This document shows, in pieces, positions 1-64,000 of a DNA stretch of 64,000 nucleotides. A program made the position numbers and the translations under genes. Every line of letters starts with the position of its first letter. The stretch's first letter is position 1. The DNA comes from Halogeometricum rufum (lineage in GTDB: Archaea; Halobacteriota; Halobacteria; Halobacteriales; Haloferacaceae). Under the pieces are notes generated by a model that saw only the letters and a list, made by a program, of their open reading frames with translations, did no database searches and had not been told where the DNA came from. The stretch covers positions 1,612,001-1,676,000 of the forward strand of contig NZ_FOYT01000001.1 of NCBI RefSeq assembly GCF_900112175.1. The letters run 5' to 3'.

Positions 1-252
1 GCCTACGCCCTCGCCGCCGAGGACGTGCGCGACGAGTTCGCCACGCCCGTCTCCGAGACGCTCTCGGGCCTCGTGAAGACGGTCACGGGCGGCACGCCGC
101 GCGTCTACCGCGAGATTCAGGAGTCGTTCCCCGGGGCCGACCGGGTGGCCGACGCGGCGACCGAACTCGCCGACGCCGACGCCGAGACGTTCGAGCGACT
201 GTACCGAGAGGCGAGCGCACGACCCGACGACGAAGGAGACGGAGACCGATGA
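1..252 (+). CDS. 3' end of an unidentified protein (cut by the window edge)
   Basis: The open frame runs from the first base to a TGA at 250-252, so only the last 83 residues are visible. They are acidic and look mostly helical, with several Ala/Asp-rich stretches and a hydrophilic tail, and carry no motif I recognise. The stop overlaps the start of the next gene (ATGA at 249-252), so the two are probably co-transcribed and translationally coupled. The GTG at 25 is an internal codon rather than a credible start, because the frame is open upstream of it. Function unknown. Confidence 0.7.
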   Translation, partial: AYALAAEDVRDEFATPVSETLSGLVKTVTGGTPRVYREIQESFPGADRVADAATELADADAETFERLYREASARPDDEGDGDR

Positions 253-1688
253 TAGATAGAGACGCCGTGCGGTCGAACGCAAAGTATCTGCGAAACGTCC
301 GACCCATCGACCCCGAAGAGATCTGTGAGTACATCGAGGGCAGTCCCCATCCCGCCGTCGTCCGCGAGACGCTTCGCGAGGAGGCGTTCGACCTCGGACT
401 GGTCGAACGCGACGACGGCACGTTCGTCCCCGTCGCGGACGACCCGGTACCCCGGCGCGACTGGTCGCCGACCGAGTTCCCCGAGGCGTACGCGTTCGCC
501 TTCGAGGACCTCCTCGTGGACCGCTACGGGGTCAACTGGCACCGCGGGGAGTCGGGCGACCGACTGCGGGAGGCAATCCGCCGGCTGAAGGCGGACTACT
601 ACTACCAGAACGACGTGGAGTACGACGAAGTGGCCGCACTCGGCTACGGCGTCTACCACCTCCCCGACTACTACGCCGCCGTCGGCTACGTCCTCGACGA
701 CGTCGCCGAACGCGACCTGTTGCCCCGCACCCTCCGCGTCCTCGACGTGGGCGCCGGGACGGGCGGCCCCGCCCTCGGCCTCCACGACTACCTGCCGGAC
801 GACGGACTCGTCGAGTACCACGCGGTCGAACCGTCCGCCTCGGCGGACGTGTTGGAACATCTGCTCGCGGAGACGCGACCCAACTTCCGGACGACGGTCC
901 ACCGCGAGACGGCCGAGACGTTCGACCCCGACTCGGTCCTCCCCGACGGCGAGGGGTTCGACCTCGTCTGCTTCGCCAACGTGCTGTCGGAACTGGACGA
1001 CCCGACGGCCGTCGCCGAGCGATACCTCGACGCCGTCGCCGACGACGGGTCGTTCGTCGGCATCGCCCCCGCGGACCTCAACACCAGCACCGAACTCCGC
1101 GACGTGGAACGCGCCCTCGCGCCCGCCGACGGCGACGTGACCGTCTACGCGCCGACGCTCCGCCTCTGGCCGGGGCACGCCCCCTCCGACCGCGGGTGGT
1201 CGTTCGACCGCGGCGCGGACGTGGCCGCGCCGTCGTTCCAGCGACGACTCGACGAGGCGGGCGCGGCGACCGAGGGCCGCGACCCCGGCGACGGCACGTT
1301 CGCGAACGAGACGGTGCAGTTCTCGTACGTCGTCCTCCGACGCGACGGCGAACGCCGCGTGGACGTGGCCGCCGACGCGGGCACGTACGCGAAGATGGCC
1401 GAGATGGAGCGGCACGTGACGAACCGCATCGACCTCCTCGCCGTCAAACTCAGCCACGACCTGGCCGAACGCGAGGGGGCGAACCCTCTGTTCAAGGTGA
1501 GCGACGGGAGCGAGACGGTCGAACACTACGCGGTCCTCACCAAGCGCGACGCCCTCAACGAGGCGGTCGCCCGCGCCGACTACGGCGACGTGCTGGCCTT
1601 CGAGAACGTGCTCTGCCTGTGGAACGACGACGAGGGGGCGTACAACCTCGTCGTGGACGGCGAGACGGTCGTCGACAGGGTCGCCTGA
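249..1688 (+). CDS. class I SAM-dependent methyltransferase, Rsm22-like
   Basis: A 479-residue protein. Residues 1-150 form a helical N-terminal region rich in Tyr and acidic residues. A Rossmann methyltransferase core follows, with motif I (LDVGAGTGGP) near 165-174 and an acidic post-II segment. The order of a helical N-domain, MTase core and beta-rich C-domain resembles the Rsm22/METTL17 family linked to small ribosomal subunit assembly. However, I do not see the four-Cys cluster typical of that family, so the family call is tentative and the substrate is unknown. The ATG at 249 overlaps the upstream stop, which supports the start and an operon. Confidence 0.65.
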   Translation: MIDRDAVRSNAKYLRNVRPIDPEEICEYIEGSPHPAVVRETLREEAFDLGLVERDDGTFVPVADDPVPRRDWSPTEFPEAYAFAFEDLLVDRYGVNWHRGESGDRLREAIRRLKADYYYQNDVEYDEVAALGYGVYHLPDYYAAVGYVLDDVAERDLLPRTLRVLDVGAGTGGPALGLHDYLPDDGLVEYHAVEPSASADVLEHLLAETRPNFRTTVHRETAETFDPDSVLPDGEGFDLVCFANVLSELDDPTAVAERYLDAVADDGSFVGIAPADLNTSTELRDVERALAPADGDVTVYAPTLRLWPGHAPSDRGWSFDRGADVAAPSFQRRLDEAGAATEGRDPGDGTFANETVQFSYVVLRRDGERRVDVAADAGTYAKMAEMERHVTNRIDLLAVKLSHDLAEREGANPLFKVSDGSETVEHYAVLTKRDALNEAVARADYGDVLAFENVLCLWNDDEGAYNLVVDGETVVDRVA

Positions 1689-1769
1689 GTCGAGTCGGGC
1701 GCGTTCCCCCGCCGGCGCACCGACTGCGGGGAGCGGTAAGCCTTTGCGCGGTCCGCCGAACGAACGGGT

Positions 1770-2570
1770 ATGGACGACTCGTTCTCTATCCTCCTGACGA
1801 ACGACGACGGAATCGAGAGCACCGGCTTCCGCGCGCTGTACGAGGCGTTCGACGAGTTCGCCGACGTGACCGCCGTCGCGCCCGCCGACGACCAGAGCGC
1901 CGTCGGCCGCAAGATGTCGAACGACGTGGACGTGACCGAACACGAGTTGGGCTACGCCATCGAGGGGACGCCGGCCGACTGCACCGTCGTCGGCCTCGAA
2001 GTGCTCTGCCCCGACGTGGACATGGTCGTCGCCGGCTGTAACAAGGGCGCGAACCTCGGGGCCTACGTCCTCGGCCGGTCGGGCACCGTCAGCGCCGCCG
2101 TCGAAGCCGCGTTCTTCGACGTGCCCGCGATAGCCGTCTCGCTGTACGTTCCGCCCGGCGGCGACGAACCGTGGACCGAGAAGGCCGACGCCGTCGCGGA
2201 CTACCGGCACGCGACGGACGCGGCGACGTTCCTCGCGCGGAACGCCCCCGAGGCCGGCGTCTTCGAGGAGGCGGAGTATCTGAACGTGAACGCGCCGATG
2301 GCCGGCGGCGACGACGAAGCGCGCGCGCCAATCGAGATAACGGCGCCATCGAAGATGTACGCGATGACCGCGCACCACGAGGAGGACGGGCGAATCAGGC
2401 TCCACGACCGCATCTGGGAGCGGATGGGGACCGGCGACCTGCCGGACCCGCAGGGGACCGACCGCCGCGCCATCGTCGAGGGGCGGGTATCGGTGTCGCC
2501 GCTGACGGCCCCGCACACGACGCACCGCCACGAGGCGCTGGATTCGCTCGCCGAGTCGTACCTGTCCTGA
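1770..2570 (+). CDS. surE: 5'/3'-nucleotidase SurE
   Basis: This 266-residue protein begins with the SurE signature (LLTNDDGIES, residues 8-17), whose two adjacent Asp residues bind the catalytic divalent metal. Further family motifs follow: APADDQSAVG, and GTPADCTVVGL with the downstream GCNKGANLG loop. SurE dephosphorylates nucleoside monophosphates and is cytoplasmic. Length matches archaeal SurE (about 260). The ATG at 1770 lies 81 nt after the methyltransferase gene, and an AT-richer segment near 1738-1747 could be a promoter, so it may be transcribed separately. Confidence 0.95.
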   Translation: MDDSFSILLTNDDGIESTGFRALYEAFDEFADVTAVAPADDQSAVGRKMSNDVDVTEHELGYAIEGTPADCTVVGLEVLCPDVDMVVAGCNKGANLGAYVLGRSGTVSAAVEAAFFDVPAIAVSLYVPPGGDEPWTEKADAVADYRHATDAATFLARNAPEAGVFEEAEYLNVNAPMAGGDDEARAPIEITAPSKMYAMTAHHEEDGRIRLHDRIWERMGTGDLPDPQGTDRRAIVEGRVSVSPLTAPHTTHRHEALDSLAESYLS

Positions 2571-2603
2571 AGCGGTTCCCGGGGCGGTGCCGAAACCGGA
2601 GCG

Positions 2604-3956
2604 TCAGGACGGACTGCCGCCGTCGGTGGCGGTTTCGGTCCGCCCGTCGCCCGACTGCCGGCCGCCCGTCCCGGCGTCGGCGGTCAGGCCGTGGACGATT
2701 GCCTCGCCGGTGTCTGCGTCGAACAGGTGGACCATGCTGCGGTCGAGGACGACGCGGGTTCGCTGCCCCTCGGCGGCGTCGGTGTCCATGTCCGGAATCG
2801 GGGGCATGCTCATGAGCAGCGACGTCTCGTCGGCCTGCGCCGCGTCTGCATCGGCGTCGGCCTCGGCCGCGTCGCCGTCTTCGACGGCCGGTCCGGTCAT
2901 CCCCGACCCGTCGCTGCCGGCGGCCTGCCCGTCGGACGTCGCCGCCGTCTCGCCCTCGAACTCGGTGTAGACGTAGATGTCGTCGCCGACGGGTTCGAGG
3001 ACGTTCGTGGTGACGTCGATGGGTGCGGACGGGTCGCCGTCCATGTCGCGGGCGTCCGCCGCGCCGACTGCGCCGTCGTCGTCCTGCAGGTCCGCGCCCT
3101 CGGCGAGGAAGATGTCCTCCGGCCGGATGCCGACGGTCACTCGCGTGCCCGACTGCACGTCGAGGACGCCCTCGTCGGCGTCGAGCGAGAAGTGCTCCGT
3201 CTCCACGCCGTCGTCGGTCACGCGCCCGTCGAGGAAGTTCATCGACGGCGACCCGATGAAGCCGGCGACGAACTGGTTGGTCGGCCGGTAGTAGCAGGTC
3301 AGCGGCTCGGCGAACTGCTGGAGTTCGCCGTGGTTCATCACGGCGATGCGGCTCGACATCGTCATCGCCTCCTCCTGGTTGTGCGTGACGTAGATGATGG
3401 TCGCGTCCAGTTCCTTGTGGAGTTCCTGCAGTTTCGTCCGCATGTGGACGCGCAGTTTGGCGTCGAGGTTCGCCAGCGGTTCGTCCATCAGGAACACCTC
3501 CGGGTCGCGCACGATGGCGCGGGCGATGGCGACGCGCTGTCGCTGCCCGCCGGACATCTCCTCGGGCATCCGGTCGAGCATCCCCTGCATCTGGACGAGT
3601 TCGGCCGCGTTCTCGACCCGACGGTCTATCTCCTCGTCGTCGAAGTCGCGGAGGCGAAGCCCGTAGCTGATGTTGTCGTACACGTCCATGTGCGGGAACA
3701 GCGCGATGTTCTGGAACACCATCGAGATGTCCCGGTCCTTCGGCGGGAGGTCCGTCACCTCCTCGCCGTCGATGTAGAGGTCGCCGGACGTCGGCTCCGT
3801 CAGTCCGGCCACCATCTCCAGCGACGTGGATTTCCCACAGCCGGAGGGACCGACGAGACAGACGAACTCGCCGTCCTCGATGTCGAGGTTCAGGTCGTCG
3901 ACAGCCGTTACGTCCGCGTACTTCTTCGTGATGTTTCGGTAAGTTACGTCTCCCAT
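2604..3956 (-). CDS. sugar ABC transporter ATP-binding subunit (MalK/UgpC family)
   Basis: The 450-residue ATPase has Walker A GPSGCGKST at 36-44, a Q-loop (VFQNIALFPH), the signature MSGGQRQRVAIARA, Walker B (VFLMDEPLANLD) and the H-loop (VTHNQEEAM), followed by a TOBE/OB domain. It energises uptake through the two permeases encoded upstream. MalK-type subunits are usually 360-380 residues; here an Asp/Ala/Gly-rich stretch of roughly 60 residues is inserted late in the C-terminal domain, with regular sequence (HLFDADTGEAI) resuming after it. It is the last gene of the minus-strand operon, starting four bases after the preceding stop. Confidence 0.93.
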   Translation of the reverse strand: MGDVTYRNITKKYADVTAVDDLNLDIEDGEFVCLVGPSGCGKSTSLEMVAGLTEPTSGDLYIDGEEVTDLPPKDRDISMVFQNIALFPHMDVYDNISYGLRLRDFDDEEIDRRVENAAELVQMQGMLDRMPEEMSGGQRQRVAIARAIVRDPEVFLMDEPLANLDAKLRVHMRTKLQELHKELDATIIYVTHNQEEAMTMSSRIAVMNHGELQQFAEPLTCYYRPTNQFVAGFIGSPSMNFLDGRVTDDGVETEHFSLDADEGVLDVQSGTRVTVGIRPEDIFLAEGADLQDDDGAVGAADARDMDGDPSAPIDVTTNVLEPVGDDIYVYTEFEGETAATSDGQAAGSDGSGMTGPAVEDGDAAEADADADAAQADETSLLMSMPPIPDMDTDAAEGQRTRVVLDRSMVHLFDADTGEAIVHGLTADAGTGGRQSGDGRTETATDGGSPS

Positions 3957-3960
3957 GAGG

Positions 3961-4893
3961 TTACTCCTTGACCGCTCCGGCGGTCAGACCGCTGACAATC
4001 TTCTCCTGTGCGACGACGACGAGGATGGCGATGGGGATGACCCCCAGGATGCTCGCCGCCGCCATGAGGTTGTACGACGTGGCGTAGCGTCCCTGATAGC
4101 TGAGGAGCCCCCAGACGATGGTCGCCCAGTTGCGGACTCGCCCGTCGGTCATCAGGAACGCGAAGAAGAACTCGTTGTAGACGGAGATGAACGTCAGCAC
4201 GCCCGCCGTCGCCACGCCGGGGGCGGACAGGGGCATGATGACCTTGAAGAGCGCGCCGAGGCGGGTGTTGCCCTCGACGCGTGCGGCGTCCTCCAGCCCG
4301 TCCGGAATCTGGCTGTAGAACGTCGTGAGGATGAATATCGACAGCGGCATGAACAGCGCCGTGTACGGCAGCACCATCGCTCCCGGCCCGTTGAACAGCA
4401 TCGGGCTGTTGACCTGTCCGACCTGCGGCAGCGTGAAGAACGTTATGTTCGCCGTGAACAGCTCGAACAGCGGCAGCAGGAACGCCGCCGGCGGGAAGTA
4501 CGAGATGGCGAGGAAGACGAGCATCAGCGGTCGCCGGCCCGGGAACTCGAACCGACCGAACGCGTAGCCCGCGAAACTCGCCAGCACCAGCACGATGGCC
4601 GTGGTGACGACGCCGATGACGAGGCTGTTGAAGATGTAGAGGTGGAACGGGACGCGCGTGAACACCGTCACGAACGCCTCGGGGTTGAACCCGTTCGGCA
4701 GCAGTCCCACGTCTATCATGCTGTCGCTGGGCGTCAGCGCCAGCACCGTCAGCCAGTAGAACGGGAACAGTGTCGTGACGAGGAACGCGCCCGTGAGGAT
4801 GTAGAACAGCGCCTTGTACGTCCGCTCGGGGTTCGACATGGAACTGCTCGCCCAGCGCTGAATCGCGTTCCCGTCGGAGCTATCGGTGCTCAT
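3961..4893 (-). CDS. ABC sugar transporter permease, MalG type
   Basis: A 310-residue inner permease with about six hydrophobic membrane segments and the conserved EAA loop (EDAARVEGNTRLGALFKVIMP), which docks onto the ATPase. The long periplasm-facing N-terminal loop and overall length fit the MalG (BPD_transp_1, CUT1) family. I chose the ATG at 4893 (MSTDSSDG), one base after the stop of the upstream permease; an in-frame ATG at 4911 would overlap that gene by 17 bases. It forms the membrane heterodimer with the product of 4895-5881. Confidence 0.92.
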   Translation of the reverse strand: MSTDSSDGNAIQRWASSSMSNPERTYKALFYILTGAFLVTTLFPFYWLTVLALTPSDSMIDVGLLPNGFNPEAFVTVFTRVPFHLYIFNSLVIGVVTTAIVLVLASFAGYAFGRFEFPGRRPLMLVFLAISYFPPAAFLLPLFELFTANITFFTLPQVGQVNSPMLFNGPGAMVLPYTALFMPLSIFILTTFYSQIPDGLEDAARVEGNTRLGALFKVIMPLSAPGVATAGVLTFISVYNEFFFAFLMTDGRVRNWATIVWGLLSYQGRYATSYNLMAAASILGVIPIAILVVVAQEKIVSGLTAGAVKE

Positions 4894-4894
4894 C

Positions 4895-5881
4895 TCAGAG
4901 CCCCCCCGCACCCTGCACGTCGGCGAACTTGACGATGTAGACGGTGACGACGCCGCCGATGAGCGCCGCGGTGACGAACGCGACGGCGGCCGCGGCGGCG
5001 TACCGACTGGTGCTGAACGTCTGGACGACGAGACACGACAGCGACGGCACCGTGCTGCACGACGACACCGTCGTGATGAGCCCGTAGACGCGCATCGCCC
5101 CGATGGTGCGGAACAGCATCGCCACCAGCACCGACGGGAGGACGAGCGGCAGCGTCACCGTCTTGAACGCCTCGAGTTTCGAGGCGCCCGACACCTTCGC
5201 CACGTCGTACAGCGAGCGGTCCACGCTCTGCAACCCGGCGAGGATGATGAGCGCCATGAACGCCGACGTCTTCCACACGTCGGCGACGATGACGATGATG
5301 AGCGAGTCCATGCTGTTGGCCTGCGGCGTCGTCGAGAACAGCCCCAACTGGTGGAGCGGTTCGACGAGGAAGCCCACCGTCGGCTGGAACAGCAGGTAGA
5401 ATATCATCCCCTGGATGACGATGGGAACCGCCCACGGGAGGATGATGGCGACGCGAACCCAGCGCCGGCCGCGGAAGTCCTGATTCAGGATGAGCGCCTG
5501 CCCGAAGCCGATGAGCGTCTCCAGCGTCACGCTCACCACGGTGAAGATGAGCGTGACGGTGACGGCGCTCTTGAACGGCTGGCTCAGGTCGAAGAACGGC
5601 CGCGGGAGCGAGGCGTTCATCTGACCGGTCAGCAGTTCGACGTAGTTCTGCAGGCCGACGAACTGACCCAGACGCTCCGCGCCGTACAGCGAGTTCGCGT
5701 GCAGCGACATCTGGAACGTCCGCGCCAGCGGCCAGAACGCCACGACGGCGAAGATGACGAGCGACGGGGCCAACAGCAGGTAGGCGAACTGGGTGTCGCT
5801 GAGGTTCTCCACCCAGCGTTGCCCGTACCGCACCGGCGAGGACAGGCCGGGACCGCCCGACCGTCCGGTCTCCGTTGACAC
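4895..5881 (-). CDS. ABC sugar transporter permease, MalF type
   Basis: A 328-residue permease with a hydrophobic N-terminal segment (FAYLLLAPSLVIFAVVAFWP) typical of CUT1 MalF/UgpA proteins, six or so membrane helices and an EAA loop (YDVAKVSGASKLEAFKTVTLP). It pairs with the MalG-type permease. A short stretch with two Cys (VVSSCSTVPSLSCLVVQ) lies near the last third, unusual for haloarchaeal proteins but in an extramembrane loop. It starts six bases after the stop of the solute-binding protein gene. Confidence 0.92.
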   Translation of the reverse strand: MSTETGRSGGPGLSSPVRYGQRWVENLSDTQFAYLLLAPSLVIFAVVAFWPLARTFQMSLHANSLYGAERLGQFVGLQNYVELLTGQMNASLPRPFFDLSQPFKSAVTVTLIFTVVSVTLETLIGFGQALILNQDFRGRRWVRVAIILPWAVPIVIQGMIFYLLFQPTVGFLVEPLHQLGLFSTTPQANSMDSLIIVIVADVWKTSAFMALIILAGLQSVDRSLYDVAKVSGASKLEAFKTVTLPLVLPSVLVAMLFRTIGAMRVYGLITTVSSCSTVPSLSCLVVQTFSTSRYAAAAAVAFVTAALIGGVVTVYIVKFADVQGAGGL

Positions 5882-5887
5882 GGGGAC

Positions 5888-7354
5888 TCACCGTCCCCCC
5901 GCCGCGAGTCGGCCTCGGTTCGAAGACTGTTCCTCTCGCTGGGACGCCTCTTCGATGTTCTGAAGCTGTCGTTTGAGGTCTGTCATCGCCTCTGTCGGGG
6001 ACTTGAGCCCGCTGAAACTCGCGTTCGCCTGCTGTGCAATCTTCGCCGACTCCGGCGGCCACGCCACGGTGACGGGTCGCGGGATGGCGTGCGCGACGGA
6101 GTACTTCAACGTCTCGATGTAACGGCCCATCACGGGCACCTCCGCCGCGCGTTCGGAGTCGAACAGCGCCTTCCGCGGCGGGAGGTAGCCCAGCGTCTCG
6201 AACAGCCACAACTGGAACTCCGGGTCGGCCATCGCCCGGAGTATCTCCTTGGACGCCTCCGGTCTGGCGGCGTTCGGGTTCAGCGCCATGTGCCACCCGC
6301 CGAGGGACGACACCGAGCCGCCGTACCCGTCGAACTTCGCCTTCCCGGGCGTCACGCCGTACGGGATGGGCATCACGCCGAGGTCGTCGCCGAACTCCTC
6401 CTCGGCGCCGCTGATGGCGATGGCGTACGGCCAGTTGCGGTGCATGACGGCGTTGCCCGCGGCGAACGGCTTCCGGGAGGACTCCTCCTCCCACTGCAGG
6501 ACCGTCCGCGGGGCGATGTCGCCGGTCATCGAGTCGAGGGCGTTCTCGGCGTCGCCGTCGATGAACGTCCGGACCATCCGCGCCGAGTCCACGACGGGTT
6601 TCGAGTCCGTGGTGACCGGGCGTTCGCCGACGGGACCGAACAGGTTCTCCTTCGCGCCGAAGTACGACCCGCCCCACGACCCGGTGAACTCCCGGAAGTC
6701 ACAGCACGACAGGCCGGCGTACGACTTCCCCTGGAAGGTGAAGCCGTAGGGGTCGTCCCGTTGCGCTTTGACCTCCTTGGCCACCTCCGAGAACGTCTTC
6801 CACGAGATGGGTTCGGTCGCCCAGTTCTCCGAGTCCGGACTGTAGCCGGCCTCTTTCACCCAGTCCTTCCGGTAGAGCATGTTCCCCGTCGTGGGGTACA
6901 GCGGGAGTGCGAACTGGTCGCCGTTCGCCCCCTGCGCCGTCTCGCTGAACGTCTCGAAGTACTCCGACTGCACCATCTCCGCGAGGTCCGGCATCTCCTC
7001 GGAGAGGTTCGTCAACTGCTCGCGCACGATGAACGGAATCGTCCATCCGCTGTCCATCATGAGCAGCGAGGGCTGCGAGAGGTTCGCCGACAGCCACCGG
7101 TTGTACTGCTGCTGTCTGGCGCCCGTCGAGGCTCTGCCGGCGATGACGTCGAGCGAGACGTCCTTCGACAGACCGACCTCGTGGAGTTTCTCCTCCATCG
7201 CCGCCGAGTTGTTCTTGAGGTCCGTGTTGGCCGCGACCTGAACCGCGCCGGACTCCGTCTGCGCCTGCGCGATGCACCCCGAGAGACTCGTCCCCACGGC
7301 GGCGCCGCCCGCGGCCTTCACGAACCGTCTCCGACTGACGTCTCTGTCGGTCAT
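5888..7354 (-). CDS. extracellular solute-binding lipoprotein of a sugar ABC importer (Tat-exported)
   Basis: A 488-residue family-1 solute-binding protein. The start at 7354 is chosen because it gives a compact twin-arginine signal (SRRRFVKAAGG) followed by a lipobox (LSGC) at about residue 28. The protein is therefore probably exported folded by the Tat system and lipid-anchored outside the membrane, the usual arrangement in haloarchaea. The mature part has the mixed alpha/beta sequence and Trp-rich C-terminus (VAWPPESAKIAQQANASFSG) typical of CUT1 binding proteins. The ligand (glucose, trehalose, maltose or other) cannot be read from sequence. First gene of the operon; an in-frame ATG at 7426 lies upstream but would bury the signal peptide. 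Confidence 0.9.
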   Translation of the reverse strand: MTDRDVSRRRFVKAAGGAAVGTSLSGCIAQAQTESGAVQVAANTDLKNNSAAMEEKLHEVGLSKDVSLDVIAGRASTGARQQQYNRWLSANLSQPSLLMMDSGWTIPFIVREQLTNLSEEMPDLAEMVQSEYFETFSETAQGANGDQFALPLYPTTGNMLYRKDWVKEAGYSPDSENWATEPISWKTFSEVAKEVKAQRDDPYGFTFQGKSYAGLSCCDFREFTGSWGGSYFGAKENLFGPVGERPVTTDSKPVVDSARMVRTFIDGDAENALDSMTGDIAPRTVLQWEEESSRKPFAAGNAVMHRNWPYAIAISGAEEEFGDDLGVMPIPYGVTPGKAKFDGYGGSVSSLGGWHMALNPNAARPEASKEILRAMADPEFQLWLFETLGYLPPRKALFDSERAAEVPVMGRYIETLKYSVAHAIPRPVTVAWPPESAKIAQQANASFSGLKSPTEAMTDLKRQLQNIEEASQREEQSSNRGRLAAGGR

Positions 7355-7439
7355 CGGTGAACCCGCCCGATACGTTCGCGCGCAGTGCGATGCGGGTGAC
7401 CGCCGCGTCTCACTCCGGACCACCACCTCTGACGCCGGG

Positions 7440-7465
7440 GGAACCGCCGGTGAGGCGGCGGTTCC
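7440..7465 (-). promoter_or_regulatory. perfect inverted repeat in the leader of the sugar ABC operon
   Basis: A 10-bp perfect inverted repeat (arms 7440-7449 and 7456-7465, six-base loop 7450-7455) lies about 86-111 nt before the start of the solute-binding protein gene and downstream of its likely TATA box. In RNA it would form a very stable GC-rich hairpin. It may be a regulator site or a leader structure; which one cannot be told from sequence. Confidence 0.6.
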
Positions 7466-7534
7466 GCGGTTCAGCGTCTCTGTTCTCGGTCCGTCGCCTG
7501 CACACTGTCACCGCAGACATATGTGGGTTCACAC

Positions 7535-7548
7535 GATATAATCTATAA
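7535..7548 (-). promoter_or_regulatory. probable TATA box of the sugar ABC operon, within a 315-bp gap
   Basis: The gap 7355-7669 has a GC-rich leader half and an AT-rich half (7530-7605). On the minus strand the AT-rich half contains a clear TATA-like run (TTATAGATTATAT, 7536-7548). Transcription from it would start near 7510 and leave a 5' leader of about 155 nt before the 7354 start, long for haloarchaea. Apart from this box and the hairpin at 7440-7465 I see no gene in the gap. Confidence 0.55.
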
Positions 7549-7669
7549 CCGTTTATGGCCGATATCAAAGACAAATACGTATGAAATAATGTACCACAGG
7601 AGACAGTGACGCGCGAAGGAGAACGTCGCGGCGTCGTGGTGAGGCGGTGCGTCGGTTCGAGCGACCCGG

Positions 7670-7846
7670 TCAGTCGTCGCCGGCGTAGCCCGTCGGAATC
7701 GCCCCGAGTGCGACGATGGCGGCGGGAATCGCGGCGACGAGCGACCACATCACCGCCTCGGCGAGTCCGCCACCGGTCGTCAGGGTGGAGGCCACGCCGG
7801 CGACGGCGACGACGACGCCGACGCCGAGCGCGAGTTTCGTTCGCAT
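7670..7846 (-). CDS. small two-helix membrane protein (58 aa)
   Basis: This 58-residue protein has two hydrophobic helices, LALGVGVVVAVAGVAST and an Ala/Ile-rich segment (SLVAAIPAAIVALGAIP), with a short acidic C-terminus. The start is the ATG at 7846. No family is recognised. It sits downstream of, and in the same direction as, the LiaF-like gene (stop-to-start gap 50 nt), which suggests an accessory role in the same envelope function. The coding call rests on clean hydrophobic helices and codon bias. Confidence 0.65.
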   Translation of the reverse strand: MRTKLALGVGVVVAVAGVASTLTTGGGLAEAVMWSLVAAIPAAIVALGAIPTGYAGDD

Positions 7847-7896
7847 ACCGTCGTATTCGGCGACTGTCGTGAAATACTTCACGTCGGCGGGGACGC

Positions 7897-8589
7897 TCAG
7901 TCGGTGACCGACACGCCGCCGAAGGCGGTGAAACCGGTGACGACGAGGTCGATTTCGTCGTGTTCGCTCTCGCGGCGCGGCCGGTCGTCGGACGCGCCCG
8001 CGAGAATCGGGAGCACGTCCATCTTGACGTTCCAGTCCCGCGGGACGACGACTTCGGCGCCGCCGAACAGGGCGAGGACGTTTACCCGCGCCGGTCGGTC
8101 GGTGAGTTCGGCGTCGCGCAGGTCGAGTTCGGCCCCGCCGAACACCGCGGTCAGGTCGGCGCCGACGAACGTCTTCGAGGTGTTGCGCCGTTCGACGCCG
8201 CCGAAGGCGGCGAACAGGGAGTCGTGGCTGTCGTCTGTCGTCGCCACGCGCGACCGGTACTGTCCGAGGACGACCGAGAGGCCGAACGCGATGACGAGCA
8301 CCGGCCAGTAGACGACCAGTTCCGAGACGGTGGCGTAGCCGAGTGCGACCAGTTGCCACGCGCCGGCGACGACGACGAGGACCGCCGGACCGACGACGTT
8401 GCGGAACCCGCTCTGGACGAACGCCCAGAGGCCGACGAGGACGAACAGCGACGGCGCGTACGTCAGCAGACTCCGGGTGGGCGCGACGTTCGTACTGTCC
8501 AACAGGAGGAGGACTCCCAGCAGGACGACGAGTGCGCCGAACAGTACCTGGCTGGTCGGGATGCGACGGGTGGGGGCAGTGTTGCTCAT
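7897..8589 (-). CDS. LiaF-like transmembrane protein
   Basis: A 230-residue protein. Residues 1-110 hold four membrane helices in two pairs (LiaI/LiaF-like transmembrane region). The C-terminal half is a cytoplasmic beta-helix-like domain with repeated FGG turns (AAFGGVE, AVFGGAE, ALFGGAE, AFGGVSV), the pattern of the LiaF/DUF2154-like domain. In Firmicutes LiaF restrains a cell-envelope stress response; in haloarchaea the role is unknown. The ATG at 8589 gives a short hydrophilic lead before the first helix. The neighbours are CPBP proteases and a PH-domain membrane protein, consistent with envelope maintenance. Confidence 0.85.
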   Translation of the reverse strand: MSNTAPTRRIPTSQVLFGALVVLLGVLLLLDSTNVAPTRSLLTYAPSLFVLVGLWAFVQSGFRNVVGPAVLVVVAGAWQLVALGYATVSELVVYWPVLVIAFGLSVVLGQYRSRVATTDDSHDSLFAAFGGVERRNTSKTFVGADLTAVFGGAELDLRDAELTDRPARVNVLALFGGAEVVVPRDWNVKMDVLPILAGASDDRPRRESEHDEIDLVVTGFTAFGGVSVTD

Positions 8590-8830
8590 GACTAGAGAGA
8601 CGGTCGCCGGTTCGATAAACCGAGAATCTGGTTCTCAAACGCCGAGAGTCGTCGGGGTTCGAGGGGGTCGTCGTGGTTCGAGGAAGTCGCCCGGATTCGC
8701 CTGCGTCCCCGACTTCGATGGAGTCGCGAGAGCGCGCCGCCCCGGTCCGGGTCGACTGCCGTCCGGCGGCGTCCCTCCCGGGGCCGGTCCACCACTACCG
8801 ACTAACTGGTTGGGAGACGTGAGGAGAGAC

Positions 8831-9673
8831 ATGCGCGAAGACGCGTCGCTCGCCGACGCCGCCGACCGCCGGCGCGTCCCGGCGTTCCTCCTCCTGACGT
8901 TCGCGTGGTCGTGGGGGTTCTGGCTCCCCGAGGCGTTGGCCGCCGAGGGCCTCGTCGGTGGCGTCCCCGCACTCCCCCGACTCGGCGCGTTCGGTCCGAC
9001 CGTCGCCGCGTTCGCCCTCGTCGTGTACGCGGACGGCCTCGCCGGCGCGCGGGAACTCGCCGCTCGCGCCGTCCGCCTCGACTTCCCGACGCGGTGGCTC
9101 CTCCCCGCGCTCCTGCTCTCGCCGGCCCTCGTCGCCGTCGGCTTGGCCGTCGCCGTCGCCACCGGGACGACGCCTGCGTTCCCGTGGGCGGACCAACCGC
9201 TCGTCCTCCCCGTCGCGTTCGCGTTCGTCCTCCTCCTCGGCGGCCCGTTGCAGGAGGAGTTCGGCTGGCGCGGCTACCTGCTCGGCCCCCTTCAGGAGCG
9301 GTTCACGGCCGTCGGCGGCGGCGCACTCGTCGGCGTCGTCTGGGCGCTCTGGCACCTCCCCCTGTTCTACATCCCGAGCGAGACCATCTACTACCGCAAC
9401 CCCGTCCTCGGCTTCGTCGTCTCCATCACGCTCTTCTCGATTCTCCTGACGTGGGTCTACGACAACACGAACCGGAGCCTCCTGCCGGCGATACTGTTCC
9501 ACGCCTCGTTCAACTGGTCGCAGGTGATGTTCCCCGTCCTCGACTCGGACGCCGGGAGCCTCGCGTTCGTCGTGGCGCTGGCCGTCACCACGGTGGCCGT
9601 CGTCGCCTACTGGGGACCGAGACGGCTCGTCCGGGGCGACGGCGGGTCTTCCCCGTCGCCCGAGCGTTCGTGA
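8831..9673 (+). CDS. CPBP-family intramembrane metalloprotease
   Basis: A 280-residue, highly hydrophobic protein with about eight membrane segments. It carries the three CPBP (Abi, Rce1-type) motifs: EEFGWRGYL (paired Glu and downstream Arg, about residues 142-150), ALWHLPLF (metal-binding His) and LFHASFNWSQ (second His). CPBP proteins cleave within the membrane, as in CAAX processing or bacteriocin immunity; the substrate here is unknown. The start at 8831 was chosen over longer in-frame options because it begins directly before the first helix and follows a GGAG-like sequence (8822-8825). Confidence 0.88.
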   Translation: MREDASLADAADRRRVPAFLLLTFAWSWGFWLPEALAAEGLVGGVPALPRLGAFGPTVAAFALVVYADGLAGARELAARAVRLDFPTRWLLPALLLSPALVAVGLAVAVATGTTPAFPWADQPLVLPVAFAFVLLLGGPLQEEFGWRGYLLGPLQERFTAVGGGALVGVVWALWHLPLFYIPSETIYYRNPVLGFVVSITLFSILLTWVYDNTNRSLLPAILFHASFNWSQVMFPVLDSDAGSLAFVVALAVTTVAVVAYWGPRRLVRGDGGSSPSPERS

Positions 9674-9763
9674 ACCGACGGCGCACCCGGTGCCCCCGAA
9701 ACCCTTCTCGCCGTTCGGGAACCTTCGGATCGATAGAAGTCCGCAGACGACGTACTCACGCGT

Positions 9764-10372
9764 ATGAGACCAGAGAACGAGTGGTTCAAGCCGGAGCAAC
9801 TGACGCAGTACTACTACGCGGCCGAAGCGCTCGCCCTCGGCGTCGTCGCCGTCGTCGTCGGCGTCCTCGCAGTCACCGGCGTCCTGTTCGCGGTCAACGA
9901 CTGGGTCGTGGTCGGCGGCGGCGGCGTCGCTCTCGCCGGGTTCGCCTTCCTCACGTGGTGGATTCGGGCGTTCTACCGGACGGCCGACTACCGACTCGGG
10001 GACGAGGAACTCGAGTACCGCCGCGGCGTGTTCTTCCGCCAGCGGACGGCGGTCCCCTACAACCGCATCACGAACGTCGACGCCTCGCAAGGTCCCCTCC
10101 AGCGACTCGTCGGCGCCGGAACGGTCGGCGTCCACACCGCCGGGTTCGGCGGGCAGACGGGGGCCGAACTCTCCGTCACCGGGGTGAGCGACTACGAGGA
10201 GATAAAGGACCAGATTCTGGGCAAAGTCCGTCGCCGGCGTCCCGAATCGACCGAGGGAGACGACGCCGTCGAGACGGGGCGGGCGGGGGGCGAGGTCGGG
10301 TCGGAGTCCGGGGAACTCCTCGCGGAACTGCGGCGCATCAGAGAACTGCTCGAAGGAGGGCGCACCGCCTGA
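9764..10372 (+). CDS. membrane protein with bacterial PH domain (YdbS/DUF304 type)
   Basis: A 202-residue protein. Two membrane helices (about residues 20-45 and 50-65) are followed by a PH-like beta-sandwich, including the family segment RTAVPYNRITNVDASQGPLQRL, and then GAGTVGVHTAG. The last 50 residues are a charged, low-complexity tail ending in a helix (LLAELRRIRELLE). bPH2 proteins are envelope proteins of poorly known function. A second CPBP gene follows on the opposite strand. The 9764 ATG is the only one giving a short N-terminus. Confidence 0.85.
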   Translation: MRPENEWFKPEQLTQYYYAAEALALGVVAVVVGVLAVTGVLFAVNDWVVVGGGGVALAGFAFLTWWIRAFYRTADYRLGDEELEYRRGVFFRQRTAVPYNRITNVDASQGPLQRLVGAGTVGVHTAGFGGQTGAELSVTGVSDYEEIKDQILGKVRRRRPESTEGDDAVETGRAGGEVGSESGELLAELRRIRELLEGGRTA

Positions 10373-10452
10373 CGGGACCGGGCCGGGAGTCGCTCGCGAC
10401 CCTCCCTCGCCGCCGGCCGCTTCACCTCCTGACTCGGCGCACGTCCGTCGAG

Positions 10453-11139
10453 TCACAGGAACGCCGGTAACACGAGCACCATGCAGACGTTGACGACGGC
10501 GTGCGTGAGCATGCTAGCCACCGCGTTCCGACTCCACGCGTAGACGCCGACGAGGGCGAGCGTGAAGACGGACTGCGGAATCGCGCCGACGAGCCCCCAC
10601 GCGGGGTAGTGGACCCCGAGGAAGACGACGAAACTGACGGCGGCGCCGACCCACAGCCGACCGGTCAGTTCGGTGAGTCGCTCTATCGGATACCCGCGCC
10701 AGAGAATCTCCTCGCTGACGACGGCGGTGCCGACGAGTGCGAGCTTCACCGGGAGCGACAGTCGACCGATAGCCGACAGCGCCTCGGGCTGTCGAACGTC
10801 GAAGGCGACGACCGCCGCACCGGTCGCGAGGAGGCCGAGGACGACGGCGACGACGCCGGCACCGAGCGCCACGAGCGCCTGTCGGCGGGTCGGTCGCCGG
10901 ACCCCGATGGAGGCGAGCGAGCGGCGCTCCCAGCGGACGACGACGGTGAGGAGGACCGCGACCACCAGCCAGTTCGTGAGACTGCCGACGAGCGTCGAAC
11001 TCGCCACCGACCAGCCGACGCGGGTCGGGAGGTCGAGCGGCCAGAGGAGCGGAACGCCGAACAGCGCGACGACCAGACCCACGAGTGCCGCCGGCGAGGC
11101 GCTTCGGTGCGTCGAGGACTCCGCGGTACCCGTCGTCAT
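10453..11139 (-). CDS. CPBP-family intramembrane metalloprotease (second copy)
   Basis: A 228-residue protein with about seven membrane helices and CPBP motifs SEEILWRGYP (Glu-Glu plus Arg), GVHYPAWG (His) and MLTHAVVNVC (His). It is more divergent and shorter than the copy at 8831-9673, so a recent duplication is unlikely. It converges on the PH-domain gene, leaving 80 nt between their ends. The substrate is unknown. The start is the ATG at 11139, which yields a short hydrophilic N-terminus before helix one. Confidence 0.87.
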   Translation of the reverse strand: MTTGTAESSTHRSASPAALVGLVVALFGVPLLWPLDLPTRVGWSVASSTLVGSLTNWLVVAVLLTVVVRWERRSLASIGVRRPTRRQALVALGAGVVAVVLGLLATGAAVVAFDVRQPEALSAIGRLSLPVKLALVGTAVVSEEILWRGYPIERLTELTGRLWVGAAVSFVVFLGVHYPAWGLVGAIPQSVFTLALVGVYAWSRNAVASMLTHAVVNVCMVLVLPAFL

Positions 11140-11270
11140 GAGTGTCGTCGTGACGTGCTCGGCGACCGAGCATGAGCCGTTCGCAGATTCCTGACGGGTG
11201 AGAACGGAGGAACCGGACGGACCCGGCCGGTGGAAACAGGATTATTACCTCCCGACGAGGAGCGTCGGGC

Positions 11271-11477
11271 GTGCCCGCTGACAGAGCCTGCCCCGACTGC
11301 GACGAACCGATGGAACGGATGACGCTGAAGGGGAGCGACGTCGTCGGCGAGATACGGATGGTGTCCGAGGAGCCGACGGAGGGGTTTCTCAGCAGCATCC
11401 GCGCCGACGAGATTCTGACGCCCGTCCCGTACGTCTGCCCGTCGTGCCGGCGGACGCTGTTCTACGCCGAAGAGTGA
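11271..11477 (+). CDS. small zinc-ribbon protein (68 aa)
   Basis: A 68-residue protein beginning at GTG 11271, with two knuckles, CPDC near residue 8 and CPSC near residue 57, which together would bind one zinc ion. Between them is a segment with a beta-strand-like pattern. Small zinc-finger proteins are numerous in haloarchaea; most have no assigned role. A TATA-like stretch (GGATTATTACC, 11239-11249) about 25-30 nt upstream supports a leaderless transcript at this start. Confidence 0.75.
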   Translation: MPADRACPDCDEPMERMTLKGSDVVGEIRMVSEEPTEGFLSSIRADEILTPVPYVCPSCRRTLFYAEE

Positions 11478-11526
11478 GGCCGTCTCGCGCGGGTCACGTC
11501 CTACACCCCGCGCGGAGGGGGACGGC

Positions 11527-12495
11527 TCAGAACAGGCCGACGACGAACCCGACCCCCATGACGACGAGGACGGCGGCGGAGAACGCTGGGAGGTACGGCG
11601 TGTACCGTTCGACTCGCTCCTCGTAGTGCTGGTAGCCGGCTATCAGCAGCATCGTCAGTCCGACGATTCCCACGATGACGGTGACCGCGTACGCGCTCAT
11701 CAGTTCGAGACAGTGGTTCGACCCGGCGCAGAGCGCGATTATCTCGAACTCCTCCTCGTGGGCGAATCCGAGGAGGAACGCGAACCACGCGATGCCCAAG
11801 AGACCCCGGTCGGTGGCGTCGTCGAGGTCACCGTGGGAGTGCGAGTGGCCGCCGAGAAACGGGACGAACCCCTTCACGCGAGCGAGTCGGCCGCCGTCGT
11901 CGTGGTCGTGGGTGTGGTGGCCGCCGTGGTCGTGAGTGTGCCCCTCTTCGTGGACGTGGTCCTGCCCGCGTCCGGGCTTCTCCATCTCGGCGACGGCGTA
12001 CCGATGGCCGTCCCCGACCGAGCGGTCGCGGTCAGTGTGGTCGTGGGTGTGTCCGTCGTCGTGGTCGTGGGTGTGTCCGTCGTCGTGGTCGTGGGTGTGT
12101 CCGTCGTCGTGGTCGTGGGTGTGTCCGTCGTCGTTCCCGTGTCCGTGCGAGTGGCCGTGGAAGTACTCCCGGATACCGAGGGCGACGAGCAGGACGCCGG
12201 CGACGAGACTGACGGGGCCGCCGATTTGGACGCCGCCGAGTATCGTCATCGGTTCGTTCACCTGCGTGAGGTCGAAGTACGACTTCGCGTAGAAGAATAC
12301 CGCGACCATCGCGATGCTGCTGACGAGGTGGCCGATGCCGAGGATGAAACTCGCCGCGAACCCGTACACCCACTTGTTCGTCTGGTCGAGCGCGTAGGAC
12401 GCGGCGACCGGCCATCCGTGGCCCGGTTCGATGCCGTGGACGGCACCGAGTGCGACTGCGCCGACGAGGAGGCCGAGTGCTTCGCCGTGTAACAT
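11527..12495 (-). CDS. His-rich NicO/RcnA-like nickel/cobalt membrane transporter
   Basis: A 322-residue membrane protein. The first helix carries HGIEPGHG, matching the metal-coordinating H-x-x-x-PGHG motif of NicO/RcnA transporters. About six membrane helices surround a long cytoplasmic loop packed with His and Asp, including four 8-residue repeats (GHTHDHDD-like) and further His clusters, an obvious metal-binding region. It is divergent from nikR, implying nickel control. Whether it imports or exports nickel is unclear: RcnA-type proteins export, but NikR classically represses import. The ATG at 12495 precedes the first helix directly. Confidence 0.85.
   Translation of the reverse strand: MLHGEALGLLVGAVALGAVHGIEPGHGWPVAASYALDQTNKWVYGFAASFILGIGHLVSSIAMVAVFFYAKSYFDLTQVNEPMTILGGVQIGGPVSLVAGVLLVALGIREYFHGHSHGHGNDDGHTHDHDDGHTHDHDDGHTHDHDDGHTHDHTDRDRSVGDGHRYAVAEMEKPGRGQDHVHEEGHTHDHGGHHTHDHDDGGRLARVKGFVPFLGGHSHSHGDLDDATDRGLLGIAWFAFLLGFAHEEEFEIIALCAGSNHCLELMSAYAVTVIVGIVGLTMLLIAGYQHYEERVERYTPYLPAFSAAVLVVMGVGFVVGLF
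12037..12132 (-). repeat. four tandem 24-bp units encoding a His/Asp repeat
   Basis: Four almost identical 24-bp units in register with the reading frame of the transporter gene, each encoding an eight-residue His/Asp unit (three His). The near-perfect identity at DNA level, including third positions, suggests recent expansion by slippage or unequal exchange. Confidence 0.85.
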
Positions 12496-12522
12496 CTCTG
12501 TGCGAGGAACTCCCTCAACGAC

Positions 12523-12539
12523 GTGTATAACGGTTGTTA
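12523..12539 (-). promoter_or_regulatory. promoter of the metal transporter with a small inverted repeat, candidate NikR operator
   Basis: On the minus strand a CCGTTATACACG-type TATA element lies about 28-36 nt before the transporter start. It is overlapped by an inverted repeat, TAAC (12528-12531) and GTTA (12536-12539) with four bases between. Its position over the core promoter, and divergent nikR next door, fit a repressor site. The call is inferred; the sequence differs from the E. coli NikR operator. Confidence 0.45.
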
Positions 12540-12602
12540 CTACCGAATCGGGGGAATCGTCATACGGGGGGACTCTTGTAGCGGCGCGACGAGGCAGGAG
12601 GT

Positions 12603-12998
12603 ATGCGAACGAGCTTCAACATCCCGGACGAGATGGTCGAGGAGTTCGACCGTGTTTGGCAGGAACAGGGGATAGAAAACCGGTCGCGGGCGGTCAGAGA
12701 GGCGATGCTGGAGTACATCGAGTCCCACTCTCGCCTCGAGGATACGAGCGGCGAAGTCGTCGCTCTGGTCGCGTTCGACTATCGACACGACGAGGTGATA
12801 CAGGAACTGCACGACGTCCAGCACGACTACCCGGACGTGATTCTCAGCACGAGTCACACCCATCAGGGCGAGTGGTGTCTCGAATCGCTGTTCTGTCGGG
12901 GGCCCGCAGAGCGAGTGCGCGAACTCACCTATCGGCTCCGAGACTTCGACGGCGTGCGCCGAGTGAAGGTGATGGTAATCCGCGACAGCGTCGAGTGA
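12603..12998 (+). CDS. nikR: nickel-responsive ribbon-helix-helix repressor NikR
   Basis: A 131-residue protein. The N-terminal ribbon-helix-helix (residues 1-45, RTSFNIPDEMVEEFD) is followed by an ACT-like nickel-sensing domain. Candidate ligands are His74, His85, His87 (SHTHQGE) and Cys92 (WCLESLFCRG). The spacing from the second His of the HxH to Cys is five residues, one shorter than I recall for E. coli NikR. NikR tetramers bind DNA when loaded with nickel. Divergent from the NicO-type transporter with a 107-bp shared upstream region, so it probably controls that gene and perhaps itself. Confidence 0.93.
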   Translation: MRTSFNIPDEMVEEFDRVWQEQGIENRSRAVREAMLEYIESHSRLEDTSGEVVALVAFDYRHDEVIQELHDVQHDYPDVILSTSHTHQGEWCLESLFCRGPAERVRELTYRLRDFDGVRRVKVMVIRDSVE

Positions 12999-13119
12999 GT
13001 CGGCCGGTGCGACTGCGACCGTTCACCGGTTCTCTCGTTATCCGACCTTGTTCAGGTTCTTGACTGACGTTACAGATTTCGCCCACGTTGTACGTTCGTG
13101 CCGCGTGATGGAAGACTTG

Positions 13120-13722
13120 TCACCCACTCGTTCGAGAAGCGACGAGGACGCCCGCGGAACCACTGACGATTTCCACGTCGGTGAGCGTGAAGCCCGTATC
13201 GGCGAGCAGGTTCGCAACAGTCCCCATCCGCGGGAGTGTTTCGTAGCCGCCCCGGGGCTCCGGTGGCCCGAAGAACATCTTATCGGCAACGACGAGGTGG
13301 CGGGGGTTGAGCGACGAGATACCCTCGATTGCGGCCCGTAACGTCCCCTCACCGCCCTCGTCGTACGCCATGTAGAGCGCGTAACTCGCGACGACGACAT
13401 CCACCGCCTCCTCGACGTTCGGTTCCCGAAACGAACCGTGGTCGAACGAGACGTTTTCGACGCCTCTCTCCGCTGCCTTCTCCCGAGCATATCGAAGCCA
13501 CTCGTCGTCGATGTCGCGCCCGAGGACGCGGTCGCACTTCGATGCGAGTTCAAGCGCGACGATTCCGGTTCCGGTCCCCACGTCAACCACCGTATCGTCG
13601 CGTTCGATCGGTGCGTGTTCGACGATGTACGAAACGCACGTCTGGTACGCCTCGTCCGCCGCGCTGTCCTCGTCGTAGTCCATCGGCGTGTACCCGTGAT
13701 AGTCGTTCTCCGTTTCGTTCAT
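13120..13722 (-). CDS. class I SAM-dependent methyltransferase
   Basis: A 200-residue protein with a Rossmann methyltransferase fold: motif I VVDVGTGTGIVALELA (about residues 46-61), motif II acidic loop (LGRDIDDEWL), and DVVVASYALYM at the motif IV position. It starts at the ATG at 13722 (MNETENDYHGYTPMDYDED). The Tyr-rich N-terminal region recalls small-molecule methyltransferases. No substrate can be assigned. Its codons use A/T at third positions more often than its neighbours, and the flanking spacers are AT-richer, hinting at later acquisition. Confidence 0.8.
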   Translation of the reverse strand: MNETENDYHGYTPMDYDEDSAADEAYQTCVSYIVEHAPIERDDTVVDVGTGTGIVALELASKCDRVLGRDIDDEWLRYAREKAAERGVENVSFDHGSFREPNVEEAVDVVVASYALYMAYDEGGEGTLRAAIEGISSLNPRHLVVADKMFFGPPEPRGGYETLPRMGTVANLLADTGFTLTDVEIVSGSAGVLVASRTSG

Positions 13723-13843
13723 TGGTACTCAGCAGTAGCGACGGTGGGAGGATAAGGGTTCCAAGAGTAATCGTCGACAGGTCTCCGAGGGGGCGTCGTA
13801 CCGTCGCTCGGGATTCACGCGATACCGAACACCACGTTTCGTG

Positions 13844-14164
13844 CTACCGACTTTCTCTCTGTTCCACCTTGTTCAATTCGATGAGCAGTCGGAAGATGGC
13901 TTTCACGAGGTTCGAGTCCACCTCGAAGCGCTCTGCGTTCTCGCCGGCGCGGTCCATCACGACTTCCTCCTGCCCCTCGTCGGTGGTCGGCAGGTCGCGT
14001 TCGTCTTTCACCTGCGCCACGGTGTCGGCGACGTACGTCCGGCGGGCGATGAGTTCGACTATCTCGCGGTCGATGTCCGCGATTTCGGTCCGCAGTTCGT
14101 CGAGGCTCATGTCGTCGGGCAGTTTCTCCGTCTGGTCGGTCGTCCGCTGTGTGTCTCGTGTCAT
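13844..14164 (-). CDS. chorismate mutase, AroQ type
   Basis: A 106-residue helical protein with the AroQ pattern: LDELRTEIADIDREIVELIARR near residues 20-41, the VKDERDLPTTD loop, and a C-terminal helix. It converts chorismate to prephenate, the branch leading to phenylalanine and tyrosine. The start at 14164 overlaps the stop of the shikimate kinase gene (ATGA), so the two are coupled. The pairing of shikimate kinase with chorismate mutase makes biochemical sense, since both serve aromatic amino acid synthesis. Length fits a stand-alone archaeal mutase. Confidence 0.92.
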   Translation of the reverse strand: MTRDTQRTTDQTEKLPDDMSLDELRTEIADIDREIVELIARRTYVADTVAQVKDERDLPTTDEGQEEVVMDRAGENAERFEVDSNLVKAIFRLLIELNKVEQRESR

Positions 14165-15015
14165 CGTACGTATGCTCCGTCGTTTCGCGTCGTCGTCAGC
14201 CACGTCGTGCCGTCCCGTTCGGCCCACAGGGCCCGCACCCGTTCGAGCGACGAGTCGCCCGGTTCGGCCACCGCGACGACGCTCGGGCCGGTGCCCGAGA
14301 GGGAGACGCCGGCCGCGTGCGGCATCGCCTCCACGGCGGGGTCGGTGGGGAACCCCAGCGCGGCCGAGAACGCCAGTCCGTTGACCGTCATCGCCTCGCC
14401 GTAGCGACCGTCGAGGGCGAGTTCGGCGACCAGTTCGGCCATCGGCGCGACGTTCGCGCAGGCGTCCACGTCCGCGTCGGCGCTGTATGCGCGTTCGTCG
14501 GGCGTCCAGACGAGGACGTCCCACTCGACCGGGTCGCGGGCGAGCAGTTCGTCGGCGTCGTTGTCCGTCACCGTCGCGCCGCCGAGCATCGACGCGGAGG
14601 CGTCGTCGAACGCGCCGGTCACGGTGACGCCGACGTCGCGGGCGGCCCGCACGCCGAGTCGGCAGGCCTCGGTCCGGTCGGGGTCGGCGCCGAGGGCGTC
14701 CGCGGTGGCCAGCACCGTCGCGTTCGCCGCGGCGCTCGAACTCTTCAGGCCCGCGGCCATCGGCACGTCGCTCTCGGTGCGGACGGTCCCGCCGTGGTCG
14801 TCGTCGCCGTACCGTTCGACTGCGAGTTCGACGCATCGTTCGACGAGTCTGGTGTCGGCGTCGGCGTCCTCCGCGACGGACCCCCGGACCGACTCGGAGT
14901 CGTCGAGTTCGACGGTGGCGGTGGTCTCCGCGTCGATGGCGAACGCCGACCCCACGCCCGTCGAGAGGGCGTTCAGAATCGTCCCCGCCCCGAGTGCGAC
15001 TGCGCGGCCGTGCAT
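14161..15015 (-). CDS. aroK: shikimate kinase, archaeal GHMP type
   Basis: A 284-residue GHMP-superfamily kinase, not the P-loop bacterial AroK. The start at 15015 gives the characteristic archaeal N-terminus MHGRAVALGAGTILNALSTG. The ATP-binding motif PMAAGLKSSSAAANA lies near residues 85-99 and a C-terminal GHMP motif (GVSLSGTGPSVVAV) near 245-258. It phosphorylates shikimate for chorismate synthesis. It heads a two-gene operon with chorismate mutase. A longer in-frame start at 15099 would add 28 residues absent from the family pattern. Confidence 0.94.
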   Translation of the reverse strand: MHGRAVALGAGTILNALSTGVGSAFAIDAETTATVELDDSESVRGSVAEDADADTRLVERCVELAVERYGDDDHGGTVRTESDVPMAAGLKSSSAAANATVLATADALGADPDRTEACRLGVRAARDVGVTVTGAFDDASASMLGGATVTDNDADELLARDPVEWDVLVWTPDERAYSADADVDACANVAPMAELVAELALDGRYGEAMTVNGLAFSAALGFPTDPAVEAMPHAAGVSLSGTGPSVVAVAEPGDSSLERVRALWAERDGTTWLTTTRNDGAYVR

Positions 15016-15141
15016 ATCAGTACGGAACCGAGCGAACTGAAAGGTGTAGCGGTCCCCGCCGTATTGGCCTCTGTCTGCGCGGCCGCGGTCGGGAGTCACG
15101 GCGGCGACGCCGCAGACGCCCGCGACGCCGTCGCCGACTGC

Positions 15142-15618
15142 TCACGCCTCGCGCCGGACCATCCCCAGCACCGTCCACGTCACCACCGTCTCGTCGTCGC
15201 CGTTCGTGCCGGTCACGGCCACGTCGACGTAGCCGCGTTCGGGGTTCGACTCGGAGGGGCGCTTGGAGACGACTTCGACCGAGGCGGAGAGCGTGTCGCC
15301 CGGTCGGACGGGTCGCTGCCACCGCAGGTCGTCGACGCCGCGGCCGCCCATGAAGGCGACGCGAGAGAAGAACGCCTCCGTCGCCAGTCGGTTGCAGGCG
15401 CAGTAGGTGTGGAGTCCGCTGGCGACGAGGCCGTCGAACATCGACGCCGCGCCCGCCTCGCGGTCGAGGTGGAACGGTTGCGGGTCGTACTCGCCCGCGA
15501 AGGCGGTGATGTCGTCCTCCGTGAGCGTCGTCGTCCGTTCGGCGTCGAACGTGTCGCCGACGGCGAGTGCCTCGTACGAGAGCGTCGCGTCGGCGTCGGA
15601 TACCGGCGTCGCGTCCAT
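15142..15618 (-). CDS. MaoC-like hotdog dehydratase
   Basis: A 158-residue protein of single-hotdog-fold length. It contains the hydratase 2 signature region DITAFAGEYDPQPFHLD, where Asp and His form the catalytic dyad of R-specific enoyl-CoA hydratases, followed by FDGLVASGLHTY. These enzymes hydrate enoyl-CoA in fatty acid or polyester metabolism; the actual substrate is unknown. The ATG at 15618 is preferred over the long upstream in-frame extension. It lies alone between the aromatic operon and a divergent gene at 15730. Confidence 0.88.
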   Translation of the reverse strand: MDATPVSDADATLSYEALAVGDTFDAERTTTLTEDDITAFAGEYDPQPFHLDREAGAASMFDGLVASGLHTYCACNRLATEAFFSRVAFMGGRGVDDLRWQRPVRPGDTLSASVEVVSKRPSESNPERGYVDVAVTGTNGDDETVVTWTVLGMVRREA

Positions 15619-15729
15619 ACCGCCCGGGCGCGAGCGACCGACAAATCGGCACCGATTCCGCCGCGCGCCTCCCGCAGTTCGACCGCGCGTATCGCGTCGC
15701 TTTTCACCGCTCCGGCGTAACGCCGGGAC

Positions 15730-16158
15730 ATGAGCGCGCGAAACGACGTGCCGCCGAGCACCCTCGGCGTGGAACTGCTCGACCACGGCGTGCAGGTCGA
15801 GTACACCGACGGGCGGACGACTCTCTATCACGGCGTGCCGGAGGCGGTGACCGGGACGCTCACCACCCGACCGGCGACGGAGACGCACGTCCTCGTGACG
15901 GACCCGACGGAGACGGAGGGCGTGATGATATACGTGAACGACCTGAAGACGCACGACGACATCCTCGAGTCCTCCGGCGTCGGTCGCGTCATCCTCGAAC
16001 CGGACGAGGAGGAGGAACTGTTCCCGGGCGTCACCGTCCGCCGGACCGAGGGGATGCGAACCGAAGTCGAGGCGGACCCGGAGGTGGCCCGCGGGCGCGT
16101 GTTCGTCTTCGAGGAGGACGACTGGGGGGAGTCCTCCTACGAGTTCGTGACCGAGTGA
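15730..16158 (+). CDS. conserved haloarchaeal protein (DUF5796-like)
   Basis: A 142-residue acidic protein, predicted cytoplasmic and mostly beta-stranded, without membrane segments or cysteines. The sequence pattern (LLDHGVQVEYTDGRTTLYHGVP and a C-terminal FVFEEDDWGESSYEFV) matches my memory of the haloarchaeal DUF5796 family. The function is unknown. It overlaps the next gene by one base (TGATG at 16156-16160), so the two are co-translated. Confidence 0.75.
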   Translation: MSARNDVPPSTLGVELLDHGVQVEYTDGRTTLYHGVPEAVTGTLTTRPATETHVLVTDPTETEGVMIYVNDLKTHDDILESSGVGRVILEPDEEEELFPGVTVRRTEGMRTEVEADPEVARGRVFVFEEDDWGESSYEFVTE

Positions 16159-16388
16159 TGTCGCTCCGGAAACGCTGGCGACCGCTCGAACGGGCGACGG
16201 TCGGGGCGGCGCCGGACGCCTACGGCGTCGTCGAGTTCGGCGACGACGACGGCGAGGTGGTCCGCGCCGCCGCCGGCTTCCTGCCCGACGAACTCCGCGA
16301 GGAACTCTCCTACGGCGACGCGGCGAAGGTCCGCTGGAAGCGAGCGCAGTCGCGCGACCACGCCGAACGCCTCCTCGCCGACCTGTAG
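16158..16388 (+). CDS. uncharacterised small protein (76 aa) in operon with the DUF5796-like gene
   Basis: A 76-residue protein with a basic N-terminus (MSLRKRWRPLERATV) and an acidic, helix-forming remainder. It has no cysteines or membrane segments. Its ATG shares a base with the upstream stop, which makes the start secure. I do not recognise the family. The word FLPDELREELSYGDAAKVRWK near the C-terminus may help a search. Confidence 0.75.
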   Translation: MSLRKRWRPLERATVGAAPDAYGVVEFGDDDGEVVRAAAGFLPDELREELSYGDAAKVRWKRAQSRDHAERLLADL

Positions 16389-16447
16389 CCTCCCATCTCC
16401 GGGGGCCTTCCGCTCCGTGCTCCGCTCTCCCTCCGTCACCGGCCGGA

Positions 16448-16588
16448 CTACTGGAGGTACGACGGACTGTCGTCGTCGCTGTCGCAGTTCGTCTCGTGCG
16501 TCTGCGCGTCGGATTCGGCGTCGAACATCAGCCCGCACTCGTCACAGCGGTACCACGTCGCGCCGTCTTTCTCCGTCGTGGACACCAT
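16448..16588 (-). CDS. 46-residue zinc-finger protein
   Basis: A small minus-strand gene read directly from the sequence: ATG at 16588, TAG at 16448-16450, 46 residues. It contains C-x2-C (RCDECGLMF) and, about 17 residues later, H-x3-N-C (HETNC), a C2HC-like zinc site. The opening (MVSTTEKDGATWYRCDECG) is a pattern I recall from conserved haloarchaeal small zinc proteins (DUF7128-like). An AT-rich box (AACGTTATG, minus strand) lies at 16612-16620, at leaderless promoter distance. Confidence 0.8.
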   Translation of the reverse strand: MVSTTEKDGATWYRCDECGLMFDAESDAQTHETNCDSDDDSPSYLQ

Positions 16589-16779
16589 GTGAAGTGGTGT
16601 GCTATCACGACGCATAACGTTTCTGCCAAACGACGGCGGGCGTTCGGACGGGATGTGAGAGGCGGTGACCGACAGTCGTCGAACCGACGGCCGACCGCCG
16701 GTTCGCCGGGTGAGATTCGACCGCCGGACGACCGCTCGCAGACGCTACTCTCAAGACCGACGCACCCGAAGCCGACGCC

Positions 16780-18927
16780 ATGGCAGACGACGAGGGCCTC
16801 GAACTCACCGTTCGCGGGGCGGAGAAGCGAGACGCCGGGCGGGGCATCGCTCGCCTCCCCGAGGGGGCGCGGCAGCGTCTCGGCGTCCTCAGCGGCGACA
16901 CGGTGGTCGTCGAAGGGGGCCGCGAGACGGTGGCGAAAGTGTGGCCCGCCGGCGGCGGGACGCCCGACGGCGTCGTCCTCATCGACGCCGACACGCGGGC
17001 GAACGCCGACGCGAAGATAGGCGAGACGGTACACGTCCGGAAGGTGGACGTCGAGGACGCCGCGTCGGTGACGCTGTCGATGCCCGACGACGTGGCGTTC
17101 TCCGACGACGACCGGGCGGTCGAACTCATCAAGCGGGCGATTCAGGACCGCCCCATCCAGTCGGGCGGACAGATTCGCTTCGAGTCGCTGAGTTCGGACC
17201 CGTTCGTCGTCAGCGAGACGTCGCCGGACGGCATGGTCCGCGTCACGTCGTCGACGCGGCTGAAACTCACCAAGGAGGGCCGCGTGAGTCGCGTCGTCAC
17301 CAGCGTCTCCGGCGGCGAGGACGAGGACGCTCCGACCGGCGTCACCTACGAGGACATCGGCGGCCTCGACGAGGAGTTGGACCTCGTCCGCGAGATGATC
17401 GAACTCCCCCTGTCGGAACCGGAGGTGTTCGCCCACCTCGGCGTGGACCCGCCGAAGGGCGTCCTCCTGCACGGCCCGCCGGGCACCGGGAAGACGCTCA
17501 TCGCGAAGGCCGTCGCCACCGAGGTGGACGCGACGTTCATCACCATCTCCGGCCCGGAGATAATGTCGAAGTTCAAGGGCGAGTCCGAGGAGAAACTCAG
17601 AGAGAAGTTCGAGGAGGCGCGGCAGAACGCGCCGGCCATCGTCTTCTTCGACGAGATAGACTCCATCGCGGGCAAGCGCGACGACGGCGGCGACGTGGAG
17701 AACCGCGTCGTCGGCCAACTGCTCAGCCTGATGGACGGGCTGGCCGCCCGCGGCGACGTCATCGTCATCGGCGCGACCAACCGCGTGGACTCGCTCGACC
17801 CCGCACTCCGTCGCGGCGGTCGGTTCGACCGCGAAATCGAAATCGGCGTCCCGAACGAGGTGGGGCGCCGGGAGATTCTGGAGGTCCACACCCGACGGAT
17901 GCCGCTCGCAGAGGACGTGGACGTGGACCGCCTCGCCGCGCGGACCCACGGCTTCGTCGGGGCGGACCTCGAATCGCTGGCGAAGGAGGCGGCGATGACC
18001 GCCCTCCGTCGCGCCCGCCGCGGCGGCGAGACGATTTCGTTCGGCGAGTTGGAGGTCACCCGCGAGGACTTCGAGGCGGCGATGGCGAGCGTCGAACCGT
18101 CGGCGATGCGCGAGTACGTCGCCGAGGCACCGACGACGACGTTCGACGACGTGGGCGGACTGGAAGAGGCGAAGCGGACGCTGGAGCGAAGCGTCACGTG
18201 GCCGCTCACGTACGCGCCGTTGTTCGAGGCGGCGAACACGACGCCGCCGTCGGGCGTCCTCCTGCACGGCCCGCCGGGCACCGGGAAGACGCTGCTCGCG
18301 CGGTCCATCGCCGGCGAGAGCGGCGTCAACTTCATCCACGTCGCCGGGCCGGAACTGCTCGACCGGTACGTCGGCGAGTCCGAGAAGTCCGTCCGAGAGG
18401 TGTTCGAACGCGCCCGGCAGGCCGCGCCCGCCATCGTCTTCTTCGACGAGATAGACGCCATCGCGGCGAACCGCGACGCGATGGGGTCTGACTCGGGCGT
18501 CGGCGAACGCGTCGTCTCCCAACTGCTGACCGAGTTGGACAGGCTGGTGGACAACCCGAACGTCGTCGTCCTCGCGGCCACGAACCGCAAGGACGCCCTC
18601 GACCCGGCCCTCCTCCGGCCGGGCCGCCTCGAGTCGCACGTCCTCGTCCCCGACCCGGACGTGGACGCGCGGCGGGCCATCCTCGGCGTCCACACCCGCG
18701 AGAAACCGCTCTCCGACGACGTGGACCTCGACGAACTCGCGGCGCACATGGACGGCCTCTCCGGCGCGGACATCCAGGCGGTCTGCCGCGAGGCGACGAT
18801 GCGGGCCATCGAGGAGGTGGCCGACGCCTACGAGGGCGCAGAGGCGAACGAACACGCCGACGAGATACTCGTCACGCAGGAACACTTCGACGCCGCCCTC
18901 GCCCTCGTCACGCCCGCCGAGGAGTAG
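16780..18927 (+). CDS. cdc48: CDC48/p97-type AAA+ ATPase
   Basis: A 715-residue double-AAA unfoldase. Residues 1-180 form the double-psi-barrel N-domain (ends with VSGGEDEDAPTGVTYEDIGG). D1 has Walker A GPPGTGKT at 232-239, Walker B IVFFDEIDSIA and the arginine-finger SRH region. D2 has Walker A at 497-504, Walker B IVFFDEIDAIA and RPGRLE. CDC48 extracts and unfolds proteins for the proteasome. It is slightly shorter than most archaeal CDC48 proteins, and D1 carries PALRRGGRFDREIEIG as expected. A single gene, with no partner in the operon. Confidence 0.96.
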   Translation: MADDEGLELTVRGAEKRDAGRGIARLPEGARQRLGVLSGDTVVVEGGRETVAKVWPAGGGTPDGVVLIDADTRANADAKIGETVHVRKVDVEDAASVTLSMPDDVAFSDDDRAVELIKRAIQDRPIQSGGQIRFESLSSDPFVVSETSPDGMVRVTSSTRLKLTKEGRVSRVVTSVSGGEDEDAPTGVTYEDIGGLDEELDLVREMIELPLSEPEVFAHLGVDPPKGVLLHGPPGTGKTLIAKAVATEVDATFITISGPEIMSKFKGESEEKLREKFEEARQNAPAIVFFDEIDSIAGKRDDGGDVENRVVGQLLSLMDGLAARGDVIVIGATNRVDSLDPALRRGGRFDREIEIGVPNEVGRREILEVHTRRMPLAEDVDVDRLAARTHGFVGADLESLAKEAAMTALRRARRGGETISFGELEVTREDFEAAMASVEPSAMREYVAEAPTTTFDDVGGLEEAKRTLERSVTWPLTYAPLFEAANTTPPSGVLLHGPPGTGKTLLARSIAGESGVNFIHVAGPELLDRYVGESEKSVREVFERARQAAPAIVFFDEIDAIAANRDAMGSDSGVGERVVSQLLTELDRLVDNPNVVVLAATNRKDALDPALLRPGRLESHVLVPDPDVDARRAILGVHTREKPLSDDVDLDELAAHMDGLSGADIQAVCREATMRAIEEVADAYEGAEANEHADEILVTQEHFDAALALVTPAEE

Positions 18928-18997
18928 ACGCCCGCTTCCCTGACTGTCTCTGGAATCCACAATACGGCTTTATCGGAGCGTCACGCCTCCCTACAGT

Positions 18998-19036
18998 ATG
19001 CATTCGGAACGCGCGACGGGGAGGGAACGGCCGTGA
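18998..19036 (+). other. possible 12-codon leader ORF upstream of the 107-aa membrane protein gene
   Basis: An ATG at 18998 sits about 27 nt after an AT-rich box (CTTTATCG, 18968-18975), where a leaderless transcript would begin. It opens a 12-residue frame (MHSERATGRERP) that stops at 19034-19036, overlapping the GTG start of the next gene in the GTGA arrangement. It could serve translational coupling; it could equally be chance. Confidence 0.35.
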
Positions 19037-19356
19037 ACACGTCCGGGTGGCGTCGTCGCGTCGACCGGGAGTGGGGCCAGTTGACCGGCGGCCCCGTCTC
19101 GGCGACGTGGTGGCTGGTCCGCGCCCTCCTCCGCGTCGCCTTCATGGAGGCGGTGTTCATGTTGCTGGCCTTCCTCGCGTTCCGACCCGACGTCCTCGCC
19201 GGCGTGGCCGCGGGGACGGCGTCGTGGTGGGCGGTGCTCGCCGCCGTCGCCACCACGCCCGTACTCCTCGGCGCGTTCCTCCTCGTCGGCGTCCTCGCCC
19301 TCGTCGCGCCCTTCCTCCCGCGACGGAACCCCGCGTATCCCGGGTCGTGGCGCTGA
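19033..19356 (+). CDS. uncharacterised two-helix membrane protein (107 aa)
   Basis: A 107-residue protein beginning at GTG 19033. A hydrophilic N-terminus with Trp and Arg precedes two long hydrophobic helices (about 25-50 and 60-95) and a short basic tail (PRRNPAYPGSWR). No family recognised. The only plausible start in frame is the GTG, which overlaps the end of a 12-codon frame that may be translated from the transcript's first AUG. The gene converges on a methyltransferase gene. Confidence 0.7.
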   Translation: MNTSGWRRRVDREWGQLTGGPVSATWWLVRALLRVAFMEAVFMLLAFLAFRPDVLAGVAAGTASWWAVLAAVATTPVLLGAFLLVGVLALVAPFLPRRNPAYPGSWR

Positions 19357-19372
19357 GACCGCTCGAACGCGC

Positions 19373-20083
19373 TCACTTCGCCAGACGCGCCCTGAAGTAC
19401 CCGACGTCGCCGTAGCGCCGCACCTCGGCGACGGACCACGCCGTCCCCTCGCAGGTGTCGCGGAGTCGGTCCGGCGAGAACGTCCGAAACGAGAGTCGCG
19501 GGCCGACCAGGTCGCGGCCGCGGTACTCCACGCGGAACCGCCGGCGACCGACGCCCGCCTCGTCCGTCTCGCGGTGGCCGTGCGACCCGGCGGCCCGGGT
19601 CGGGTCGTACGAGTCCACCCACGCGTCGCCCGTCGCCGTCGTGACTCGCGCGAGTTCGCCGAGGAAGTCGCGGAGTTCGGCGCCCGACTGCGCGAGCGTC
19701 GCCTGCGTCCCGTTCACGAGCGCAGTCTCGAAGCGGTCCGCGCGGACGGGCGGGCGGAACATGTCGGCGACGAACGCGTCCACGCCGCGGGCGCGGGCCG
19801 TCCGGACGGCCATCGGACTCGCGTCGAAGGCGACGACGCGCCCGCGGAGCGAGACGACTCGGGCGTGCTTGCCCGCCCCGCACCCGGCGTCGAGGAGGGG
19901 CGTCTCTAACCCGTCCGCGAACGCCTTCGCCTCGTCGCTCCACCCCGCGTACGGCTCGAAGTAGTGGTGTTCGACCCGCGCGTCCCACGTCTCTCCCGTC
20001 GCCGGGTCGCGGTGGACGCAGGACCCGTCGTAGTCGCCGCGCAGGTAGTCCCACATCGCCGTGCCGAGAGCGTCGTCCGGCAT
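19373..20083 (-). CDS. class I SAM-dependent methyltransferase
   Basis: A 236-residue protein with motif I LLDAGCGAGKHARVVS (about residues 63-78), the acidic strand-2 end VVAFDASPMAV, and a DMFRPP motif III-like turn. The N-terminal Trp/Tyr-rich segment (MWDYLRGDYDG) resembles haloarchaeal methyltransferases of unknown substrate. It starts at the ATG at 20083; a TTTATCACG box at 20107-20115 (minus strand) is at leaderless promoter distance. It has no obvious operon partner. Confidence 0.85.
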   Translation of the reverse strand: MPDDALGTAMWDYLRGDYDGSCVHRDPATGETWDARVEHHYFEPYAGWSDEAKAFADGLETPLLDAGCGAGKHARVVSLRGRVVAFDASPMAVRTARARGVDAFVADMFRPPVRADRFETALVNGTQATLAQSGAELRDFLGELARVTTATGDAWVDSYDPTRAAGSHGHRETDEAGVGRRRFRVEYRGRDLVGPRLSFRTFSPDRLRDTCEGTAWSVAEVRRYGDVGYFRARLAK

Positions 20084-20102
20084 GGGCGGTCGGACGACGG
20101 CG

Positions 20103-20144
20103 AACGTGATAAACTCCCGACGTGTGTGGGTATCTAACGTGATA
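20103..20144. promoter_or_regulatory. pair of 9-bp direct repeats at the methyltransferase promoter
   Basis: The word AACGTGATA occurs at 20103-20111 and again at 20136-20144, 33 bp apart (about three helical turns). The first copy overlaps the probable TATA box of the minus-strand methyltransferase gene. This geometry is typical of cooperative regulator sites, but the words are short enough to be chance. Confidence 0.35.
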
Positions 20145-20374
20145 GGCCGGCGCTCGCGGCGAGGCGGTGACGCGTGGTCGGTGGGTCGGTCCGCGCGTCG
20201 TCGAACGCCTCCCGGCGGCGGTTGCGTCGTCGTAACCTGGTGATGCGACCGTTGCCGGAGCTATATCCGGTTCGCGAACGAACTGGATTGCGAGATGAAA
20301 CCACGAACTTCGGCGGAGTCCGCGACGCGGCACGCGGGCGTCGCTCCGCACCGCGCGCCGCACGGAGGACCGGT

Positions 20375-21223
20375 GTGACGGCCACCTCGGACGCGGGCGC
20401 GCTCCCGGACGGGACGCGTCTCGGGCGGACGGCGCTCCGCGTCTCTGATCTCGGGGAAGTGACCGCGTTCTACCGCGACGTCGTCGGACTCGGCGTCCTC
20501 CACCGCGCGGAGACGACTGCGGTCCTCGGCGTCGACGAGTCGCCGCTACTCGTCTTGGAGGGGGACGGAGACGCACCCGAACGGGGCCGGACGCGCGCGG
20601 GCCTCTATCACAACGCGTTCAGACTCCCCTCGCGCGGGGCCCTCGGCGACGCACTGCGGCGAGTGCGGGACCGGTGGCACCTCGACGGCGCCTCCGACCA
20701 CCGCGTCAGCGAAGCCCTGTACCTCACCGACCCGGAGGGGAACGGCGTCGAACTGTACCGCGACTTCCCGCGCGACGCGTGGCCCGTGACCGACGACGGC
20801 ACCGTCCGGATGAGCACCGACCCCCTGGACCTCGACGCCGTCGAAGCCGCCGCCGCGGGCCGGTCGGACGCGCCGCCGGACACGGACGTCGGGCACGTCC
20901 ACCTCGAGACCACCTCGCTGGAGTCGTTCCGGTCGTTCTACGTGGACACCGTCGGCTTCGAGATGCAGATGTCGGTCCCCGCCGCGTCCTTCGTCTCGGC
21001 GGGCGGGTACCACCACCACGTCGCGGCGAACACCTGGAACCGCCGGACGGAGCCCGTTCGGGGCCGCGGTCTGTCGTGGTTCGAGGTGGTCGTGCCGGAT
21101 TCGACCGCGTTCGACGCGCTTCGAGAACGGTTCGCAGAGCGCGGCCGTCGGCCGGCCGAGACGGACGACGGGTTCGCCGTCACCGACCCGGACGGTAACG
21201 AGGTCCGGTTCAGGGGCTGCTAG
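20375..21223 (+). CDS. VOC-superfamily protein with two glyoxalase/dioxygenase modules
   Basis: A 282-residue protein with two vicinal-oxygen-chelate modules, residues about 15-125 and 160-280, as in CatE-type catechol 2,3-dioxygenases. Candidate metal ligands are seen in DVGHVHLET (His) and YHHHVAANTW (His), with terminal DPDGNEVRFRG; the first module ends DPEGNGVELYRD. The GTG at 20375 was chosen because a GGAGG (20364-20368) lies six bases upstream, whereas earlier in-frame starts give a basic, low-quality extension. A TATA-like box (20261-20267) implies a leader of about 85 nt. The substrate is unknown. Confidence 0.85.
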   Translation: MTATSDAGALPDGTRLGRTALRVSDLGEVTAFYRDVVGLGVLHRAETTAVLGVDESPLLVLEGDGDAPERGRTRAGLYHNAFRLPSRGALGDALRRVRDRWHLDGASDHRVSEALYLTDPEGNGVELYRDFPRDAWPVTDDGTVRMSTDPLDLDAVEAAAAGRSDAPPDTDVGHVHLETTSLESFRSFYVDTVGFEMQMSVPAASFVSAGGYHHHVAANTWNRRTEPVRGRGLSWFEVVVPDSTAFDALRERFAERGRRPAETDDGFAVTDPDGNEVRFRGC

Positions 21224-21299
21224 CCGACGGCCGAAGGCAGATGACCGACGGCCGCGGGCCGCGAGTCACCGCGCGCCGAACGGGGCCACTCGGGGGCTG

Positions 21300-24146
21300 T
21301 CAGTCCCAGAACGACTGCGTGCGGGCGTACTGTCGCTCCTGTTCGAGGATGTCGCGGTAGAAGTCGTCCTCGTCCTCGCGGAGGTTACCGATGATGCGCG
21401 CCGCCGTCTGCGGGCCGACGCCCCGGGCGGCGAGGGCGACGACGGCCTTCCGCCCGTGGCTCTGGACCAGACTGGCGGACCGGTACGCCCGCCTCTTCAG
21501 TCGCTCCTGCTCCTCGTCGGGGTCGTTCGCGCGGACGGCCTTCACCGTCTCGTCGTCCCACGGGTTCAGGCAGGCGATTCGGGTCGCGCCGCACTCCGGA
21601 CACTCCGGCTGGTCGCGGACGCGGCGCACCTTCCGCGTCGTCTTCCAGTCGGTGCAGTGCAGGCACAGGAGGATGACCCGGTCGTTCCGGATTCGCTCCT
21701 TGACGGCCTGGATGACGCTCGCGTCGGCGTTCTCGGGAACGAGGAGTTCCCGCCCGCTGGACCGGCCGTCGATACCGATGGGCGTGCGTTCCCGCGCCGT
21801 CTCCAGCGCCACCTCGCCGGTCTGAATCCGCCGGAGCAACTCGGCCGTCTCCGCGACGGCCAGGTCGACGTGGAACACCTCCCGGACCGCCTCGTCGTAG
21901 ACGGGCGTGTCTTCGAGGGCCGCCAGCAGTCTGTCGCCGCCGAACCGCTGGTTCCCCTGATAGCGCTTCAGCGCGCCGAACTTCGCCGCCACCTGCGCCA
22001 GCGTGAACTTCAGCGACTCGGAGTGTTTCAGGGCGAGTTCGAGGACGCCTTCGACGTGGTCTGGGTCCGTCGTCTCCAACACCTCCGTGAAGTCGTGGAC
22101 CGAGGCGCTCGGCGGCACCTCGAACTCGACGCGGTAGGCGTCCGTCTCGATACCGACCGAAGACCCGGTGCGCTGGCCGACGAGAGCGGCCAGCATCCGT
22201 CCCAGCGTCTCGTTGACGCGGTGGCCGTACGGGGAGTTGAGGACGACGTTCCGCCCCTGCCCCTCGAGGACGAGTCGGTCGGCCGTCGGCACCGGCAACC
22301 CGGCCTCGACCTGTCGTTCCGTGGGCCGCAGCGACTTCGAGACGGTGCGCTCGTCCGTCGGGTAGCGCCCGAGGAAGTCGCGCGCGACGGCGTTCCGTTC
22401 GCCGCCCATCTCGAACTGCCGGGCCGCCGTCTCTCGAATCTCGCCGACCTCTCCGGCGACGTGCGCGGGGACGGGTATCTCGCTCCCGGTCCACGACGGC
22501 ACCTCGCCCGAGGGGTCCTCGATGGGCGTGACGTTCACCCGCGCCTCGTCGTCGTCGATGTCGTTGATGCGCCACATCTCGCCGCGCTGGATGAACGACG
22601 CGCCCGGTTCGGCGAAGTTGACGACGAACCGTTCGTCGAGCGTCCCTATCTGCCCGCGCGAGGACATGTCGTACACGTCGTACGTCTCCTCGTCGGGTAT
22701 CATCGACAGGTTCGCGTAGAAGTACTGCCAGGTGCCGCCGGACTTCTCTAACAGGTCCTTCTCCTCGTTCACCCACAGCAGGCGGTTGCTCGACAGCTCT
22801 CGCACTATCTCGCGGAACGTCTCCTCGTCCACGTCGCGGAACGGGTACGCGGCGGTGACCAGATCGTACGTCTCCCGCGCGGACACCTCGCCGTAGTCCA
22901 TCACGACGCCGACTATCTGGTTCGCCACGGTGTCGAGGCTCGCGTGGTGGATGCGCGCGGGTTCGACCTCACCCGCCTCGGCCTTCCGCGCGATGGCCAA
23001 CGCCTCGTGGGTGTCGTCCGGCGAGGAGGTGACGATGGTCCCGTGGGAGGTCTGGTCGCGGCGGTGGCCCGCCCGGCCGACGCGCTGGAGGAGGCGCGAC
23101 ACCTCGCGCGGACTGCCGTACTGGACGACGTGGTCCACCCGCCCCACGTCGATGCCGAGTTCCATCGAGGAGGTGCAGACGAGGCCGTCCAACTCGCCGG
23201 ACTTGAACCGGTCCTCCACGTCGATTCGCACGTCCTTCGACAGCGACCCGTGGTGGAGTTCGATCGGTTCGTCGAGCGCCTTGAAGCGCGAGCCGAGGGC
23301 CTCCGCGGTCTGTCTGGTGTTGACGAACACGAGCGTCGACTCGTGGTCGCGCACGATGTCGCGGATGGCCCGGACGTGGCTGGCCATCTCGTCCTCCGTG
23401 GCCAACTGACCGGCCAGCGTCTGGTCCTCGCGGGTCACCTCGGGGTGGACGACGGTGAACTCCACCTTGCTGCCGGCCTCCACCTCGACGATGTCGAACC
23501 CGCGGTCGCCGGTGAGGAACTTCCCGACTTCCTCGGGCGACCCCACCGTCGCCGAGAGGCCGATGCGCTGGAACGGGCCCGCCAGCGCGCGGAGGCGTTC
23601 GAGTCCGACGGTCAACTGCGCGCCGCGCTTGGCCGAGGCGAGTTCGTGCACCTCGTCGACGACGACGTGCCGCACGTCCGACAGCGCCTTTCGCAACTTC
23701 TCGCCCGTCAGCATCGCCTGCAGCGTCTCGGGCGTCGTCACCAGCACGTCCGGCGGGTCGTTCGCCTGCTTCTGTCGCTGGTACTGCGTGGTGTCGCCGT
23801 GCCGCACGTCCACCTCGACGTCGAGTTCCGCGCCCCACCAGTCGAGTCGCTCCCGCATGTCGCGGTTCAGCGCGCGAAGCGGCGTGACGTACAGCGCCGA
23901 GATGCCCGCCCGGTCCTCGGCGTCAGATTCGACGATCGCGTCGAGGACCGGGAGCATCGCCGTCTCCGTCTTGCCCGTCCCGGTGGGGGCGATGACGAGG
24001 GCGTCGTTCCCGGCGGCGAGCGGGGGAATCGCGCGTCGCTGTGGCTCCGTGGGCGTCGTGAATCCGCGTTCGGAGAGCGCCGCGCGGACCGTCTCGCCGA
24101 GGGCGGTGAACGCGTCCATCCCCTGCACGCGGGTCGCGTCTGCCAT
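21300..24146 (-). CDS. Lhr-family superfamily 2 DNA/RNA helicase
   Basis: A 948-residue helicase. Walker A APTGTGKT at 53-60, DEVHEL (motif II) near 160, SATVGSPEEV (motif III) and QRVGRAGHRRD (motif VI) define the Ski2/Lhr core. A winged-helix and Lhr-specific beta-barrel region follow. The C-terminus holds a four-Cys zinc element (CLHC ... CPEC) and a helix-hairpin-like ARGVGPQTAARII. Lhr enzymes unwind branched DNA or RNA-DNA hybrids in repair. The start at 24146 (MADATRVQG) is preferred to the ATG 33 nt upstream. It lies beside the RPA operon; see the metallophosphoesterase at 24704. Confidence 0.93.
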   Translation of the reverse strand: MADATRVQGMDAFTALGETVRAALSERGFTTPTEPQRRAIPPLAAGNDALVIAPTGTGKTETAMLPVLDAIVESDAEDRAGISALYVTPLRALNRDMRERLDWWGAELDVEVDVRHGDTTQYQRQKQANDPPDVLVTTPETLQAMLTGEKLRKALSDVRHVVVDEVHELASAKRGAQLTVGLERLRALAGPFQRIGLSATVGSPEEVGKFLTGDRGFDIVEVEAGSKVEFTVVHPEVTREDQTLAGQLATEDEMASHVRAIRDIVRDHESTLVFVNTRQTAEALGSRFKALDEPIELHHGSLSKDVRIDVEDRFKSGELDGLVCTSSMELGIDVGRVDHVVQYGSPREVSRLLQRVGRAGHRRDQTSHGTIVTSSPDDTHEALAIARKAEAGEVEPARIHHASLDTVANQIVGVVMDYGEVSARETYDLVTAAYPFRDVDEETFREIVRELSSNRLLWVNEEKDLLEKSGGTWQYFYANLSMIPDEETYDVYDMSSRGQIGTLDERFVVNFAEPGASFIQRGEMWRINDIDDDEARVNVTPIEDPSGEVPSWTGSEIPVPAHVAGEVGEIRETAARQFEMGGERNAVARDFLGRYPTDERTVSKSLRPTERQVEAGLPVPTADRLVLEGQGRNVVLNSPYGHRVNETLGRMLAALVGQRTGSSVGIETDAYRVEFEVPPSASVHDFTEVLETTDPDHVEGVLELALKHSESLKFTLAQVAAKFGALKRYQGNQRFGGDRLLAALEDTPVYDEAVREVFHVDLAVAETAELLRRIQTGEVALETARERTPIGIDGRSSGRELLVPENADASVIQAVKERIRNDRVILLCLHCTDWKTTRKVRRVRDQPECPECGATRIACLNPWDDETVKAVRANDPDEEQERLKRRAYRSASLVQSHGRKAVVALAARGVGPQTAARIIGNLREDEDDFYRDILEQERQYARTQSFWD

Positions 24147-24204
24147 CGTCAGCCGTAACGGTGCGAGCGGATTAAGCACACCGCTCGCGGCGTTCGAGGC
24201 GTCG

Positions 24205-24330
24205 TCACTCCGCGAGGAAGCGGTACGCGACGCCGGCGAGGATGACCAGCGCGCCGATGGTGAACGTGGGGGGGAAGGGGAGCAGGAACAGGGCGATGCC
24301 GGCGACGATGATGGCGGTGGACGTTCGCAT
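24205..24330 (-). CDS. 41-residue membrane protein upstream of the Lhr helicase
   Basis: Read directly from the minus strand: ATG at 24330, TGA at 24205-24207. It encodes 41 residues with one long or two short hydrophobic helices (TAIIVAGIALFLLPFPPTF, then GALVILAGVAYRFL). Codon bias and membrane-helix pattern support a real gene. It sits 58 nt before the helicase start, in the same direction, and could share its transcript. Function unknown. Confidence 0.65.
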   Translation of the reverse strand: MRTSTAIIVAGIALFLLPFPPTFTIGALVILAGVAYRFLAE

Positions 24331-24386
24331 GACCGGCCGATTCTCGCGGCCCACGGTTAGCTCTATTCGCCCTCCGCCGGACATTC

Positions 24387-24677
24387 ATGAGCGAGGGGGA
24401 CGAACGACTGGGCGTGCGTCCCCGCACCGCGTACCTCTGCTCGCTGTTCGCGTTCGGCACCGCCGGCGTCGCAGGCGGCGTCGCGGACTACGTCGCAGAC
24501 GGCACGGCGTGGTCGGCAGTCGCCGTCCTCGGCGGCGGCGTGATACTCGGCGTGGTCGGCTACAACGCCGTCCGTCCGGCGGCCTACGACGGCCCCGAGG
24601 AGTGGGGTCCGCTCCTCTACCTGACGGTCGCCGGGAGCGTCCTGTTCGCCCTCGCCGTCGGCTGGGAGTTCGTCTGA
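24387..24677 (+). CDS. uncharacterised three-helix membrane protein (96 aa)
   Basis: A 96-residue protein with a short charged N-terminus and three hydrophobic helices (about 15-35, 40-60 and 72-92), joined by a loop with GPEEWGPL. No family recognised. The start at 24387 puts the first helix soon after a hydrophilic lead. It runs opposite to both the helicase region and the RPA operon, with a divergent 56-bp spacer to the 41-residue gene. Confidence 0.7.
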   Translation: MSEGDERLGVRPRTAYLCSLFAFGTAGVAGGVADYVADGTAWSAVAVLGGGVILGVVGYNAVRPAAYDGPEEWGPLLYLTVAGSVLFALAVGWEFV

Positions 24678-24703
24678 GCGGCTTCAGGCGTCCGACGGCG
24701 GCC

Positions 24704-25498
24704 TCACACCGACCGGTACGGCCCGAGTCGCGTCCCGTCCAGCAGGTAGGCGTCGGCGTCGAACACGCCCGCCGGGAGGAACGGCGAGAGGAATCCCTGT
24801 CCCTCGACGTTCACCCACGTGCCGCCGGAGCGGTCGTTGAACGCCGGGAAGACGACGAGTTCGGGCCCCTTCCAATCGAGGTCGGTCGCGTCCAGTCCCA
24901 ACTGCTCGGCGAACGGGTCGGGGTTCATCGGCCCGCGAAGCCACGCCCGTTCCTTCCGGCCGCCGCCGACCGAGTCTTCGAGGCGGACCGCCGGATGTTC
25001 GTGCGCCGTGCAGACCACGTCGCTCTCGACCACCTCGCGCGACGGCCACGTGTGGCCGTGGGCGAAGCCGACGCGGCCGAGTCTGACGCCGGCACCGTCC
25101 GTCACCTCGATGCGGTCGCCGAACGCCTCGTCGATGCCGCCGTCGTGGTTGCCGCGGACCAGCGTCACCGGCACGCGGGCGGTGACTCGCTCCACGAACG
25201 TCTCCAACTCGTCGGTCTCGTCGCCGCGCGGGTTCCCGATGCGGTGACCCAGGTCGCCGAGGACGACCAGTCGGTCCGGGGCCGTCTCGTCGAGCAGTCG
25301 GGTGAGGCGCGCGAGGCGCACGTCGGCGTCGCTGTCGAGTTCCACGCCGCGTTCGTAGCGCAGGCCCGCCTCGATGCCCGCGTGGTAGTCGGCGACGACG
25401 AGTGCCGTCTCGTCGGCCGCCTCGGGACCGAGGCGCGCGACGGCCGCCGGGTCGCCCGGCACCGGTTCGACTATCGGCCGGTCGCCTCGGCGTGCCAT
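24704..25498 (-). CDS. rpe: calcineurin-like metallophosphoesterase of the RPA operon
   Basis: A 264-residue phosphoesterase with the binuclear metal motifs VVADYHAG (D-x-H), LGDLGHRIG (GD), RGNHDG (GNHD), and HGHTW plus TAHEHP (His ligands). It is the last gene of rpa1-rpap1-rpe; Haloferax volcanii studies showed that rpa1 is co-transcribed with an RPA-associated protein and this phosphoesterase. It also resembles PdeM, the phosphoesterase found with Lhr helicases in bacterial ligase-associated repair clusters, and an Lhr gene lies close by here. The substrate is unproven. It starts four bases after the rpap1 stop. Confidence 0.88.
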   Translation of the reverse strand: MARRGDRPIVEPVPGDPAAVARLGPEAADETALVVADYHAGIEAGLRYERGVELDSDADVRLARLTRLLDETAPDRLVVLGDLGHRIGNPRGDETDELETFVERVTARVPVTLVRGNHDGGIDEAFGDRIEVTDGAGVRLGRVGFAHGHTWPSREVVESDVVCTAHEHPAVRLEDSVGGGRKERAWLRGPMNPDPFAEQLGLDATDLDWKGPELVVFPAFNDRSGGTWVNVEGQGFLSPFLPAGVFDADAYLLDGTRLGPYRSV

Positions 25499-25502
25499 CG
25501 GC

Positions 25503-27560
25503 TCAGATGGACTTCAGCGTCCCTTCGCTCGGTTCGTAGCACTTGCCGCTCATCAGCGCGTCCTGAATCGCGTCCTCGACGTCGCCGGCGTCCGCGCCGT
25601 AGCGGTCGACGATGGCGGAGACGACCGCCTCGCGGTCCGCGCCGTCGCCGTCGTCGAGGTCCGCCATCACCTCGACCACGGCGTCTTCGAGGTCCACGTC
25701 CGCGGCCGATTCGTCGGCGTCGCCGGATTCGTCCGCACCCGCCGGTTCGTCGCCGCCGGCCGAGTCGTCGGTGTCGCCGTCGGACGAAGCGGGGACCGAG
25801 TCGCCGGCCGCCGTCTGGGCCTCGTCGGGCGTCTCGACGTCGTCGGCGACGGCCCCGTCCGGGGAGTCGGCGGCCGCCGCGTCGGGTGACTGCGTGTCCG
25901 GGCGAGCGTCTTCCGGCGGCGCGGCCGGTTCCGCCGCCGAGTCCCCGCCGGTCGGCGCCTCGCCGTTCGTCCCGGCGTTCGCCTCGGCGGCCTGCGCCTC
26001 CAGGTCGTCGGCGTCCGGCACGTCGATGTCGGCCTCGCCCGGGTCGTCGACCTCGTTTCCGGTGGAGAACTCCGCGCCGAACTCCGCCTCTATCTCGGCG
26101 CGTTCCTCCTCGTCCATCTCGTACATCTCCCCGGTCGCGGCGGCGTCCGCGTCCGCGTCCGGTTCGTCGTCGCCCGCGTCGGTCGTCGCCGCGTCGCCCG
26201 CGTCGAAGTCGCCCAGACCGCCCGGGCCGTCGCCGTCGTCCGTCTCGGCCGCCGGTTCGTCGGACCTGCCCGCGTCGAAGTCGCCCAGACCGCCCGACTG
26301 TGCCGGCTCCGAGTCGTCACCGGCGTCGGCGTCGGTCGGCGATTCGGTCGGGTCCGGGTCCGCGGTCTCCGAGGGTTCGGGCGCCGCCGTCTCTGCCGTC
26401 TCAGGTTCCGACGCGTCCGCGTGTGCCGGTTCCTTCGTCTCCGTGGTCTCGGTCCCGGTCGGTGTCGGTTCGGACTGGTCCGATTCGGTCCCGGTGGTGG
26501 GTTCCGTCTCAGTGGGCGTCTCCGTGCCGTCTGCGGTCCCGGCCGGGGACGACGCCGCCTCGGCCGAACCGGGCGCTTCGTCGGTTCCGCCGGTCGCGGC
26601 GTCCGCGTCCGGCGTCGTCTCCGTATCCGACGTGGTCCCCGCGTCCGACGTGGTCTCCGTCCCCGTCGTCTCCGTCGTCGACTCCGCCGTCGTTTCCGCG
26701 CCCGTCGCTCCCGCGTCCGCCGTCTCCGCTCCGGTGTCCGCGTCGGCGTCGGCGTCGTCGCCCGCCGCGAGACCGCCTGCCTGGGCCGACTCGCGAGCCT
26801 CCGTAATCGCGACGTCGCCGCCCTCGGGCGGCGTCGACGCCGGAACGTCGGGGAGCGGTCCGAGTTCGTCCGGTCCGGCCTCGTCGGGGGCGACGCTCAG
26901 CGAGTCCACGGCGTCGCGTTCGCCGGCGACGAGTTCGAGCGCCTGAACCGCCATCGTCCGGACGGCTTCGAGGTAGTGTTCGGTCGTGCCGTAGTGGTCG
27001 ATGGCGAGGGGGACGCCCGTCGCTAACGACTCGTCCACCCCGCGCGCTTCGAGGACGGCGCGCAGGTCGTCGCCGCGGTGGTCCAGCGCCGACGCGGCCC
27101 GCATCGTCGCGACGCGTTCGAGCGTCGCGCGCGCGGCGGCGACGACCCACCGGTCGCGCGTCGCCGCGTCGACTTCGTTGATGCTCTCCGGGCGGACGGA
27201 GGTGAACACGCGGTCGGAGTCCTCGGGTTCGTACGTCCGCGCCTTCCCCGTCAGCGAGACGAACATCGGCGGCGTCGACCGGTCGAGGAAGTTCATCGCC
27301 TCGGGCTGGTACTGGCCGGCGTAGGTGACGAAGACGTCCGTGGGGTCGGCCACGCGCCCCCGCAGGACCTCCTCGTTCACCGACTCGACTTCGGTGAGTG
27401 CGCCGACGGCGAACAGGCGGTTCACCCGCGCGCCCGTCGGCGTGACGACGTAGTTCGGCGCGCGTTCCTCGTCGCCCTCCGAGTACGACAGCGTCGCGTC
27501 GTCGAACTCCGCGGCGAACAGGCGGTACGCGACCTCGCGGCGGTTCTCTATCGCGCTCAT
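25503..27560 (-). CDS. rpap1: RPA-associated protein RpaP (COG3390 family)
   Basis: A 685-residue protein. Residues 1-210 are the conserved OB-containing RpaP domain (REVAYRLFAAEFDDATLSY, then YVVTPTGARVNRLFAVGALT). Residues about 215-620 are an Asp/Glu/Thr/Ala/Ser low-complexity linker with two GLGDFDAG words. The last 60 form a winged-helix-like domain (DREAVVSAIVDRYGADAGDVEDAI). RpaP binds RPA and helps form the single-stranded-DNA-binding complex. The start at 27560 overlaps the rpa1 stop (ATGA). The linker seems much longer than the conserved parts require. Confidence 0.92.
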   Translation of the reverse strand: MSAIENRREVAYRLFAAEFDDATLSYSEGDEERAPNYVVTPTGARVNRLFAVGALTEVESVNEEVLRGRVADPTDVFVTYAGQYQPEAMNFLDRSTPPMFVSLTGKARTYEPEDSDRVFTSVRPESINEVDAATRDRWVVAAARATLERVATMRAASALDHRGDDLRAVLEARGVDESLATGVPLAIDHYGTTEHYLEAVRTMAVQALELVAGERDAVDSLSVAPDEAGPDELGPLPDVPASTPPEGGDVAITEARESAQAGGLAAGDDADADADTGAETADAGATGAETTAESTTETTGTETTSDAGTTSDTETTPDADAATGGTDEAPGSAEAASSPAGTADGTETPTETEPTTGTESDQSEPTPTGTETTETKEPAHADASEPETAETAAPEPSETADPDPTESPTDADAGDDSEPAQSGGLGDFDAGRSDEPAAETDDGDGPGGLGDFDAGDAATTDAGDDEPDADADAAATGEMYEMDEEERAEIEAEFGAEFSTGNEVDDPGEADIDVPDADDLEAQAAEANAGTNGEAPTGGDSAAEPAAPPEDARPDTQSPDAAAADSPDGAVADDVETPDEAQTAAGDSVPASSDGDTDDSAGGDEPAGADESGDADESAADVDLEDAVVEVMADLDDGDGADREAVVSAIVDRYGADAGDVEDAIQDALMSGKCYEPSEGTLKSI
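26196..26296 (-). repeat. two identical 29-bp direct repeats in the rpap1 linker
   Basis: The same 29 bases occur at 26196-26224 and 26268-26296, each encoding a GLGDFDAG word in the acidic linker. Identity at DNA level, third positions included, implies either recent duplication or homogenisation. The word may be a short binding motif presented twice. Confidence 0.8.
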
Positions 27561-28828
27561 GCCCGCACCTCCGAGAGCAGGGCCGTCGCGCGGTCGGCGG
27601 CGTCGTCGGTCGCCTCGGCGAACTCGGTCGCCTCGAGGTTCGCGCCGTAGTCGTCCACCGAGAGGTTGCCGCGGACGCGGAACTCCCGGCCGACGACCTG
27701 TCGGCGAATCTCGTCGGCGACGACTTCCTTGTCCATCGCCTCGCGGGCCGCTTCCATCGCCTCGGCCATCGTCCCGCCGTACAGTCGCTCCGTCAGGTCG
27801 CGGTCGAGGACGGCGGTCACGGTCCCGCTCCCGTCGTCGATAATGGCCTTCACGCGCATGTCGTCCTCGCCGTCGACGTCGCCGTGCGTCCGGCACTGGC
27901 TGTTCTGGAGGACGCGCCCGCAGTCCGGACAGCGCTCGATGAGGCCCGACCCGTCGCGGACTTCGAGCAGGTTGCCGACGACTTCCACGTCGAACATCCC
28001 GCCCGACCCGACGGCCTCGCCGACGCGCATCCGCGGCGCCTCGTCCTTCACGTCCACGTCGCGTCCGAGGGGAGTCACCGTCGTGAACTCAGAGAGGTTC
28101 ACCTGCGGGACGCCGCGGAACTCCCGGACGTACACGTCCTCGAAGCGGAACGTCTCGCCCTCGCGGAGTTCGGGTCGCGCCCCCCAGTCGGTGAAGGGGA
28201 GTCGCGCGGACTCGTCGGCGACGACGCCCGACCGGATGGTGGTGTCGCCGTCGCGCCCGGAGATGGTCCGCTCCTCGGATTCGAGTACCTGAACCTCCAC
28301 GTTGCGGCCGCGGTCACCCGCGCGCAGGTCGACGAGGTTCGTGTCGCCGCCCGTTTCGTACGGCGTCTCGACGGGCGTCGTCTCGACGGCGACGGTGGTG
28401 CTCTGCCCGAGGTTCAACTCGGGTTCGCCCTCCCACTCGCGCACGTTGGCGTTCCCGACGGTCACGGAGTCGCCCGCCTCGAAGCCGAAGTCCTCCCACG
28501 ACGTGTAGGATATCTTCCCCGTCGCGTCCGCGAGTTCGCCCTCTCGGATGGTCTGCTCTTCGCCCTGATAGCGAATCGAGCGCCGTCCGACGGTCAGCAC
28601 GCGCACGGTGACGGTGACGTTGCCGTTCTCGGTGGTCACGTCGGCCACGTCCTTCGCCGTCGGGGAGGCACTCCCGCCGGAGTCGCCGCCGTGTTTGCGG
28701 CGGATGCTCTGTTTGGCTTCGTCGATGGGGACGCTGTACGACAGCAGGTTCTTCAGGTCGGATTTGACCTCCGATTTGTCTACTCCGAGGGTGGAGGCGA
28801 GTTCCTCGGCGTGTTCGTCCACGTTCAT
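27557..28828 (-). CDS. rpa1: replication protein A, single-stranded DNA-binding protein
   Basis: A 423-residue protein with three predicted OB folds (about 60-150, 165-260 and 285-415). The third encloses a zinc finger (CPDCGRVLQNSQCRTHG, about residues 300-316). A helical N-terminus (residues 1-45) starts at MNVDEHAEELASTL. RPA protects and organises single-stranded DNA in replication and repair. First gene of the operon with rpap1 and rpe. The 28828 start lies 24-30 nt from a TTTTTAC box, as expected for leaderless transcription; an upstream in-frame ATG at 28882 would add residues lying in the promoter. Confidence 0.94.
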   Translation of the reverse strand: MNVDEHAEELASTLGVDKSEVKSDLKNLLSYSVPIDEAKQSIRRKHGGDSGGSASPTAKDVADVTTENGNVTVTVRVLTVGRRSIRYQGEEQTIREGELADATGKISYTSWEDFGFEAGDSVTVGNANVREWEGEPELNLGQSTTVAVETTPVETPYETGGDTNLVDLRAGDRGRNVEVQVLESEERTISGRDGDTTIRSGVVADESARLPFTDWGARPELREGETFRFEDVYVREFRGVPQVNLSEFTTVTPLGRDVDVKDEAPRMRVGEAVGSGGMFDVEVVGNLLEVRDGSGLIERCPDCGRVLQNSQCRTHGDVDGEDDMRVKAIIDDGSGTVTAVLDRDLTERLYGGTMAEAMEAAREAMDKEVVADEIRRQVVGREFRVRGNLSVDDYGANLEATEFAEATDDAADRATALLSEVRA

Positions 28829-28851
28829 CGTCCGACGTTGCGTCCCGTTCG

Positions 28852-28858
28852 GTAAAAA
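28852..28858 (-). promoter_or_regulatory. TATA box of the rpa1 operon
   Basis: TTTTTAC on the minus strand, centred about 27 nt before the rpa1 start, fits the haloarchaeal box A. The rpa1 start and the divergent SPYQ-repeat gene are only 89 bp apart, so both promoters share this spacer. Confidence 0.7.
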
Positions 28859-28917
28859 GGGTTCCCGGAGGCCCCCGAGCACGAACTGCTAAGTGCGGGG
28901 CAGTCGCACACGGTGGT

Positions 28918-29298
28918 ATGAGTGACGCGGACACCGCGGCCGACGAGGGACAGGTCACCTTCTCGCTGAGCATCGAAGACGGCGAGACGGTCATCACGAT
29001 GCGCGGCGACCGAGACACCGCCGTCGTCGTCGAGTCCGCGTCGGGCGAGCGAATCTACCTCCCGCCGGAGGACTTCGAACGCGGCGCGCGCCAGCGAAGC
29101 GACAGCCCGTACCAACCGGCCCAGCAGGACAGCCCGTATCAGTCCGCACAACAGGACAGCCCGTACCAGTCGGCCCGCGACGACTCGCCGTACCAGTCCG
29201 CGCGCCAGAGTCTCCCCCGAGAGGGACTGGTGCCGACGTCCGACGGCTACCGCATCCGCCACCCGGAACCGGCGACGGACGTGCGACTGCTCCGTTAG
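28918..29298 (+). CDS. SPYQ-repeat protein of unknown function, divergent from rpa1
   Basis: A 126-residue acidic protein. Residues 1-58 look like a small beta domain (VTFSLSIEDGETVITMRG, then AVVVESASGERIYLPPEDF). Residues 62-97 are four copies of a nine-residue repeat (DSPYQ-S-A-Q/R-x), rich in Pro, Tyr and Gln. The last 28 residues (GLVPTSDGYRIRHPEPATDVRLLR) look ordered again. I recognise no function, though the N-terminal pattern may belong to a haloarchaeal DUF. Its stop overlaps, tail to tail, the stop of the UspA gene (29295-29298). Confidence 0.75.
   Translation: MSDADTAADEGQVTFSLSIEDGETVITMRGDRDTAVVVESASGERIYLPPEDFERGARQRSDSPYQPAQQDSPYQSAQQDSPYQSARDDSPYQSARQSLPREGLVPTSDGYRIRHPEPATDVRLLR
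29101..29208 (+). repeat. four 27-bp tandem repeats encoding DSPYQ units
   Basis: Four consecutive 27-bp units encode DSPYQPAQQ, DSPYQSAQQ, DSPYQSARD and DSPYQSARQ. Synonymous differences between units show the repeat is maintained at protein level rather than freshly duplicated. Confidence 0.85.
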
Positions 29299-29708
29299 GA
29301 CGGACTGGCCTTCGCCCCGCCGGTGATGGTGACCGGTCGGTCGGCGTCCAGGACGACGGCCTGCGTGACGCTGCCGAACAGCAGCGACCCGAGCGGGGAC
29401 CGCTTTCGGCCCCCGAGGACGATGTAGTCGGCGTCCGTCTCGGCCGCCGCCGAGAGTATCTCCGTCGCCGGGTCGCCGACGCGCGACAGTTCCTCGATGC
29501 TGACGCCCGCACCTCTGAGTCGGCCGTGCGCCGCGCGCCCGCCGTCTATCTGCTTGGGCGAGGTTCCCCCCGCCTGCGTTCTGTCCTCGAACACGTACAG
29601 GAGCACCACCCGTACGTCTTCGGCCGCGTGCGGGAGCCTGATGACCGCGTCGGCCTGCGCCGTGCCGCGCGATTCGCTCTCGTCGACCGGCATCAGTACG
29701 GTGAACAT
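29295..29708 (-). CDS. universal stress protein, UspA family
   Basis: A 137-residue single-domain Usp. It starts MFTVLMPVDESESRG, with the nucleotide-binding Asp in strand 1, and ends with the ATP-binding motif GGRKRSPLGSLLFGSVTQAVV (G-x2-G-x9-G-S). ATP-binding Usps act as stress sensors or chaperone-like proteins in the cytoplasm. The start at 29708 lies 26-33 nt from a TATATC-like box on the minus strand (29734-29741). Confidence 0.93.
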   Translation of the reverse strand: MFTVLMPVDESESRGTAQADAVIRLPHAAEDVRVVLLYVFEDRTQAGGTSPKQIDGGRAAHGRLRGAGVSIEELSRVGDPATEILSAAAETDADYIVLGGRKRSPLGSLLFGSVTQAVVLDADRPVTITGGAKASPS

Positions 29709-29791
29709 ATGCTAAAAGATAGCACACAGCACGAGATATAGCATGGGGGAACCGGCGTCACCGCGAGAGACGAAAGCCGGTGTCGGCGGCG

Positions 29792-30841
29792 CTACTCGCC
29801 GGCGACTCGCTCGTAGAAGTCGATAGTCTCGTCCACCACGTCGTCCCAGGTCACCGGGTCGTACTCGGGCGGTCCCTCCAGTGAGAGACCGTAGTCGATG
29901 CCGTCGGCGAGCGACCCAGACTCGGGTTCGACTTCGATGACGCAGTCCTCGGGGAGCACCTCGTTGACGCCGCTCTCGGTGGCGACGACGCGCGTCCCCG
30001 CCGAGAGCGCCTCCGTGATGGTGATGCCGAACGGTTCGGACAGCGACGGCGAGACGAACAGGTCCGCCGAGGCGTAGTAGTCGCCCAGCGCCTCCTCGGG
30101 GATGTAGCCGGCCCACTCTATCTGGTCCTGCACGTCGAGCAGTTCGGCGAACTTCTTCAGTTGGTCCGTGAGGTGGCCCGACCCGCCGACGACCAGCGTC
30201 ACGTCGTCGCGGCGGAGTTTCTCCATGGCGTAGACGAGGTGCGAGATGCCCTTCTGGTCGGTGTGCCGGCCGACGAAGAACAGCATGTCGCCGTCGATGT
30301 CCAGTTCCTCCTTCAGGTCGCGCCCGGTCGTCTCACACTTCGAGAAGCCGTTGTAGATGACGTCGGGGTCGCCGCCGTACAGGTCCCTGACGCGCGAGGC
30401 CGTGAGTTCGCTCACCGCGAGGAGGTGGTCGCAGCGTTCGACGATGCGGCGTTCGGTCTCGACCTCTCGCTTGGGCGGGTCGACGTTGCGGTCCGAGGAG
30501 AGCGAGTGGAACGTCGTCACCCACTCCACGTCCGCGTTCGACTTCGCCCGCGACCCGGGTCCGTAGCCGAACCAGTCGTGCGTGTGGACCACGTCGGCGT
30601 CCTGTGCGTGTTCGGCGAACGCGGAGCTGAGACGGCCGATGCGGGTGATGATGTCGCCTTCCCCCGTCGGGACGCCGTGTATCCCGTCGCGGTCCTCCGG
30701 CGCGTACTCCGCCGGGAGGACGAGTTCGATGTCTACGCCGCGCGCTTGCAGTCCGTCGAACATCTCCCCGACGTGGGTGTCGAGACCCCCGCTCACGTTC
30801 GGCGGGAAGCCCCAGCCCAGCATCAGCACTTTGGGCGGCAT
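29792..30841 (-). CDS. glycosyltransferase, GT4 (GT-B fold)
   Basis: A 349-residue GT-B enzyme. The N-domain starts MPPKVLMLGWGFPPNVSGGLDTHV, the Gly-rich acceptor-side loop of GT4 proteins. The C-domain has the donor-binding FVGRHTDQKG and the E-x7-E motif (SEPFGITITEALSAG, about residues 265-279). It transfers a sugar from a nucleotide donor to a glycan, glycolipid or sugar; the acceptor is unknown. An AGTTATATG box at 30867-30875 (minus strand) is at promoter distance from the 30841 start. It stands alone, outside any obvious glycosylation cluster. Confidence 0.9.
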   Translation of the reverse strand: MPPKVLMLGWGFPPNVSGGLDTHVGEMFDGLQARGVDIELVLPAEYAPEDRDGIHGVPTGEGDIITRIGRLSSAFAEHAQDADVVHTHDWFGYGPGSRAKSNADVEWVTTFHSLSSDRNVDPPKREVETERRIVERCDHLLAVSELTASRVRDLYGGDPDVIYNGFSKCETTGRDLKEELDIDGDMLFFVGRHTDQKGISHLVYAMEKLRRDDVTLVVGGSGHLTDQLKKFAELLDVQDQIEWAGYIPEEALGDYYASADLFVSPSLSEPFGITITEALSAGTRVVATESGVNEVLPEDCVIEVEPESGSLADGIDYGLSLEGPPEYDPVTWDDVVDETIDFYERVAGE

Positions 30842-30930
30842 TGGTGAGACGAGATACCACGGAGAGACATATAACTCCTGTCCGTCCCGCCGACCGAAAT
30901 CCGCTTACCGCACGCGGCCGACGCTCCCGT

Positions 30931-31593
30931 ATGCACGTCGTCGTCAACGCCGCCGCGAGCGTCGATGGGAAACTCTCCACGCGACGGCGCGAGCAGGTGA
31001 AGATAAGCGGGGCGGACGACTTCGCCCGCGTGGACCGCGTCCGCGCCGACAGCGACGCCGTCCTCGTCGGCGTCGGCACCGTCCTCGCGGACGACCCGCA
31101 CCTGACGCTGGACGACGAGACGTACCGGGACGAACGCCGCGCGGACGGGCGCGACCCGAACCCCGCCCGCGTCGTCGCCGACTCCCGCGCGCGCACCCCG
31201 ACGGACGCCCGCATCGTCGACGACGCCGCGACGACGTACGTCCTCGTGAGCGAGTCCGCCCCGGAGGACCGAGTCGCCGCCCTCGAACGGGCCGGGGCGA
31301 CCGTCGTCGTCGCGGGCGAGACGCGCGTCTCGTTCCCCGAGGCGTTCGCGGAACTGGAACGCCGCGGCGTCGAGCGCACGATGGTCGAGGGCGGCGGCGA
31401 GGTCATCTTCTCGCTGTTCGAGGACGGTCTGGTGGACGAACTCAGCCTGTACGTCGGGTCGGTCGTCGTCGGCGGGCGCGACGCGCCGACGTTGGCGGAC
31501 GGCGAGGGGTTCGTGGCGGACTTCCCGACGCTGGACCTCCGCGGCGTCGAACGCGTCGACGACGGCGTCCTCCTCACGTACGACGTCGACTGA
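30931..31593 (+). CDS. arfC: 2,5-diamino-6-(ribosylamino)pyrimidinone 5'-phosphate reductase
   Basis: A 220-residue RibD-C/DHFR-fold reductase. It starts MHVVVNAAASVDGKLST and carries the NADPH-binding and substrate motifs DSDAVLVGVGTVLADDP and VEGGGEVIFSLFE. In archaea it reduces the ribosyl group of the pyrimidine intermediate in riboflavin and F420 synthesis. The start at 30931 is the first residue of the conserved N-terminus. Divergent from the glycosyltransferase with an 89-bp spacer. Confidence 0.9.
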   Translation: MHVVVNAAASVDGKLSTRRREQVKISGADDFARVDRVRADSDAVLVGVGTVLADDPHLTLDDETYRDERRADGRDPNPARVVADSRARTPTDARIVDDAATTYVLVSESAPEDRVAALERAGATVVVAGETRVSFPEAFAELERRGVERTMVEGGGEVIFSLFEDGLVDELSLYVGSVVVGGRDAPTLADGEGFVADFPTLDLRGVERVDDGVLLTYDVD

Positions 31594-31695
31594 CGGGCGA
31601 AACCGTCGTCCGTCGACGCGGCGGACCGGCCGGTCGTGCGACGGGTCGGCATCTCCTCTCAATAGTTAAGGGAGTCCGGTGACTACGGAGGGCGT

Positions 31696-32034
31696 ATGAG
31701 TACACCCGAGAGCCGAGGAACGCCCGTCCACGTCGAGAGTCAGGAGCACCTCGAAGAACTCGTCGCCGGAGCGGACGTGGTGCTCGTGGACTTCTACGCG
31801 GACTGGTGCGGCCCGTGCAAGATGCTCGAACCCACCGTCGAGGAGATCGCCGCCGAGACCGACGCCCTCGTCCTGAAGGTCGACATCGACGAACTGCAGG
31901 AACTCGCCCGCGAGGAGGGCATCCGCTCGGTGCCGACGCTACAGTTCTACGCCGACGGCGAACAGGCCAAACGCGTCATCGGCGTCCAGGACAAGTCCGA
32001 CCTCCTCGACATCGTCGACGAACTGTCGAACTGA
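31696..32034 (+). CDS. thioredoxin
   Basis: A 112-residue thioredoxin with the redox site WCGPCK (Cys38 and Cys41) and the cis-Pro region GIRSVPTLQFYADGE. A hydrophilic 20-residue N-terminal lead precedes the fold. It reduces protein disulfides in the cytoplasm. A TATA-like box (AATAGTTAAG, 31661-31670) is 26-35 nt before the ATG at 31696. The gene is followed by a convergent small zinc-type gene at 32085. Confidence 0.95.
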   Translation: MSTPESRGTPVHVESQEHLEELVAGADVVLVDFYADWCGPCKMLEPTVEEIAAETDALVLKVDIDELQELAREEGIRSVPTLQFYADGEQAKRVIGVQDKSDLLDIVDELSN

Positions 32035-32084
32035 CGCCGTCCGGCCTCCGTTCTCCGTCTTCGCGTCGCCGCGGTCGCCGACGC

Positions 32085-32249
32085 CTATATCGACCCGACC
32101 GCGACGACGTGGCCCGTCTCGGACTCGTGTCGGCGTCGGACTCGCTCGGCCGTCTCCGCGTCGGTCTGCACCGACTCGGTGAGACAGTCGCGACAGACGA
32201 CGTGGTAGTACGCCTTCGCTTCGGACGCATCGGTCGCTGTTCCTGACAT
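32085..32249 (-). CDS. 54-residue Cys/His protein, probable small zinc finger
   Basis: A 54-residue protein starting at ATG 32249. It contains C-x2-C (VVCRDCLTES) and, about 24 residues later, a His pair (RHESETGHVV), consistent with a C2H2-like zinc site. The YYHVVCRDC opening and HESETGH ending form a pattern I have seen in haloarchaeal small proteins. A longer in-frame start at 32285 would add twelve poorly supported residues. Function unknown. Confidence 0.75.
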   Translation of the reverse strand: MSGTATDASEAKAYYHVVCRDCLTESVQTDAETAERVRRRHESETGHVVAVGSI

Positions 32250-32351
32250 ACACGAAGATACGACTGTACGGGTATAGCTACGCACCGACTAGCGAACCCG
32301 TAAGCCGGCCGTACGGGGCCGGCCGAGCGGTTAACCGGCGGTTACGACCCC

Positions 32352-32678
32352 TCAGAAGGGAGCGTCTTCGCGACTCCGCGCGAACCGGTCCTCGTCGGGC
32401 GCGTCGTAGTCGAACGACCCGCCCGTGGTGGCGTGGACCTGCGACACCTCGTCGAACTCCGCGACCATCCGCGACTGTAGCGCCTGCACCGTCATCGGCG
32501 AGATGCCGCACCCCGAACAGGCCCCGCCGAGCGAAATCCACACCTCGCCGGACTCCTCGTCGATGGCGTCGATGCCCGCGCTCCCGCCGTGCATCTGAAT
32601 CTGCGGGAAGTTCCGGCGCATGAACAGCACGAGTCGGTCTTCGAGGCCCGACTCGCCGTCTCTCGTCTCGATACTCAT
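32352..32678 (-). CDS. NifU C-terminal-domain Fe-S carrier protein
   Basis: A 108-residue protein with the Nfu/NifU C-terminal signature: FPQIQMHGGSAGIDAID and GACSGCGISPMTVQ, where the CxxC pair binds a transferable Fe-S cluster. It would deliver clusters to apoproteins in the cytoplasm. The 32678 ATG begins the family-typical helix (MSIETRDGESGLEDRL). About 30 acidic residues follow the domain. A longer in-frame ATG at 32783 is not credible by composition. Confidence 0.9.
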   Translation of the reverse strand: MSIETRDGESGLEDRLVLFMRRNFPQIQMHGGSAGIDAIDEESGEVWISLGGACSGCGISPMTVQALQSRMVAEFDEVSQVHATTGGSFDYDAPDEDRFARSREDAPF

Positions 32679-32861
32679 GCGGAGCGTAGGCGCACGGACG
32701 AGATAGCGTTTCGCCTCGCGGCACCGCGCGGGTCCGCGTCGCCGCGCCGGCACGCCGACCCCCGTTTCGTCGCGCCGCGGCACGGGTCGCGAGACGCCGC
32801 ACGGCGGCAGTTCGACGCCCGACGCGGGACCGGCCGCACGCGGTGACGTTCGGGGAGGGCT

Positions 32862-32868
32862 TTTTAAT
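32862..32868 (+). promoter_or_regulatory. TATA box of the SBDS gene
   Basis: TTTTAAT within an otherwise GC-rich region, 22-28 nt before the ATG at 32890: a textbook haloarchaeal box A for a leaderless mRNA. Confidence 0.75.
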
Positions 32869-32889
32869 TCGGAGCGAGTATCCCCCGGT

Positions 32890-33615
32890 ATGATTTCACT
32901 CGACGAAGCGGTGACCGCCAGACTGGAATCTCACGGTGAACGCTTCGAGGTTCTCATCGACCCGGACGCGGCCCTCGCCATCAAGCGAGACGAGTTCGAG
33001 GGCGACTTAGAGGACGTCATCGCCGCCGAGGACGTGTTCGAGGACGCCTCTCGCGGCGACCGACCGGCCGAGGAGGACCTGGAGACGGTGTTCGGGACGA
33101 CGGACCCGATGGAGATAATCCCCGAAGTCATCAAGCGCGGCGAGATTCAGATCACCGCCGAGCAGCGCCGGGAGATGCAGGAGCAGAAGCGGAAACAACT
33201 CATCAACACCATCACCCGCAACGCGGTCAACCCGCAGATGGACAACGCGCCGCACCCGCCGGAGCGCATCGAACGCGCCTTAGAGGAGGCAGGGTTCAAG
33301 GTCGACCCGATGGAGAAGGTGGAGTCGCAGGTGGACGACGCGCTGGAGGCGCTCCGTCCGGTCATCCCCATCCGGTTCGACGAGGTGACCGTCGCCGTCC
33401 AGATTCCCGCGAACTACGCGGGGAAGACGCAGGCGCAGGTCAGAGAGTACGGCGACTTAGAGCGCGAGGAGTGGCAGAACGACGGGTCGTGGGTCGGCGT
33501 CGTCACCTTCCCGGCCGGGATGCAGAACGACTTCTACGACATGGTGAACGAGTACACCTCCGGCGAGGCGGAGACGCGCATCGTGAAGGACAAGGACGAA
33601 CTGAGTACGCGGTAA
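32890..33615 (+). CDS. ribosome assembly factor SBDS (Sdo1 homologue)
   Basis: A 241-residue protein with the three SBDS domains: an N-terminal FYSH domain ([19 protein letters not shown]), a helical middle domain containing [23 protein letters not shown], and a ferredoxin-like C-domain ([17 protein letters not shown]). It helps release the anti-association factor from the large ribosomal subunit. Length matches archaeal SBDS. In many archaea it lies near exosome or proteasome genes; here it does not. The promoter is a clear box A at 32862-32868. Confidence 0.95.
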
Positions 33616-33717
33616 GCCGAGACCGCAGGGGGTGACTCCCCGGAGAGAGTCGACGCGAGCGGACGACTGCGCGGAAAATATTCGTCGGCGAGACGCGAGA
33701 ACGGAGCGAGCGGCGAG

Positions 33718-34050
33718 TTATCCCTTCTTGAAGCCGACGAGGAACCCGCCGGTGAAGCCGGCGGAGATGGAGAGCGTCGAGAGTATCGAGGAGAGCCAAC
33801 TGGGCGGTGCCCCCGTGGCGGCGTCCTGACTCGTCTTCACGAGCCCGGACGTCAGTTTCTCCCAATCCACCGAGAGGATGCCGCGCGATTCGAGGAACTT
33901 GAACAGGGCCAGTTCCAGACCGACGATGACGGCGATTATCTTCGCGACTTTCTTCGCCGCGAAGCCGATGATGCCGCCGATGACCGCACCACTCCCGAAC
34001 TCCAGTCCGAGCGAGGTGGGGTCGATGGACAGTTGTAGCGGGTCGGGCAT
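33718..34050 (-). CDS. FUN14-family membrane protein
   Basis: A 110-residue protein with the FUN14 domain: glycine-rich membrane helices (GSGAVIGGIIGFAAKKVAKI, then a second at about 40-55, and ISAGFTGGFLVGFKKG at the C-terminus). FUN14 proteins are small membrane proteins; the eukaryotic member FUNDC1 is a mitophagy receptor, but the archaeal role is unknown. A TATA box (GGTTATATCC, minus strand, 34072-34081) precedes the 34050 start by about 25 nt. Confidence 0.88.
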   Translation of the reverse strand: MPDPLQLSIDPTSLGLEFGSGAVIGGIIGFAAKKVAKIIAVIVGLELALFKFLESRGILSVDWEKLTSGLVKTSQDAATGAPPSWLSSILSTLSISAGFTGGFLVGFKKG

Positions 34051-34072
34051 GCCCGGACGTGGCGCGGCATCG

Positions 34073-34080
34073 GATATAAC
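34073..34080 (-). promoter_or_regulatory. TATA box of the FUN14 gene
   Basis: GTTATATC-type box on the minus strand, centred about 26 nt before the FUN14 start, consistent with a leaderless transcript. Confidence 0.65.
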
Positions 34081-34237
34081 CTTTGTGTGGTCGGACAGGT
34101 CTGATTTCGTACTGGTCAGAGACGACGACTGTAGGTCCGGGCGCGGGGAACTTACAAGTCAGCGGCCGTCCTACCCGCGCGCATGGACCGTGAACGCACG
34201 GCAGGCGGGCTAACCGGGGTGACGGACCGGCATCACC

Positions 34238-34264
34238 GTTGAACACCGCCGAGTAACGTTCAAC
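34238..34264 (+). promoter_or_regulatory. inverted repeat upstream of hflX
   Basis: Perfect 7-bp inverted repeat, GTTGAAC (34238-34244) and GTTCAAC (34258-34264), with 13 bases between, 66-92 nt upstream of the hflX start. It lies in a 279-bp gap that holds no gene I can see. It may be a dimeric regulator site. Confidence 0.4.
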
Positions 34265-34329
34265 TGTCTCGACGGCGTACCGTCCACATCTGTGGAGGCG
34301 AAACACCAGCCGACGACCGGGTGTGGCCG

Positions 34330-35682
34330 ATGAGCGACGGCACCCGCGCCGTCGTCGCCAAGCGCGTCGATTCGGGCGAGTCAGCCGACCTGTCGGAGAT
34401 AACGGACCTCGCGCGCGCCGCGGGGTACGACGTGGTCGGAACGCTCTCGCAGTCGCGCGAGGAGGACGCCGCGTTCCACTTCGGCGAGGGCAAGGTGGAC
34501 GAACTCGCCGGACTCGTCGTCGAGACGGACGCCGCGGCGGTCATCGTCGACAACCGCCTCGGCCCGTACCAGACGTACAACATCGGCGGCAAACTCCCCG
34601 AGGGGGTCGAAGTCGTCGACCGCTTCACGCTCATCCTGGAGATATTCGGCCAGCGAGCCAGTACGCGGAAGGCCCAGCTACAGGTCGAACTCGCGGAACT
34701 CCGGTACGAACTCCCGCGCGCGGAGGCGAAAGCCTCCCTCGCGAAACGCGACGAGCGTCCGGGGTTCATGGGCCTCGGGGAGTACGACGAGTCGCGCGAA
34801 CGGGACATCAAGGCCCAGATTTCGCGCATCAAGAACGAACTCGACGCCATCGCCGACAAGGAGGAGACGCGGCGCGAACAGCGTCGCGAGTCCGGGTTCG
34901 ATCTCGTCGCCCTCGCGGGCTACACGAACGCCGGCAAGTCCACGCTGATGCGTCGACTCGCCGAGGACCTCGAAGTCGGCGAGAACGACGACTTGCACCC
35001 CGACCTGGACCCGACGGCGGAGTCCGAGGACCGCCTGTTCACCACGCTCGGGACGACGACGCGCCGCGCCGAGACGGGGACCCGAAACGTCCTCCTCACC
35101 GACACCGTCGGCTTCGTCTCGGACCTGCCGCACTGGCTGGTCGAGTCGTTCAAGTCCACGCTCGACTCGGTGTACCGCGCGGACCTCGTCCTCCTCGTCG
35201 TGGACGCCTCCGAACCCGTCGAGGAGATGCGCGACAAACTCGTCACCTGCCACGACACGCTGTACGAACGCAACGAGGCGCCCATCGTGACGGTGCTGAA
35301 CAAGATAGACGTGGTGGACGGGGCGGAACTCGACCGGAAGATGGACGCGCTTCGCGCCCTCGCGCCGAACCCCGTCGCCGTCTCGGGACTGACCGGCGAG
35401 AACGTCGGGGCACTCGCCGACAGAATCGAGCGCGAACTGCCCGACTGGCGCGAGGAGCGCCTGCTCCTGCCGATGTCGGACGACGCGATGAGCCTCGTCT
35501 CGTGGCTGTACGACCACGGCCACGTGGAGAACGAGGAGTACGACGGCGAGAACGTCCTCGTCGAGTTCGAGGCCCGCCCCGCCATCGTCGAGAAGGCCCG
35601 CGCGAAGGCCGCCGAGGTGCAGTCCGGAGAGACCGGTGACGCCGAGGCGGAGGCCGAGGCCGACGGCGGCTATCGGTCGTAG
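34330..35682 (+). CDS. hflX: HflX-type ribosome-associated GTPase
   Basis: A 450-residue GTPase. The N-terminal HflX domain (DAAAVIVDNRLGPYQTYNIGG, about residues 72-92) and a long coiled coil lead into the G-domain: G1 GYTNAGKST, G3 DTVGF, G4 NKID. A short C-domain and an Ala/Glu tail follow. HflX binds the ribosome and in bacteria splits stalled ribosomes. The ATG at 34330 is taken because the in-frame GTG nine bases upstream adds nothing conserved. The gene stands alone, with an inverted repeat upstream. Confidence 0.93.
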   Translation: MSDGTRAVVAKRVDSGESADLSEITDLARAAGYDVVGTLSQSREEDAAFHFGEGKVDELAGLVVETDAAAVIVDNRLGPYQTYNIGGKLPEGVEVVDRFTLILEIFGQRASTRKAQLQVELAELRYELPRAEAKASLAKRDERPGFMGLGEYDESRERDIKAQISRIKNELDAIADKEETRREQRRESGFDLVALAGYTNAGKSTLMRRLAEDLEVGENDDLHPDLDPTAESEDRLFTTLGTTTRRAETGTRNVLLTDTVGFVSDLPHWLVESFKSTLDSVYRADLVLLVVDASEPVEEMRDKLVTCHDTLYERNEAPIVTVLNKIDVVDGAELDRKMDALRALAPNPVAVSGLTGENVGALADRIERELPDWREERLLLPMSDDAMSLVSWLYDHGHVENEEYDGENVLVEFEARPAIVEKARAKAAEVQSGETGDAEAEAEADGGYRS

Positions 35683-35780
35683 CGGCACGCACGGGACGAG
35701 GCGGCGGTCCGTCCTCGCCTCCGTCTCGTTCTGTTCTCGTCACCGCATACTGTCGGCGTGAGCCGAAGCGACGCCGACCG

Positions 35781-38700
35781 TCAGCGGTGCAGAACCCGCG
35801 TTGTGACCGCCAAGAGCGCCGCGAACGCCGCGAGAACGCCGAATCCGGGCGCGCCCGTCTCGGTCGTCTCTGTCTCGTCGGCCGCCGTCGGTGCGGACGC
35901 GTCGCTCGGGTCCGGCGTCGCCGTCCCTCCCGCGTCAGTCCCCGTCGCGGTCGTTCCGGCGGCCTCGTCCTCGGTCGTCGCGGACGCGTCGTCCGCGGCG
36001 TTCTCGGTCGCGTTCTCGGACCCGACGGCGAACACGGAGAACCCGGGCGTGACCGCTTCGTACGTCCCGTTACCGAGCGCAGTCGTGTTCAGCGTCCGCC
36101 ACTCGCCGTCGTGGAACCGATACAGTCGCACCTCGTCGGGCGACACGCCGCGGGCTTCGAGTTTCGAGGCGGAAACCTCGAACGTGATAGTCGCGTTCTC
36201 GACGGCGTCGTCGGTCGTCCCCGCGAGGTCTATCGACACGTAGTCGATGGCGCCGTCGCCCCGGCCGTCTCCGTCCGCGTCGCCCGCGCCGCCGCCGGGG
36301 TTCAGTGCGGGCGTCCCGTCGGGGACCGCGTCGTGCGAGGCGACGGTCACCGAGAGTGCGGCCGCCCCCTCCGAGAGGTTCAGGCCGAGTTCCCGGACCT
36401 GCGACCGTTCGTCCGACCGGTCCGCGTCGGCCGTCGCGTTGCGCCCCGTCGACGCGTTCGCCGATTCGGTCGCGTTCACGCCGTCGGTGGCGTTCGCGGC
36501 CGTCGCCGAGGCGTTCAGGGACGGGATGTGGACGGTGACCGTCTCGTCGGCCGGCGCGTCGGTCACGTTCGCGGCCGCCGCCCGACCGTCCGCCGTGGCA
36601 GTGGCGACCACCGTCGCACCGCCGGCCGTCGCGTTCGTCTCCCGCTCACCGTCCGAATCGCCCGACGAACCGTCGCCGTCGTCAGTATCGCCGCCGCCGT
36701 CGGCAGTCGACCCGTCGGTGTCGCCGGCCGAACCGCCGTCTGACCCCCCGTCACCGGACCCCTCGGTCCCCGACTCGCCGCCGGACGCGCCGATGGCCGC
36801 CGCGTCGGGCAACAGTTGGACCGTGCCCGTGGAGTACGTCGTCGGGAAGCCGACGCGCACGTCGCCGTCCGCGGTCACGTTCGGCGACAGCGAGACGCCG
36901 TCGCCCTTGTACGTCCCGCCGAGCGTACTCGGGTCTGAGACACCCCACTGGTCGAGGAGGGCCGAAGGAACGGTCGCCTCGTACTGACCGGTGTTGTTCC
37001 GCCCGTCCACCGTCTCGTGTGGCGCGCCGAGGTCAACGTTCAGCGTCGGCGACCCGTTCACGAGGCCGGGGTACGGCGCCGTCGCCGACTGAGCGTCGGT
37101 GGCGACGACCATCCCCGAGACGTTGCGCATCGTCGTGGAGCCGTTGTCGACGAACGCGAGCGAGAACATCGGCGTGTAGGCGTGCGTCGCCACGTCCTCG
37201 CTCGCGCTCAGGTCGTCCCACCCGGACACCGAGGCAGGGCCGTCGACCTTGTACGCGGCGTCTATCGGTTGCGCGACGACGGTGACCTCGTAGCCGTCGG
37301 AGCGGTTCACCACGTCCCACGACACGTCGTGCGCGGTGGCGACGAGAATCGAGGGTTCGTACGAGTGCGGCACGTCCAGCACCACCTCGAAGCGACTCGT
37401 CTCGTCGAGTCCCGACCCGTTCAGGTTCTGGGGCCGGTCGCTCCCCGGCGCCTCGTAGGTGAGGTCGAACTGGATCAGTCCGCCGTCGTCGGTGGGCGCG
37501 ATGGTACTCGTACCGAGCGCCGAGGTGTTCGCCGCGCCGCCGACGTGCGTGAGCGAGGTCATCTCGACCAGGGGTTCCAGCGTCACCGTCGGCCCCTCGT
37601 ACCCGCCCGTCGAGAGCGCGTACGCCTTCGACGTGTCGAAGTGCGACGGGAACGTGACGTTCACCGACCGCTGAGCCGACTGGCCGGGACGGACGGTGAC
37701 CGTCGCGGTTCCGACGGGCGTGGTCCGGAACGCGCCCGGGTAGAGGGAGACGGTGTGGTTCTCCACTGTCTCGCCGGTGTTGTCCACGCGGACGGTCACC
37801 TCGTGCGTCCTGCCCCGCGTGAGGTTCGTCTCGGGAACGCTCACGAGTCCGACGGAGGTGTTGCCGACGACGGTCACCGTGGTCATCGAGAACGACCCGG
37901 AGACGCGTTCACCCGTGGAGTCGTTCACGACGCTCGCCTCGACGCGGTACGACCCGGCGGCCGCCCGCGCGGGCAGCGTCAGCGTCGCCGTCCCGTTCGC
38001 CGTCCCGAGGTCGGCGTCGAACGCGAGGAGGCCGTTCGGTCCCGAGAGCGACAGGTTCGCGTCGGCGGCGGTGACGGCCCCCGTGAGGTTGAACCGGACC
38101 GGCACGGAGACGGCGTCGCCACGCATCGCGGTGACGTCCGCCGGCGAGGCGACGCAGGGCGACCCGTACGCCGCGGGGCAGTCGCCCGCGACCGAGGGCG
38201 TCGGCGCCGCGTCGGAGACGGTGACCGTCGTCGGCGCCTCGTCGTTGACGGTGAAGTTCACCGTCTCGCCGGCGTACTGTTCGGTGTAGACGACCGGGAG
38301 TTGCACCGTCTTCACCGCGCCGGCGCCGAGGTCCACGAGCGAGACGTTCGCCGCGTCGGCGTCGCCGGTCTCGGGGTAGGCCGCGACGCGGAACGTCGTC
38401 GCCGCGCCCCCGGTGTTGTTCAGCGTGACGGCGACAGTCGTCTCGACGCCGGGCAACACCGTCGTCGAGGCGAGCGAGTACGACTCGATTCGCACCGACG
38501 ACGTGGTGTTCACCACGCCGACGGCCGCGCTCTCGAAGCGGGACTCGTCGCCGTCGTGGCCGCGAACCCAGACGCGCCGGTCGCCGGCGACGGCGTCCAC
38601 GGTGTCGGCGAACGCCGACCCGGGGCCGAACGTGAGGTTTCGCCGGCCGGCGTCCGCGGTCAGGTCGGCGTCGTAGTCGACGGCGAACCCGGAGTCGTTC

Positions 38701-38939
38701 TGGAGCCAGATGGTCGTGTTCGCCGGGTCGGACGCGCCGGTGACGTTGTACGCGACGGTGACGTTGGCGTCGGTTCCGGGCGTCCATGCCGTCTCCGTCG
38801 CGTTCACGCCGGGGGCGTCTGCGGGAGCGGTCGGCGTCGTCCCGTTCGCGGACGCGAACCCGACGAACGCGACGGGGGTGCTAGACGAGAGCAACAACAG
38901 CGCGACCAGTAGCGCGGCCGTGCGGTGTGGCGATTTCAT
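35781..38939 (-). CDS. large PGF-CTERM surface glycoprotein-like protein
   Basis: A 1052-residue secreted protein. The start at 38939 gives a Sec signal peptide (MKSPHRTAALLVALLLLSSS). The exterior is rich in Thr, Asn and Asp, with many N-x-S/T sites and repeated CARDB/Ig-like beta modules (TVTLNNTGGAATTFRVAAYP, RVDNTGETVENHTVSLYPG). A Gly/Asp/Ser linker (about residues 710-770) precedes a PGF-pre-PGF-like domain (LYRFHDGEWRTLNTTALG, then TPGFSVFAVG). The C-terminus is a PGF-CTERM signal: PGF, a hydrophobic helix and basic VLHR, processed by archaeosortase ArtA with lipid attachment. The function on the cell surface is unknown. Confidence 0.88.
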   Translation of the reverse strand: MKSPHRTAALLVALLLLSSSTPVAFVGFASANGTTPTAPADAPGVNATETAWTPGTDANVTVAYNVTGASDPANTTIWLQNDSGFAVDYDADLTADAGRRNLTFGPGSAFADTVDAVAGDRRVWVRGHDGDESRFESAAVGVVNTTSSVRIESYSLASTTVLPGVETTVAVTLNNTGGAATTFRVAAYPETGDADAANVSLVDLGAGAVKTVQLPVVYTEQYAGETVNFTVNDEAPTTVTVSDAAPTPSVAGDCPAAYGSPCVASPADVTAMRGDAVSVPVRFNLTGAVTAADANLSLSGPNGLLAFDADLGTANGTATLTLPARAAAGSYRVEASVVNDSTGERVSGSFSMTTVTVVGNTSVGLVSVPETNLTRGRTHEVTVRVDNTGETVENHTVSLYPGAFRTTPVGTATVTVRPGQSAQRSVNVTFPSHFDTSKAYALSTGGYEGPTVTLEPLVEMTSLTHVGGAANTSALGTSTIAPTDDGGLIQFDLTYEAPGSDRPQNLNGSGLDETSRFEVVLDVPHSYEPSILVATAHDVSWDVVNRSDGYEVTVVAQPIDAAYKVDGPASVSGWDDLSASEDVATHAYTPMFSLAFVDNGSTTMRNVSGMVVATDAQSATAPYPGLVNGSPTLNVDLGAPHETVDGRNNTGQYEATVPSALLDQWGVSDPSTLGGTYKGDGVSLSPNVTADGDVRVGFPTTYSTGTVQLLPDAAAIGASGGESGTEGSGDGGSDGGSAGDTDGSTADGGGDTDDGDGSSGDSDGERETNATAGGATVVATATADGRAAAANVTDAPADETVTVHIPSLNASATAANATDGVNATESANASTGRNATADADRSDERSQVRELGLNLSEGAAALSVTVASHDAVPDGTPALNPGGGAGDADGDGRGDGAIDYVSIDLAGTTDDAVENATITFEVSASKLEARGVSPDEVRLYRFHDGEWRTLNTTALGNGTYEAVTPGFSVFAVGSENATENAADDASATTEDEAAGTTATGTDAGGTATPDPSDASAPTAADETETTETGAPGFGVLAAFAALLAVTTRVLHR

Positions 38940-38994
38940 CGATAGCCGATAGAGAAAAATCAGCCACTTCAACGTTTTCGAACCGGTATCAAAC

Positions 38995-39024
38995 GAGATA
39001 GCGCAAGAGAAATAGCGCTATCTC
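38995..39024 (-). promoter_or_regulatory. 10-bp perfect inverted repeat between moaC and the surface protein gene
   Basis: Arms GAGATAGCGC (38995-39004) and GCGCTATCTC (39015-39024) with a ten-base A-rich loop. It lies 56-85 nt upstream of the surface protein start and 58-87 nt beyond the moaC stop, both on the minus strand. It could be a regulator operator or the hairpin of a moaC transcript end; the AT-rich flank fits a promoter region. Confidence 0.6.
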
Positions 39025-39081
39025 ACCGCTCGAAGCCGGTTTTTTGCCCTTCTCTCGAGAATCAAACTCGGTACCGGGCGC

Positions 39082-39633
39082 TTACTGCCCCGACTTCTCC
39101 TCTCCCAGCCCCGACTTCTCCTTCGTCACCACGCGCACGTCCGTGGTACGGGTGTCGGGGTACTGTCCGTCCGCGTCCTTCTCCGCCGCCTTCACCATGT
39201 CCCAGACGACGTTCAGCCCCGTCGTGACGCCCTCCAGCGCCTCCATCTCGCACCCGGTCTTGCCCGTCGTCTCGACGGTGACGGTGAGCGTCACCGCGTC
39301 GTCGGCCACGTCGAACGCCGTCTCGACGTTCGTGATGGGTATCTGGTGGCACATCGGGATGGTCTCCCACGTGTGCTTGACGGCCTGAATCGCGCCGATA
39401 CGGGCCGTCCCCAGCACGTCCCCCTTCCCGATTTCGTCGTCGCGAATCGCCGCGACGGTCGGTTCGGTGAGGTGAATCGTCCCCCGCGCGACGGCGCGGC
39501 GGCGCGTGTCGGGCTTCCCGCCCACGTCCACCATCTGCGCGTTGCCCGCCTCGTCGACGTGCGTCAGGTCGCGTTCGTCGTCGGCCGCGGCCGCGTCGCC
39601 GACCTCTTCGTCCCGTCGCTCCTCGCCGCTCAC
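39082..39633 (-). CDS. moaC: cyclic pyranopterin monophosphate synthase MoaC
   Basis: A 183-residue protein with MoaC signatures: MVDVGGKPDTRRRAVARG, PMCHQIPITNVE (active-site His) and VETTGKTGCEMEALEGVTTGL. It converts the MoaA product to cyclic pyranopterin monophosphate in molybdenum-cofactor synthesis. The N-terminus has about 25 extra acidic residues. The GTG start at 39633 overlaps the stop of nnr (GTGA), so the two are coupled. A longer in-frame option ending at 39062 belongs to another frame and is ignored. Confidence 0.94.
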   Translation of the reverse strand: MSGEERRDEEVGDAAAADDERDLTHVDEAGNAQMVDVGGKPDTRRRAVARGTIHLTEPTVAAIRDDEIGKGDVLGTARIGAIQAVKHTWETIPMCHQIPITNVETAFDVADDAVTLTVTVETTGKTGCEMEALEGVTTGLNVVWDMVKAAEKDADGQYPDTRTTDVRVVTKEKSGLGEEKSGQ

Positions 39634-41063
39634 GCGTCCTCACCCCAGAGCGCCCGCGGGAGGGCGTCCAGCAGGTCCGACGCGAGGAGGCCGTCGCCGC
39701 GTTCGTCGTCGAGCAGTTCGGCCGCGCGACCGTTGGCGTAGGGGCCGGCGCACGCCGCGTCGTACGGGTCCTGCGTGCCGAGGAGGCCGGCTATCGTCCC
39801 GGCGAGGGTGTCGCCGGTGCCGCCCACCGTCATGGCGGGGGTGCCGGCGCGCACGATTCGCGTCCGCTCGCCGTCGGTGACGACGTCTTCGGCGGCCTTC
39901 GCCACCACGACGTGGCCGACGTCCGCCGCGAACGACTCGATGTCGTCGCGGGCGTCGCGGAGCGGTCCGTCCACGTCGGGGCCGCCCATCTTCGCCAGTT
40001 CCCGGCGGTTGGGGGTGCAGACGAGGGTCGCGTCGGTGTCGATTCCCGGGACGACCGAGAGGGCGTCGGCGTCGACGACGGCCGTCCCCTCGAAGGTCTC
40101 CAAGAACTGGCGCGCGGCCGCCAGCGTCTCGTCGTGGGTACCGAGTCCCGGTCCGAGGACGACCACGTCGTCGTAGTCGTGGGCCGTCTGCACGAGGTCG
40201 TCCACCTGGTCGGGCGTGAGGTGGTCGCCCTCGTAGTCCTGCACGATGAGGTCCTCGGCGTAGCCCTGAATCTGCCGGGCGACGCGTCCGGGCGCGGCGA
40301 CGAAGGAGAGGTCCGCACCGGCCCGGAGGGCGGCCTGCGCGGCGAGGGCCGGCGCGCCGGTGTACGGCCCGCCGCCGACGACGTAGACGCGCGAGTCGCC
40401 GCCGCGCACCCCTCGGCGCACCGAGCGCAGGTCGCCCGGGCCGACGAACCGTTCAGCGGCCGGGGGGATGCCGATGTCGGCGACGGTGACCTCGCAGTCG
40501 AGGCTCGCGAGGCCCGGCTTCTCGTCGTGGAACGTGACGACCCGGTCGGCGTCGACGGTGACCCCCGCGGCCTCGCCCGTGTCGGCGTTCACACCGGAGG
40601 GCACGTCCACGGCGACGACGGACGCGTCGAGAGCGTTCACCGCCTCGGCGGCCGTCGCCTCGGGTTCGCGGAGCGCGCCGGTGACGCCGGTGCCGAGCAT
40701 GGCGTCCACGACGACGTCCGGGTCGCCGAGGTCCAGCGACCGCGAGTCCGTCACCGTCTCCGTGTCGTACTCCGCCTCCTGCAGGGCGTCCCAGTTCTCG
40801 CGGGCGATGTCCGTCGAGATGCTCTCGGGCCGCCCGAGGAGGTGGACCGTCGCGTCGTAGCCGTCGAGGAAGCGGACGGCGACGAACGCGTCACCGCCGT
40901 TGTTGCCGCGTCCGGCGACGACGGCCACCTCGGCGTCCGGGTCGGCCACCTCGCGCACCGCCCGAGCGACGGCGTTTCCGCTCGACTCCATCAACTGCTT
41001 CCGCGGCACGCCGACCGCCTCGGCGTTCTCGTCCACCGCGGCCATTCGGTCGCTCGTTATCAT
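39630..41063 (-). CDS. nnr: bifunctional NAD(P)H-hydrate epimerase/dehydratase
   Basis: A 477-residue fusion. Residues 1-215 form the NnrE (YjeF-N) epimerase, with VAVVAGRGNNGGDAFVAVR. Residues about 225-477 form the ADP-dependent dehydratase NnrD of ribokinase fold, with TPNRRELAKMGG and GTGDTLAGTIAGLLG. It repairs hydrated NADH and NADPH in the cytoplasm. The ATG at 41063 (MITSDRMAAVDENAEA) starts the epimerase domain; the frame continues upstream but without homology. A GGTAAAG box (41088-41094) is at leaderless distance. Confidence 0.93.
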   Translation of the reverse strand: MITSDRMAAVDENAEAVGVPRKQLMESSGNAVARAVREVADPDAEVAVVAGRGNNGGDAFVAVRFLDGYDATVHLLGRPESISTDIARENWDALQEAEYDTETVTDSRSLDLGDPDVVVDAMLGTGVTGALREPEATAAEAVNALDASVVAVDVPSGVNADTGEAAGVTVDADRVVTFHDEKPGLASLDCEVTVADIGIPPAAERFVGPGDLRSVRRGVRGGDSRVYVVGGGPYTGAPALAAQAALRAGADLSFVAAPGRVARQIQGYAEDLIVQDYEGDHLTPDQVDDLVQTAHDYDDVVVLGPGLGTHDETLAAARQFLETFEGTAVVDADALSVVPGIDTDATLVCTPNRRELAKMGGPDVDGPLRDARDDIESFAADVGHVVVAKAAEDVVTDGERTRIVRAGTPAMTVGGTGDTLAGTIAGLLGTQDPYDAACAGPYANGRAAELLDDERGDGLLASDLLDALPRALWGEDA

Positions 41064-41087
41064 GGTCGCGGGTTCGTCGGGTACCGT

Positions 41088-41094
41088 GGTAAAG
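41088..41094 (-). promoter_or_regulatory. TATA box of the nnr-moaC operon
   Basis: CTTTACC on the minus strand, 25-31 nt before the nnr start, matches other box A elements in this window (for example rpa1). Confidence 0.6.
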
Positions 41095-41211
41095 GGGATG
41101 GCCTCGCGTCGGCCCGGGTTCGACTCGCTGCGGTCGCTCGCCCCCGAGGCCGGTGCGCACCCGCCTCGTTCCCGGTTCCCGTTCGCCCCTTTCGGAACCT
41201 TCCTGACGGGG

Positions 41212-42411
41212 GTGGCCGAACTCCCCTCCGTGACGCGACGACTGTTCGGGACGCTGTGCGGGCTTGTGTTCCTCGTCAACCTCGGCCGGACGGCGTTCGC
41301 ACCGCTGGTCGAGACGTTTCAGACGCAGTTCGGCGTCGGGCCGGCGACGGTGGGGCTGGTGACCACGCTGGTCTGGATGGGGACGGCCCTCCCGCGCATC
41401 CCCGTCGGCTACCTCCTCACGCGCGTCCCCAGACACCGCGTCGTCCTCGGCACGGGCGCCCTCCTCGCCGCCGCCGCCGCGTTCACCGCCACCGCGCCGT
41501 CGATTCGCGCGGTGCAGGTCGGCGCGTTCGGCATCGGCCTCGCCTCCGGCGCGTACTTCGTCGCCGCCGTCCCCCTCGTCGGCGAACTCTACCCGGACGC
41601 CGTCGGCCGCGCCATCGGCATCCACGGGACGGCCGCCCAACTCGCCGCCGTCGTCGCCGCGCCCGTCGTCGTCGCGTTCGTCGCCGTCGCCGACTGGCGC
41701 GCGACGTTCTGGCTGCTCGCCGCCCTCACGGCCGTCGTCACCGTCGTCCTCGCGTACACCGCCCGCGGCGTCGGCGCGGTGGTGGACACGGACGCCGACC
41801 GGGACTTCCTCGGCGCCCTCCGCCACTGGCGACTCATCCTCGTCGGGATGCTGATGGTCGCCACCGCGGGGTTCGTCTGGCAGGGCCTGTTCAACTTCTA
41901 CGTCACCTACCTCCTGAACGCGAAGGCGTTCACCACGACGCAGGCCAGTACGGCGCTGACCGTCGTCTTCGCCGCGGGCGTCCCGGCGTTCTGGCTCTCG
42001 GGCCGCCTCGCCGACCGCTTCCCCACCGTCCCGTACATCCTCGCGATACTGACCGTCTACGTCGCCTCGCTGTTCGCGCTGACCGAAGTCTCCGCCTTCT
42101 TGCCCGTCCTCGCCGTCACCGCCGTCGTCGGCTACGCCATCCACAGCCTGTTTCCGGCGCTGGACGCGTGGTTGCTCGGCACGCTCCCCGCACCGGTCCG
42201 AAGCAGCGCGTACGCCGTCTTCAGCGGCGCCTCCCTCCTCCTCGAAGCGAACGGGAGCGGCGCCGTCGGCCTCCTCACCGAGGCGGGGTACGGCTTCGAC
42301 GCGGTGTTCCGGGCGTTCGCGTTCGGACTGGCGGGCGTCGTCGTCCTCCTCGTCGTGCTCTACCTCGCCGGTCAGATTCCCGGGACCGCCCGGCGCGCGT
42401 CGGACGCCTGA
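41212..42411 (+). CDS. MFS transporter (12-helix)
   Basis: A hydrophobic 399-residue protein with about twelve membrane helices and MFS features, including the loop 2-3 motif (GYLLTRVPRHRVVLGTGALL) and a central charged loop between two six-helix halves. The substrate cannot be assigned. The start is uncertain: GTG 41212 gives an N-terminus directly before helix one, while ATG 41098 adds 38 Pro/Arg-rich residues. I favour the GTG. The gene is divergent from nnr. Confidence 0.82.
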   Translation: MAELPSVTRRLFGTLCGLVFLVNLGRTAFAPLVETFQTQFGVGPATVGLVTTLVWMGTALPRIPVGYLLTRVPRHRVVLGTGALLAAAAAFTATAPSIRAVQVGAFGIGLASGAYFVAAVPLVGELYPDAVGRAIGIHGTAAQLAAVVAAPVVVAFVAVADWRATFWLLAALTAVVTVVLAYTARGVGAVVDTDADRDFLGALRHWRLILVGMLMVATAGFVWQGLFNFYVTYLLNAKAFTTTQASTALTVVFAAGVPAFWLSGRLADRFPTVPYILAILTVYVASLFALTEVSAFLPVLAVTAVVGYAIHSLFPALDAWLLGTLPAPVRSSAYAVFSGASLLLEANGSGAVGLLTEAGYGFDAVFRAFAFGLAGVVVLLVVLYLAGQIPGTARRASDA

Positions 42412-42448
42412 GTCGGTCGAAATCGATACGCCGTGGTACCACGTCCGA

Positions 42449-42459
42449 AATGTTTACTA
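42449..42459 (+). promoter_or_regulatory. probable TATA box of the regulator-subtilase operon
   Basis: AATGTTTACTA lies 24-34 nt before the ATG at 42483 in an AT-richer spacer of 71 bp, as expected for leaderless transcription. Confidence 0.55.
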
Positions 42460-42482
42460 CTTGCACGCTAGAACGTTTGTGC

Positions 42483-43115
42483 ATGTCTGGGTTGCTACCG
42501 TCTGACGCGGACGTCACCGACGCCGACGCCGAGTCCGACTCGGACGCGAACGGTGACCTCCGCGTCCTCTCGCTCGACGACGACGAGGCGGAGCAACTCA
42601 TCGGGTGTCTCTCCTCGGACACCGCACGCGAGACGTTCGCCGCCCTCCAGCGCGACCCCTCGACCGCCTCGGAACTGGCGGACGCGGTCGACACGTCGCT
42701 CCAGAACGTCCGGCACCACCTCGACAACCTCCGCAGCGCCGGCCTCGTCCGCATCGCCGACACGCGCTACTCGGTGAAAGGGCGCGAGATGAAGGTGTAC
42801 GCGCCGACGCAGGACTCGCTGGTCGTCTGCGTCGGGAGCACGGAGGACAAGGACTCGTTCCTCGACGGACTGGGCCAGTACGTCGGCGCGGGCGCGGCCC
42901 TCGCCGTCGCCGCGGTGGCCGTCCAGACGCTGTTCGGTGCCGGCGTCGCGGACCTCGGCGGCCCGGCGACGACGCCGCGCGTGGCCGACGGCGTGACCGG
43001 CGGTGCCGAACCGGTTCTCGGCCTCCTCCCGCCGGGCGTCGCCTTCCTCGCCGGCGGCTTACTCGTCCTCGGCGTCCTCCTGACCGTTCGCGCGTACGGG
43101 TCGCGCGTGAAGTGA
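42483..43115 (+). CDS. membrane-anchored winged-helix (ArsR-like) regulator
   Basis: A 210-residue protein. An acidic, disordered start (residues 1-30) precedes a winged-helix domain (LIGCLSSDTARETFAALQRDP, recognition helix SLQNVRHHLDNLRSAG, wing RIADTRYSVKGREMKVYAP). Two membrane helices follow (about 135-155 and 182-203), with a 25-residue outward loop between them. DNA binding by a membrane-tethered protein suggests release or conformational signalling. One base separates its stop from the start of the subtilase-like gene, so the two are surely co-translated. Homologues of this arrangement exist in haloarchaea but lack a described role. Confidence 0.85.
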   Translation: MSGLLPSDADVTDADAESDSDANGDLRVLSLDDDEAEQLIGCLSSDTARETFAALQRDPSTASELADAVDTSLQNVRHHLDNLRSAGLVRIADTRYSVKGREMKVYAPTQDSLVVCVGSTEDKDSFLDGLGQYVGAGAALAVAAVAVQTLFGAGVADLGGPATTPRVADGVTGGAEPVLGLLPPGVAFLAGGLLVLGVLLTVRAYGSRVK

Positions 43116-43116
43116 G

Positions 43117-44595
43117 ATGCGTCCGCGCGGGCAGACCACGGTGCTGGTCGTGACCGTGCTGTTGCTCGTCTCGACGGCGGTTCCGGTCAGCGTGTTCCTC
43201 ACCGGCGGCACCATCGACCCGACGACGGGCGACGACGTGCCGACGATAGAGACCGCCGACGCGTCGGACGCCCCCGACGCCGGCGACGTCGAGACGAGTC
43301 GGGAGGCGCGCCAGCGCCAGCGCATCCGCGAGCGCATCGACGTCGTCGACCAGCACGACGCCCTCCAGCGAGTCGGCGCGTTCGAGGCGCACACGCACGG
43401 CATCACCGGCGAGGGCGTCACCGTCGGCGTCGTCGGGCGGTCGTTCGACGCCGACGCGGAGAGCGTCGCCACGCACGTCGCCGACCACGAGCGGTTCGGC
43501 GGCCGACTGCGGCCGTACCGGGACACCGCCCACGGCACCGCCGTCGCCGAAATCGTCGCCGAGACGGCGCCCGAGTCGGAACTGTACCTCGCCGCCGTGG
43601 GGTCGGAGCCGACGACCGACCGGTACGACGACGCCGTGCGCTGGCTGGTCGCCAACGACGTGGACGTCGTCGTCGACTCGGGGAGCTACTTCCCGCGGAC
43701 GGCGAACGCCTCGGCGAACCTCTCGCGGACGGCGCAGTACGCCATCGACCACGGGGCCATCTACGTCACCTCCGCCGGCAACTACGCGGGCCACCACTGG
43801 TCCGGCGACGGCACCGCCGCGGGGTGGGTGAACTTCTCGGCGACCGACCAGGCGAACTACCTCGGGGAGGGCACCGTCTCCGGTCGGGTGTCGCTCCGCG
43901 CGCAGTGGGACACCGCGGCCGACTACGACCTGTACCTCTACCGCGACCTGCCGGGGTCGGACGACCCGGTGGTGGCGAAGTCGACGCGGCGTTCCCGCGG
44001 CGGCATGGAGGCGATAGACGTTGCCGTCCCCGAGGGCCACTACTACGTCGCCCTGTACGCGCGCGAGGGCGTCGCGTCGCCGGGGACGGTGCAGTTGTTC
44101 TCGGCTCGCCACCGACTGGGGAACACCGACGCCGCGGGGAGCGTCGTCGCGCCGACGACGGGGCACGGCATCATCACCGTCGGAGCCATCGGGTCGCACG
44201 GGTCGGTCCGGTCGTACAGTTCGCTCGGGCGCGACGGGTCGGTGGACCTCGCCGCGCCGGACGGCGTCGAGACGGACTCCGTCGGCGCGTTCTACGGCAC
44301 CTCCGCGGCGACGCCGTTCGTCGGCGGCGCGGCCGCCCTCGTCGCCTCGCAGGGCAACCTCACGCCCGCGCAGACGGAGTTCCTCCTCGAACGGACGAGT
44401 CGAACCGGGGACCTGGACGCCTACGCCGCGGCGTCGGCGGCGAGGCGACCGTTCGACGTGCCCGAGTCGGCCGTCACCGGCGCGCCGGGCGACGGCAACT
44501 GGACCGGCGGCGGCGCGAACGTGTCCGACCCCGTCGCACCGTCCGGCGTGAACGCGTCCGCCGCCGGGGAGGCGTCGGAGGCGCGGGCGCCCTGA
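43117..44595 (+). CDS. membrane-anchored S8 subtilase-like protein lacking the catalytic Asp
   Basis: A 492-residue protein with an N-terminal helix (residues 8-30; signal or anchor). The subtilase fold keeps His139 (AHGTAVAEIV), oxyanion Asn222 (TSAGNYAG) and Ser396 (YGTSAATPFVGGAAALV). At the first triad site the usual V-x-V-(I/L)-D-T-G reads VGVVGRSFD, with Gly107 in place of Asp; Asp111 is four residues later. A beta-rich, PPC-like insert (about 235-330) splits the catalytic half. It may be inactive, use Asp111, or be a binding protein. Co-translated with the upstream regulator. Confidence 0.8.
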   Translation: MRPRGQTTVLVVTVLLLVSTAVPVSVFLTGGTIDPTTGDDVPTIETADASDAPDAGDVETSREARQRQRIRERIDVVDQHDALQRVGAFEAHTHGITGEGVTVGVVGRSFDADAESVATHVADHERFGGRLRPYRDTAHGTAVAEIVAETAPESELYLAAVGSEPTTDRYDDAVRWLVANDVDVVVDSGSYFPRTANASANLSRTAQYAIDHGAIYVTSAGNYAGHHWSGDGTAAGWVNFSATDQANYLGEGTVSGRVSLRAQWDTAADYDLYLYRDLPGSDDPVVAKSTRRSRGGMEAIDVAVPEGHYYVALYAREGVASPGTVQLFSARHRLGNTDAAGSVVAPTTGHGIITVGAIGSHGSVRSYSSLGRDGSVDLAAPDGVETDSVGAFYGTSAATPFVGGAAALVASQGNLTPAQTEFLLERTSRTGDLDAYAAASAARRPFDVPESAVTGAPGDGNWTGGGANVSDPVAPSGVNASAAGEASEARAP

Positions 44596-44707
44596 CGCCG
44601 CCGCCGACCGCCCGACTGCGGCGCGGAACGGCGGCCGCGGTGCACGCGACGGTCCGCCCGCCGCGCGAACGTTCAAGTGCGAACGCGCGGCCATCACCGA
44701 CACCCAT

Positions 44708-47158
44708 ATGACCACCGCGGCGGGAGTGAGACGCGTGAACTGGCAGGCCGTGTTCGGCCACCCCGAACCCTACCCCGAGCAAGCCGACGGCATCGACGCG
44801 GCCATCGACGCCGCCGAGGACGACGGCTTCCTCGTGGTGGAGGGCGCGTGCGGGACGGGCAAGACGATGCTCGCACTCACGGCCGGCATCGACCGGGTCC
44901 GCGACCCCGACTCCGACTACGAACGGGTGCTGGTGCTGACGAGCGTCAAACAGCAGTTGCGACAGTTCGAGGAGGACCTGCGGACCATCAACGACGGACT
45001 GCCCGACGACTGGAACCCCGTCTCGGGGCTGACGCTGGTCGGCAAGGCGGACGTCTGCCCGTACAGTCGCGAGAGCGTCGCGGGTATCGACGACGCCACG
45101 GTGTACGACCGCTGCGAGGGTCTCAGAGAGCGCACGCGGAACCTCGTCGGCAGCGCGGGACGAAGTCCCGCTGGCAGCCGGACGCAGTCCGGCGATGACG
45201 GCGGCGTCGCCTCGACGGGCAAACTGGTGAAGGAGGCCCGCGCGGCCCAGACCGGCCTCCTCGACACCGGCGCGTCCGGCGGCGGGCCGGACTACCTCGA
45301 AACCGCCGGCGAACCGACGCCGTACCTGCCCGAGACGGCCGAGTACGAGGACACCGAGTACTGTCCGTTCTACGCGACGTTTCTGGACGACTTGCCCGAG
45401 GAGGGCGACCCGGTGGAGGCCGTCCCGTTCGACGTGACCGAGTTGGGCCTCGTCGACACAGAGGAACTCGTCCGCCTGTCGGCCGGGTACGGCACCTGCC
45501 CGCACTCGGTGATGGGCGCGGTCCTGCCGCACGTCGAAGTCGTCGTCGGCAACTACTACCACGCGTTCGACCCGACGACGGTGGGGTCGTTCACGGGCGC
45601 CCTCGTGGACGACAGCACGTTCGTCGTCTGCGACGAGGCGCACATGCTCGAACCGCGCGTCCGCGAACTCGTCAGCGACGGCGTGGGCGACGCCACTCTG
45701 CGCGACGCCGAAAACGAGTTGACTCGCGTCGTCCAGCCCGTCGAGTTCGACGACGGCGGGAAGGCGACAGAGGACGCCGACCTGGTCCGCGGCGAACTCG
45801 AAGACGCGGACGTGACGCTCCGGGAACTGAAGGAGACGCGCGACTTCGTGCGCGACGTGCGCGAGGAGGTTGACCGCCGCGTGACGGCCCACCTCGACCG
45901 AACGCTTCCCGACTGGCGCGCGGACCTCACCCGACTGGACGACGACGAGATACCCCTGCGGGACCCCGAGGAACCCGCGACGGACGAACTGACCGAGTGG
46001 GCCGAGGCGGCGGGCTACGACGAGGGGACGTGGGTCCGCGCGGAGACGGTCGGTGCCGTCGCCGCCCGCGTCCTGAACAGCGCCGAGGAGGAGGACAAAC
46101 GCCGCGCCGCGCCGGCCGTCGGGCGGACGCTGGCGAACTGGGCGCGCGCGGACCACACGTCGTTCTTCCGGGAGATAGAACTCGACCGGACGTGGGACGA
46201 GACGGCCCGCGAGGACTCGTGGCGACGGGCGTACAACGCGCATCTGGCGCTCCACAACTGTATCCCCGGCGACGCCATCGCCGAACGACTCGGGGAGTTC
46301 GGCGGCGGCGTCCTCATGTCCGCGACGCTCGCCCCCCTCGACGTCTTCCGGGAGGTGACCGGGCTGAACGCCCTCGAAGCCGACGGGCGACCGGTCGTCG
46401 AGCGGACGTACGGGCTCGGCTTCCCACCGGAGAACCGCGCGTCGTTCGCCGTGGACGTGCCGAAGTTCACCTACGAGAACCGCGGGCCGCCGGGCGAGGA
46501 CAACGAGACGAGACGGGCGTACGTGGACGCCTGCGCCGAGATTGCCGCCTCGCCGGGCAACGTCCTCGTCGGGATGCCGAGTTACGCCGAGGCGAAGTGG
46601 ATGGCGGGCGAACTCGACGAGCGACTGTCGAAGACGGTACTGCTGGACGAGGCGTCCGACGACGGCGCGACCGAACGCCTGAAGGCCGACTTCTTCGGCG
46701 GCGGCGAGAAGGTGCTGGTGACGAGTCTGCGCGGGACGCTCACGGAGGGCGTCGACTACCGGGGCGACAGACTCGCCGCGGCCGTCGTCTGCGGCGTCCC
46801 CATCATCAACACGTCGAGTCCGCGGACGCGGGCGCTGAAGACGGCGTACGACCGCGAGTTCGGGGACGTTCCCGCGAGCGACGCGAGCGGGAGCCCGCGG
46901 GACGCGTCAGCGTCACGCGACGGGTTCGAGGCGGCGCTCACGGTGCCGGCGGTCAGGAAGGCCAGACAGGCCATCGGCCGGGTCATCCGCGGCCCCGAGG
47001 AGGTGGGCGTCCGCGCGTTCGTGGACGCACGCTACGCTCGGGACTCGTGGAACAGCGTCCGCGAGTACTTCCCGGAGACCGAACGCGAGGAGTTCTCGCC
47101 GGTCAGTCCGGACATGCTTCGGTTCGGCGTCGACCGGTTCTGGTCGTCGGTCGAGTAG
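44708..47158 (+). CDS. Rad3/DinG/XPD-family Fe-S DNA helicase
   Basis: An 816-residue SF2 helicase. Walker A EGACGTGKTML lies near residues 47-57. The Fe-S cluster cysteines are at about 117 (VCPYS), 136 (DRCEG), 219 (EYCPFY) and 264 (GTCPHS). The DEAH box (VCDEAHML) is followed by motif VI (QAIGRVIRG). These enzymes unwind DNA 5'-3' in repair. Two low-complexity, palindrome-encoded segments interrupt it (about 147-165 and 722-738). Its ATG lies 112 nt after the subtilase-like gene, so it may be transcribed separately. Confidence 0.92.
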   Translation: MTTAAGVRRVNWQAVFGHPEPYPEQADGIDAAIDAAEDDGFLVVEGACGTGKTMLALTAGIDRVRDPDSDYERVLVLTSVKQQLRQFEEDLRTINDGLPDDWNPVSGLTLVGKADVCPYSRESVAGIDDATVYDRCEGLRERTRNLVGSAGRSPAGSRTQSGDDGGVASTGKLVKEARAAQTGLLDTGASGGGPDYLETAGEPTPYLPETAEYEDTEYCPFYATFLDDLPEEGDPVEAVPFDVTELGLVDTEELVRLSAGYGTCPHSVMGAVLPHVEVVVGNYYHAFDPTTVGSFTGALVDDSTFVVCDEAHMLEPRVRELVSDGVGDATLRDAENELTRVVQPVEFDDGGKATEDADLVRGELEDADVTLRELKETRDFVRDVREEVDRRVTAHLDRTLPDWRADLTRLDDDEIPLRDPEEPATDELTEWAEAAGYDEGTWVRAETVGAVAARVLNSAEEEDKRRAAPAVGRTLANWARADHTSFFREIELDRTWDETAREDSWRRAYNAHLALHNCIPGDAIAERLGEFGGGVLMSATLAPLDVFREVTGLNALEADGRPVVERTYGLGFPPENRASFAVDVPKFTYENRGPPGEDNETRRAYVDACAEIAASPGNVLVGMPSYAEAKWMAGELDERLSKTVLLDEASDDGATERLKADFFGGGEKVLVTSLRGTLTEGVDYRGDRLAAAVVCGVPIINTSSPRTRALKTAYDREFGDVPASDASGSPRDASASRDGFEAALTVPAVRKARQAIGRVIRGPEEVGVRAFVDARYARDSWNSVREYFPETEREEFSPVSPDMLRFGVDRFWSSVE
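45155..45193 (+). repeat. two adjacent 7-bp hairpins inserted in frame in the Rad3-family helicase gene
   Basis: Arms GCGGGAC (45155-45161) and GTCCCGC (45165-45171) around GAA, then GCCGGAC (45177-45183) and GTCCGGC (45187-45193) around GCA. The segment encodes SAGRSPAGSRTQSGDDGG, which looks unlike the surrounding enzyme and lies in the Fe-S region. This suggests a small palindromic element tolerated in frame. Confidence 0.7.
46871..46923 (+). repeat. second palindrome-rich in-frame insertion in the helicase gene
   Basis: A GC-rich segment with overlapping inverted repeats (CCCGC 46871-46875 with GCGGG 46887-46891, CCCGCGGG at 46894-46901, GACGCGTC at 46901-46908). It encodes PASDASGSPRDASASRDG, inserted between YDREFGDV and GFEAALTVPAVRKARQ. 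It has the same low-complexity character as the first insertion but a different sequence. Confidence 0.6.
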
Positions 47159-47244
47159 GCGCGGGTCGAATCGCCGCCGCCGAGTGGCCGTTCGATGGGT
47201 CGCCGTTCGTCGACCGGTCGTCCGCCGCGGACGCCGCCGCCCGC

Positions 47245-47427
47245 CTAGCCGTCGTACGCGTCGCGACAGTCGTCAGAACAGAAGTGGCGATGCCGGACGG
47301 AACCGTCTTCGATCCACGTGACGACGCGGTGCGTCGCCGACTGCACTATCGGGTCGCCGCAGGTCGCACAGGTCGGCGCGTCGGACTCGTCGACGTCCGT
47401 CCCGAGGTCAGAGGTCGGGTCTACCAT
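47245..47427 (-). CDS. 60-residue zinc-finger protein
   Basis: A 60-residue protein starting at ATG 47427. C-x2-C (CATCGDP, near residue 20) and C-x3-C (FCSDDCRDAYDG at the C-terminus) make a four-Cys site, the MYM/FCS-like arrangement. The HFCSDDCRDAY ending is a common form in haloarchaeal small zinc proteins. The function is unknown; it may bind nucleic acid or protein. The acidic N-terminus (residues 1-18) is probably disordered. Confidence 0.8.
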   Translation of the reverse strand: MVDPTSDLGTDVDESDAPTCATCGDPIVQSATHRVVTWIEDGSVRHRHFCSDDCRDAYDG

Positions 47428-47486
47428 CTCTCCACGGGGAGAGTGACCGGACGCACTTGACTTCGACTCAGGTGGCGGAACTTGCC

Positions 47487-48872
47487 TCACGGGTCGCGGG
47501 TCGCCGGGTGGTGGACCGTCAGTTCCGTCTCCGACGCGGGCGTCTCGACGGTTCGCACCCGGCCGTCGGGCCAGCGAACGGTGACCTCGCGGGGCGTCGC
47601 CAACGGGGCGGTGTCGCCGCCGAGGCCGAAGTGCGCCACCGGTTCTATCTGACAGAGGTAGCCGGACCCGCCGCAGACGAGTCGCGTCTGCGCGCCGCGG
47701 TCGGTCCGGAGCGTCACGACGGCGTTGCGGGCGGGCGCGCCGTACTCCGTCACGGGGCGGACCCGGAGCCACTCGTTCTCCGTGGGGGCGGCGTACAGCG
47801 ACAGCGGTTGCGACCCGAGTTCGCCGTGGACGACGAGGAGTTCGAGCGTTCCGTCGCCGTCCACGTCGCAGACCGTCGCGCCGGTGCCGAGTCCGCGGGG
47901 TTCCCGCGCCGCGCCGGGGTCGCCGACCGTCCACTCGCCGTCGCGGTGGCGGAGCAGTTGGTTCGGCGCGCCCATCGCGTTGGCGAACAGTTCGCAGGTG
48001 CCGTCGTTGTCGAAGTCGGCGGCGAGGACCGTCCGAGTCCGCGTCGGTTCCCTCCACGCCGCCGGGGCGACGTCGACGAACCCGTCGCCGCGTCGTTCGT
48101 AGATGCGGTTGGGCTCCTCCCAGTTGCCGACCGCGAGGTCGAACCGCCCGTCGCCGTCGGGGTCCACGAGGGCGACGCCGCGGGCGTGTTCCGAGGGGGC
48201 GTCGAGGCCGAACTCGGCCGCCACGTCGGTGAAGTGCCCGCGTTCGTTGCGGAGCAGGTAGTTCGGGCCGCGTTCGTTGCCGACGAACACGTCCGTCCGG
48301 TCGGTGACGATGGGGCCGACGACGAGCGACCGGCCGCCGGTGAGGAAGTCGACGCCCACCTCCTCGGCCATGTCGGTCACCTCGTCGTCGTCGCCCAGTT
48401 CGTAGAAGCGCATCGGCGCGCCGTAACACGCCAGGAGTAGCCCGTACCGTCCGGTCCCGAGGCGGTCCACGGCGGCGACGGACCGGCCCGCGCGGACGTT
48501 CTCGCGCCCGGCGTTGACGGGGAGGGTGAACACGTCTCGCCACCCCCTCGCCGTCCAGTCGAACAGGCGGTCCGTCTCCGTGGCGATGCCGCCGTAGGCG
48601 TCGCTGTTGTGGACGTACAGTTCCTCCGTGCCGTCGGCGTCCACGTCCGCGGCGACGACGCCGAACGCGTGACCGTGCGGGTCCGCGAGTGCCTCGGGCG
48701 TCACGTCGGCGACGCTCCCCGTCCCGTCGGGCGCGAGGAGGCGGTTGTCGGTGCCGTAACCGCCGACGAAGACGCGCGGCCCGTCCGGGCCGACGAAGAC
48801 CGCCGCTCCGTACCCTTTGAGCGGTCGCCTGTCGGGGAGACGGCCGGAGCGGTCCTCGAACATACCCCCCAT
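47487..48872 (-). CDS. FG-GAP/VCBS repeat protein with UnbV/ASPIC C-terminal domain (CRTAC1 family)
   Basis: A 461-residue beta-propeller. Four calcium-binding FG-GAP loops of D-x-D-x-D-G type are visible: DVDADGTEEL, DPDGDGRFDL, DFDNDGTCEL and DVDGDGTLEL. The last 90 residues (GAPARNAVVTLRTDRGAQTR, then EPVAHFGLGGDTAP and VTVRWPDGRVRTVE) are an UnbV/ASPIC domain. CRTAC1 proteins are usually secreted; this one has no signal peptide or Tat motif, so it may be cytoplasmic. Start 48872 or 48863 (MFEDRSGRLP) both fit. Function unknown. Confidence 0.85.
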   Translation of the reverse strand: MGGMFEDRSGRLPDRRPLKGYGAAVFVGPDGPRVFVGGYGTDNRLLAPDGTGSVADVTPEALADPHGHAFGVVAADVDADGTEELYVHNSDAYGGIATETDRLFDWTARGWRDVFTLPVNAGRENVRAGRSVAAVDRLGTGRYGLLLACYGAPMRFYELGDDDEVTDMAEEVGVDFLTGGRSLVVGPIVTDRTDVFVGNERGPNYLLRNERGHFTDVAAEFGLDAPSEHARGVALVDPDGDGRFDLAVGNWEEPNRIYERRGDGFVDVAPAAWREPTRTRTVLAADFDNDGTCELFANAMGAPNQLLRHRDGEWTVGDPGAAREPRGLGTGATVCDVDGDGTLELLVVHGELGSQPLSLYAAPTENEWLRVRPVTEYGAPARNAVVTLRTDRGAQTRLVCGGSGYLCQIEPVAHFGLGGDTAPLATPREVTVRWPDGRVRTVETPASETELTVHHPATRDP

Positions 48873-49055
48873 CGGCGGTGGACGCCGAAAAACGTCAGGG
48901 TCTGCGTCAGACCGGGCGAGTGCGGCCAGTCGGCGCGAACACCTCCGAAATGAGGACTTTCTATATTGTGGACTAAATATCGGCCGTGGTGTCTATTGAG
49001 CTGACTTAGCAGGGGTTATGTAGGCCGGCGGCGCCACGTGTAACTGAGGACGCAT

Positions 49056-49298
49056 ATGTCCGACTCACCCGCCAGTTCACAGGGGCCGTCCGAACCGTGG
49101 GCAACGACCGACGCCGCCGCGAGCACGTTCCGCGAAATCGACGGTCGAGACTACGAACTCCACAGCGTCGTCGTCCAGTACGACGGCGAACCGGACCGGT
49201 GTACGGTCTATCCGCGTCGCGACCGCTGTCTCGACCGGATGGCGGCGTGGTTGTCCGCCGACCTCGACGCGTTCGTCGGCCTCGAAGAGATGCGCTAG
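49056..49298 (+). CDS. DUF7511-like small haloarchaeal protein
   Basis: An 80-residue soluble protein. A disordered Ser/Pro start precedes a compact alpha/beta segment (YELHSVVVQYDGEPDRCTVYPRR, then LDRMAAWLSADLDAFVGLEEMR). It matches my memory of the haloarchaeal DUF7511 family; function unknown. Its stop overlaps, tail to tail, the stop of the MutS-like gene (49295-49298). An AT-rich stretch at 48959-48982 may hold the promoter, which would leave a leader of about 50 nt. Confidence 0.75.
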   Translation: MSDSPASSQGPSEPWATTDAAASTFREIDGRDYELHSVVVQYDGEPDRCTVYPRRDRCLDRMAAWLSADLDAFVGLEEMR

Positions 49299-51028
49299 AA
49301 GGCGTCAGACAGCGTCCGCTGGACCGCCTCCTCGCCGACGGCGGCCGCCAGCGCCTCGAACCCCTGTCGTTCGGCGCGGTCGCGCGCGTTCGCGACGAGG
49401 CGCGAGACGATGAACTCCGGCGTGGACTTGCCGACGGTACCGAAGCGCGGTTGGTAGTCCACGCGAAGCGCCAACTCCTCGGTCAGCCCCTCCGCGAAGA
49501 TGCCGTCGATGCGCGCCTCGTCCGGGAGCGGACTCAGGTCGTCGGCGAGGTGCGTCACGTAGACGCCGAGAGCCTCCTGGTCGACCGTCAACGACACCAG
49601 CCCGTTGAGCAGGTCGGCCGCCCGGCCGGGTTCGGTGATGGCCTCGAACTCGTCGACGAGCATCAGCGTCCGCCCGCCCGAGGCGAGGGGCGGGACGATG
49701 GACTTCAGCGTCGACTCGAGGACGCCCGCGTTGAAACTGGCGTGCCGTCGGTGGAAGACGATGGTGTCGAAGTCGCCGACCTCTGCGGCCTCGGCGGGGA
49801 CGGGCAGGCCCATCGAGGCGAGGAGGACGACCTGACAGAGCGTCTCCAACAGCGTCGTCTTCCCGCCGGAGTTCGCCCCCGTGAGCACCGCCACCCGGTC
49901 CCCCGACGGGGGCGCGGCGTCGCCGCCGCCGAGTCCGTGCGTGCCGACGGCGTAGGAGACGGGGTCGACGTCGCCCGACAGCGTGAGGTTCCGCGCGCCG
50001 ACGACGGCGACGCCGTCGGCGACGAGTGCGGGGCGCGTGAGGTCGTACTCCGCCGCGAACCGCCCGAGCGACAACTCGAAGGCGATGTCGGAGACGGCGG
50101 TGAGCGCGGCGTCCACGTCCTCGCGGGCGGCCTCCACGTCGCCCCGCAGGTCGGCCGCGACGCGTTCCTCGCGCGCCTCGACGTCGGCTTCGAGTTCCTC
50201 CACCAGCGTCCGGAGCGTCGTCGAGGCGAAGTCCGCCTCGTCGTAGGCGTCGGCGGCCGTCGCGGCTTCGATGCGCCCGCGCCGGAGGTCCGACTCCTCG
50301 GCGACGTACTCGACGAACGCCGACTGAAACTCCTCCAGACTGCGGACGCCGCGCGACCGGACCGATTCGAGGACGTCCAGCGCGCCGTTCTCCAGTCCGC
50401 GGACGGTGTCGAGTCTGTCCCGGAGTCGGTCCAGTTCCTCGTCGGCGCCGGCGGCGACGGAGCCGTCGGGTTCGACGTAGCCGAGTGCGCCCGCGGCGTC
50501 GCGGAGTGCGTCGTCGTCCACGCCGTCGAGGGCGGCGAACGTCGTCCCGCGCAGTCCCGCCTCGCGGAGCGAGAGGGCCGCCTCGACGGCCGCACGGTCG
50601 GTCCCGCCCGCCTCGTCGTAGCGCTCGAACGCGTCGAGGACGGCCGTCCGCGACGCCTCGTCGAGGGCCGCCCACGCCTCGCGGGCGGCGAGCACGTCGT
50701 CCAGTCGTTCCTCGCGCTCTTCGACCCGTTCCAGCGGCGTGAGCACGCGAATCCGGTCGGCGGCGTGGTCGGTGACGGCGTACTCGCTGGCGAGGGTCAA
50801 CAGGTCGTCGTACACGTCGTGGACGTCGCGCGTGCCGAGGGCGTCCATCCCGGCCGCGCCGTTCGCCCGCCGGAGGATTCGAACCGCCCGCCCGCGGGGG
50901 AGACCCGCGTCGGCGAGCGTCCTGATGTCGGCTCCCTCGATGGCCTCGACGGCCCGTTCGACGCCGAGCGTCTCGCGGAGTCGTTCGCTCGTCTTCGGAC
51001 CGACCCCCCAGTAGTCCTGCAGTCGCAT
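49295..51028 (-). CDS. MutS-like ATPase with N-terminal helix-hairpin-helix
   Basis: A 577-residue protein. An HhH motif (DYWGVGPKTSERLRETLG) opens the protein, helical core segments follow, and the MutS domain V ATPase ends it: Walker A TGANSGGKTTLLE, Walker B LMLVDEFEAI and the VTHLADDL switch. It lacks the mismatch-binding domain I, so it is closer to MutS2/MutS5-type proteins, which act on branched DNA or collided ribosomes rather than mismatches. Start at ATG 51028. No MutL is nearby. The function in haloarchaea is not known. Confidence 0.88.
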   Translation of the reverse strand: MRLQDYWGVGPKTSERLRETLGVERAVEAIEGADIRTLADAGLPRGRAVRILRRANGAAGMDALGTRDVHDVYDDLLTLASEYAVTDHAADRIRVLTPLERVEEREERLDDVLAAREAWAALDEASRTAVLDAFERYDEAGGTDRAAVEAALSLREAGLRGTTFAALDGVDDDALRDAAGALGYVEPDGSVAAGADEELDRLRDRLDTVRGLENGALDVLESVRSRGVRSLEEFQSAFVEYVAEESDLRRGRIEAATAADAYDEADFASTTLRTLVEELEADVEAREERVAADLRGDVEAAREDVDAALTAVSDIAFELSLGRFAAEYDLTRPALVADGVAVVGARNLTLSGDVDPVSYAVGTHGLGGGDAAPPSGDRVAVLTGANSGGKTTLLETLCQVVLLASMGLPVPAEAAEVGDFDTIVFHRRHASFNAGVLESTLKSIVPPLASGGRTLMLVDEFEAITEPGRAADLLNGLVSLTVDQEALGVYVTHLADDLSPLPDEARIDGIFAEGLTEELALRVDYQPRFGTVGKSTPEFIVSRLVANARDRAERQGFEALAAAVGEEAVQRTLSDAF

Positions 51029-51151
51029 ACGGGCACGTGGTCAGGGGCCCCCTTGTAGGTTCCTCGTTCGCGCCGTCGGCGCTTCGGGTCGGAACTCACC
51101 GCGCCGTCGCCGTCCGGTCGGCGAGCGACGGCCTCGGCGTCGTCCGTCCGG

Positions 51152-51472
51152 CTACCGGGTCGTGAGGCGTCGGTCGTCGCCGGTCACGGCCCCCGCGTCC
51201 GCTGATTCTCCGTCCCCGCCGTCGGCGGCGGAGTCGGCGTTCGACGACGTGCCGTTCGACGCGTCGGCGTCCGCGGCGGCCGACGAGAGGACGTCGGTGA
51301 GGAGTCTGACGGCGGCCGCGTGGTCGCCGCGCGAGGCGCGGAGCGCAATCGAGGTGGTTCCGAGTTCCCGGTACTCCGCGAACGCGCTCTCGTCGACGAC
51401 GCCCCGTTCGACGAAGTCCTCCGCGACGCACGTCAGGAGGGCGTGGAGGTGGACCAGTTCGTTCTTCTTCAT
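51152..51472 (-). CDS. UPF0058 family protein
   Basis: A 106-residue protein. Residues 1-60 form the UPF0058 helical domain (MKKNELVHLHALLTCVAEDF, then VRLLTDVLS). The last 45 residues are an Ala/Asp/Ser-rich disordered tail. UPF0058 is found across haloarchaea; its function is unknown. The 51472 ATG gives the exact family N-terminus. Confidence 0.9.
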   Translation of the reverse strand: MKKNELVHLHALLTCVAEDFVERGVVDESAFAEYRELGTTSIALRASRGDHAAAVRLLTDVLSSAAADADASNGTSSNADSAADGGDGESADAGAVTGDDRRLTTR

Positions 51473-51595
51473 CGTCGCAGAGTAGGGGTTCAGGCCGGGT
51501 AAAGGCCGCGCCCGTGGAAATCGGCGTCGCGGCCACACCGCCCGGAAATGCAGTCGAACGAGGCGGCCCCCGACGGCTGAGAGACGGGGAAAGCC

Positions 51596-51602
51596 GTATA
51601 TG
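51596..51602 (+). promoter_or_regulatory. TATA-like box upstream of the sensor kinase gene
   Basis: GTATATG at 51596-51602 implies a start near 51625 and a leader of about 40 nt to the ATG at 51664. The leader contains a GGGAGG-like ribosome binding sequence (51645-51650). Confidence 0.5.
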
Positions 51603-51663
51603 TTTCGCACTAAGATAGACTACAAAGAACGAGGCCTCCGGTTTGGGAGGCGTCGCGACCATC

Positions 51664-54018
51664 ATGGAGCACACCCCGACGAATCAGGCCGGCGGCCAAC
51701 TCGACGCGGACGTGTACGAACACCTCGAACGGACCTCCGAGGCGGTGTTCGCACTCGACACCGAGTTTCGGTTCACCTATCTCAACGGCAAGGCGTCGGC
51801 GTTGCTGGACAGAGACCCGGACGAACTCATCGGGGAGTTGGTGTGGGACGAGTTCCCGGCCGCGCTGAGTTCGACGTTCCAGCGAGAGTACGAACGCGCG
51901 TTCGAGGAGGACGAACACGTGCGGTTCACGGAGTACTACGGTCCACTCGGCCGGTGGTTCGAGGTGGACGCCTACCCCGCGGAGACGAGCCTCACCGTCT
52001 ACTTCCGGGACGTGACGGACCGCCGGAACCGGGAGGAGCGTCTCGAACGCCAGCGGGACCGACTCGACATCCTGGAGACGTTCACGCAGGTCATAAGCGA
52101 GGTGAGTAGCGCCAGCGAGGACGCCATCTCGCGGGCACACATCGAGCAGTTGGTGTGTAGTCGGCTGGTCGAGACGACGCCGCTGAACTTCGCGTGGATC
52201 GGTCGCGTCGACGGCGACGACATCGAACCGTCGGCGTGGGCGGGCGCGGAACACGGCTACCTCGACGAGACGTCGTTCTCCATCGACCCGGAGAAAGAGA
52301 CCGGACGCGGCCCCGCCGGGCGCGCCGTGTCGGAGCGAGAAGTGCAGATTACGGCCGACATCGAACAGTGCGACGCGTGGGAACCGTGGCGCGAGGCGGC
52401 ACTCGAACGCGGGTACCGGGCGTGCGCGTGCGTCCCGTTGGAGTATCGCGGGTCGAACTACGGCGTCCTCTGTCTGTACTCCGACAGCGTCGGCGCCTTC
52501 GGCACCGAGGACGGTCCGACGAACTCGCTGCAACAACTCGGCGACGCAATCACGCACGCCATCGACACCGTCGAGCGTCGGCAGGAGGAACGCGAACTGA
52601 AGCGGCGGCGCGAGGAGTTCAGCACCTTCGTGGACGACGTCGAGGAGTACGCCATCTTCCGACTCGACCCGGACGGTCACGTCGCCAGTTGGAACCGCGG
52701 TGCCGAGGACATCAAGGGCTACTCGGAGTCCGAGGTGCTCGGCAGACACTTCTCCATCTTCTACACCGAGGAGGACGCCGAGGACGGCCACCCCGAGGAG
52801 ATGCTGGCGGAGGCGCGGCGGACCGGGCAGGCCAAAGACGAGGCGTGGCGCGTCCGCAAGGACGGGGAGCGATTCTGGGCGTCGGTCACCGTCTCGGCCC
52901 TGACCGACGAGGACGGGACGTGTCGAGGGTTCGTGAAGGTCGTTCGGGACATGACCGACCGCCGGCGCCGCGAACGCCGCCTCGAAGCCGTCTTCAACCG
53001 GACGTTCCAGTTCATGGGGTTGATGGAACCGGACGGAACCGTGCTGAAGGTGAACGACGCCGCCACGGAGTTCGCGGGCGCGGACCGGTCGGAACTGGTC
53101 GGCAAGCGGTTCTGGGAGGCCCCGTGGTGGGACGCGAACGCGGAGACGGTCGACGGCCTGAAGGACGCCATCAGGTGGGCCTCCGCGGGCGACTTCGTGC
53201 GCTACGAGGCGTCCGGGAGGGACCCCAAGACGGGCGAGGAACTCGTCGTCGACTTCTCCATCACGCCGGTGCGAGACGAACGCGGGGAAGTCGTCCTCCT
53301 CGTCCCCGAAGGCCGGGACGTCACCGACCGAAAACAGCACGAACGGGACCTCCGCCGCGAACGCGAGCGACTGGAGTTCATGAACCGCATCCTGCGCCAC
53401 AACCTCCTCAACGGGCTGAACGTCGTCAGCGCCCGCGCGGAGATTCTCGAAGACTTCGTCGAGGGGCCCGGACGGGACCACCTCGTGACGGTGCGCAACC
53501 GCGTCGAGGAGATGGTCGACCTGGTGGAGACGATGCGGACGTTCACGAAGGCCATCGTCGACAGCGAGTCGCACGAACTGGTGCCGAAACCCCTCGGGAA
53601 GACGCTCGTCCGCGAACTCGAACGCCTCGACGACGACTACGCGGACGTGGTCGTCTCGACGGACGGAGCGATACCCGACGTGGAGGTGATGGCGGACGAC
53701 CTGCTGTCGCAGGTGTTCGAGAACGTCCTCTCGAACGCCGTCCAGCACAACGACAAGGCCGTCCCGCGCGTCACCGTCGGCGTCGAACGACGAGACGACG
53801 ACACGGTGTCCGTCCGCATCGCCGACAACGGGCCCGGCATCCCCGACGAGGAGAAACGCCGCATCGTCGAGAAGGGCATCGAGGGCCTCTCGACGCCGGG
53901 GAGCGGGTTCGGCCTCTACCTCGTGAAGGAACTCGTCGACAGTTACGGCGGCCGCGTGGACGTGACCGACAACGACCCGGAGGGTGCCATCTTCACCATC
54001 ACGTTTCAGACCGCCTGA
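51664..54018 (+). CDS. PAS-GAF-PAS-PAS sensor histidine kinase
   Basis: A 784-residue soluble kinase. Domains: PAS (about 10-120), GAF (130-300), PAS (315-430), PAS (440-560), then the dimerisation helix with phospho-acceptor His579 (ILRHNLLNGLN, the haloarchaeal H-box). The HATPase domain shows N-box NVLSNAVQHN, G1 DNGPGIPDEE and G2 GSGFGLYLVKEL. No membrane segments, so it senses a cytoplasmic signal such as redox, light or a small molecule. It precedes the REC-BAT regulator gene and is its likely partner. The 51664 ATG (MEHTPTNQAG) is preferred over the one 21 nt upstream. Confidence 0.93.
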   Translation: MEHTPTNQAGGQLDADVYEHLERTSEAVFALDTEFRFTYLNGKASALLDRDPDELIGELVWDEFPAALSSTFQREYERAFEEDEHVRFTEYYGPLGRWFEVDAYPAETSLTVYFRDVTDRRNREERLERQRDRLDILETFTQVISEVSSASEDAISRAHIEQLVCSRLVETTPLNFAWIGRVDGDDIEPSAWAGAEHGYLDETSFSIDPEKETGRGPAGRAVSEREVQITADIEQCDAWEPWREAALERGYRACACVPLEYRGSNYGVLCLYSDSVGAFGTEDGPTNSLQQLGDAITHAIDTVERRQEERELKRRREEFSTFVDDVEEYAIFRLDPDGHVASWNRGAEDIKGYSESEVLGRHFSIFYTEEDAEDGHPEEMLAEARRTGQAKDEAWRVRKDGERFWASVTVSALTDEDGTCRGFVKVVRDMTDRRRRERRLEAVFNRTFQFMGLMEPDGTVLKVNDAATEFAGADRSELVGKRFWEAPWWDANAETVDGLKDAIRWASAGDFVRYEASGRDPKTGEELVVDFSITPVRDERGEVVLLVPEGRDVTDRKQHERDLRRERERLEFMNRILRHNLLNGLNVVSARAEILEDFVEGPGRDHLVTVRNRVEEMVDLVETMRTFTKAIVDSESHELVPKPLGKTLVRELERLDDDYADVVVSTDGAIPDVEVMADDLLSQVFENVLSNAVQHNDKAVPRVTVGVERRDDDTVSVRIADNGPGIPDEEKRRIVEKGIEGLSTPGSGFGLYLVKELVDSYGGRVDVTDNDPEGAIFTITFQTA

Positions 54019-54038
54019 CAGTGCGTTCGACGAAGATT

Positions 54039-54052
54039 TTAACGTCCGTTAA
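54039..54052 (+). promoter_or_regulatory. palindrome TTAACG-TC-CGTTAA between kinase and regulator genes
   Basis: A 14-bp palindrome with 6-bp arms and a two-base centre, in an AT-rich spacer, followed by a T-run (54053-54057). It lies 21 nt after the kinase stop and about 40 nt before the regulator's TATA box. It could be an operator for the HTH regulator downstream or part of a transcript end. Confidence 0.5.
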
Positions 54053-54088
54053 TTTTTCCGTGGTGTTAAATTCGACTCACCAATGGTC

Positions 54089-54099
54089 AAATATATATC
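54089..54099 (+). promoter_or_regulatory. strong TATA box of the REC-BAT regulator gene
   Basis: AAATATATATC, the most AT-rich box in the window, 29-39 nt before the ATG at 54128. The regulator is therefore transcribed from its own promoter rather than only by read-through from the kinase gene. Confidence 0.75.
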
Positions 54100-54127
54100 T
54101 GTGGGGGCAGTCTGAAACGCTATCAAC

Positions 54128-55936
54128 ATGTCCACAGAACGTTCGCTGGGCGACGACGGCGAGAATCGCTCAGCGAAGCCGGTCGTTCTCGTCGTCGACG
54201 ACGACGAGGACCTGGCGGACACCTGCGAATACTGGCTCCGCGACGACTACGAGGTCCGCGTCGCGTACGGCGGCGAGGACGCCCTGTCGCAGGCGGACGA
54301 GACGGTAGACGTCGTCCTCCTGGACCGTCGGATGCCCAACCTGTCGGGCGACGACGTCCTCGAACGCCTCCGAGAGCGAGGGCTCGACTGCCACGTCGCG
54401 ATGATGACGGCCGTCGAACCGGACACCGAAATCGTCGACATGCCGTTCGACGACTACCTCGTGAAGCCGGTGACGAAGACGGACGTCCGCGAGGCCGTCG
54501 AGGAACTGGTCGTGCGGTCGGAGTTCGACGAGGAGGTCCGGGAGTTCTTCGCGCTCGAATCGACCGAGGCGGCCCTGGAGACGCGCGACGTGGAGGACCT
54601 CCGCGACCCGGAGGCGTTGAACGAACTCCGCCAACAGGTGGAGACGGTTCGACGGGGACAGGAGGACGAAATCGAGCGTCGCCAGCGCCAACTCGACCGC
54701 CTGCACCACATCAACGACCTGCTCAGAGAGGTCGACAGGGCGCTCGTGGACGCCACGACGCGCGAGGAGATAGAGGAGACGGTGTGCGAAGCGCTCGCGT
54801 CGTTCGACTCCTACCTCGGCGCGTGGGTCGCACGCTACAGCGACACGGTCGACACGGTCAGTTGCCGGACCGCCGCGGGCATCACGCTGCCCCGCCTCGA
54901 CGGACAGACGGACGCCGTCACGCCTCTCGTTCGTTCGGCCCTGCAGGACCTCGACGCGGTACTCGTCGAACGCGTGGACGCCGACCACTTCCGGGCGGTG
55001 TTCGAGTCCGACGAGGGGTCCGCGACGGACCTGTCGCCGGAGCGCCTCTCCGCCATCGTCGTCCCCATCGCCTACCGCGACACCGCGTACGGCGCGCTCG
55101 TCGTCTACACCGACGGCGAGGAGTCGTTCGACGACGACGACAGGGCGGTGTTCGACGAACTCGGCGCGACCATCGGTCACGGTATCAACGCCGCCGAGTC
55201 CAAGCGCCTCCTCTACAGCGACACGGCGGTGGAACTGGAGTTCACGCACGGTGACCGCGGCGACCTGTTCGTGGACCTCTCGGCGGCCGTCGGCGCGCGC
55301 GTCTCGTTGCAGGGGTTCTCCCCCGCCGCCGACGGCGGCATCTCCTGTTACGTCAGCGTCGAGGGAGCCGCCGCCGACACCGTCCTCGAGTACCTCACCA
55401 CGCACGACGACGTCGAACACGCGCGGACCATCACCGACACGCCCGAGAAGTCGCTGTTCGAGTTTCGCGTCGCGGACTCGACGGTGCTGGTCCCCCTCGT
55501 CGAGTTCGGCGCGAGCGTCGACACCCTGACGGCCGCCGACGGGGACGGGTCGCTCGTCGTCACCGTCTCGCCGGAGGCGGACCTGCGCGTCCTGAGCGAC
55601 ACCCTCCAGTCGGCGTTCCCCGCGATGGAAGTCGTCGCCAAGCGCGAAGTCGAGCGCTCGGTCCAGTCGACGGAGACGTTCAAGCGCGAACTGGAGGACA
55701 AACTCACGAACAGACAGCGGGACGTGTTGGAGACGGCGTTCGTCTCGGGCTACTTCGACTGGCCGCGCGGGAGCACGGCCGAGGAGGTGGCCGAGTCGCT
55801 CGGTATCTCCGCGCCGACGTTTCACGAACACTTGCGCGCGGGCGAGCAGAAACTGATGGCGACGTTCTTCGAGGAGACGGCCGAATCGTCCGCGGACGAA
55901 CGGCGGCAGATAGCGGACTCGGCGAACCGCGACTGA
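54128..55936 (+). CDS. REC-HalX-GAF-BAT-HTH response regulator (bacterio-opsin activator type)
   Basis: A 602-residue regulator. A receiver domain (about 18-130) has acidic residues in VVDDDED and phospho-acceptor Asp69 (LLDRRMP). A HalX-like coiled coil (about 150-190) and a GAF domain (195-360) follow, then a BAT beta-domain (365-520), and a C-terminal HTH_10 (LTNRQRDVLETAFVSGYFDWP, EVAESLGISAPTFHEHLRAGEQK). BAT-family proteins activate membrane-protein and phototrophy genes; the target here is unknown. The kinase upstream probably phosphorylates it. Confidence 0.92.
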   Translation: MSTERSLGDDGENRSAKPVVLVVDDDEDLADTCEYWLRDDYEVRVAYGGEDALSQADETVDVVLLDRRMPNLSGDDVLERLRERGLDCHVAMMTAVEPDTEIVDMPFDDYLVKPVTKTDVREAVEELVVRSEFDEEVREFFALESTEAALETRDVEDLRDPEALNELRQQVETVRRGQEDEIERRQRQLDRLHHINDLLREVDRALVDATTREEIEETVCEALASFDSYLGAWVARYSDTVDTVSCRTAAGITLPRLDGQTDAVTPLVRSALQDLDAVLVERVDADHFRAVFESDEGSATDLSPERLSAIVVPIAYRDTAYGALVVYTDGEESFDDDDRAVFDELGATIGHGINAAESKRLLYSDTAVELEFTHGDRGDLFVDLSAAVGARVSLQGFSPAADGGISCYVSVEGAAADTVLEYLTTHDDVEHARTITDTPEKSLFEFRVADSTVLVPLVEFGASVDTLTAADGDGSLVVTVSPEADLRVLSDTLQSAFPAMEVVAKREVERSVQSTETFKRELEDKLTNRQRDVLETAFVSGYFDWPRGSTAEEVAESLGISAPTFHEHLRAGEQKLMATFFEETAESSADERRQIADSANRD

Positions 55937-56060
55937 GGAGTCGGGCGTCGCGGAGGCGGGAGCGCGCGGTCACGACGGGTCGACGCGACGCTCGTTGGTC
56001 CTTCGGACGAGACGGTATCAGAACGAGCGACTGCTCCCGACGCGGCACGTCGCCGTCGAG

Positions 56061-56465
56061 TCAGTGCTGTGGGGGTTCGGAGGCGGACGCGAGGTCCGAG
56101 ACGGCGTCGAGGAGTTCGTCTCGGGAGATGGGTTTCGTGAGGTGCGCGTCGAAGCCGAGTTCGGACACCTCCGGGCCGAACTCCTCGACGCTGGTCGCCG
56201 TGAGGAGGGCCACCTGCGCGTTCGCCTCCGCCTCGCGGAGTCGTTCGAGGACGCGTTCTCCGGAGAGGCCCGGCATGCGCCGGTCGAGGAGGACCACGTC
56301 GACGGACGGACCGAACGCGCTGACCGCCTCGTGGCCGTCGTAGGCGGTCCGCACGCGGTAGTCGTCGGACAGCCACACGGCCATGCTGTCCGTCAGGGCG
56401 GCCTCGTCGTCTGCGACGAGGACGGTGGGGCGTTTCGTCGGCACGTCAGCTGATGTGAGGGTCAT
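56061..56465 (-). CDS. stand-alone receiver-domain response regulator
   Basis: A 134-residue single REC domain with VLVADDEAALTD (metal-binding acids), phospho-acceptor Asp61 (VVLLDRRMPGLSGERVLERLRE) and the C-terminal Lys of HLTKPISRDEL. It shares the LLDRRMP-x-LSG-x2-VLERLRE stretch with the REC domain of the BAT regulator on the opposite strand, so the two are related. It lacks the HalX tail. Without an output domain it may relay phosphate or compete for the kinase. Start 56465 (MTLTSADVPTKRP) is preferred to the longer option. Confidence 0.9.
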   Translation of the reverse strand: MTLTSADVPTKRPTVLVADDEAALTDSMAVWLSDDYRVRTAYDGHEAVSAFGPSVDVVLLDRRMPGLSGERVLERLREAEANAQVALLTATSVEEFGPEVSELGFDAHLTKPISRDELLDAVSDLASASEPPQH

Positions 56466-56570
56466 GGGTACGATGAATCCACCGGAGTTCGGCACCGTCG
56501 CTCGGGGTCGCCCGTGTATCTATCGAGCGGTGGGGCGAGCGGTCGCCGGACGATACGGGGGCGGATTCGG

Positions 56571-56771
56571 TCACGCGTCGTTCATTCGTTGGCTGGTCTC
56601 GTCACCGCACTTGACGCACTCCGTCACGCGGTACGGCTCCCGCGAGAACTCCTGATTGGTTTGCTTCGAACTCTCAGTCTTCAGTTCGATGGAGACGTCG
56701 TGCGCGGTTCGGACGCCACAGTTGTCACAGTACTCCGTCAGCTCGGTAAGTCCCGGTTCACTCTTCGACAT
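56571..56771 (-). CDS. 66-residue zinc-beta-ribbon protein
   Basis: A 66-residue protein with two knuckles, C-x2-C at CDNCGVRTAH (near residue 15) and C-x2-C at CVKCGDET (near residue 52), typical of a zinc beta-ribbon. The ATG at 56771 (MSKSEPGLTELTE) is preferred over one 30 nt upstream. The pattern resembles haloarchaeal DUF7835-like proteins. Its role is unknown; it is isolated between the receiver gene and an HTH regulator gene. Confidence 0.82.
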   Translation of the reverse strand: MSKSEPGLTELTEYCDNCGVRTAHDVSIELKTESSKQTNQEFSREPYRVTECVKCGDETSQRMNDA

Positions 56772-56866
56772 TGTGATTCGCCACCTACGGATAGCGGCCA
56801 CGCGGGCATAGACAGTCGGCCTAAGCCGTTAGGGAGCGCCCGAACCGGCACGAAAAATAGCCCGTC

Positions 56867-57280
56867 TCACTCGGACGTCGCGACTTCTGCCTGCGGAGCC
56901 TCCTCTTCTCGCTCGTACTTGTCGCGGAACTCCTGGATGAGCGTCCCCATCTTCGCGTACCAGTCGTTGAGCATCCGCTGCATGTCGTCTGCGACTTCGT
57001 CCGGGTCTGTCGGTCGGTAGACGTGGTAGTACCCACCCTGGTCGTAGTTGACCTGCTCCTTCTGGACGAACCCCGTCTGCAGGAGTCGCTGGATAGCCCG
57101 ATAAGCCGTCGAACGTTCGCGCTCGACGCTGTCGGCTACCTCGTCCACGGTCAGCGGTTCGGCTGACTCGACGAGCGTTCGGAACACTTCCTTGTCCAGT
57201 TGTTTGAGGCCGTGAAGACACTCCAAGAGCCCCTCGCACTCCATGTCGGCCTGGAGATATTCGGCCATCGAATCGGGCAT
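56867..57280 (-). CDS. winged-helix transcriptional regulator (TrmB/MarR-like) of the sulfur island
   Basis: A 137-residue regulator. A short N-terminal helix precedes a winged helix (LKQLDKEVFRTLVESAEPLTVDEVADSV, recognition RERSTAYRAIQRLLQTG, wing VNYDQGGYYHVY). A C-terminal helical dimerisation segment (VADDMQRMLNDWYAKMGTLI) and an acidic tail follow. Related haloarchaeal genes commonly sit beside YeeE/YedE transporters, as here, so it likely senses reduced-sulfur or persulfide stress. Its start is 136 nt after the end of the YeeE gene at 57417, in the same direction. Confidence 0.85.
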   Translation of the reverse strand: MPDSMAEYLQADMECEGLLECLHGLKQLDKEVFRTLVESAEPLTVDEVADSVERERSTAYRAIQRLLQTGFVQKEQVNYDQGGYYHVYRPTDPDEVADDMQRMLNDWYAKMGTLIQEFRDKYEREEEAPQAEVATSE

Positions 57281-57305
57281 ACTCGTCGTTTCTTGGGAGT
57301 CCGCG

Positions 57306-57314
57306 GTAAAAAGG
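57306..57314 (-). promoter_or_regulatory. TATA box of the HTH regulator gene
   Basis: CCCTTTTTAC on the minus strand about 26-34 nt before the regulator start; the same shape as the rpa1 box. Confidence 0.6.
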
Positions 57315-57416
57315 GTTTGTTTGAACGGTACAACACTGACCCAACCGCGTCAGACGGTGCGAACGCCGTTCGCCGGAGCCGTCCGGCGCGGCGGTCCGCC
57401 CGGCCAGTCGCGCGGG

Positions 57417-57908
57417 TCAGTCGGCCGACGTCGCCGCGGCGTCGTCGGACGACCCGAGCGCGGTCCGGAGATACCCCTGCGCGTACGCCCCGAGGAACAT
57501 CCCGCCGATGGCCCAGAGGATGGGGACGTTACCGACGCCGAGGCTGGCGTAGGCCGCGCCCGGGCAGATGCCCGAGAGTCCCCAGCCGACGCCGAAGACG
57601 GCGCCGCCGAAGAGGACGTTCCGGTCGAACGACTTCTCGCGGCGTTCGTACGGCCGGCCGGTGAGCGGTGCGCCGCGCTTCAGTCTGACGCCGACGGTGA
57701 AGACGACGGCGGTGACGGCGGCGGCGCCGCCCATCACGAACAGGAGGCCGAAGTCCTCGAACTGCAGGAAGTTCAGGACGACTTCGGGCCGCGCCATCCG
57801 ACTCAGGCCGAGGCCGAACCCGAACACCAGCCCGCCGACGAAGATGACGGGGAGGAACAGGGGGTGAGCGTCGTCCTGCGCCGGACGGACGCCGTTCTCG
57901 GCGCTCAC
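57417..57908 (-). CDS. YeeE/YedE-family half-transporter (second half)
   Basis: A 163-residue membrane protein with about four helices and the family motifs FGFGLGLSRMARPEVVLNFL and WGLSGICPGAAYASLG, the latter carrying the conserved Cys that relays thiosulfate or sulfide-type substrates. It corresponds to the C-terminal half of full-length YeeE/TsuA. The GTG at 57908 overlaps the preceding gene's stop (GTGA), so the two halves are co-translated and probably assemble together. It probably moves a sulfur compound across the membrane. Confidence 0.88.
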   Translation of the reverse strand: MSAENGVRPAQDDAHPLFLPVIFVGGLVFGFGLGLSRMARPEVVLNFLQFEDFGLLFVMGGAAAVTAVVFTVGVRLKRGAPLTGRPYERREKSFDRNVLFGGAVFGVGWGLSGICPGAAYASLGVGNVPILWAIGGMFLGAYAQGYLRTALGSSDDAAATSAD

Positions 57909-58468
57909 GGCGACACCCCCAGCGCGGCGACGAGTTGCGCCGTCCCGATGGCGAGGAGCATGAACGTGGCGACGTTGGCGATGGAGGTGTTCGACCCCGA
58001 CCCGATGCCGCAGACGCCGTGGCCGGAGGTGCAACCCTTGCCGAGGCGCGTCCCCGCGCCGACCAGCGTCCCGCCGACGAGGAGCCGCCACGGTTGGACC
58101 TCGGTCGTCCACCCGCCGGGACCGAGCGTCAGGGCGTAGACGGCCGCGCCGAGGACGATGCCGACGGTGAAGACGACGCGCCAGTCGCGCGAGCGGACGT
58201 ACTTCCCCTTGTTGAACCGCGGGACGTTCGAGACGTACGACAGCGTCGATTCGAGGAACGTGCTCGCGCCGGCGATGATGCCCGTCGAGAGGTAGATGGC
58301 GGACGCGCCGAGGCCGATGAGGACGCCGCCGAGGGCGTAGTGAACCCAGCCGTTCGGGAACAGGTCGGCGACGCCGACGGACAAGAGGTCGGCGACGCCG
58401 ACGGACAAGAGGTCGGCGACGCCGGCGAGCGGAACGGCGGCCACGGCGGCGAGTGAGAGACCGGACAT
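57905..58468 (-). CDS. YeeE/YedE-family half-transporter (first half)
   Basis: A 187-residue membrane protein with about five helices and the motifs LIGLGASAIYLSTG and GAGTRLGKGCTSGHGVCGIG, whose Cys residues match the sulfur-relay Cys of YeeE proteins. It corresponds to the N-terminal half of full-length YeeE. The first 38 residues hold a tandem repeat (VADLLSVG). Upstream lies the rhodanese-MBL gene, whose stop is six bases from this start. Confidence 0.88.
   Translation of the reverse strand: MSGLSLAAVAAVPLAGVADLLSVGVADLLSVGVADLFPNGWVHYALGGVLIGLGASAIYLSTGIIAGASTFLESTLSYVSNVPRFNKGKYVRSRDWRVVFTVGIVLGAAVYALTLGPGGWTTEVQPWRLLVGGTLVGAGTRLGKGCTSGHGVCGIGSGSNTSIANVATFMLLAIGTAQLVAALGVSP
58362..58424 (-). 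repeat. 24-bp perfect tandem repeat (2.6 copies) at the 5' end of the YeeE gene
   Basis: Two perfect 24-bp units (58362-58385, 58386-58409) and a 15-bp partial third. Each encodes an eight-residue VADLLSVG-type unit in the first hydrophobic stretch. DNA-level identity points to recent slippage; copy number may vary between strains without changing frame. Confidence 0.85.
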
Positions 58469-58474
58469 CGTCGC

Positions 58475-59650
58475 TCAGTCGGCCGTCCCCGCGGCGCAGT
58501 TGTTCGGGCCGAGTTCGAGCGTGAACGCCTCGTCGTCGTCCACGTCGGTCCGGCCGAGGTTCGTCTCGATTATCTCCTCGTAGTTCGCCGGCCGCGGCGG
58601 CATGTCCGAGAGGACGTAGTCGACGAACGCCTCGCGGTCGTACCGGAGCGCGTCCATGCGCGCGGTCAGTTCTCCGAGGGAAGCCGTGTACGTGCCGTCT
58701 TCGTGCGCGGCCGCCCCGCCCGACGTGTGAGCCGGAGCGATGCGCGTATCATCGGGGAGGGGGCGAATCCGCTCCTGGAGCGTCTCGTACAGCGTCCGCG
58801 CCGCGTCGCGAGCGCCCGCCTCGCCCTCCTCCAGGTCGGGTCGAGCCACGCTGTCGGTGAACAGGCCGTCGCCGGTCAGGAGCACGTCGCCGACGCGGAC
58901 GGAGGTCATCCCGGAGGTGTGCCCGGGGGTCGCCATCGCTTCGAGCGCCGCGTCGCCGACGGTGAGTTCGTCGCCGTCCTCGACGAGGACGTCCGCGTCG
59001 TAGGCGACGCCGCGGGCCGCCGCGGCGGCCGAGAGGACCGTCTTCGCACCCGTCGCCGCGGCGAGTTCGCGCAGTCCGCTGACGTGGTCGGCGTGGACGT
59101 GCGTGTCGACGACGTACTCGATGCTCGCGCCGTACTCGCGGGCGTCGGCGACGTAGCGGTCGGTGAACGCGCGGAGGGGGTCGACGACGGCCGCCTCGTC
59201 GCCCGAGACGACGAGGTAGGCGAGACACCCGCTGGACGGTCGGTGGTACTGGCCGACGGTCCCGTCGAAGTCGGTGTCGAGTTCGGCGTACTCGTAGAGG
59301 CCGGCCCAGCCCTCCATCCCGTCTTCGAGGACGACGGCGTCGTAGCCCGCCTGCCGGAGTTTCCCGGCGACGAACTCGCTGGTGTGGGCGACGGCGCAGA
59401 GGACGACGAACTCCTCGTCCTCGGGCAGGCCGGCGACGAGTTCGTCGGTCAGTTCGGCGTCCAGATACTCGGTGTACGAGCGGTTGACGTGTGTCGCGGT
59501 GGGGGCGTCGATGCGCCACTCCTCGTGCTTCTCCGGCGGGCGGGTGTCGAGAAGGACGAGTTCCTCGCCGGCGTCGAGTCGCGCCTTCAGCGACTCCGCC
59601 GAGATAGCCGGCACCTCGACGTCCAAATCGGGGAGGTCTGGCAGACTCAT
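58475..59650 (-). CDS. rhodanese-metallo-beta-lactamase fusion, persulfide dioxygenase-like
   Basis: A 391-residue fusion. Residues 1-120 form a rhodanese domain with active-site Cys85 (VVLCAVAHTSEF). Residues about 130-391 form an MBL domain with THVHADH (His184, His186, Asp188, His189), GHTSGM and LLTGDGLF. The MBL resembles ETHE1/CstB persulfide dioxygenases, which oxidise persulfide with a mononuclear iron. CstB carries the MBL first; here the order is reversed. It probably detoxifies persulfide with the YeeE pair encoded next. A TTAAGG box lies 31 nt upstream of the ATG. Confidence 0.9.
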   Translation of the reverse strand: MSLPDLPDLDVEVPAISAESLKARLDAGEELVLLDTRPPEKHEEWRIDAPTATHVNRSYTEYLDAELTDELVAGLPEDEEFVVLCAVAHTSEFVAGKLRQAGYDAVVLEDGMEGWAGLYEYAELDTDFDGTVGQYHRPSSGCLAYLVVSGDEAAVVDPLRAFTDRYVADAREYGASIEYVVDTHVHADHVSGLRELAAATGAKTVLSAAAAARGVAYDADVLVEDGDELTVGDAALEAMATPGHTSGMTSVRVGDVLLTGDGLFTDSVARPDLEEGEAGARDAARTLYETLQERIRPLPDDTRIAPAHTSGGAAAHEDGTYTASLGELTARMDALRYDREAFVDYVLSDMPPRPANYEEIIETNLGRTDVDDDEAFTLELGPNNCAAGTAD

Positions 59651-59860
59651 GTAGGTACCCCGACTACTGGACACGCGCCCTTAAGGATTTCCAAGGTTGT
59701 GTGCAGAGAGCGAAATACTGCGTCTGTTCTCCGTCTCGCGTAGCGTCACGCATCGGTCCGTGAGCCGACCTCCGCGGCCCTCGTATCAACAAGCTGTCTG
59801 GTTTCGCGACTCTCCGGAGCGAGGGGTATTGTTCGGAGCGGACAACTACTCGCCGGGCGG

Positions 59861-60664
59861 TCAGACGTTCCAACCGTCGCCGAACGACTCGAACCGCGCC
59901 AGGTCGTGCCCGTAGAGGACGTCGCCGCCGGTGCGGCGTTCGAGTTCCTTCACCGTCTGCAGACTGTCGAACCAGTCCCGCTCGGACCACAGCAGACCCG
60001 GTCCGAGTGGCACCTCGTCGGCGTAGTTCGCGTCCACGTAACACTCGTCGCCCGCGACGAGTACCGTCTCCCCGGGCAGGTCGATTCGCGCGCCCATCAC
60101 GCCGGGCGTGTGCCCCGGCAGGTGGTGCAACTCGAAGTCCTCCGCGACGGTGTGGCGGTGCCCGTGGACGACGTTCCAGTTCAGGTCGCGGTCGAAGTCC
60201 GAGGCGAGGTAGGCGATAGAGCCTTCGGTCGTCTTCGCGGAGTAGTAGGCGAACTTCAGTTCCTCCTCGTGGACGTATATCGGCACGTCCGTCCCGGCGA
60301 ACGCGCGGAGGCCGCCGGCGTGGTCGAGGTGGAGGTGGCTCGTCACGACGGCGTCGATGTCCGACAGGTCGTAGCCGACGCGGTTCAGGTCCGCTTCGAG
60401 TTCGTGCTCCGCGGCGTCGACGTGCGAGAACGCCTGGTACAGCGGTTCGGGCCAGTAGCCGTCGCCCGCCTCGGGGTGCGACCCCGTGTCCCAGAGGAAC
60501 GTCCCCTCGGGGTGGTCTATCACCGCGTTCCAGACGACGAACTCCCCCATCTCGTGGTCGGGGTTCGGGTTCGACGCGCTTCCCATCGTGTAGCCGTCCA
60601 CGACGTAGCCCATGTCCGCGTGCACGCGACCTCTGTCCACTAGTCTGACTGACGCATCGACCAT
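59861..60664 (-). CDS. MBL-fold hydrolase, N-acyl homoserine lactonase-like
   Basis: A 267-residue metallo-beta-lactamase-fold enzyme with SHLHLDHAGG (His110, His112, Asp114, His115), LPGHTPGVMG (third metal His) and LVAGDECYV (bridging Asp). The spacing and the N-terminal WNAVIDHPEGTFLWDTG resemble AttM/AiiA quorum-quenching lactonases. In archaea the natural substrate may be another lactone. A GTTATC box (minus strand) lies at 60688-60695, about 28 nt before the start. The next gene upstream is an SDR dehydrogenase in the same direction. Confidence 0.87.
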   Translation of the reverse strand: MVDASVRLVDRGRVHADMGYVVDGYTMGSASNPNPDHEMGEFVVWNAVIDHPEGTFLWDTGSHPEAGDGYWPEPLYQAFSHVDAAEHELEADLNRVGYDLSDIDAVVTSHLHLDHAGGLRAFAGTDVPIYVHEEELKFAYYSAKTTEGSIAYLASDFDRDLNWNVVHGHRHTVAEDFELHHLPGHTPGVMGARIDLPGETVLVAGDECYVDANYADEVPLGPGLLWSERDWFDSLQTVKELERRTGGDVLYGHDLARFESFGDGWNV

Positions 60665-60723
60665 ACTGGCCGGTAGGCCGGAGCGGGGATAACTATTCGT
60701 CCGAACGACGGTGCGGGGAGGGC

Positions 60724-61539
60724 TCAGATGACGTTCTGGAGGATGCCGCCGTCCACGGCGAGTGCCTGCCCGGTGACGTTCCGGTTCGTCGCGTAGAAGA
60801 CGGCGAGGCGGCCCATGTCCTCGGGCGACTGGTCGCGGCCGAGGGGGATGGCGCGCTTGACCGTCTCCTCGTAGTCCTCGCCCATCTGGGGCGTCAGCAC
60901 CTTGCTCCACATCGGCGTGTCCACGATGCCGGGGCAGATGGCGTTGACCGTCACGTCGTCGCCGGCGAGTTCGAGCGACAGCGACTTGGTGAGTCCGAGG
61001 ACGGCGTGCTTCGACGCGCAGTAGTGGGCCAGTCCCGCCGCGCCGATGGTCCCGGCGATGGAGGCGGTATTGATTATCGACCCCTTCGACTCCTTGAGGT
61101 GCGGAATCGCCGCCCGCGACGGCAGGAACACGCCCTTGACGTTCACGTCCATCACCGAGTCCCACTCCTCTTCGTCCATCTCGTCGACCGTGTCGAAGGT
61201 GATGATGCCCGCGTTGTTGCAGAGGACGTCCAGTCGGCCGAACTCCGAGATGGTCTCCTCGACCATCGCCTCGACCTGGTCGGCGTGCGTCACGTCGCAC
61301 TCGACGATGTGCGCCCGCCGGCCGTGTTCTTCGACCCGGCCGGCCACCTCCTCGGCCCGCGTCGCGCCGCCGACCTCCGTCGACGACTGCTGGTTGTACT
61401 CCGTGTCGAGGACGTCCACGTCCGCGACGACGACGTCGCTACCCGCCTTCGCCAGTTCCACCGCGATTCCCTCGCCGATCTGTCCGCCCGCCCCGGTCAC
61501 TATCGATACCGCGTCTTCCAGCGAGTGTTCGGTAGACAT
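60724..61539 (-). CDS. short-chain dehydrogenase/reductase
   Basis: A 271-residue SDR. Cofactor motif TGAGGQIGEG (residues 15-24), NNAG near 110, catalytic Ser (TASIAG) and YCASK (Tyr and Lys) are present. The Asp after strand 2 (VVADVDVLD) favours NAD. The loop after strand 2 is some 20 residues longer than in typical SDRs, a feature also seen in several actinobacterial alcohol dehydrogenases. Start 61539 (MSTEHSLEDAVSIVTG) was chosen; an upstream ATG is poor. The substrate is unknown, possibly linked to the lactonase. Confidence 0.9.
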   Translation of the reverse strand: MSTEHSLEDAVSIVTGAGGQIGEGIAVELAKAGSDVVVADVDVLDTEYNQQSSTEVGGATRAEEVAGRVEEHGRRAHIVECDVTHADQVEAMVEETISEFGRLDVLCNNAGIITFDTVDEMDEEEWDSVMDVNVKGVFLPSRAAIPHLKESKGSIINTASIAGTIGAAGLAHYCASKHAVLGLTKSLSLELAGDDVTVNAICPGIVDTPMWSKVLTPQMGEDYEETVKRAIPLGRDQSPEDMGRLAVFYATNRNVTGQALAVDGGILQNVI

Positions 61540-61736
61540 ACCGACCCGAAGTACGTTCCATGGTACCAAATAACATTTCTCAGCGGCTTCGGAACAGTCC
61601 ACGCCGCTGACGGGTCGACGCCGTCAGTGCGGCGGTCCGTTCGGCGCGCGGCGCGGCCGGGGCGAGTCGCGGTGCAGACGGCGCAGGGGACGCCGGTTCC
61701 GGGACGCTTTCCACCCGGCGTACCGAACCGCCGCGC

Positions 61737-62984
61737 GTGTCGTCTCCGTCGTTCTCGCTGGACGCCCTCCGGGGCTTCCCGCGACCGGTGTACGCCGTCG
61801 CCGCCGGCCAACTCGTCAACCTGTTCGGCTCGGGGCTGGTCTACCCGTTCGCGACGGTCCACTTCCACCTCGCCGTCGGCATCTCGCTGTCCGTCGTCGG
61901 GTTCGGCCTCCTCGCGAACAACGTCGCCACCGCCGTCGGCACGGCGGTCGGCGGCTACCTCGCCGACCGACGCGGCCGAAAGCCCGTGATGGTCGCCAGC
62001 ATGCTCCTCTCCTCGGTGACGCTCGCCGCCTACGCCCTCGTCGAGAGCGGACCGGCGTTCGTCGCCGTCGCCGCGGCCGCGGGCCTCACGCTCGGCCTCT
62101 ACACGCCGGCGAGTCACGCCACCATCGCCGACCTGACCGAGGGCGGCGACAGGGACCGGGCGTTCGCCCTCCTGAAGGTCGGCAACAACGCAGGCTTCGG
62201 CGCGGGGTTCGTCGTCGGCGGCGTCCTCTACGAGGTGGCCGCGTTGTCCGTGTTCGTCCTCGACGGTCTCACCTGCGCCGTCGTCGCCGGCGTCCTCTGG
62301 TACGCCCTGCCGCGACTCCACGAGGGCGACACGGACGCCGCCCTCCGCGACGCCGTCGGCGACTGGGGGCGGGCGCTCTCGGAGCGTCGCGTCCTGACGC
62401 TCGCCGTCCTCAACGTCGGCTTCGCCGTGCTGTACGCGCAGATGCAGACGACGGTGCCCGTCGTCGCCGAGGAGACGCTGGGACTCACGAGTTCCCAACT
62501 GGGGACGCTGTACGTCCTCAATCCGCTGGTCATCGTCACGCTCCAACTCCCCCTCGTCGCCGCCGTCGCCTCGTGGCGGCGGACCCGCGGACTGGTCGTC
62601 TCCGCGTCGCTGTGGGCCGCGAGCATGCTCGCCGTCGCCGCCGTCTCCTCGGTGTCCGCGACGCTCGGCGTCGGCCTCGTCGGCGCGTTCCTCGTCCTCC
62701 GAACGCTCGGCGAGATTCTGCACGCGCCGCTGATAACGTCGCTGGCGTCGTCGCTGGGGCGCGCGGAGGACCGCGGGTCGCAGTTGTCCCTCTTGGAAGT
62801 CGCGAAGCGACTCGGGTTCGGCCTCGGTTCCGTCGTCGGCGGCGCGTTCTTCGACGCCGGGCTCTCGTCGCTGCTGTGGCCGACGCTGGCGGGCGTCTGT
62901 GCGGTGCTGGCCGTCGGCGTGTTGCTGTTGGAACGCCGGGTGACGCCGACGGAGAACGGTGCGGCCGCGGACGCCGCCTCGTGA
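61737..62984 (+). CDS. MFS transporter, drug-efflux-like
   Basis: A 415-residue membrane protein with about twelve helices. The loop 2-3 motif GGYLADRRGRKPVMVASMLL is a perfect MFS signature (G-x3-D-R-x-G-R-K/R). It starts at GTG 61737 (MSSPSFSLDALRGFP), with no better alternative. The substrate is unknown, but drug-type export is plausible. It is divergent from the SDR gene. Confidence 0.88.
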   Translation: MSSPSFSLDALRGFPRPVYAVAAGQLVNLFGSGLVYPFATVHFHLAVGISLSVVGFGLLANNVATAVGTAVGGYLADRRGRKPVMVASMLLSSVTLAAYALVESGPAFVAVAAAAGLTLGLYTPASHATIADLTEGGDRDRAFALLKVGNNAGFGAGFVVGGVLYEVAALSVFVLDGLTCAVVAGVLWYALPRLHEGDTDAALRDAVGDWGRALSERRVLTLAVLNVGFAVLYAQMQTTVPVVAEETLGLTSSQLGTLYVLNPLVIVTLQLPLVAAVASWRRTRGLVVSASLWAASMLAVAAVSSVSATLGVGLVGAFLVLRTLGEILHAPLITSLASSLGRAEDRGSQLSLLEVAKRLGFGLGSVVGGAFFDAGLSSLLWPTLAGVCAVLAVGVLLLERRVTPTENGAAADAAS

Positions 62985-62991
62985 CCCGACG

Positions 62992-63276
62992 CTACCCGAG
63001 GAGGCGGCCCAGCGCTCCCGCGACCACGAGGAGGAGGACGCCGACCGCACCCGCCCGCAGGGCGTTCACCCACCGCTGCCGTCGCTTCGGGAGGAGTTCC
63101 GCGACGCCGGCCATCGCGTTGGCGACGCCGAAGACGAGCATCGTGGCGTCGCCGGTCCCGGAGACGACCGCGAAGGACGCGTACAGACCGAAGAACGCCA
63201 GCGAACCGAAGACGAACACGCGGGCGGTCTCCCAGCCTCTCGGCTCCGCGGCGAACCGGTCGAGACGGAGTTCCAT
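62992..63276 (-). CDS. uncharacterised three-helix membrane protein (94 aa)
   Basis: A 94-residue protein starting at ATG 63276 (MELRLDRFAAEPRGWETARV). An amphipathic start precedes three hydrophobic helices separated by short basic loops (PKRRQRWVNALR). No family recognised. Its end lies 7 nt from the stop of the convergent MFS gene. Confidence 0.7.
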   Translation of the reverse strand: MELRLDRFAAEPRGWETARVFVFGSLAFFGLYASFAVVSGTGDATMLVFGVANAMAGVAELLPKRRQRWVNALRAGAVGVLLLVVAGALGRLLG

Positions 63277-63323
63277 GGCGGGGAATCGGTCGACCGAGAC
63301 AAAAAGGCGGGTGTCGACGTCCG

Positions 63324-64000
63324 TTACTTCGACTGCCGGTAGATGAGGTTGCGCTGAATCTCGTTCGCGCCCTCGTAGATGACCGGGATGCGCACGTCGC
63401 GGTAGACGCGCGAGATGGGGTACTCGTTGAGGACGGACCGGCCGCCGTGCAGTTGCATGCCGCGTTCGGCGCACATCATCGCCGTCTCGGTGGACTTGGT
63501 CTTCGTCGACGCCGCCCAGAAGCCGGCGTTCTCGCCGTTCTGGACCTTCTCCGCGGCGCGCCAGTTCAGCGACCGCGCCGCCTCGAACTCCATCCGCATG
63601 TCCGCGAGGATGTGCTGCGTCGACTGGAAGTCCGAGATGTTGCGGCCGAACGCCTCCCGGTCGTGGACGAACTCCCACGTCTCCTCGATGGCGCGCGCGG
63701 CCAGACCGATGCCGTGCCCGCCGACGACGACGCGGCCGTGGTTGAAGAAGTCCGCGAGCATGTAGAAGCCGCCGCCGGGGGTGCCGACGACGTTCTCCTC
63801 GGGAACCGTGCAGTCGTCGAAGACGATGTGGCCCTGCTTGGAGGCGCGCATCCCCATCTTCTCGGGGATGTGTTCGGCCTCGTAGCCCTCCGCGTCCGTC
63901 TCCACGATGAACATCGAGTAGTTCGAGTACCGGTCGTCGGTGTCGTCCGTCTTCGCGTAGACGGTGAGCCAGTCGGCCTCGACGGCGTTGCCGACCCAGT
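63324..64000 (-). CDS. acyl-CoA dehydrogenase, C-terminal part (cut by the window edge)
   Basis: The frame is open from the window end (WVGNAVEADWLTVYAKTDDT) to the stop at 63324, about 225 residues. It contains the middle beta-domain (KMGMRASKQGHIVFDDCTVPEENVVG) and the C-terminal helical domain (QLHGGRSVLNEYPISRVYRDVRI, then IYEGANEIQRNLIYRQ), where the Glu of YEG is the likely catalytic base. It oxidises acyl-CoA in beta-oxidation with FAD; chain length is unknown. The N-terminus lies outside the window. Confidence 0.93.
   Translation of the reverse strand, partial: WVGNAVEADWLTVYAKTDDTDDRYSNYSMFIVETDAEGYEAEHIPEKMGMRASKQGHIVFDDCTVPEENVVGTPGGGFYMLADFFNHGRVVVGGHGIGLAARAIEETWEFVHDREAFGRNISDFQSTQHILADMRMEFEAARSLNWRAAEKVQNGENAGFWAASTKTKSTETAMMCAERGMQLHGGRSVLNEYPISRVYRDVRIPVIYEGANEIQRNLIYRQSK

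Follow-up and report, generated by a model that had tools for sequence, protein, structure and literature searches.

Results

A regulator gene and a subtilase gene lie one base apart

We analysed a 64,000-nucleotide stretch of the Halogeometricum rufum genome (the window; positions 1,612,001 to 1,676,000 of contig NZ_FOYT01000001.1), to which all coordinates below refer unless another contig is named. Its forward strand encodes a putative membrane-tethered regulator, here called REG, followed by a membrane-anchored protein of the subtilase fold, here called S8. REG and the region upstream of it comprise the following features.

42445..42459, + strand: promoter-like element CCGAAATGTTTACTA, BRE/TATA-like, 23 bases before the REG start
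42483..43115, + strand: REG, membrane-tethered ArsR-type winged-helix regulator, 210 aa (profile match, AF2, Foldseek)
42561..42836, + strand: winged-helix DNA-binding domain of REG, aa 27-118 (profile, alignment, AF2)
42840..42956, + strand: long helix 1 of REG with a membrane segment, aa 120-158 (AF2, hydropathy)
42957..43031, + strand: inter-helix loop of REG, aa 159-183, predicted to lie outside the cell
42975-42989, + strand: P165-R166-x-x-D169 motif within this loop (REG alignment)
43032..43109, + strand: membrane helix 2 of REG, aa 184-209, with PPGxxFLAGG (alignment, AF2)

REG was matched by the HTH_20 profile with 46.9 bits (cut-off 27) and by HTH_5 with 28.4 bits (cut-off 22), while its scores against the NCBIfam SdpR and metalloregulator models were far below their cut-offs. 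The AF2 model consists of a winged helix that ends near residue 118, a helix from 120 to 158, a loop and a second helix from 184 to 209, and its top Foldseek match is the ArsR homologue 1uly. By homology, REG is a member of the ArsR superfamily. Invariant positions of the winged helix are T61-A-S, Q74-N, H79, K99-G and E102-M. A CCGAA..GTTTA block recurs at the same upstream distance in several genera, in most family members whose REG begins with MSGLLPS; the element at 42445-42459 suggests a leaderless archaeal promoter for REG.

The second gene and its structural features are as follows.

43117..44595, + strand: S8, membrane-anchored subtilase-fold protein, 492 aa (profile, AF2, Foldseek)
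43141..43197, + strand: N-terminal membrane helix or signal anchor of S8, aa ~9-27 (hydropathy; AF2 helix 5-21)
43837..44106, + strand: beta-sandwich insert in the subtilase domain, aa ~241-330 (AF2 strands)

S8 scored 69.9 bits with the Peptidase_S8 profile (PF00082; cut-off 21.8), and its AF2 model has a mean pLDDT of 84.8, exceeding 90 in the core. The Foldseek matches listed are subtilases, with TM-scores, by target length, of up to 0.81; the top match is CspB (4I0W), which contains a jelly-roll insert, followed by subtilisins that include engineered anion-triggered ones. The strands of the beta insert were modelled between aa 247 and 329, and its likeness to the PPC profile is weak, below the cut-off (E=0.064). 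The earlier note, which was made from the bare sequence, had described a DNA-binding domain fused to two membrane helices, followed one base later by an S8-fold protein with an N-terminal membrane helix, and the profiles, models, hydropathy and coordinates bear out both descriptions.

At the junction, the REG stop codon (TGA, 43113-43115) is separated from the S8 start codon (ATG, 43117) by a single g at 43116, a spacing from which co-translation of the two genes appears likely. The corresponding gaps in pairs of the Haloferacaceae type range from -4 to +117 bases. Pairwise dN/dS values of 0.16-0.41 for S8 and 0.08-0.30 for REG indicate purifying selection on both genes, which rules out a sequencing error or a decaying gene; S8 evolves faster than REG.

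The gene pair is conserved among haloarchaea

A search for related loci that started from the single sequence returned only one real relative, in Halogeometricum limi. Of the 170 genomes searched family-wide, 69 contain S8 relatives. All 49 close Haloferacaceae loci have REG immediately before S8, and 18 further loci in other families have the same arrangement, so that REG precedes S8 at 67 of 67 loci of this kind (type A). In a second lineage, comprising 21 loci, S8 lies upstream of REG (type B). H. rufum itself carries a pair of the latter type on another contig (G000:C2:668748-669944, within the locus L153, G000:C2:664000-675000), where S8 occupies locus positions 4758-6092 on the minus strand with REG next to it on the same strand; this S8 has an intact D/H/N/S set, and the loop of its REG contains a different conserved motif, EPAS.

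When 392 haloarchaeal genomes were sampled, the strongest full-length REG matches came from 47 genomes, and the strongest S8 matches from the same 47 (the two lists were matched by eye). The wider REG-like family is found in 363 of the 392 genomes; as it is nearly universal, the partnership with S8 is a speciality of two branches. Judged by this co-occurrence, the REG-S8 pair is a real, conserved haloarchaeal module. One candidate for a natural fusion of the two proteins was rejected: at L051 (G051:C1:2150800-2157900) both lie in one frame of 537 codons, but this frame breaks again inside S8, and the single frame is likely a sequence error in a genome that is about 79% complete.

The REG loop motif follows the pairing

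Type A, type B and unpaired REG proteins have in common the winged helix and two membrane helices, with PG-x-x-F in the second. What sets the three groups apart is the inter-helix loop. The pattern P-R-x(1,2)-[DE] occurs in the loop of 62 of the 67 type-A pairs versus none of 26 unpaired paralogues, whose loops are mostly longer and of low complexity, and both R166 and D169 are invariant among the 49 paired REG proteins that were aligned. Type-B loops contain another conserved motif, mostly G/E-P-A-S. Because type A, type B and unpaired proteins also form clades in the REG tree, the motif tracks ancestry as well as pairing, and its distribution does not amount to a set of independent events. 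It is nonetheless the outcome expected if S8 touches the loop.

REG membrane helices and S8 are missing together

The conserved type-A neighbourhood has the order NnrD (on the opposite strand), MFS transporter, REG, S8 and Rad3-like helicase. Seven genomes from three other genera (L158, L174-L179) lack S8 at this locus, and their REG is only about 125-150 aa long, without membrane helices. The flanks are kept, with NnrD and/or the MFS transporter on one side and the helicase on the other; REG stops just past the winged helix and thus retains its DNA-binding part. In the REG tree the shortened forms fall inside type A in two places, at weak resolution. A single deletion per lineage, over the 3' end of REG and the whole of S8, could account for the joint loss. 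The joint loss thus establishes that both parts can be dispensed with together, but not in which order they went.

S8 lacks the catalytic Asp and keeps the other active-site residues

The active-site positions of S8 are as follows.

43435..43437, + strand: Gly107, codon GGG, at the position of the catalytic Asp32 of subtilisin
43531..43533, + strand: His139, at the position of the catalytic His64, invariant in 89/89 relatives
43534..43536, + strand: Gly140, the residue after His139, Gly in Halogeometricum and in all members with Asp107 (D107 members)
43780..43782, + strand: Asn222, at the position of the oxyanion-hole Asn155, invariant
44302..44304, + strand: Ser396, at the position of the catalytic Ser221, invariant

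Position 107 is Gly in 53 and Asp in 36 of the 89 S8 relatives. The Asp column lies in VGVIDSGF or VGVVDVTGF in the 36 and in VGVIGSGF or VGVVGRSF in the 53; the window protein reads VGVVGRSF where D relatives read VGVIDSGF. The best PDB sequence match of S8 is 6UBE, an azide-triggered engineered subtilisin, and the aligned stretch of that enzyme, VAILGTGID, also has Gly. MAFFT had shifted the D of one paralogue (L002) into a gap, and this sequence was read by eye. The earlier note had named His139, Asn222 and Ser396 as kept and Gly107 as standing at the Asp position, and the alignment confirms each of these residues; it had also held that homologues with a normal Asp motif there would reveal a misalignment. 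Such homologues exist, yet the natural relatives with D in the same column rule out that Gly107 was misaligned and point to a complete Asp-His-Ser protease as the ancestor of the family.

H, N and S are all kept in 53 of the 53 members with Gly107 (G107 members). These three are among only 21 of 338 columns that are invariant in the 53 proteins; the chance that three named columns are all invariant is about 2e-4 if relatedness is ignored. By homology S8 is a member of the subtilase family, and without the catalytic Asp it is not a canonical active protease.

On the best tree, built like the others from single genes, Asp107 was lost several times: in the Haloferacaceae clade, in a second family (L114-L116), and in L144 and L148, two single cases within the lineage of reversed gene order. 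Most bootstrap trees place L022, the only Haloferacaceae member with Asp107, within the glycine clade. A single loss of Asp107 was not rejected, however (AU p = 0.467); L022 (D107/G140) may have kept the ancestral state instead of having reverted to it, and a reversal that would prove compensation is not established.

An Asp beside the catalytic His accompanies most Gly107 proteins

The motif HGT, which includes His139, is changed to HDT (Asp140) in 43 of the 53 G107 relatives and in 0 of the 36 D107 members. Combined, positions 107 and 140 are G/D in 43, D/G in 36, G/G in 10 and D/D in none of the 89 proteins. Asp140 has one origin, in one clade, and its association with Gly107 does not represent many independent events; a sign test on the co-change of the two positions had too few independent pairs in this sample. 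Asp140 probably replaces the lost Asp107, in space and charge, in most Haloferacaceae.

Halogeometricum S8 has neither acid (G107/G140). Together with L039 and L049/L050, Halogeometricum seems to have lost Asp140 after it arose, so the window protein is probably a secondary G/G case. We also looked for an alternative acid common to the G/G members. Most of them have a D one to three residues before the His, but this is common in D107 relatives too, and the candidate was rejected.

Discussion

Our preferred reading, which we hold with middling confidence, is that REG and S8 form a two-gene transmembrane module in which S8, an extracytoplasmic sensor derived from a protease, acts on the loop of REG. 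REG would be a helical hairpin in the membrane, with the winged helix inside the cell and the short conserved loop outside. S8, with its N-terminal helix as the anchor and its subtilase domain exposed on the outer side, would recognise this loop and most likely still cleave it, slowly and in a regulated manner. A cut in the loop would free or inactivate the winged helix, either directly or via a second, intramembrane cut; genes for M50 site-2-type proteases, which could make this second cut, are present at four loci of the H. rufum genome that are not linked to the REG-S8 pair. In most Haloferacaceae Asp140 would be the residue that stands in for Asp107, while in Halogeometricum and a few others cleavage may be weak and aided by a brine anion or another acid, or S8 may only bind.

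The conserved pairing, the pair-specific loop motif and the joint loss strongly support the linked transmembrane pair that the earlier note had proposed. That note had left S8 as either a binding module or a modified protease. The latter is favoured, because no G107 member has changed H, N or S and most of them gained Asp140.

The binding role in its pure form would make S8 of the G107 clade a pseudoprotease that senses a ligand or peptide outside the cell and binds the REG loop without cutting, like Clostridioides difficile CspC. The loss of the catalytic Asp in 53 of 89 relatives, the empty position 140 in Halogeometricum, the appearance of CspB and CspA, likewise with a beta insert, among the best fold matches and the faster change of S8 than of REG all fit this idea, which we nevertheless judge rather unlikely. 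CspC lacks His and Ser (T170, G485) but retains Asp (PMC6636752), the reverse of the pattern in S8: H139 and S396 are present, and no G107 member departs from His, Ser or the oxyanion Asn; in addition, most of these members gained Asp140, and members with an intact triad use the same gene pair. A cleaving S8 could also be the natural counterpart of an anion-triggered D32G subtilisin, that is, a slow, salt-tuned site-1 protease served by chloride or another anion in the G/G members or by the moved Asp140 elsewhere. This specific version is improbable. Haloarchaea live in habitats with molar chloride, and since D32G subtilisin is activated by anions, an exogenous anion is a serious option for the G/G members. 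The D32G enzyme is an anion-dependent protease that responds to nitrite and weakly to formate and chloride at 10 mM; for the engineered designs as a group, azide is a trigger as well (PMC7935941). If an anion supplies the missing acid, S8 would be a sensor of anions or salinity.

Two further explanations dispense with an action of S8 on REG. It is quite improbable that REG simply represses its own operon and is held at the membrane by a partner in the manner of SdpR/SdpI, with S8 acting on other extracellular proteins and the pairing reflecting autoregulation. Such a role would suit the weak ArsR/SdpR matches of REG, the conserved promoter-like element of its own and the one-base gap to S8, but it predicts neither a REG loop that is conserved only in paired members nor REG membrane helices that vanish with S8 at the same locus, and the pairing holds despite the reversed order of type B. 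As for a degenerating protease that travels in the operon but is functionally unconnected with REG, an idea for which the several losses of Asp might speak, the purifying selection on both genes, the strict pairing across families and the invariant H, N and S leave it hardly credible.

The closest architectural parallel to our preferred reading is the SREBP system of site-1 protease (MBTPS1/SKI-1) and site-2 protease. SREBP is a membrane transcription factor with two membrane helices, an N-terminal DNA-binding domain and a short outside loop, a layout that is also predicted for REG. Its partner is a membrane-anchored S8 subtilase with Arg recognition; S8 is predicted to be anchored as well, and the REG loop contains an Arg. 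Site-1 protease cuts the luminal loop of SREBP and recognises the motif RX(L/I/V)Z (PMC11231238). The loop motif of REG, PRVGD, does not fit this consensus, and the systems differ further in that REG has a winged helix instead of a bHLH domain, its gene forms an operon with that of S8, the anchor of S8 is N-terminal and its Asp position is Gly107. The likeness is one of architecture; we claim homology for S8 only.

Among subtilases, the engineered anion-triggered subtilisins (D32A/D32G; 3BGO, 3F49, 6UBE), which are best or near-best matches of S8 in both sequence and fold, have the same substitution at the same position and also keep His, Ser and Asn. They are laboratory designs, whereas the change described here is natural and usually accompanied by Asp140. 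The Csp proteases and pseudoproteases (CspB, CspA, CspC) share with S8 the subtilase fold and an inserted beta domain, which does not imply homology of the inserts, and are examples of subtilases that serve in signalling although their active sites are altered; they have no DNA-binding partner. On the side of REG, the winged helix is common to the ArsR family including SdpR of the SdpR/SdpI pair, but ArsR and SdpR have no membrane hairpin. ArnR and ArnR1 of Sulfolobus share with REG an N-terminal helix-turn-helix combined with membrane helices; we know of no S8 partner for them. These archaeal membrane-bound one-component regulators are reported to be phosphorylated by kinases (PMC13286277). 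The Haloferax cell-shape regulators were considered and are unrelated to the pair.

Our literature search for a description of the REG-S8 pair found none; to our knowledge, neither this combination nor a natural subtilase family that lacks the triad Asp and has one beside the catalytic His has been described. If our reading is true, archaea would control a membrane-tethered transcription factor through a subtilase devoted to it, as animals do in regulating lipids. The S8 family is moreover a natural one in which the acid of the triad was lost, the rest kept and an acid apparently arose next to the His, and it offers a natural test of the relocation of catalytic residues and of near-dead proteases in signalling. 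Both REG and S8 are amenable to knockout and expression in standard haloarchaeal strains.

Additional observations

The order-wide regulator family of 363 of the 392 haloarchaeal genomes combines a winged helix with two membrane helices and has PPG-x-x-FF in helix 2; we found no functional description of it in the literature. In one family (f17), giant frames of 2,000-3,900 codons with an S8 domain are found no more than about 10 kb from REG-like genes (L171, G279:C4:537614, G229:C1:1261698, G294:C1:1123024 and G325:C1:3172064), which is perhaps a third kind of association. Elsewhere in the window, the minus strand contains at 35781-38972 a frame of 1063 codons with a signal-like start, an acidic tail rich in Thr, Gly and Asp and a C-terminal membrane helix; its product is probably a surface protein.
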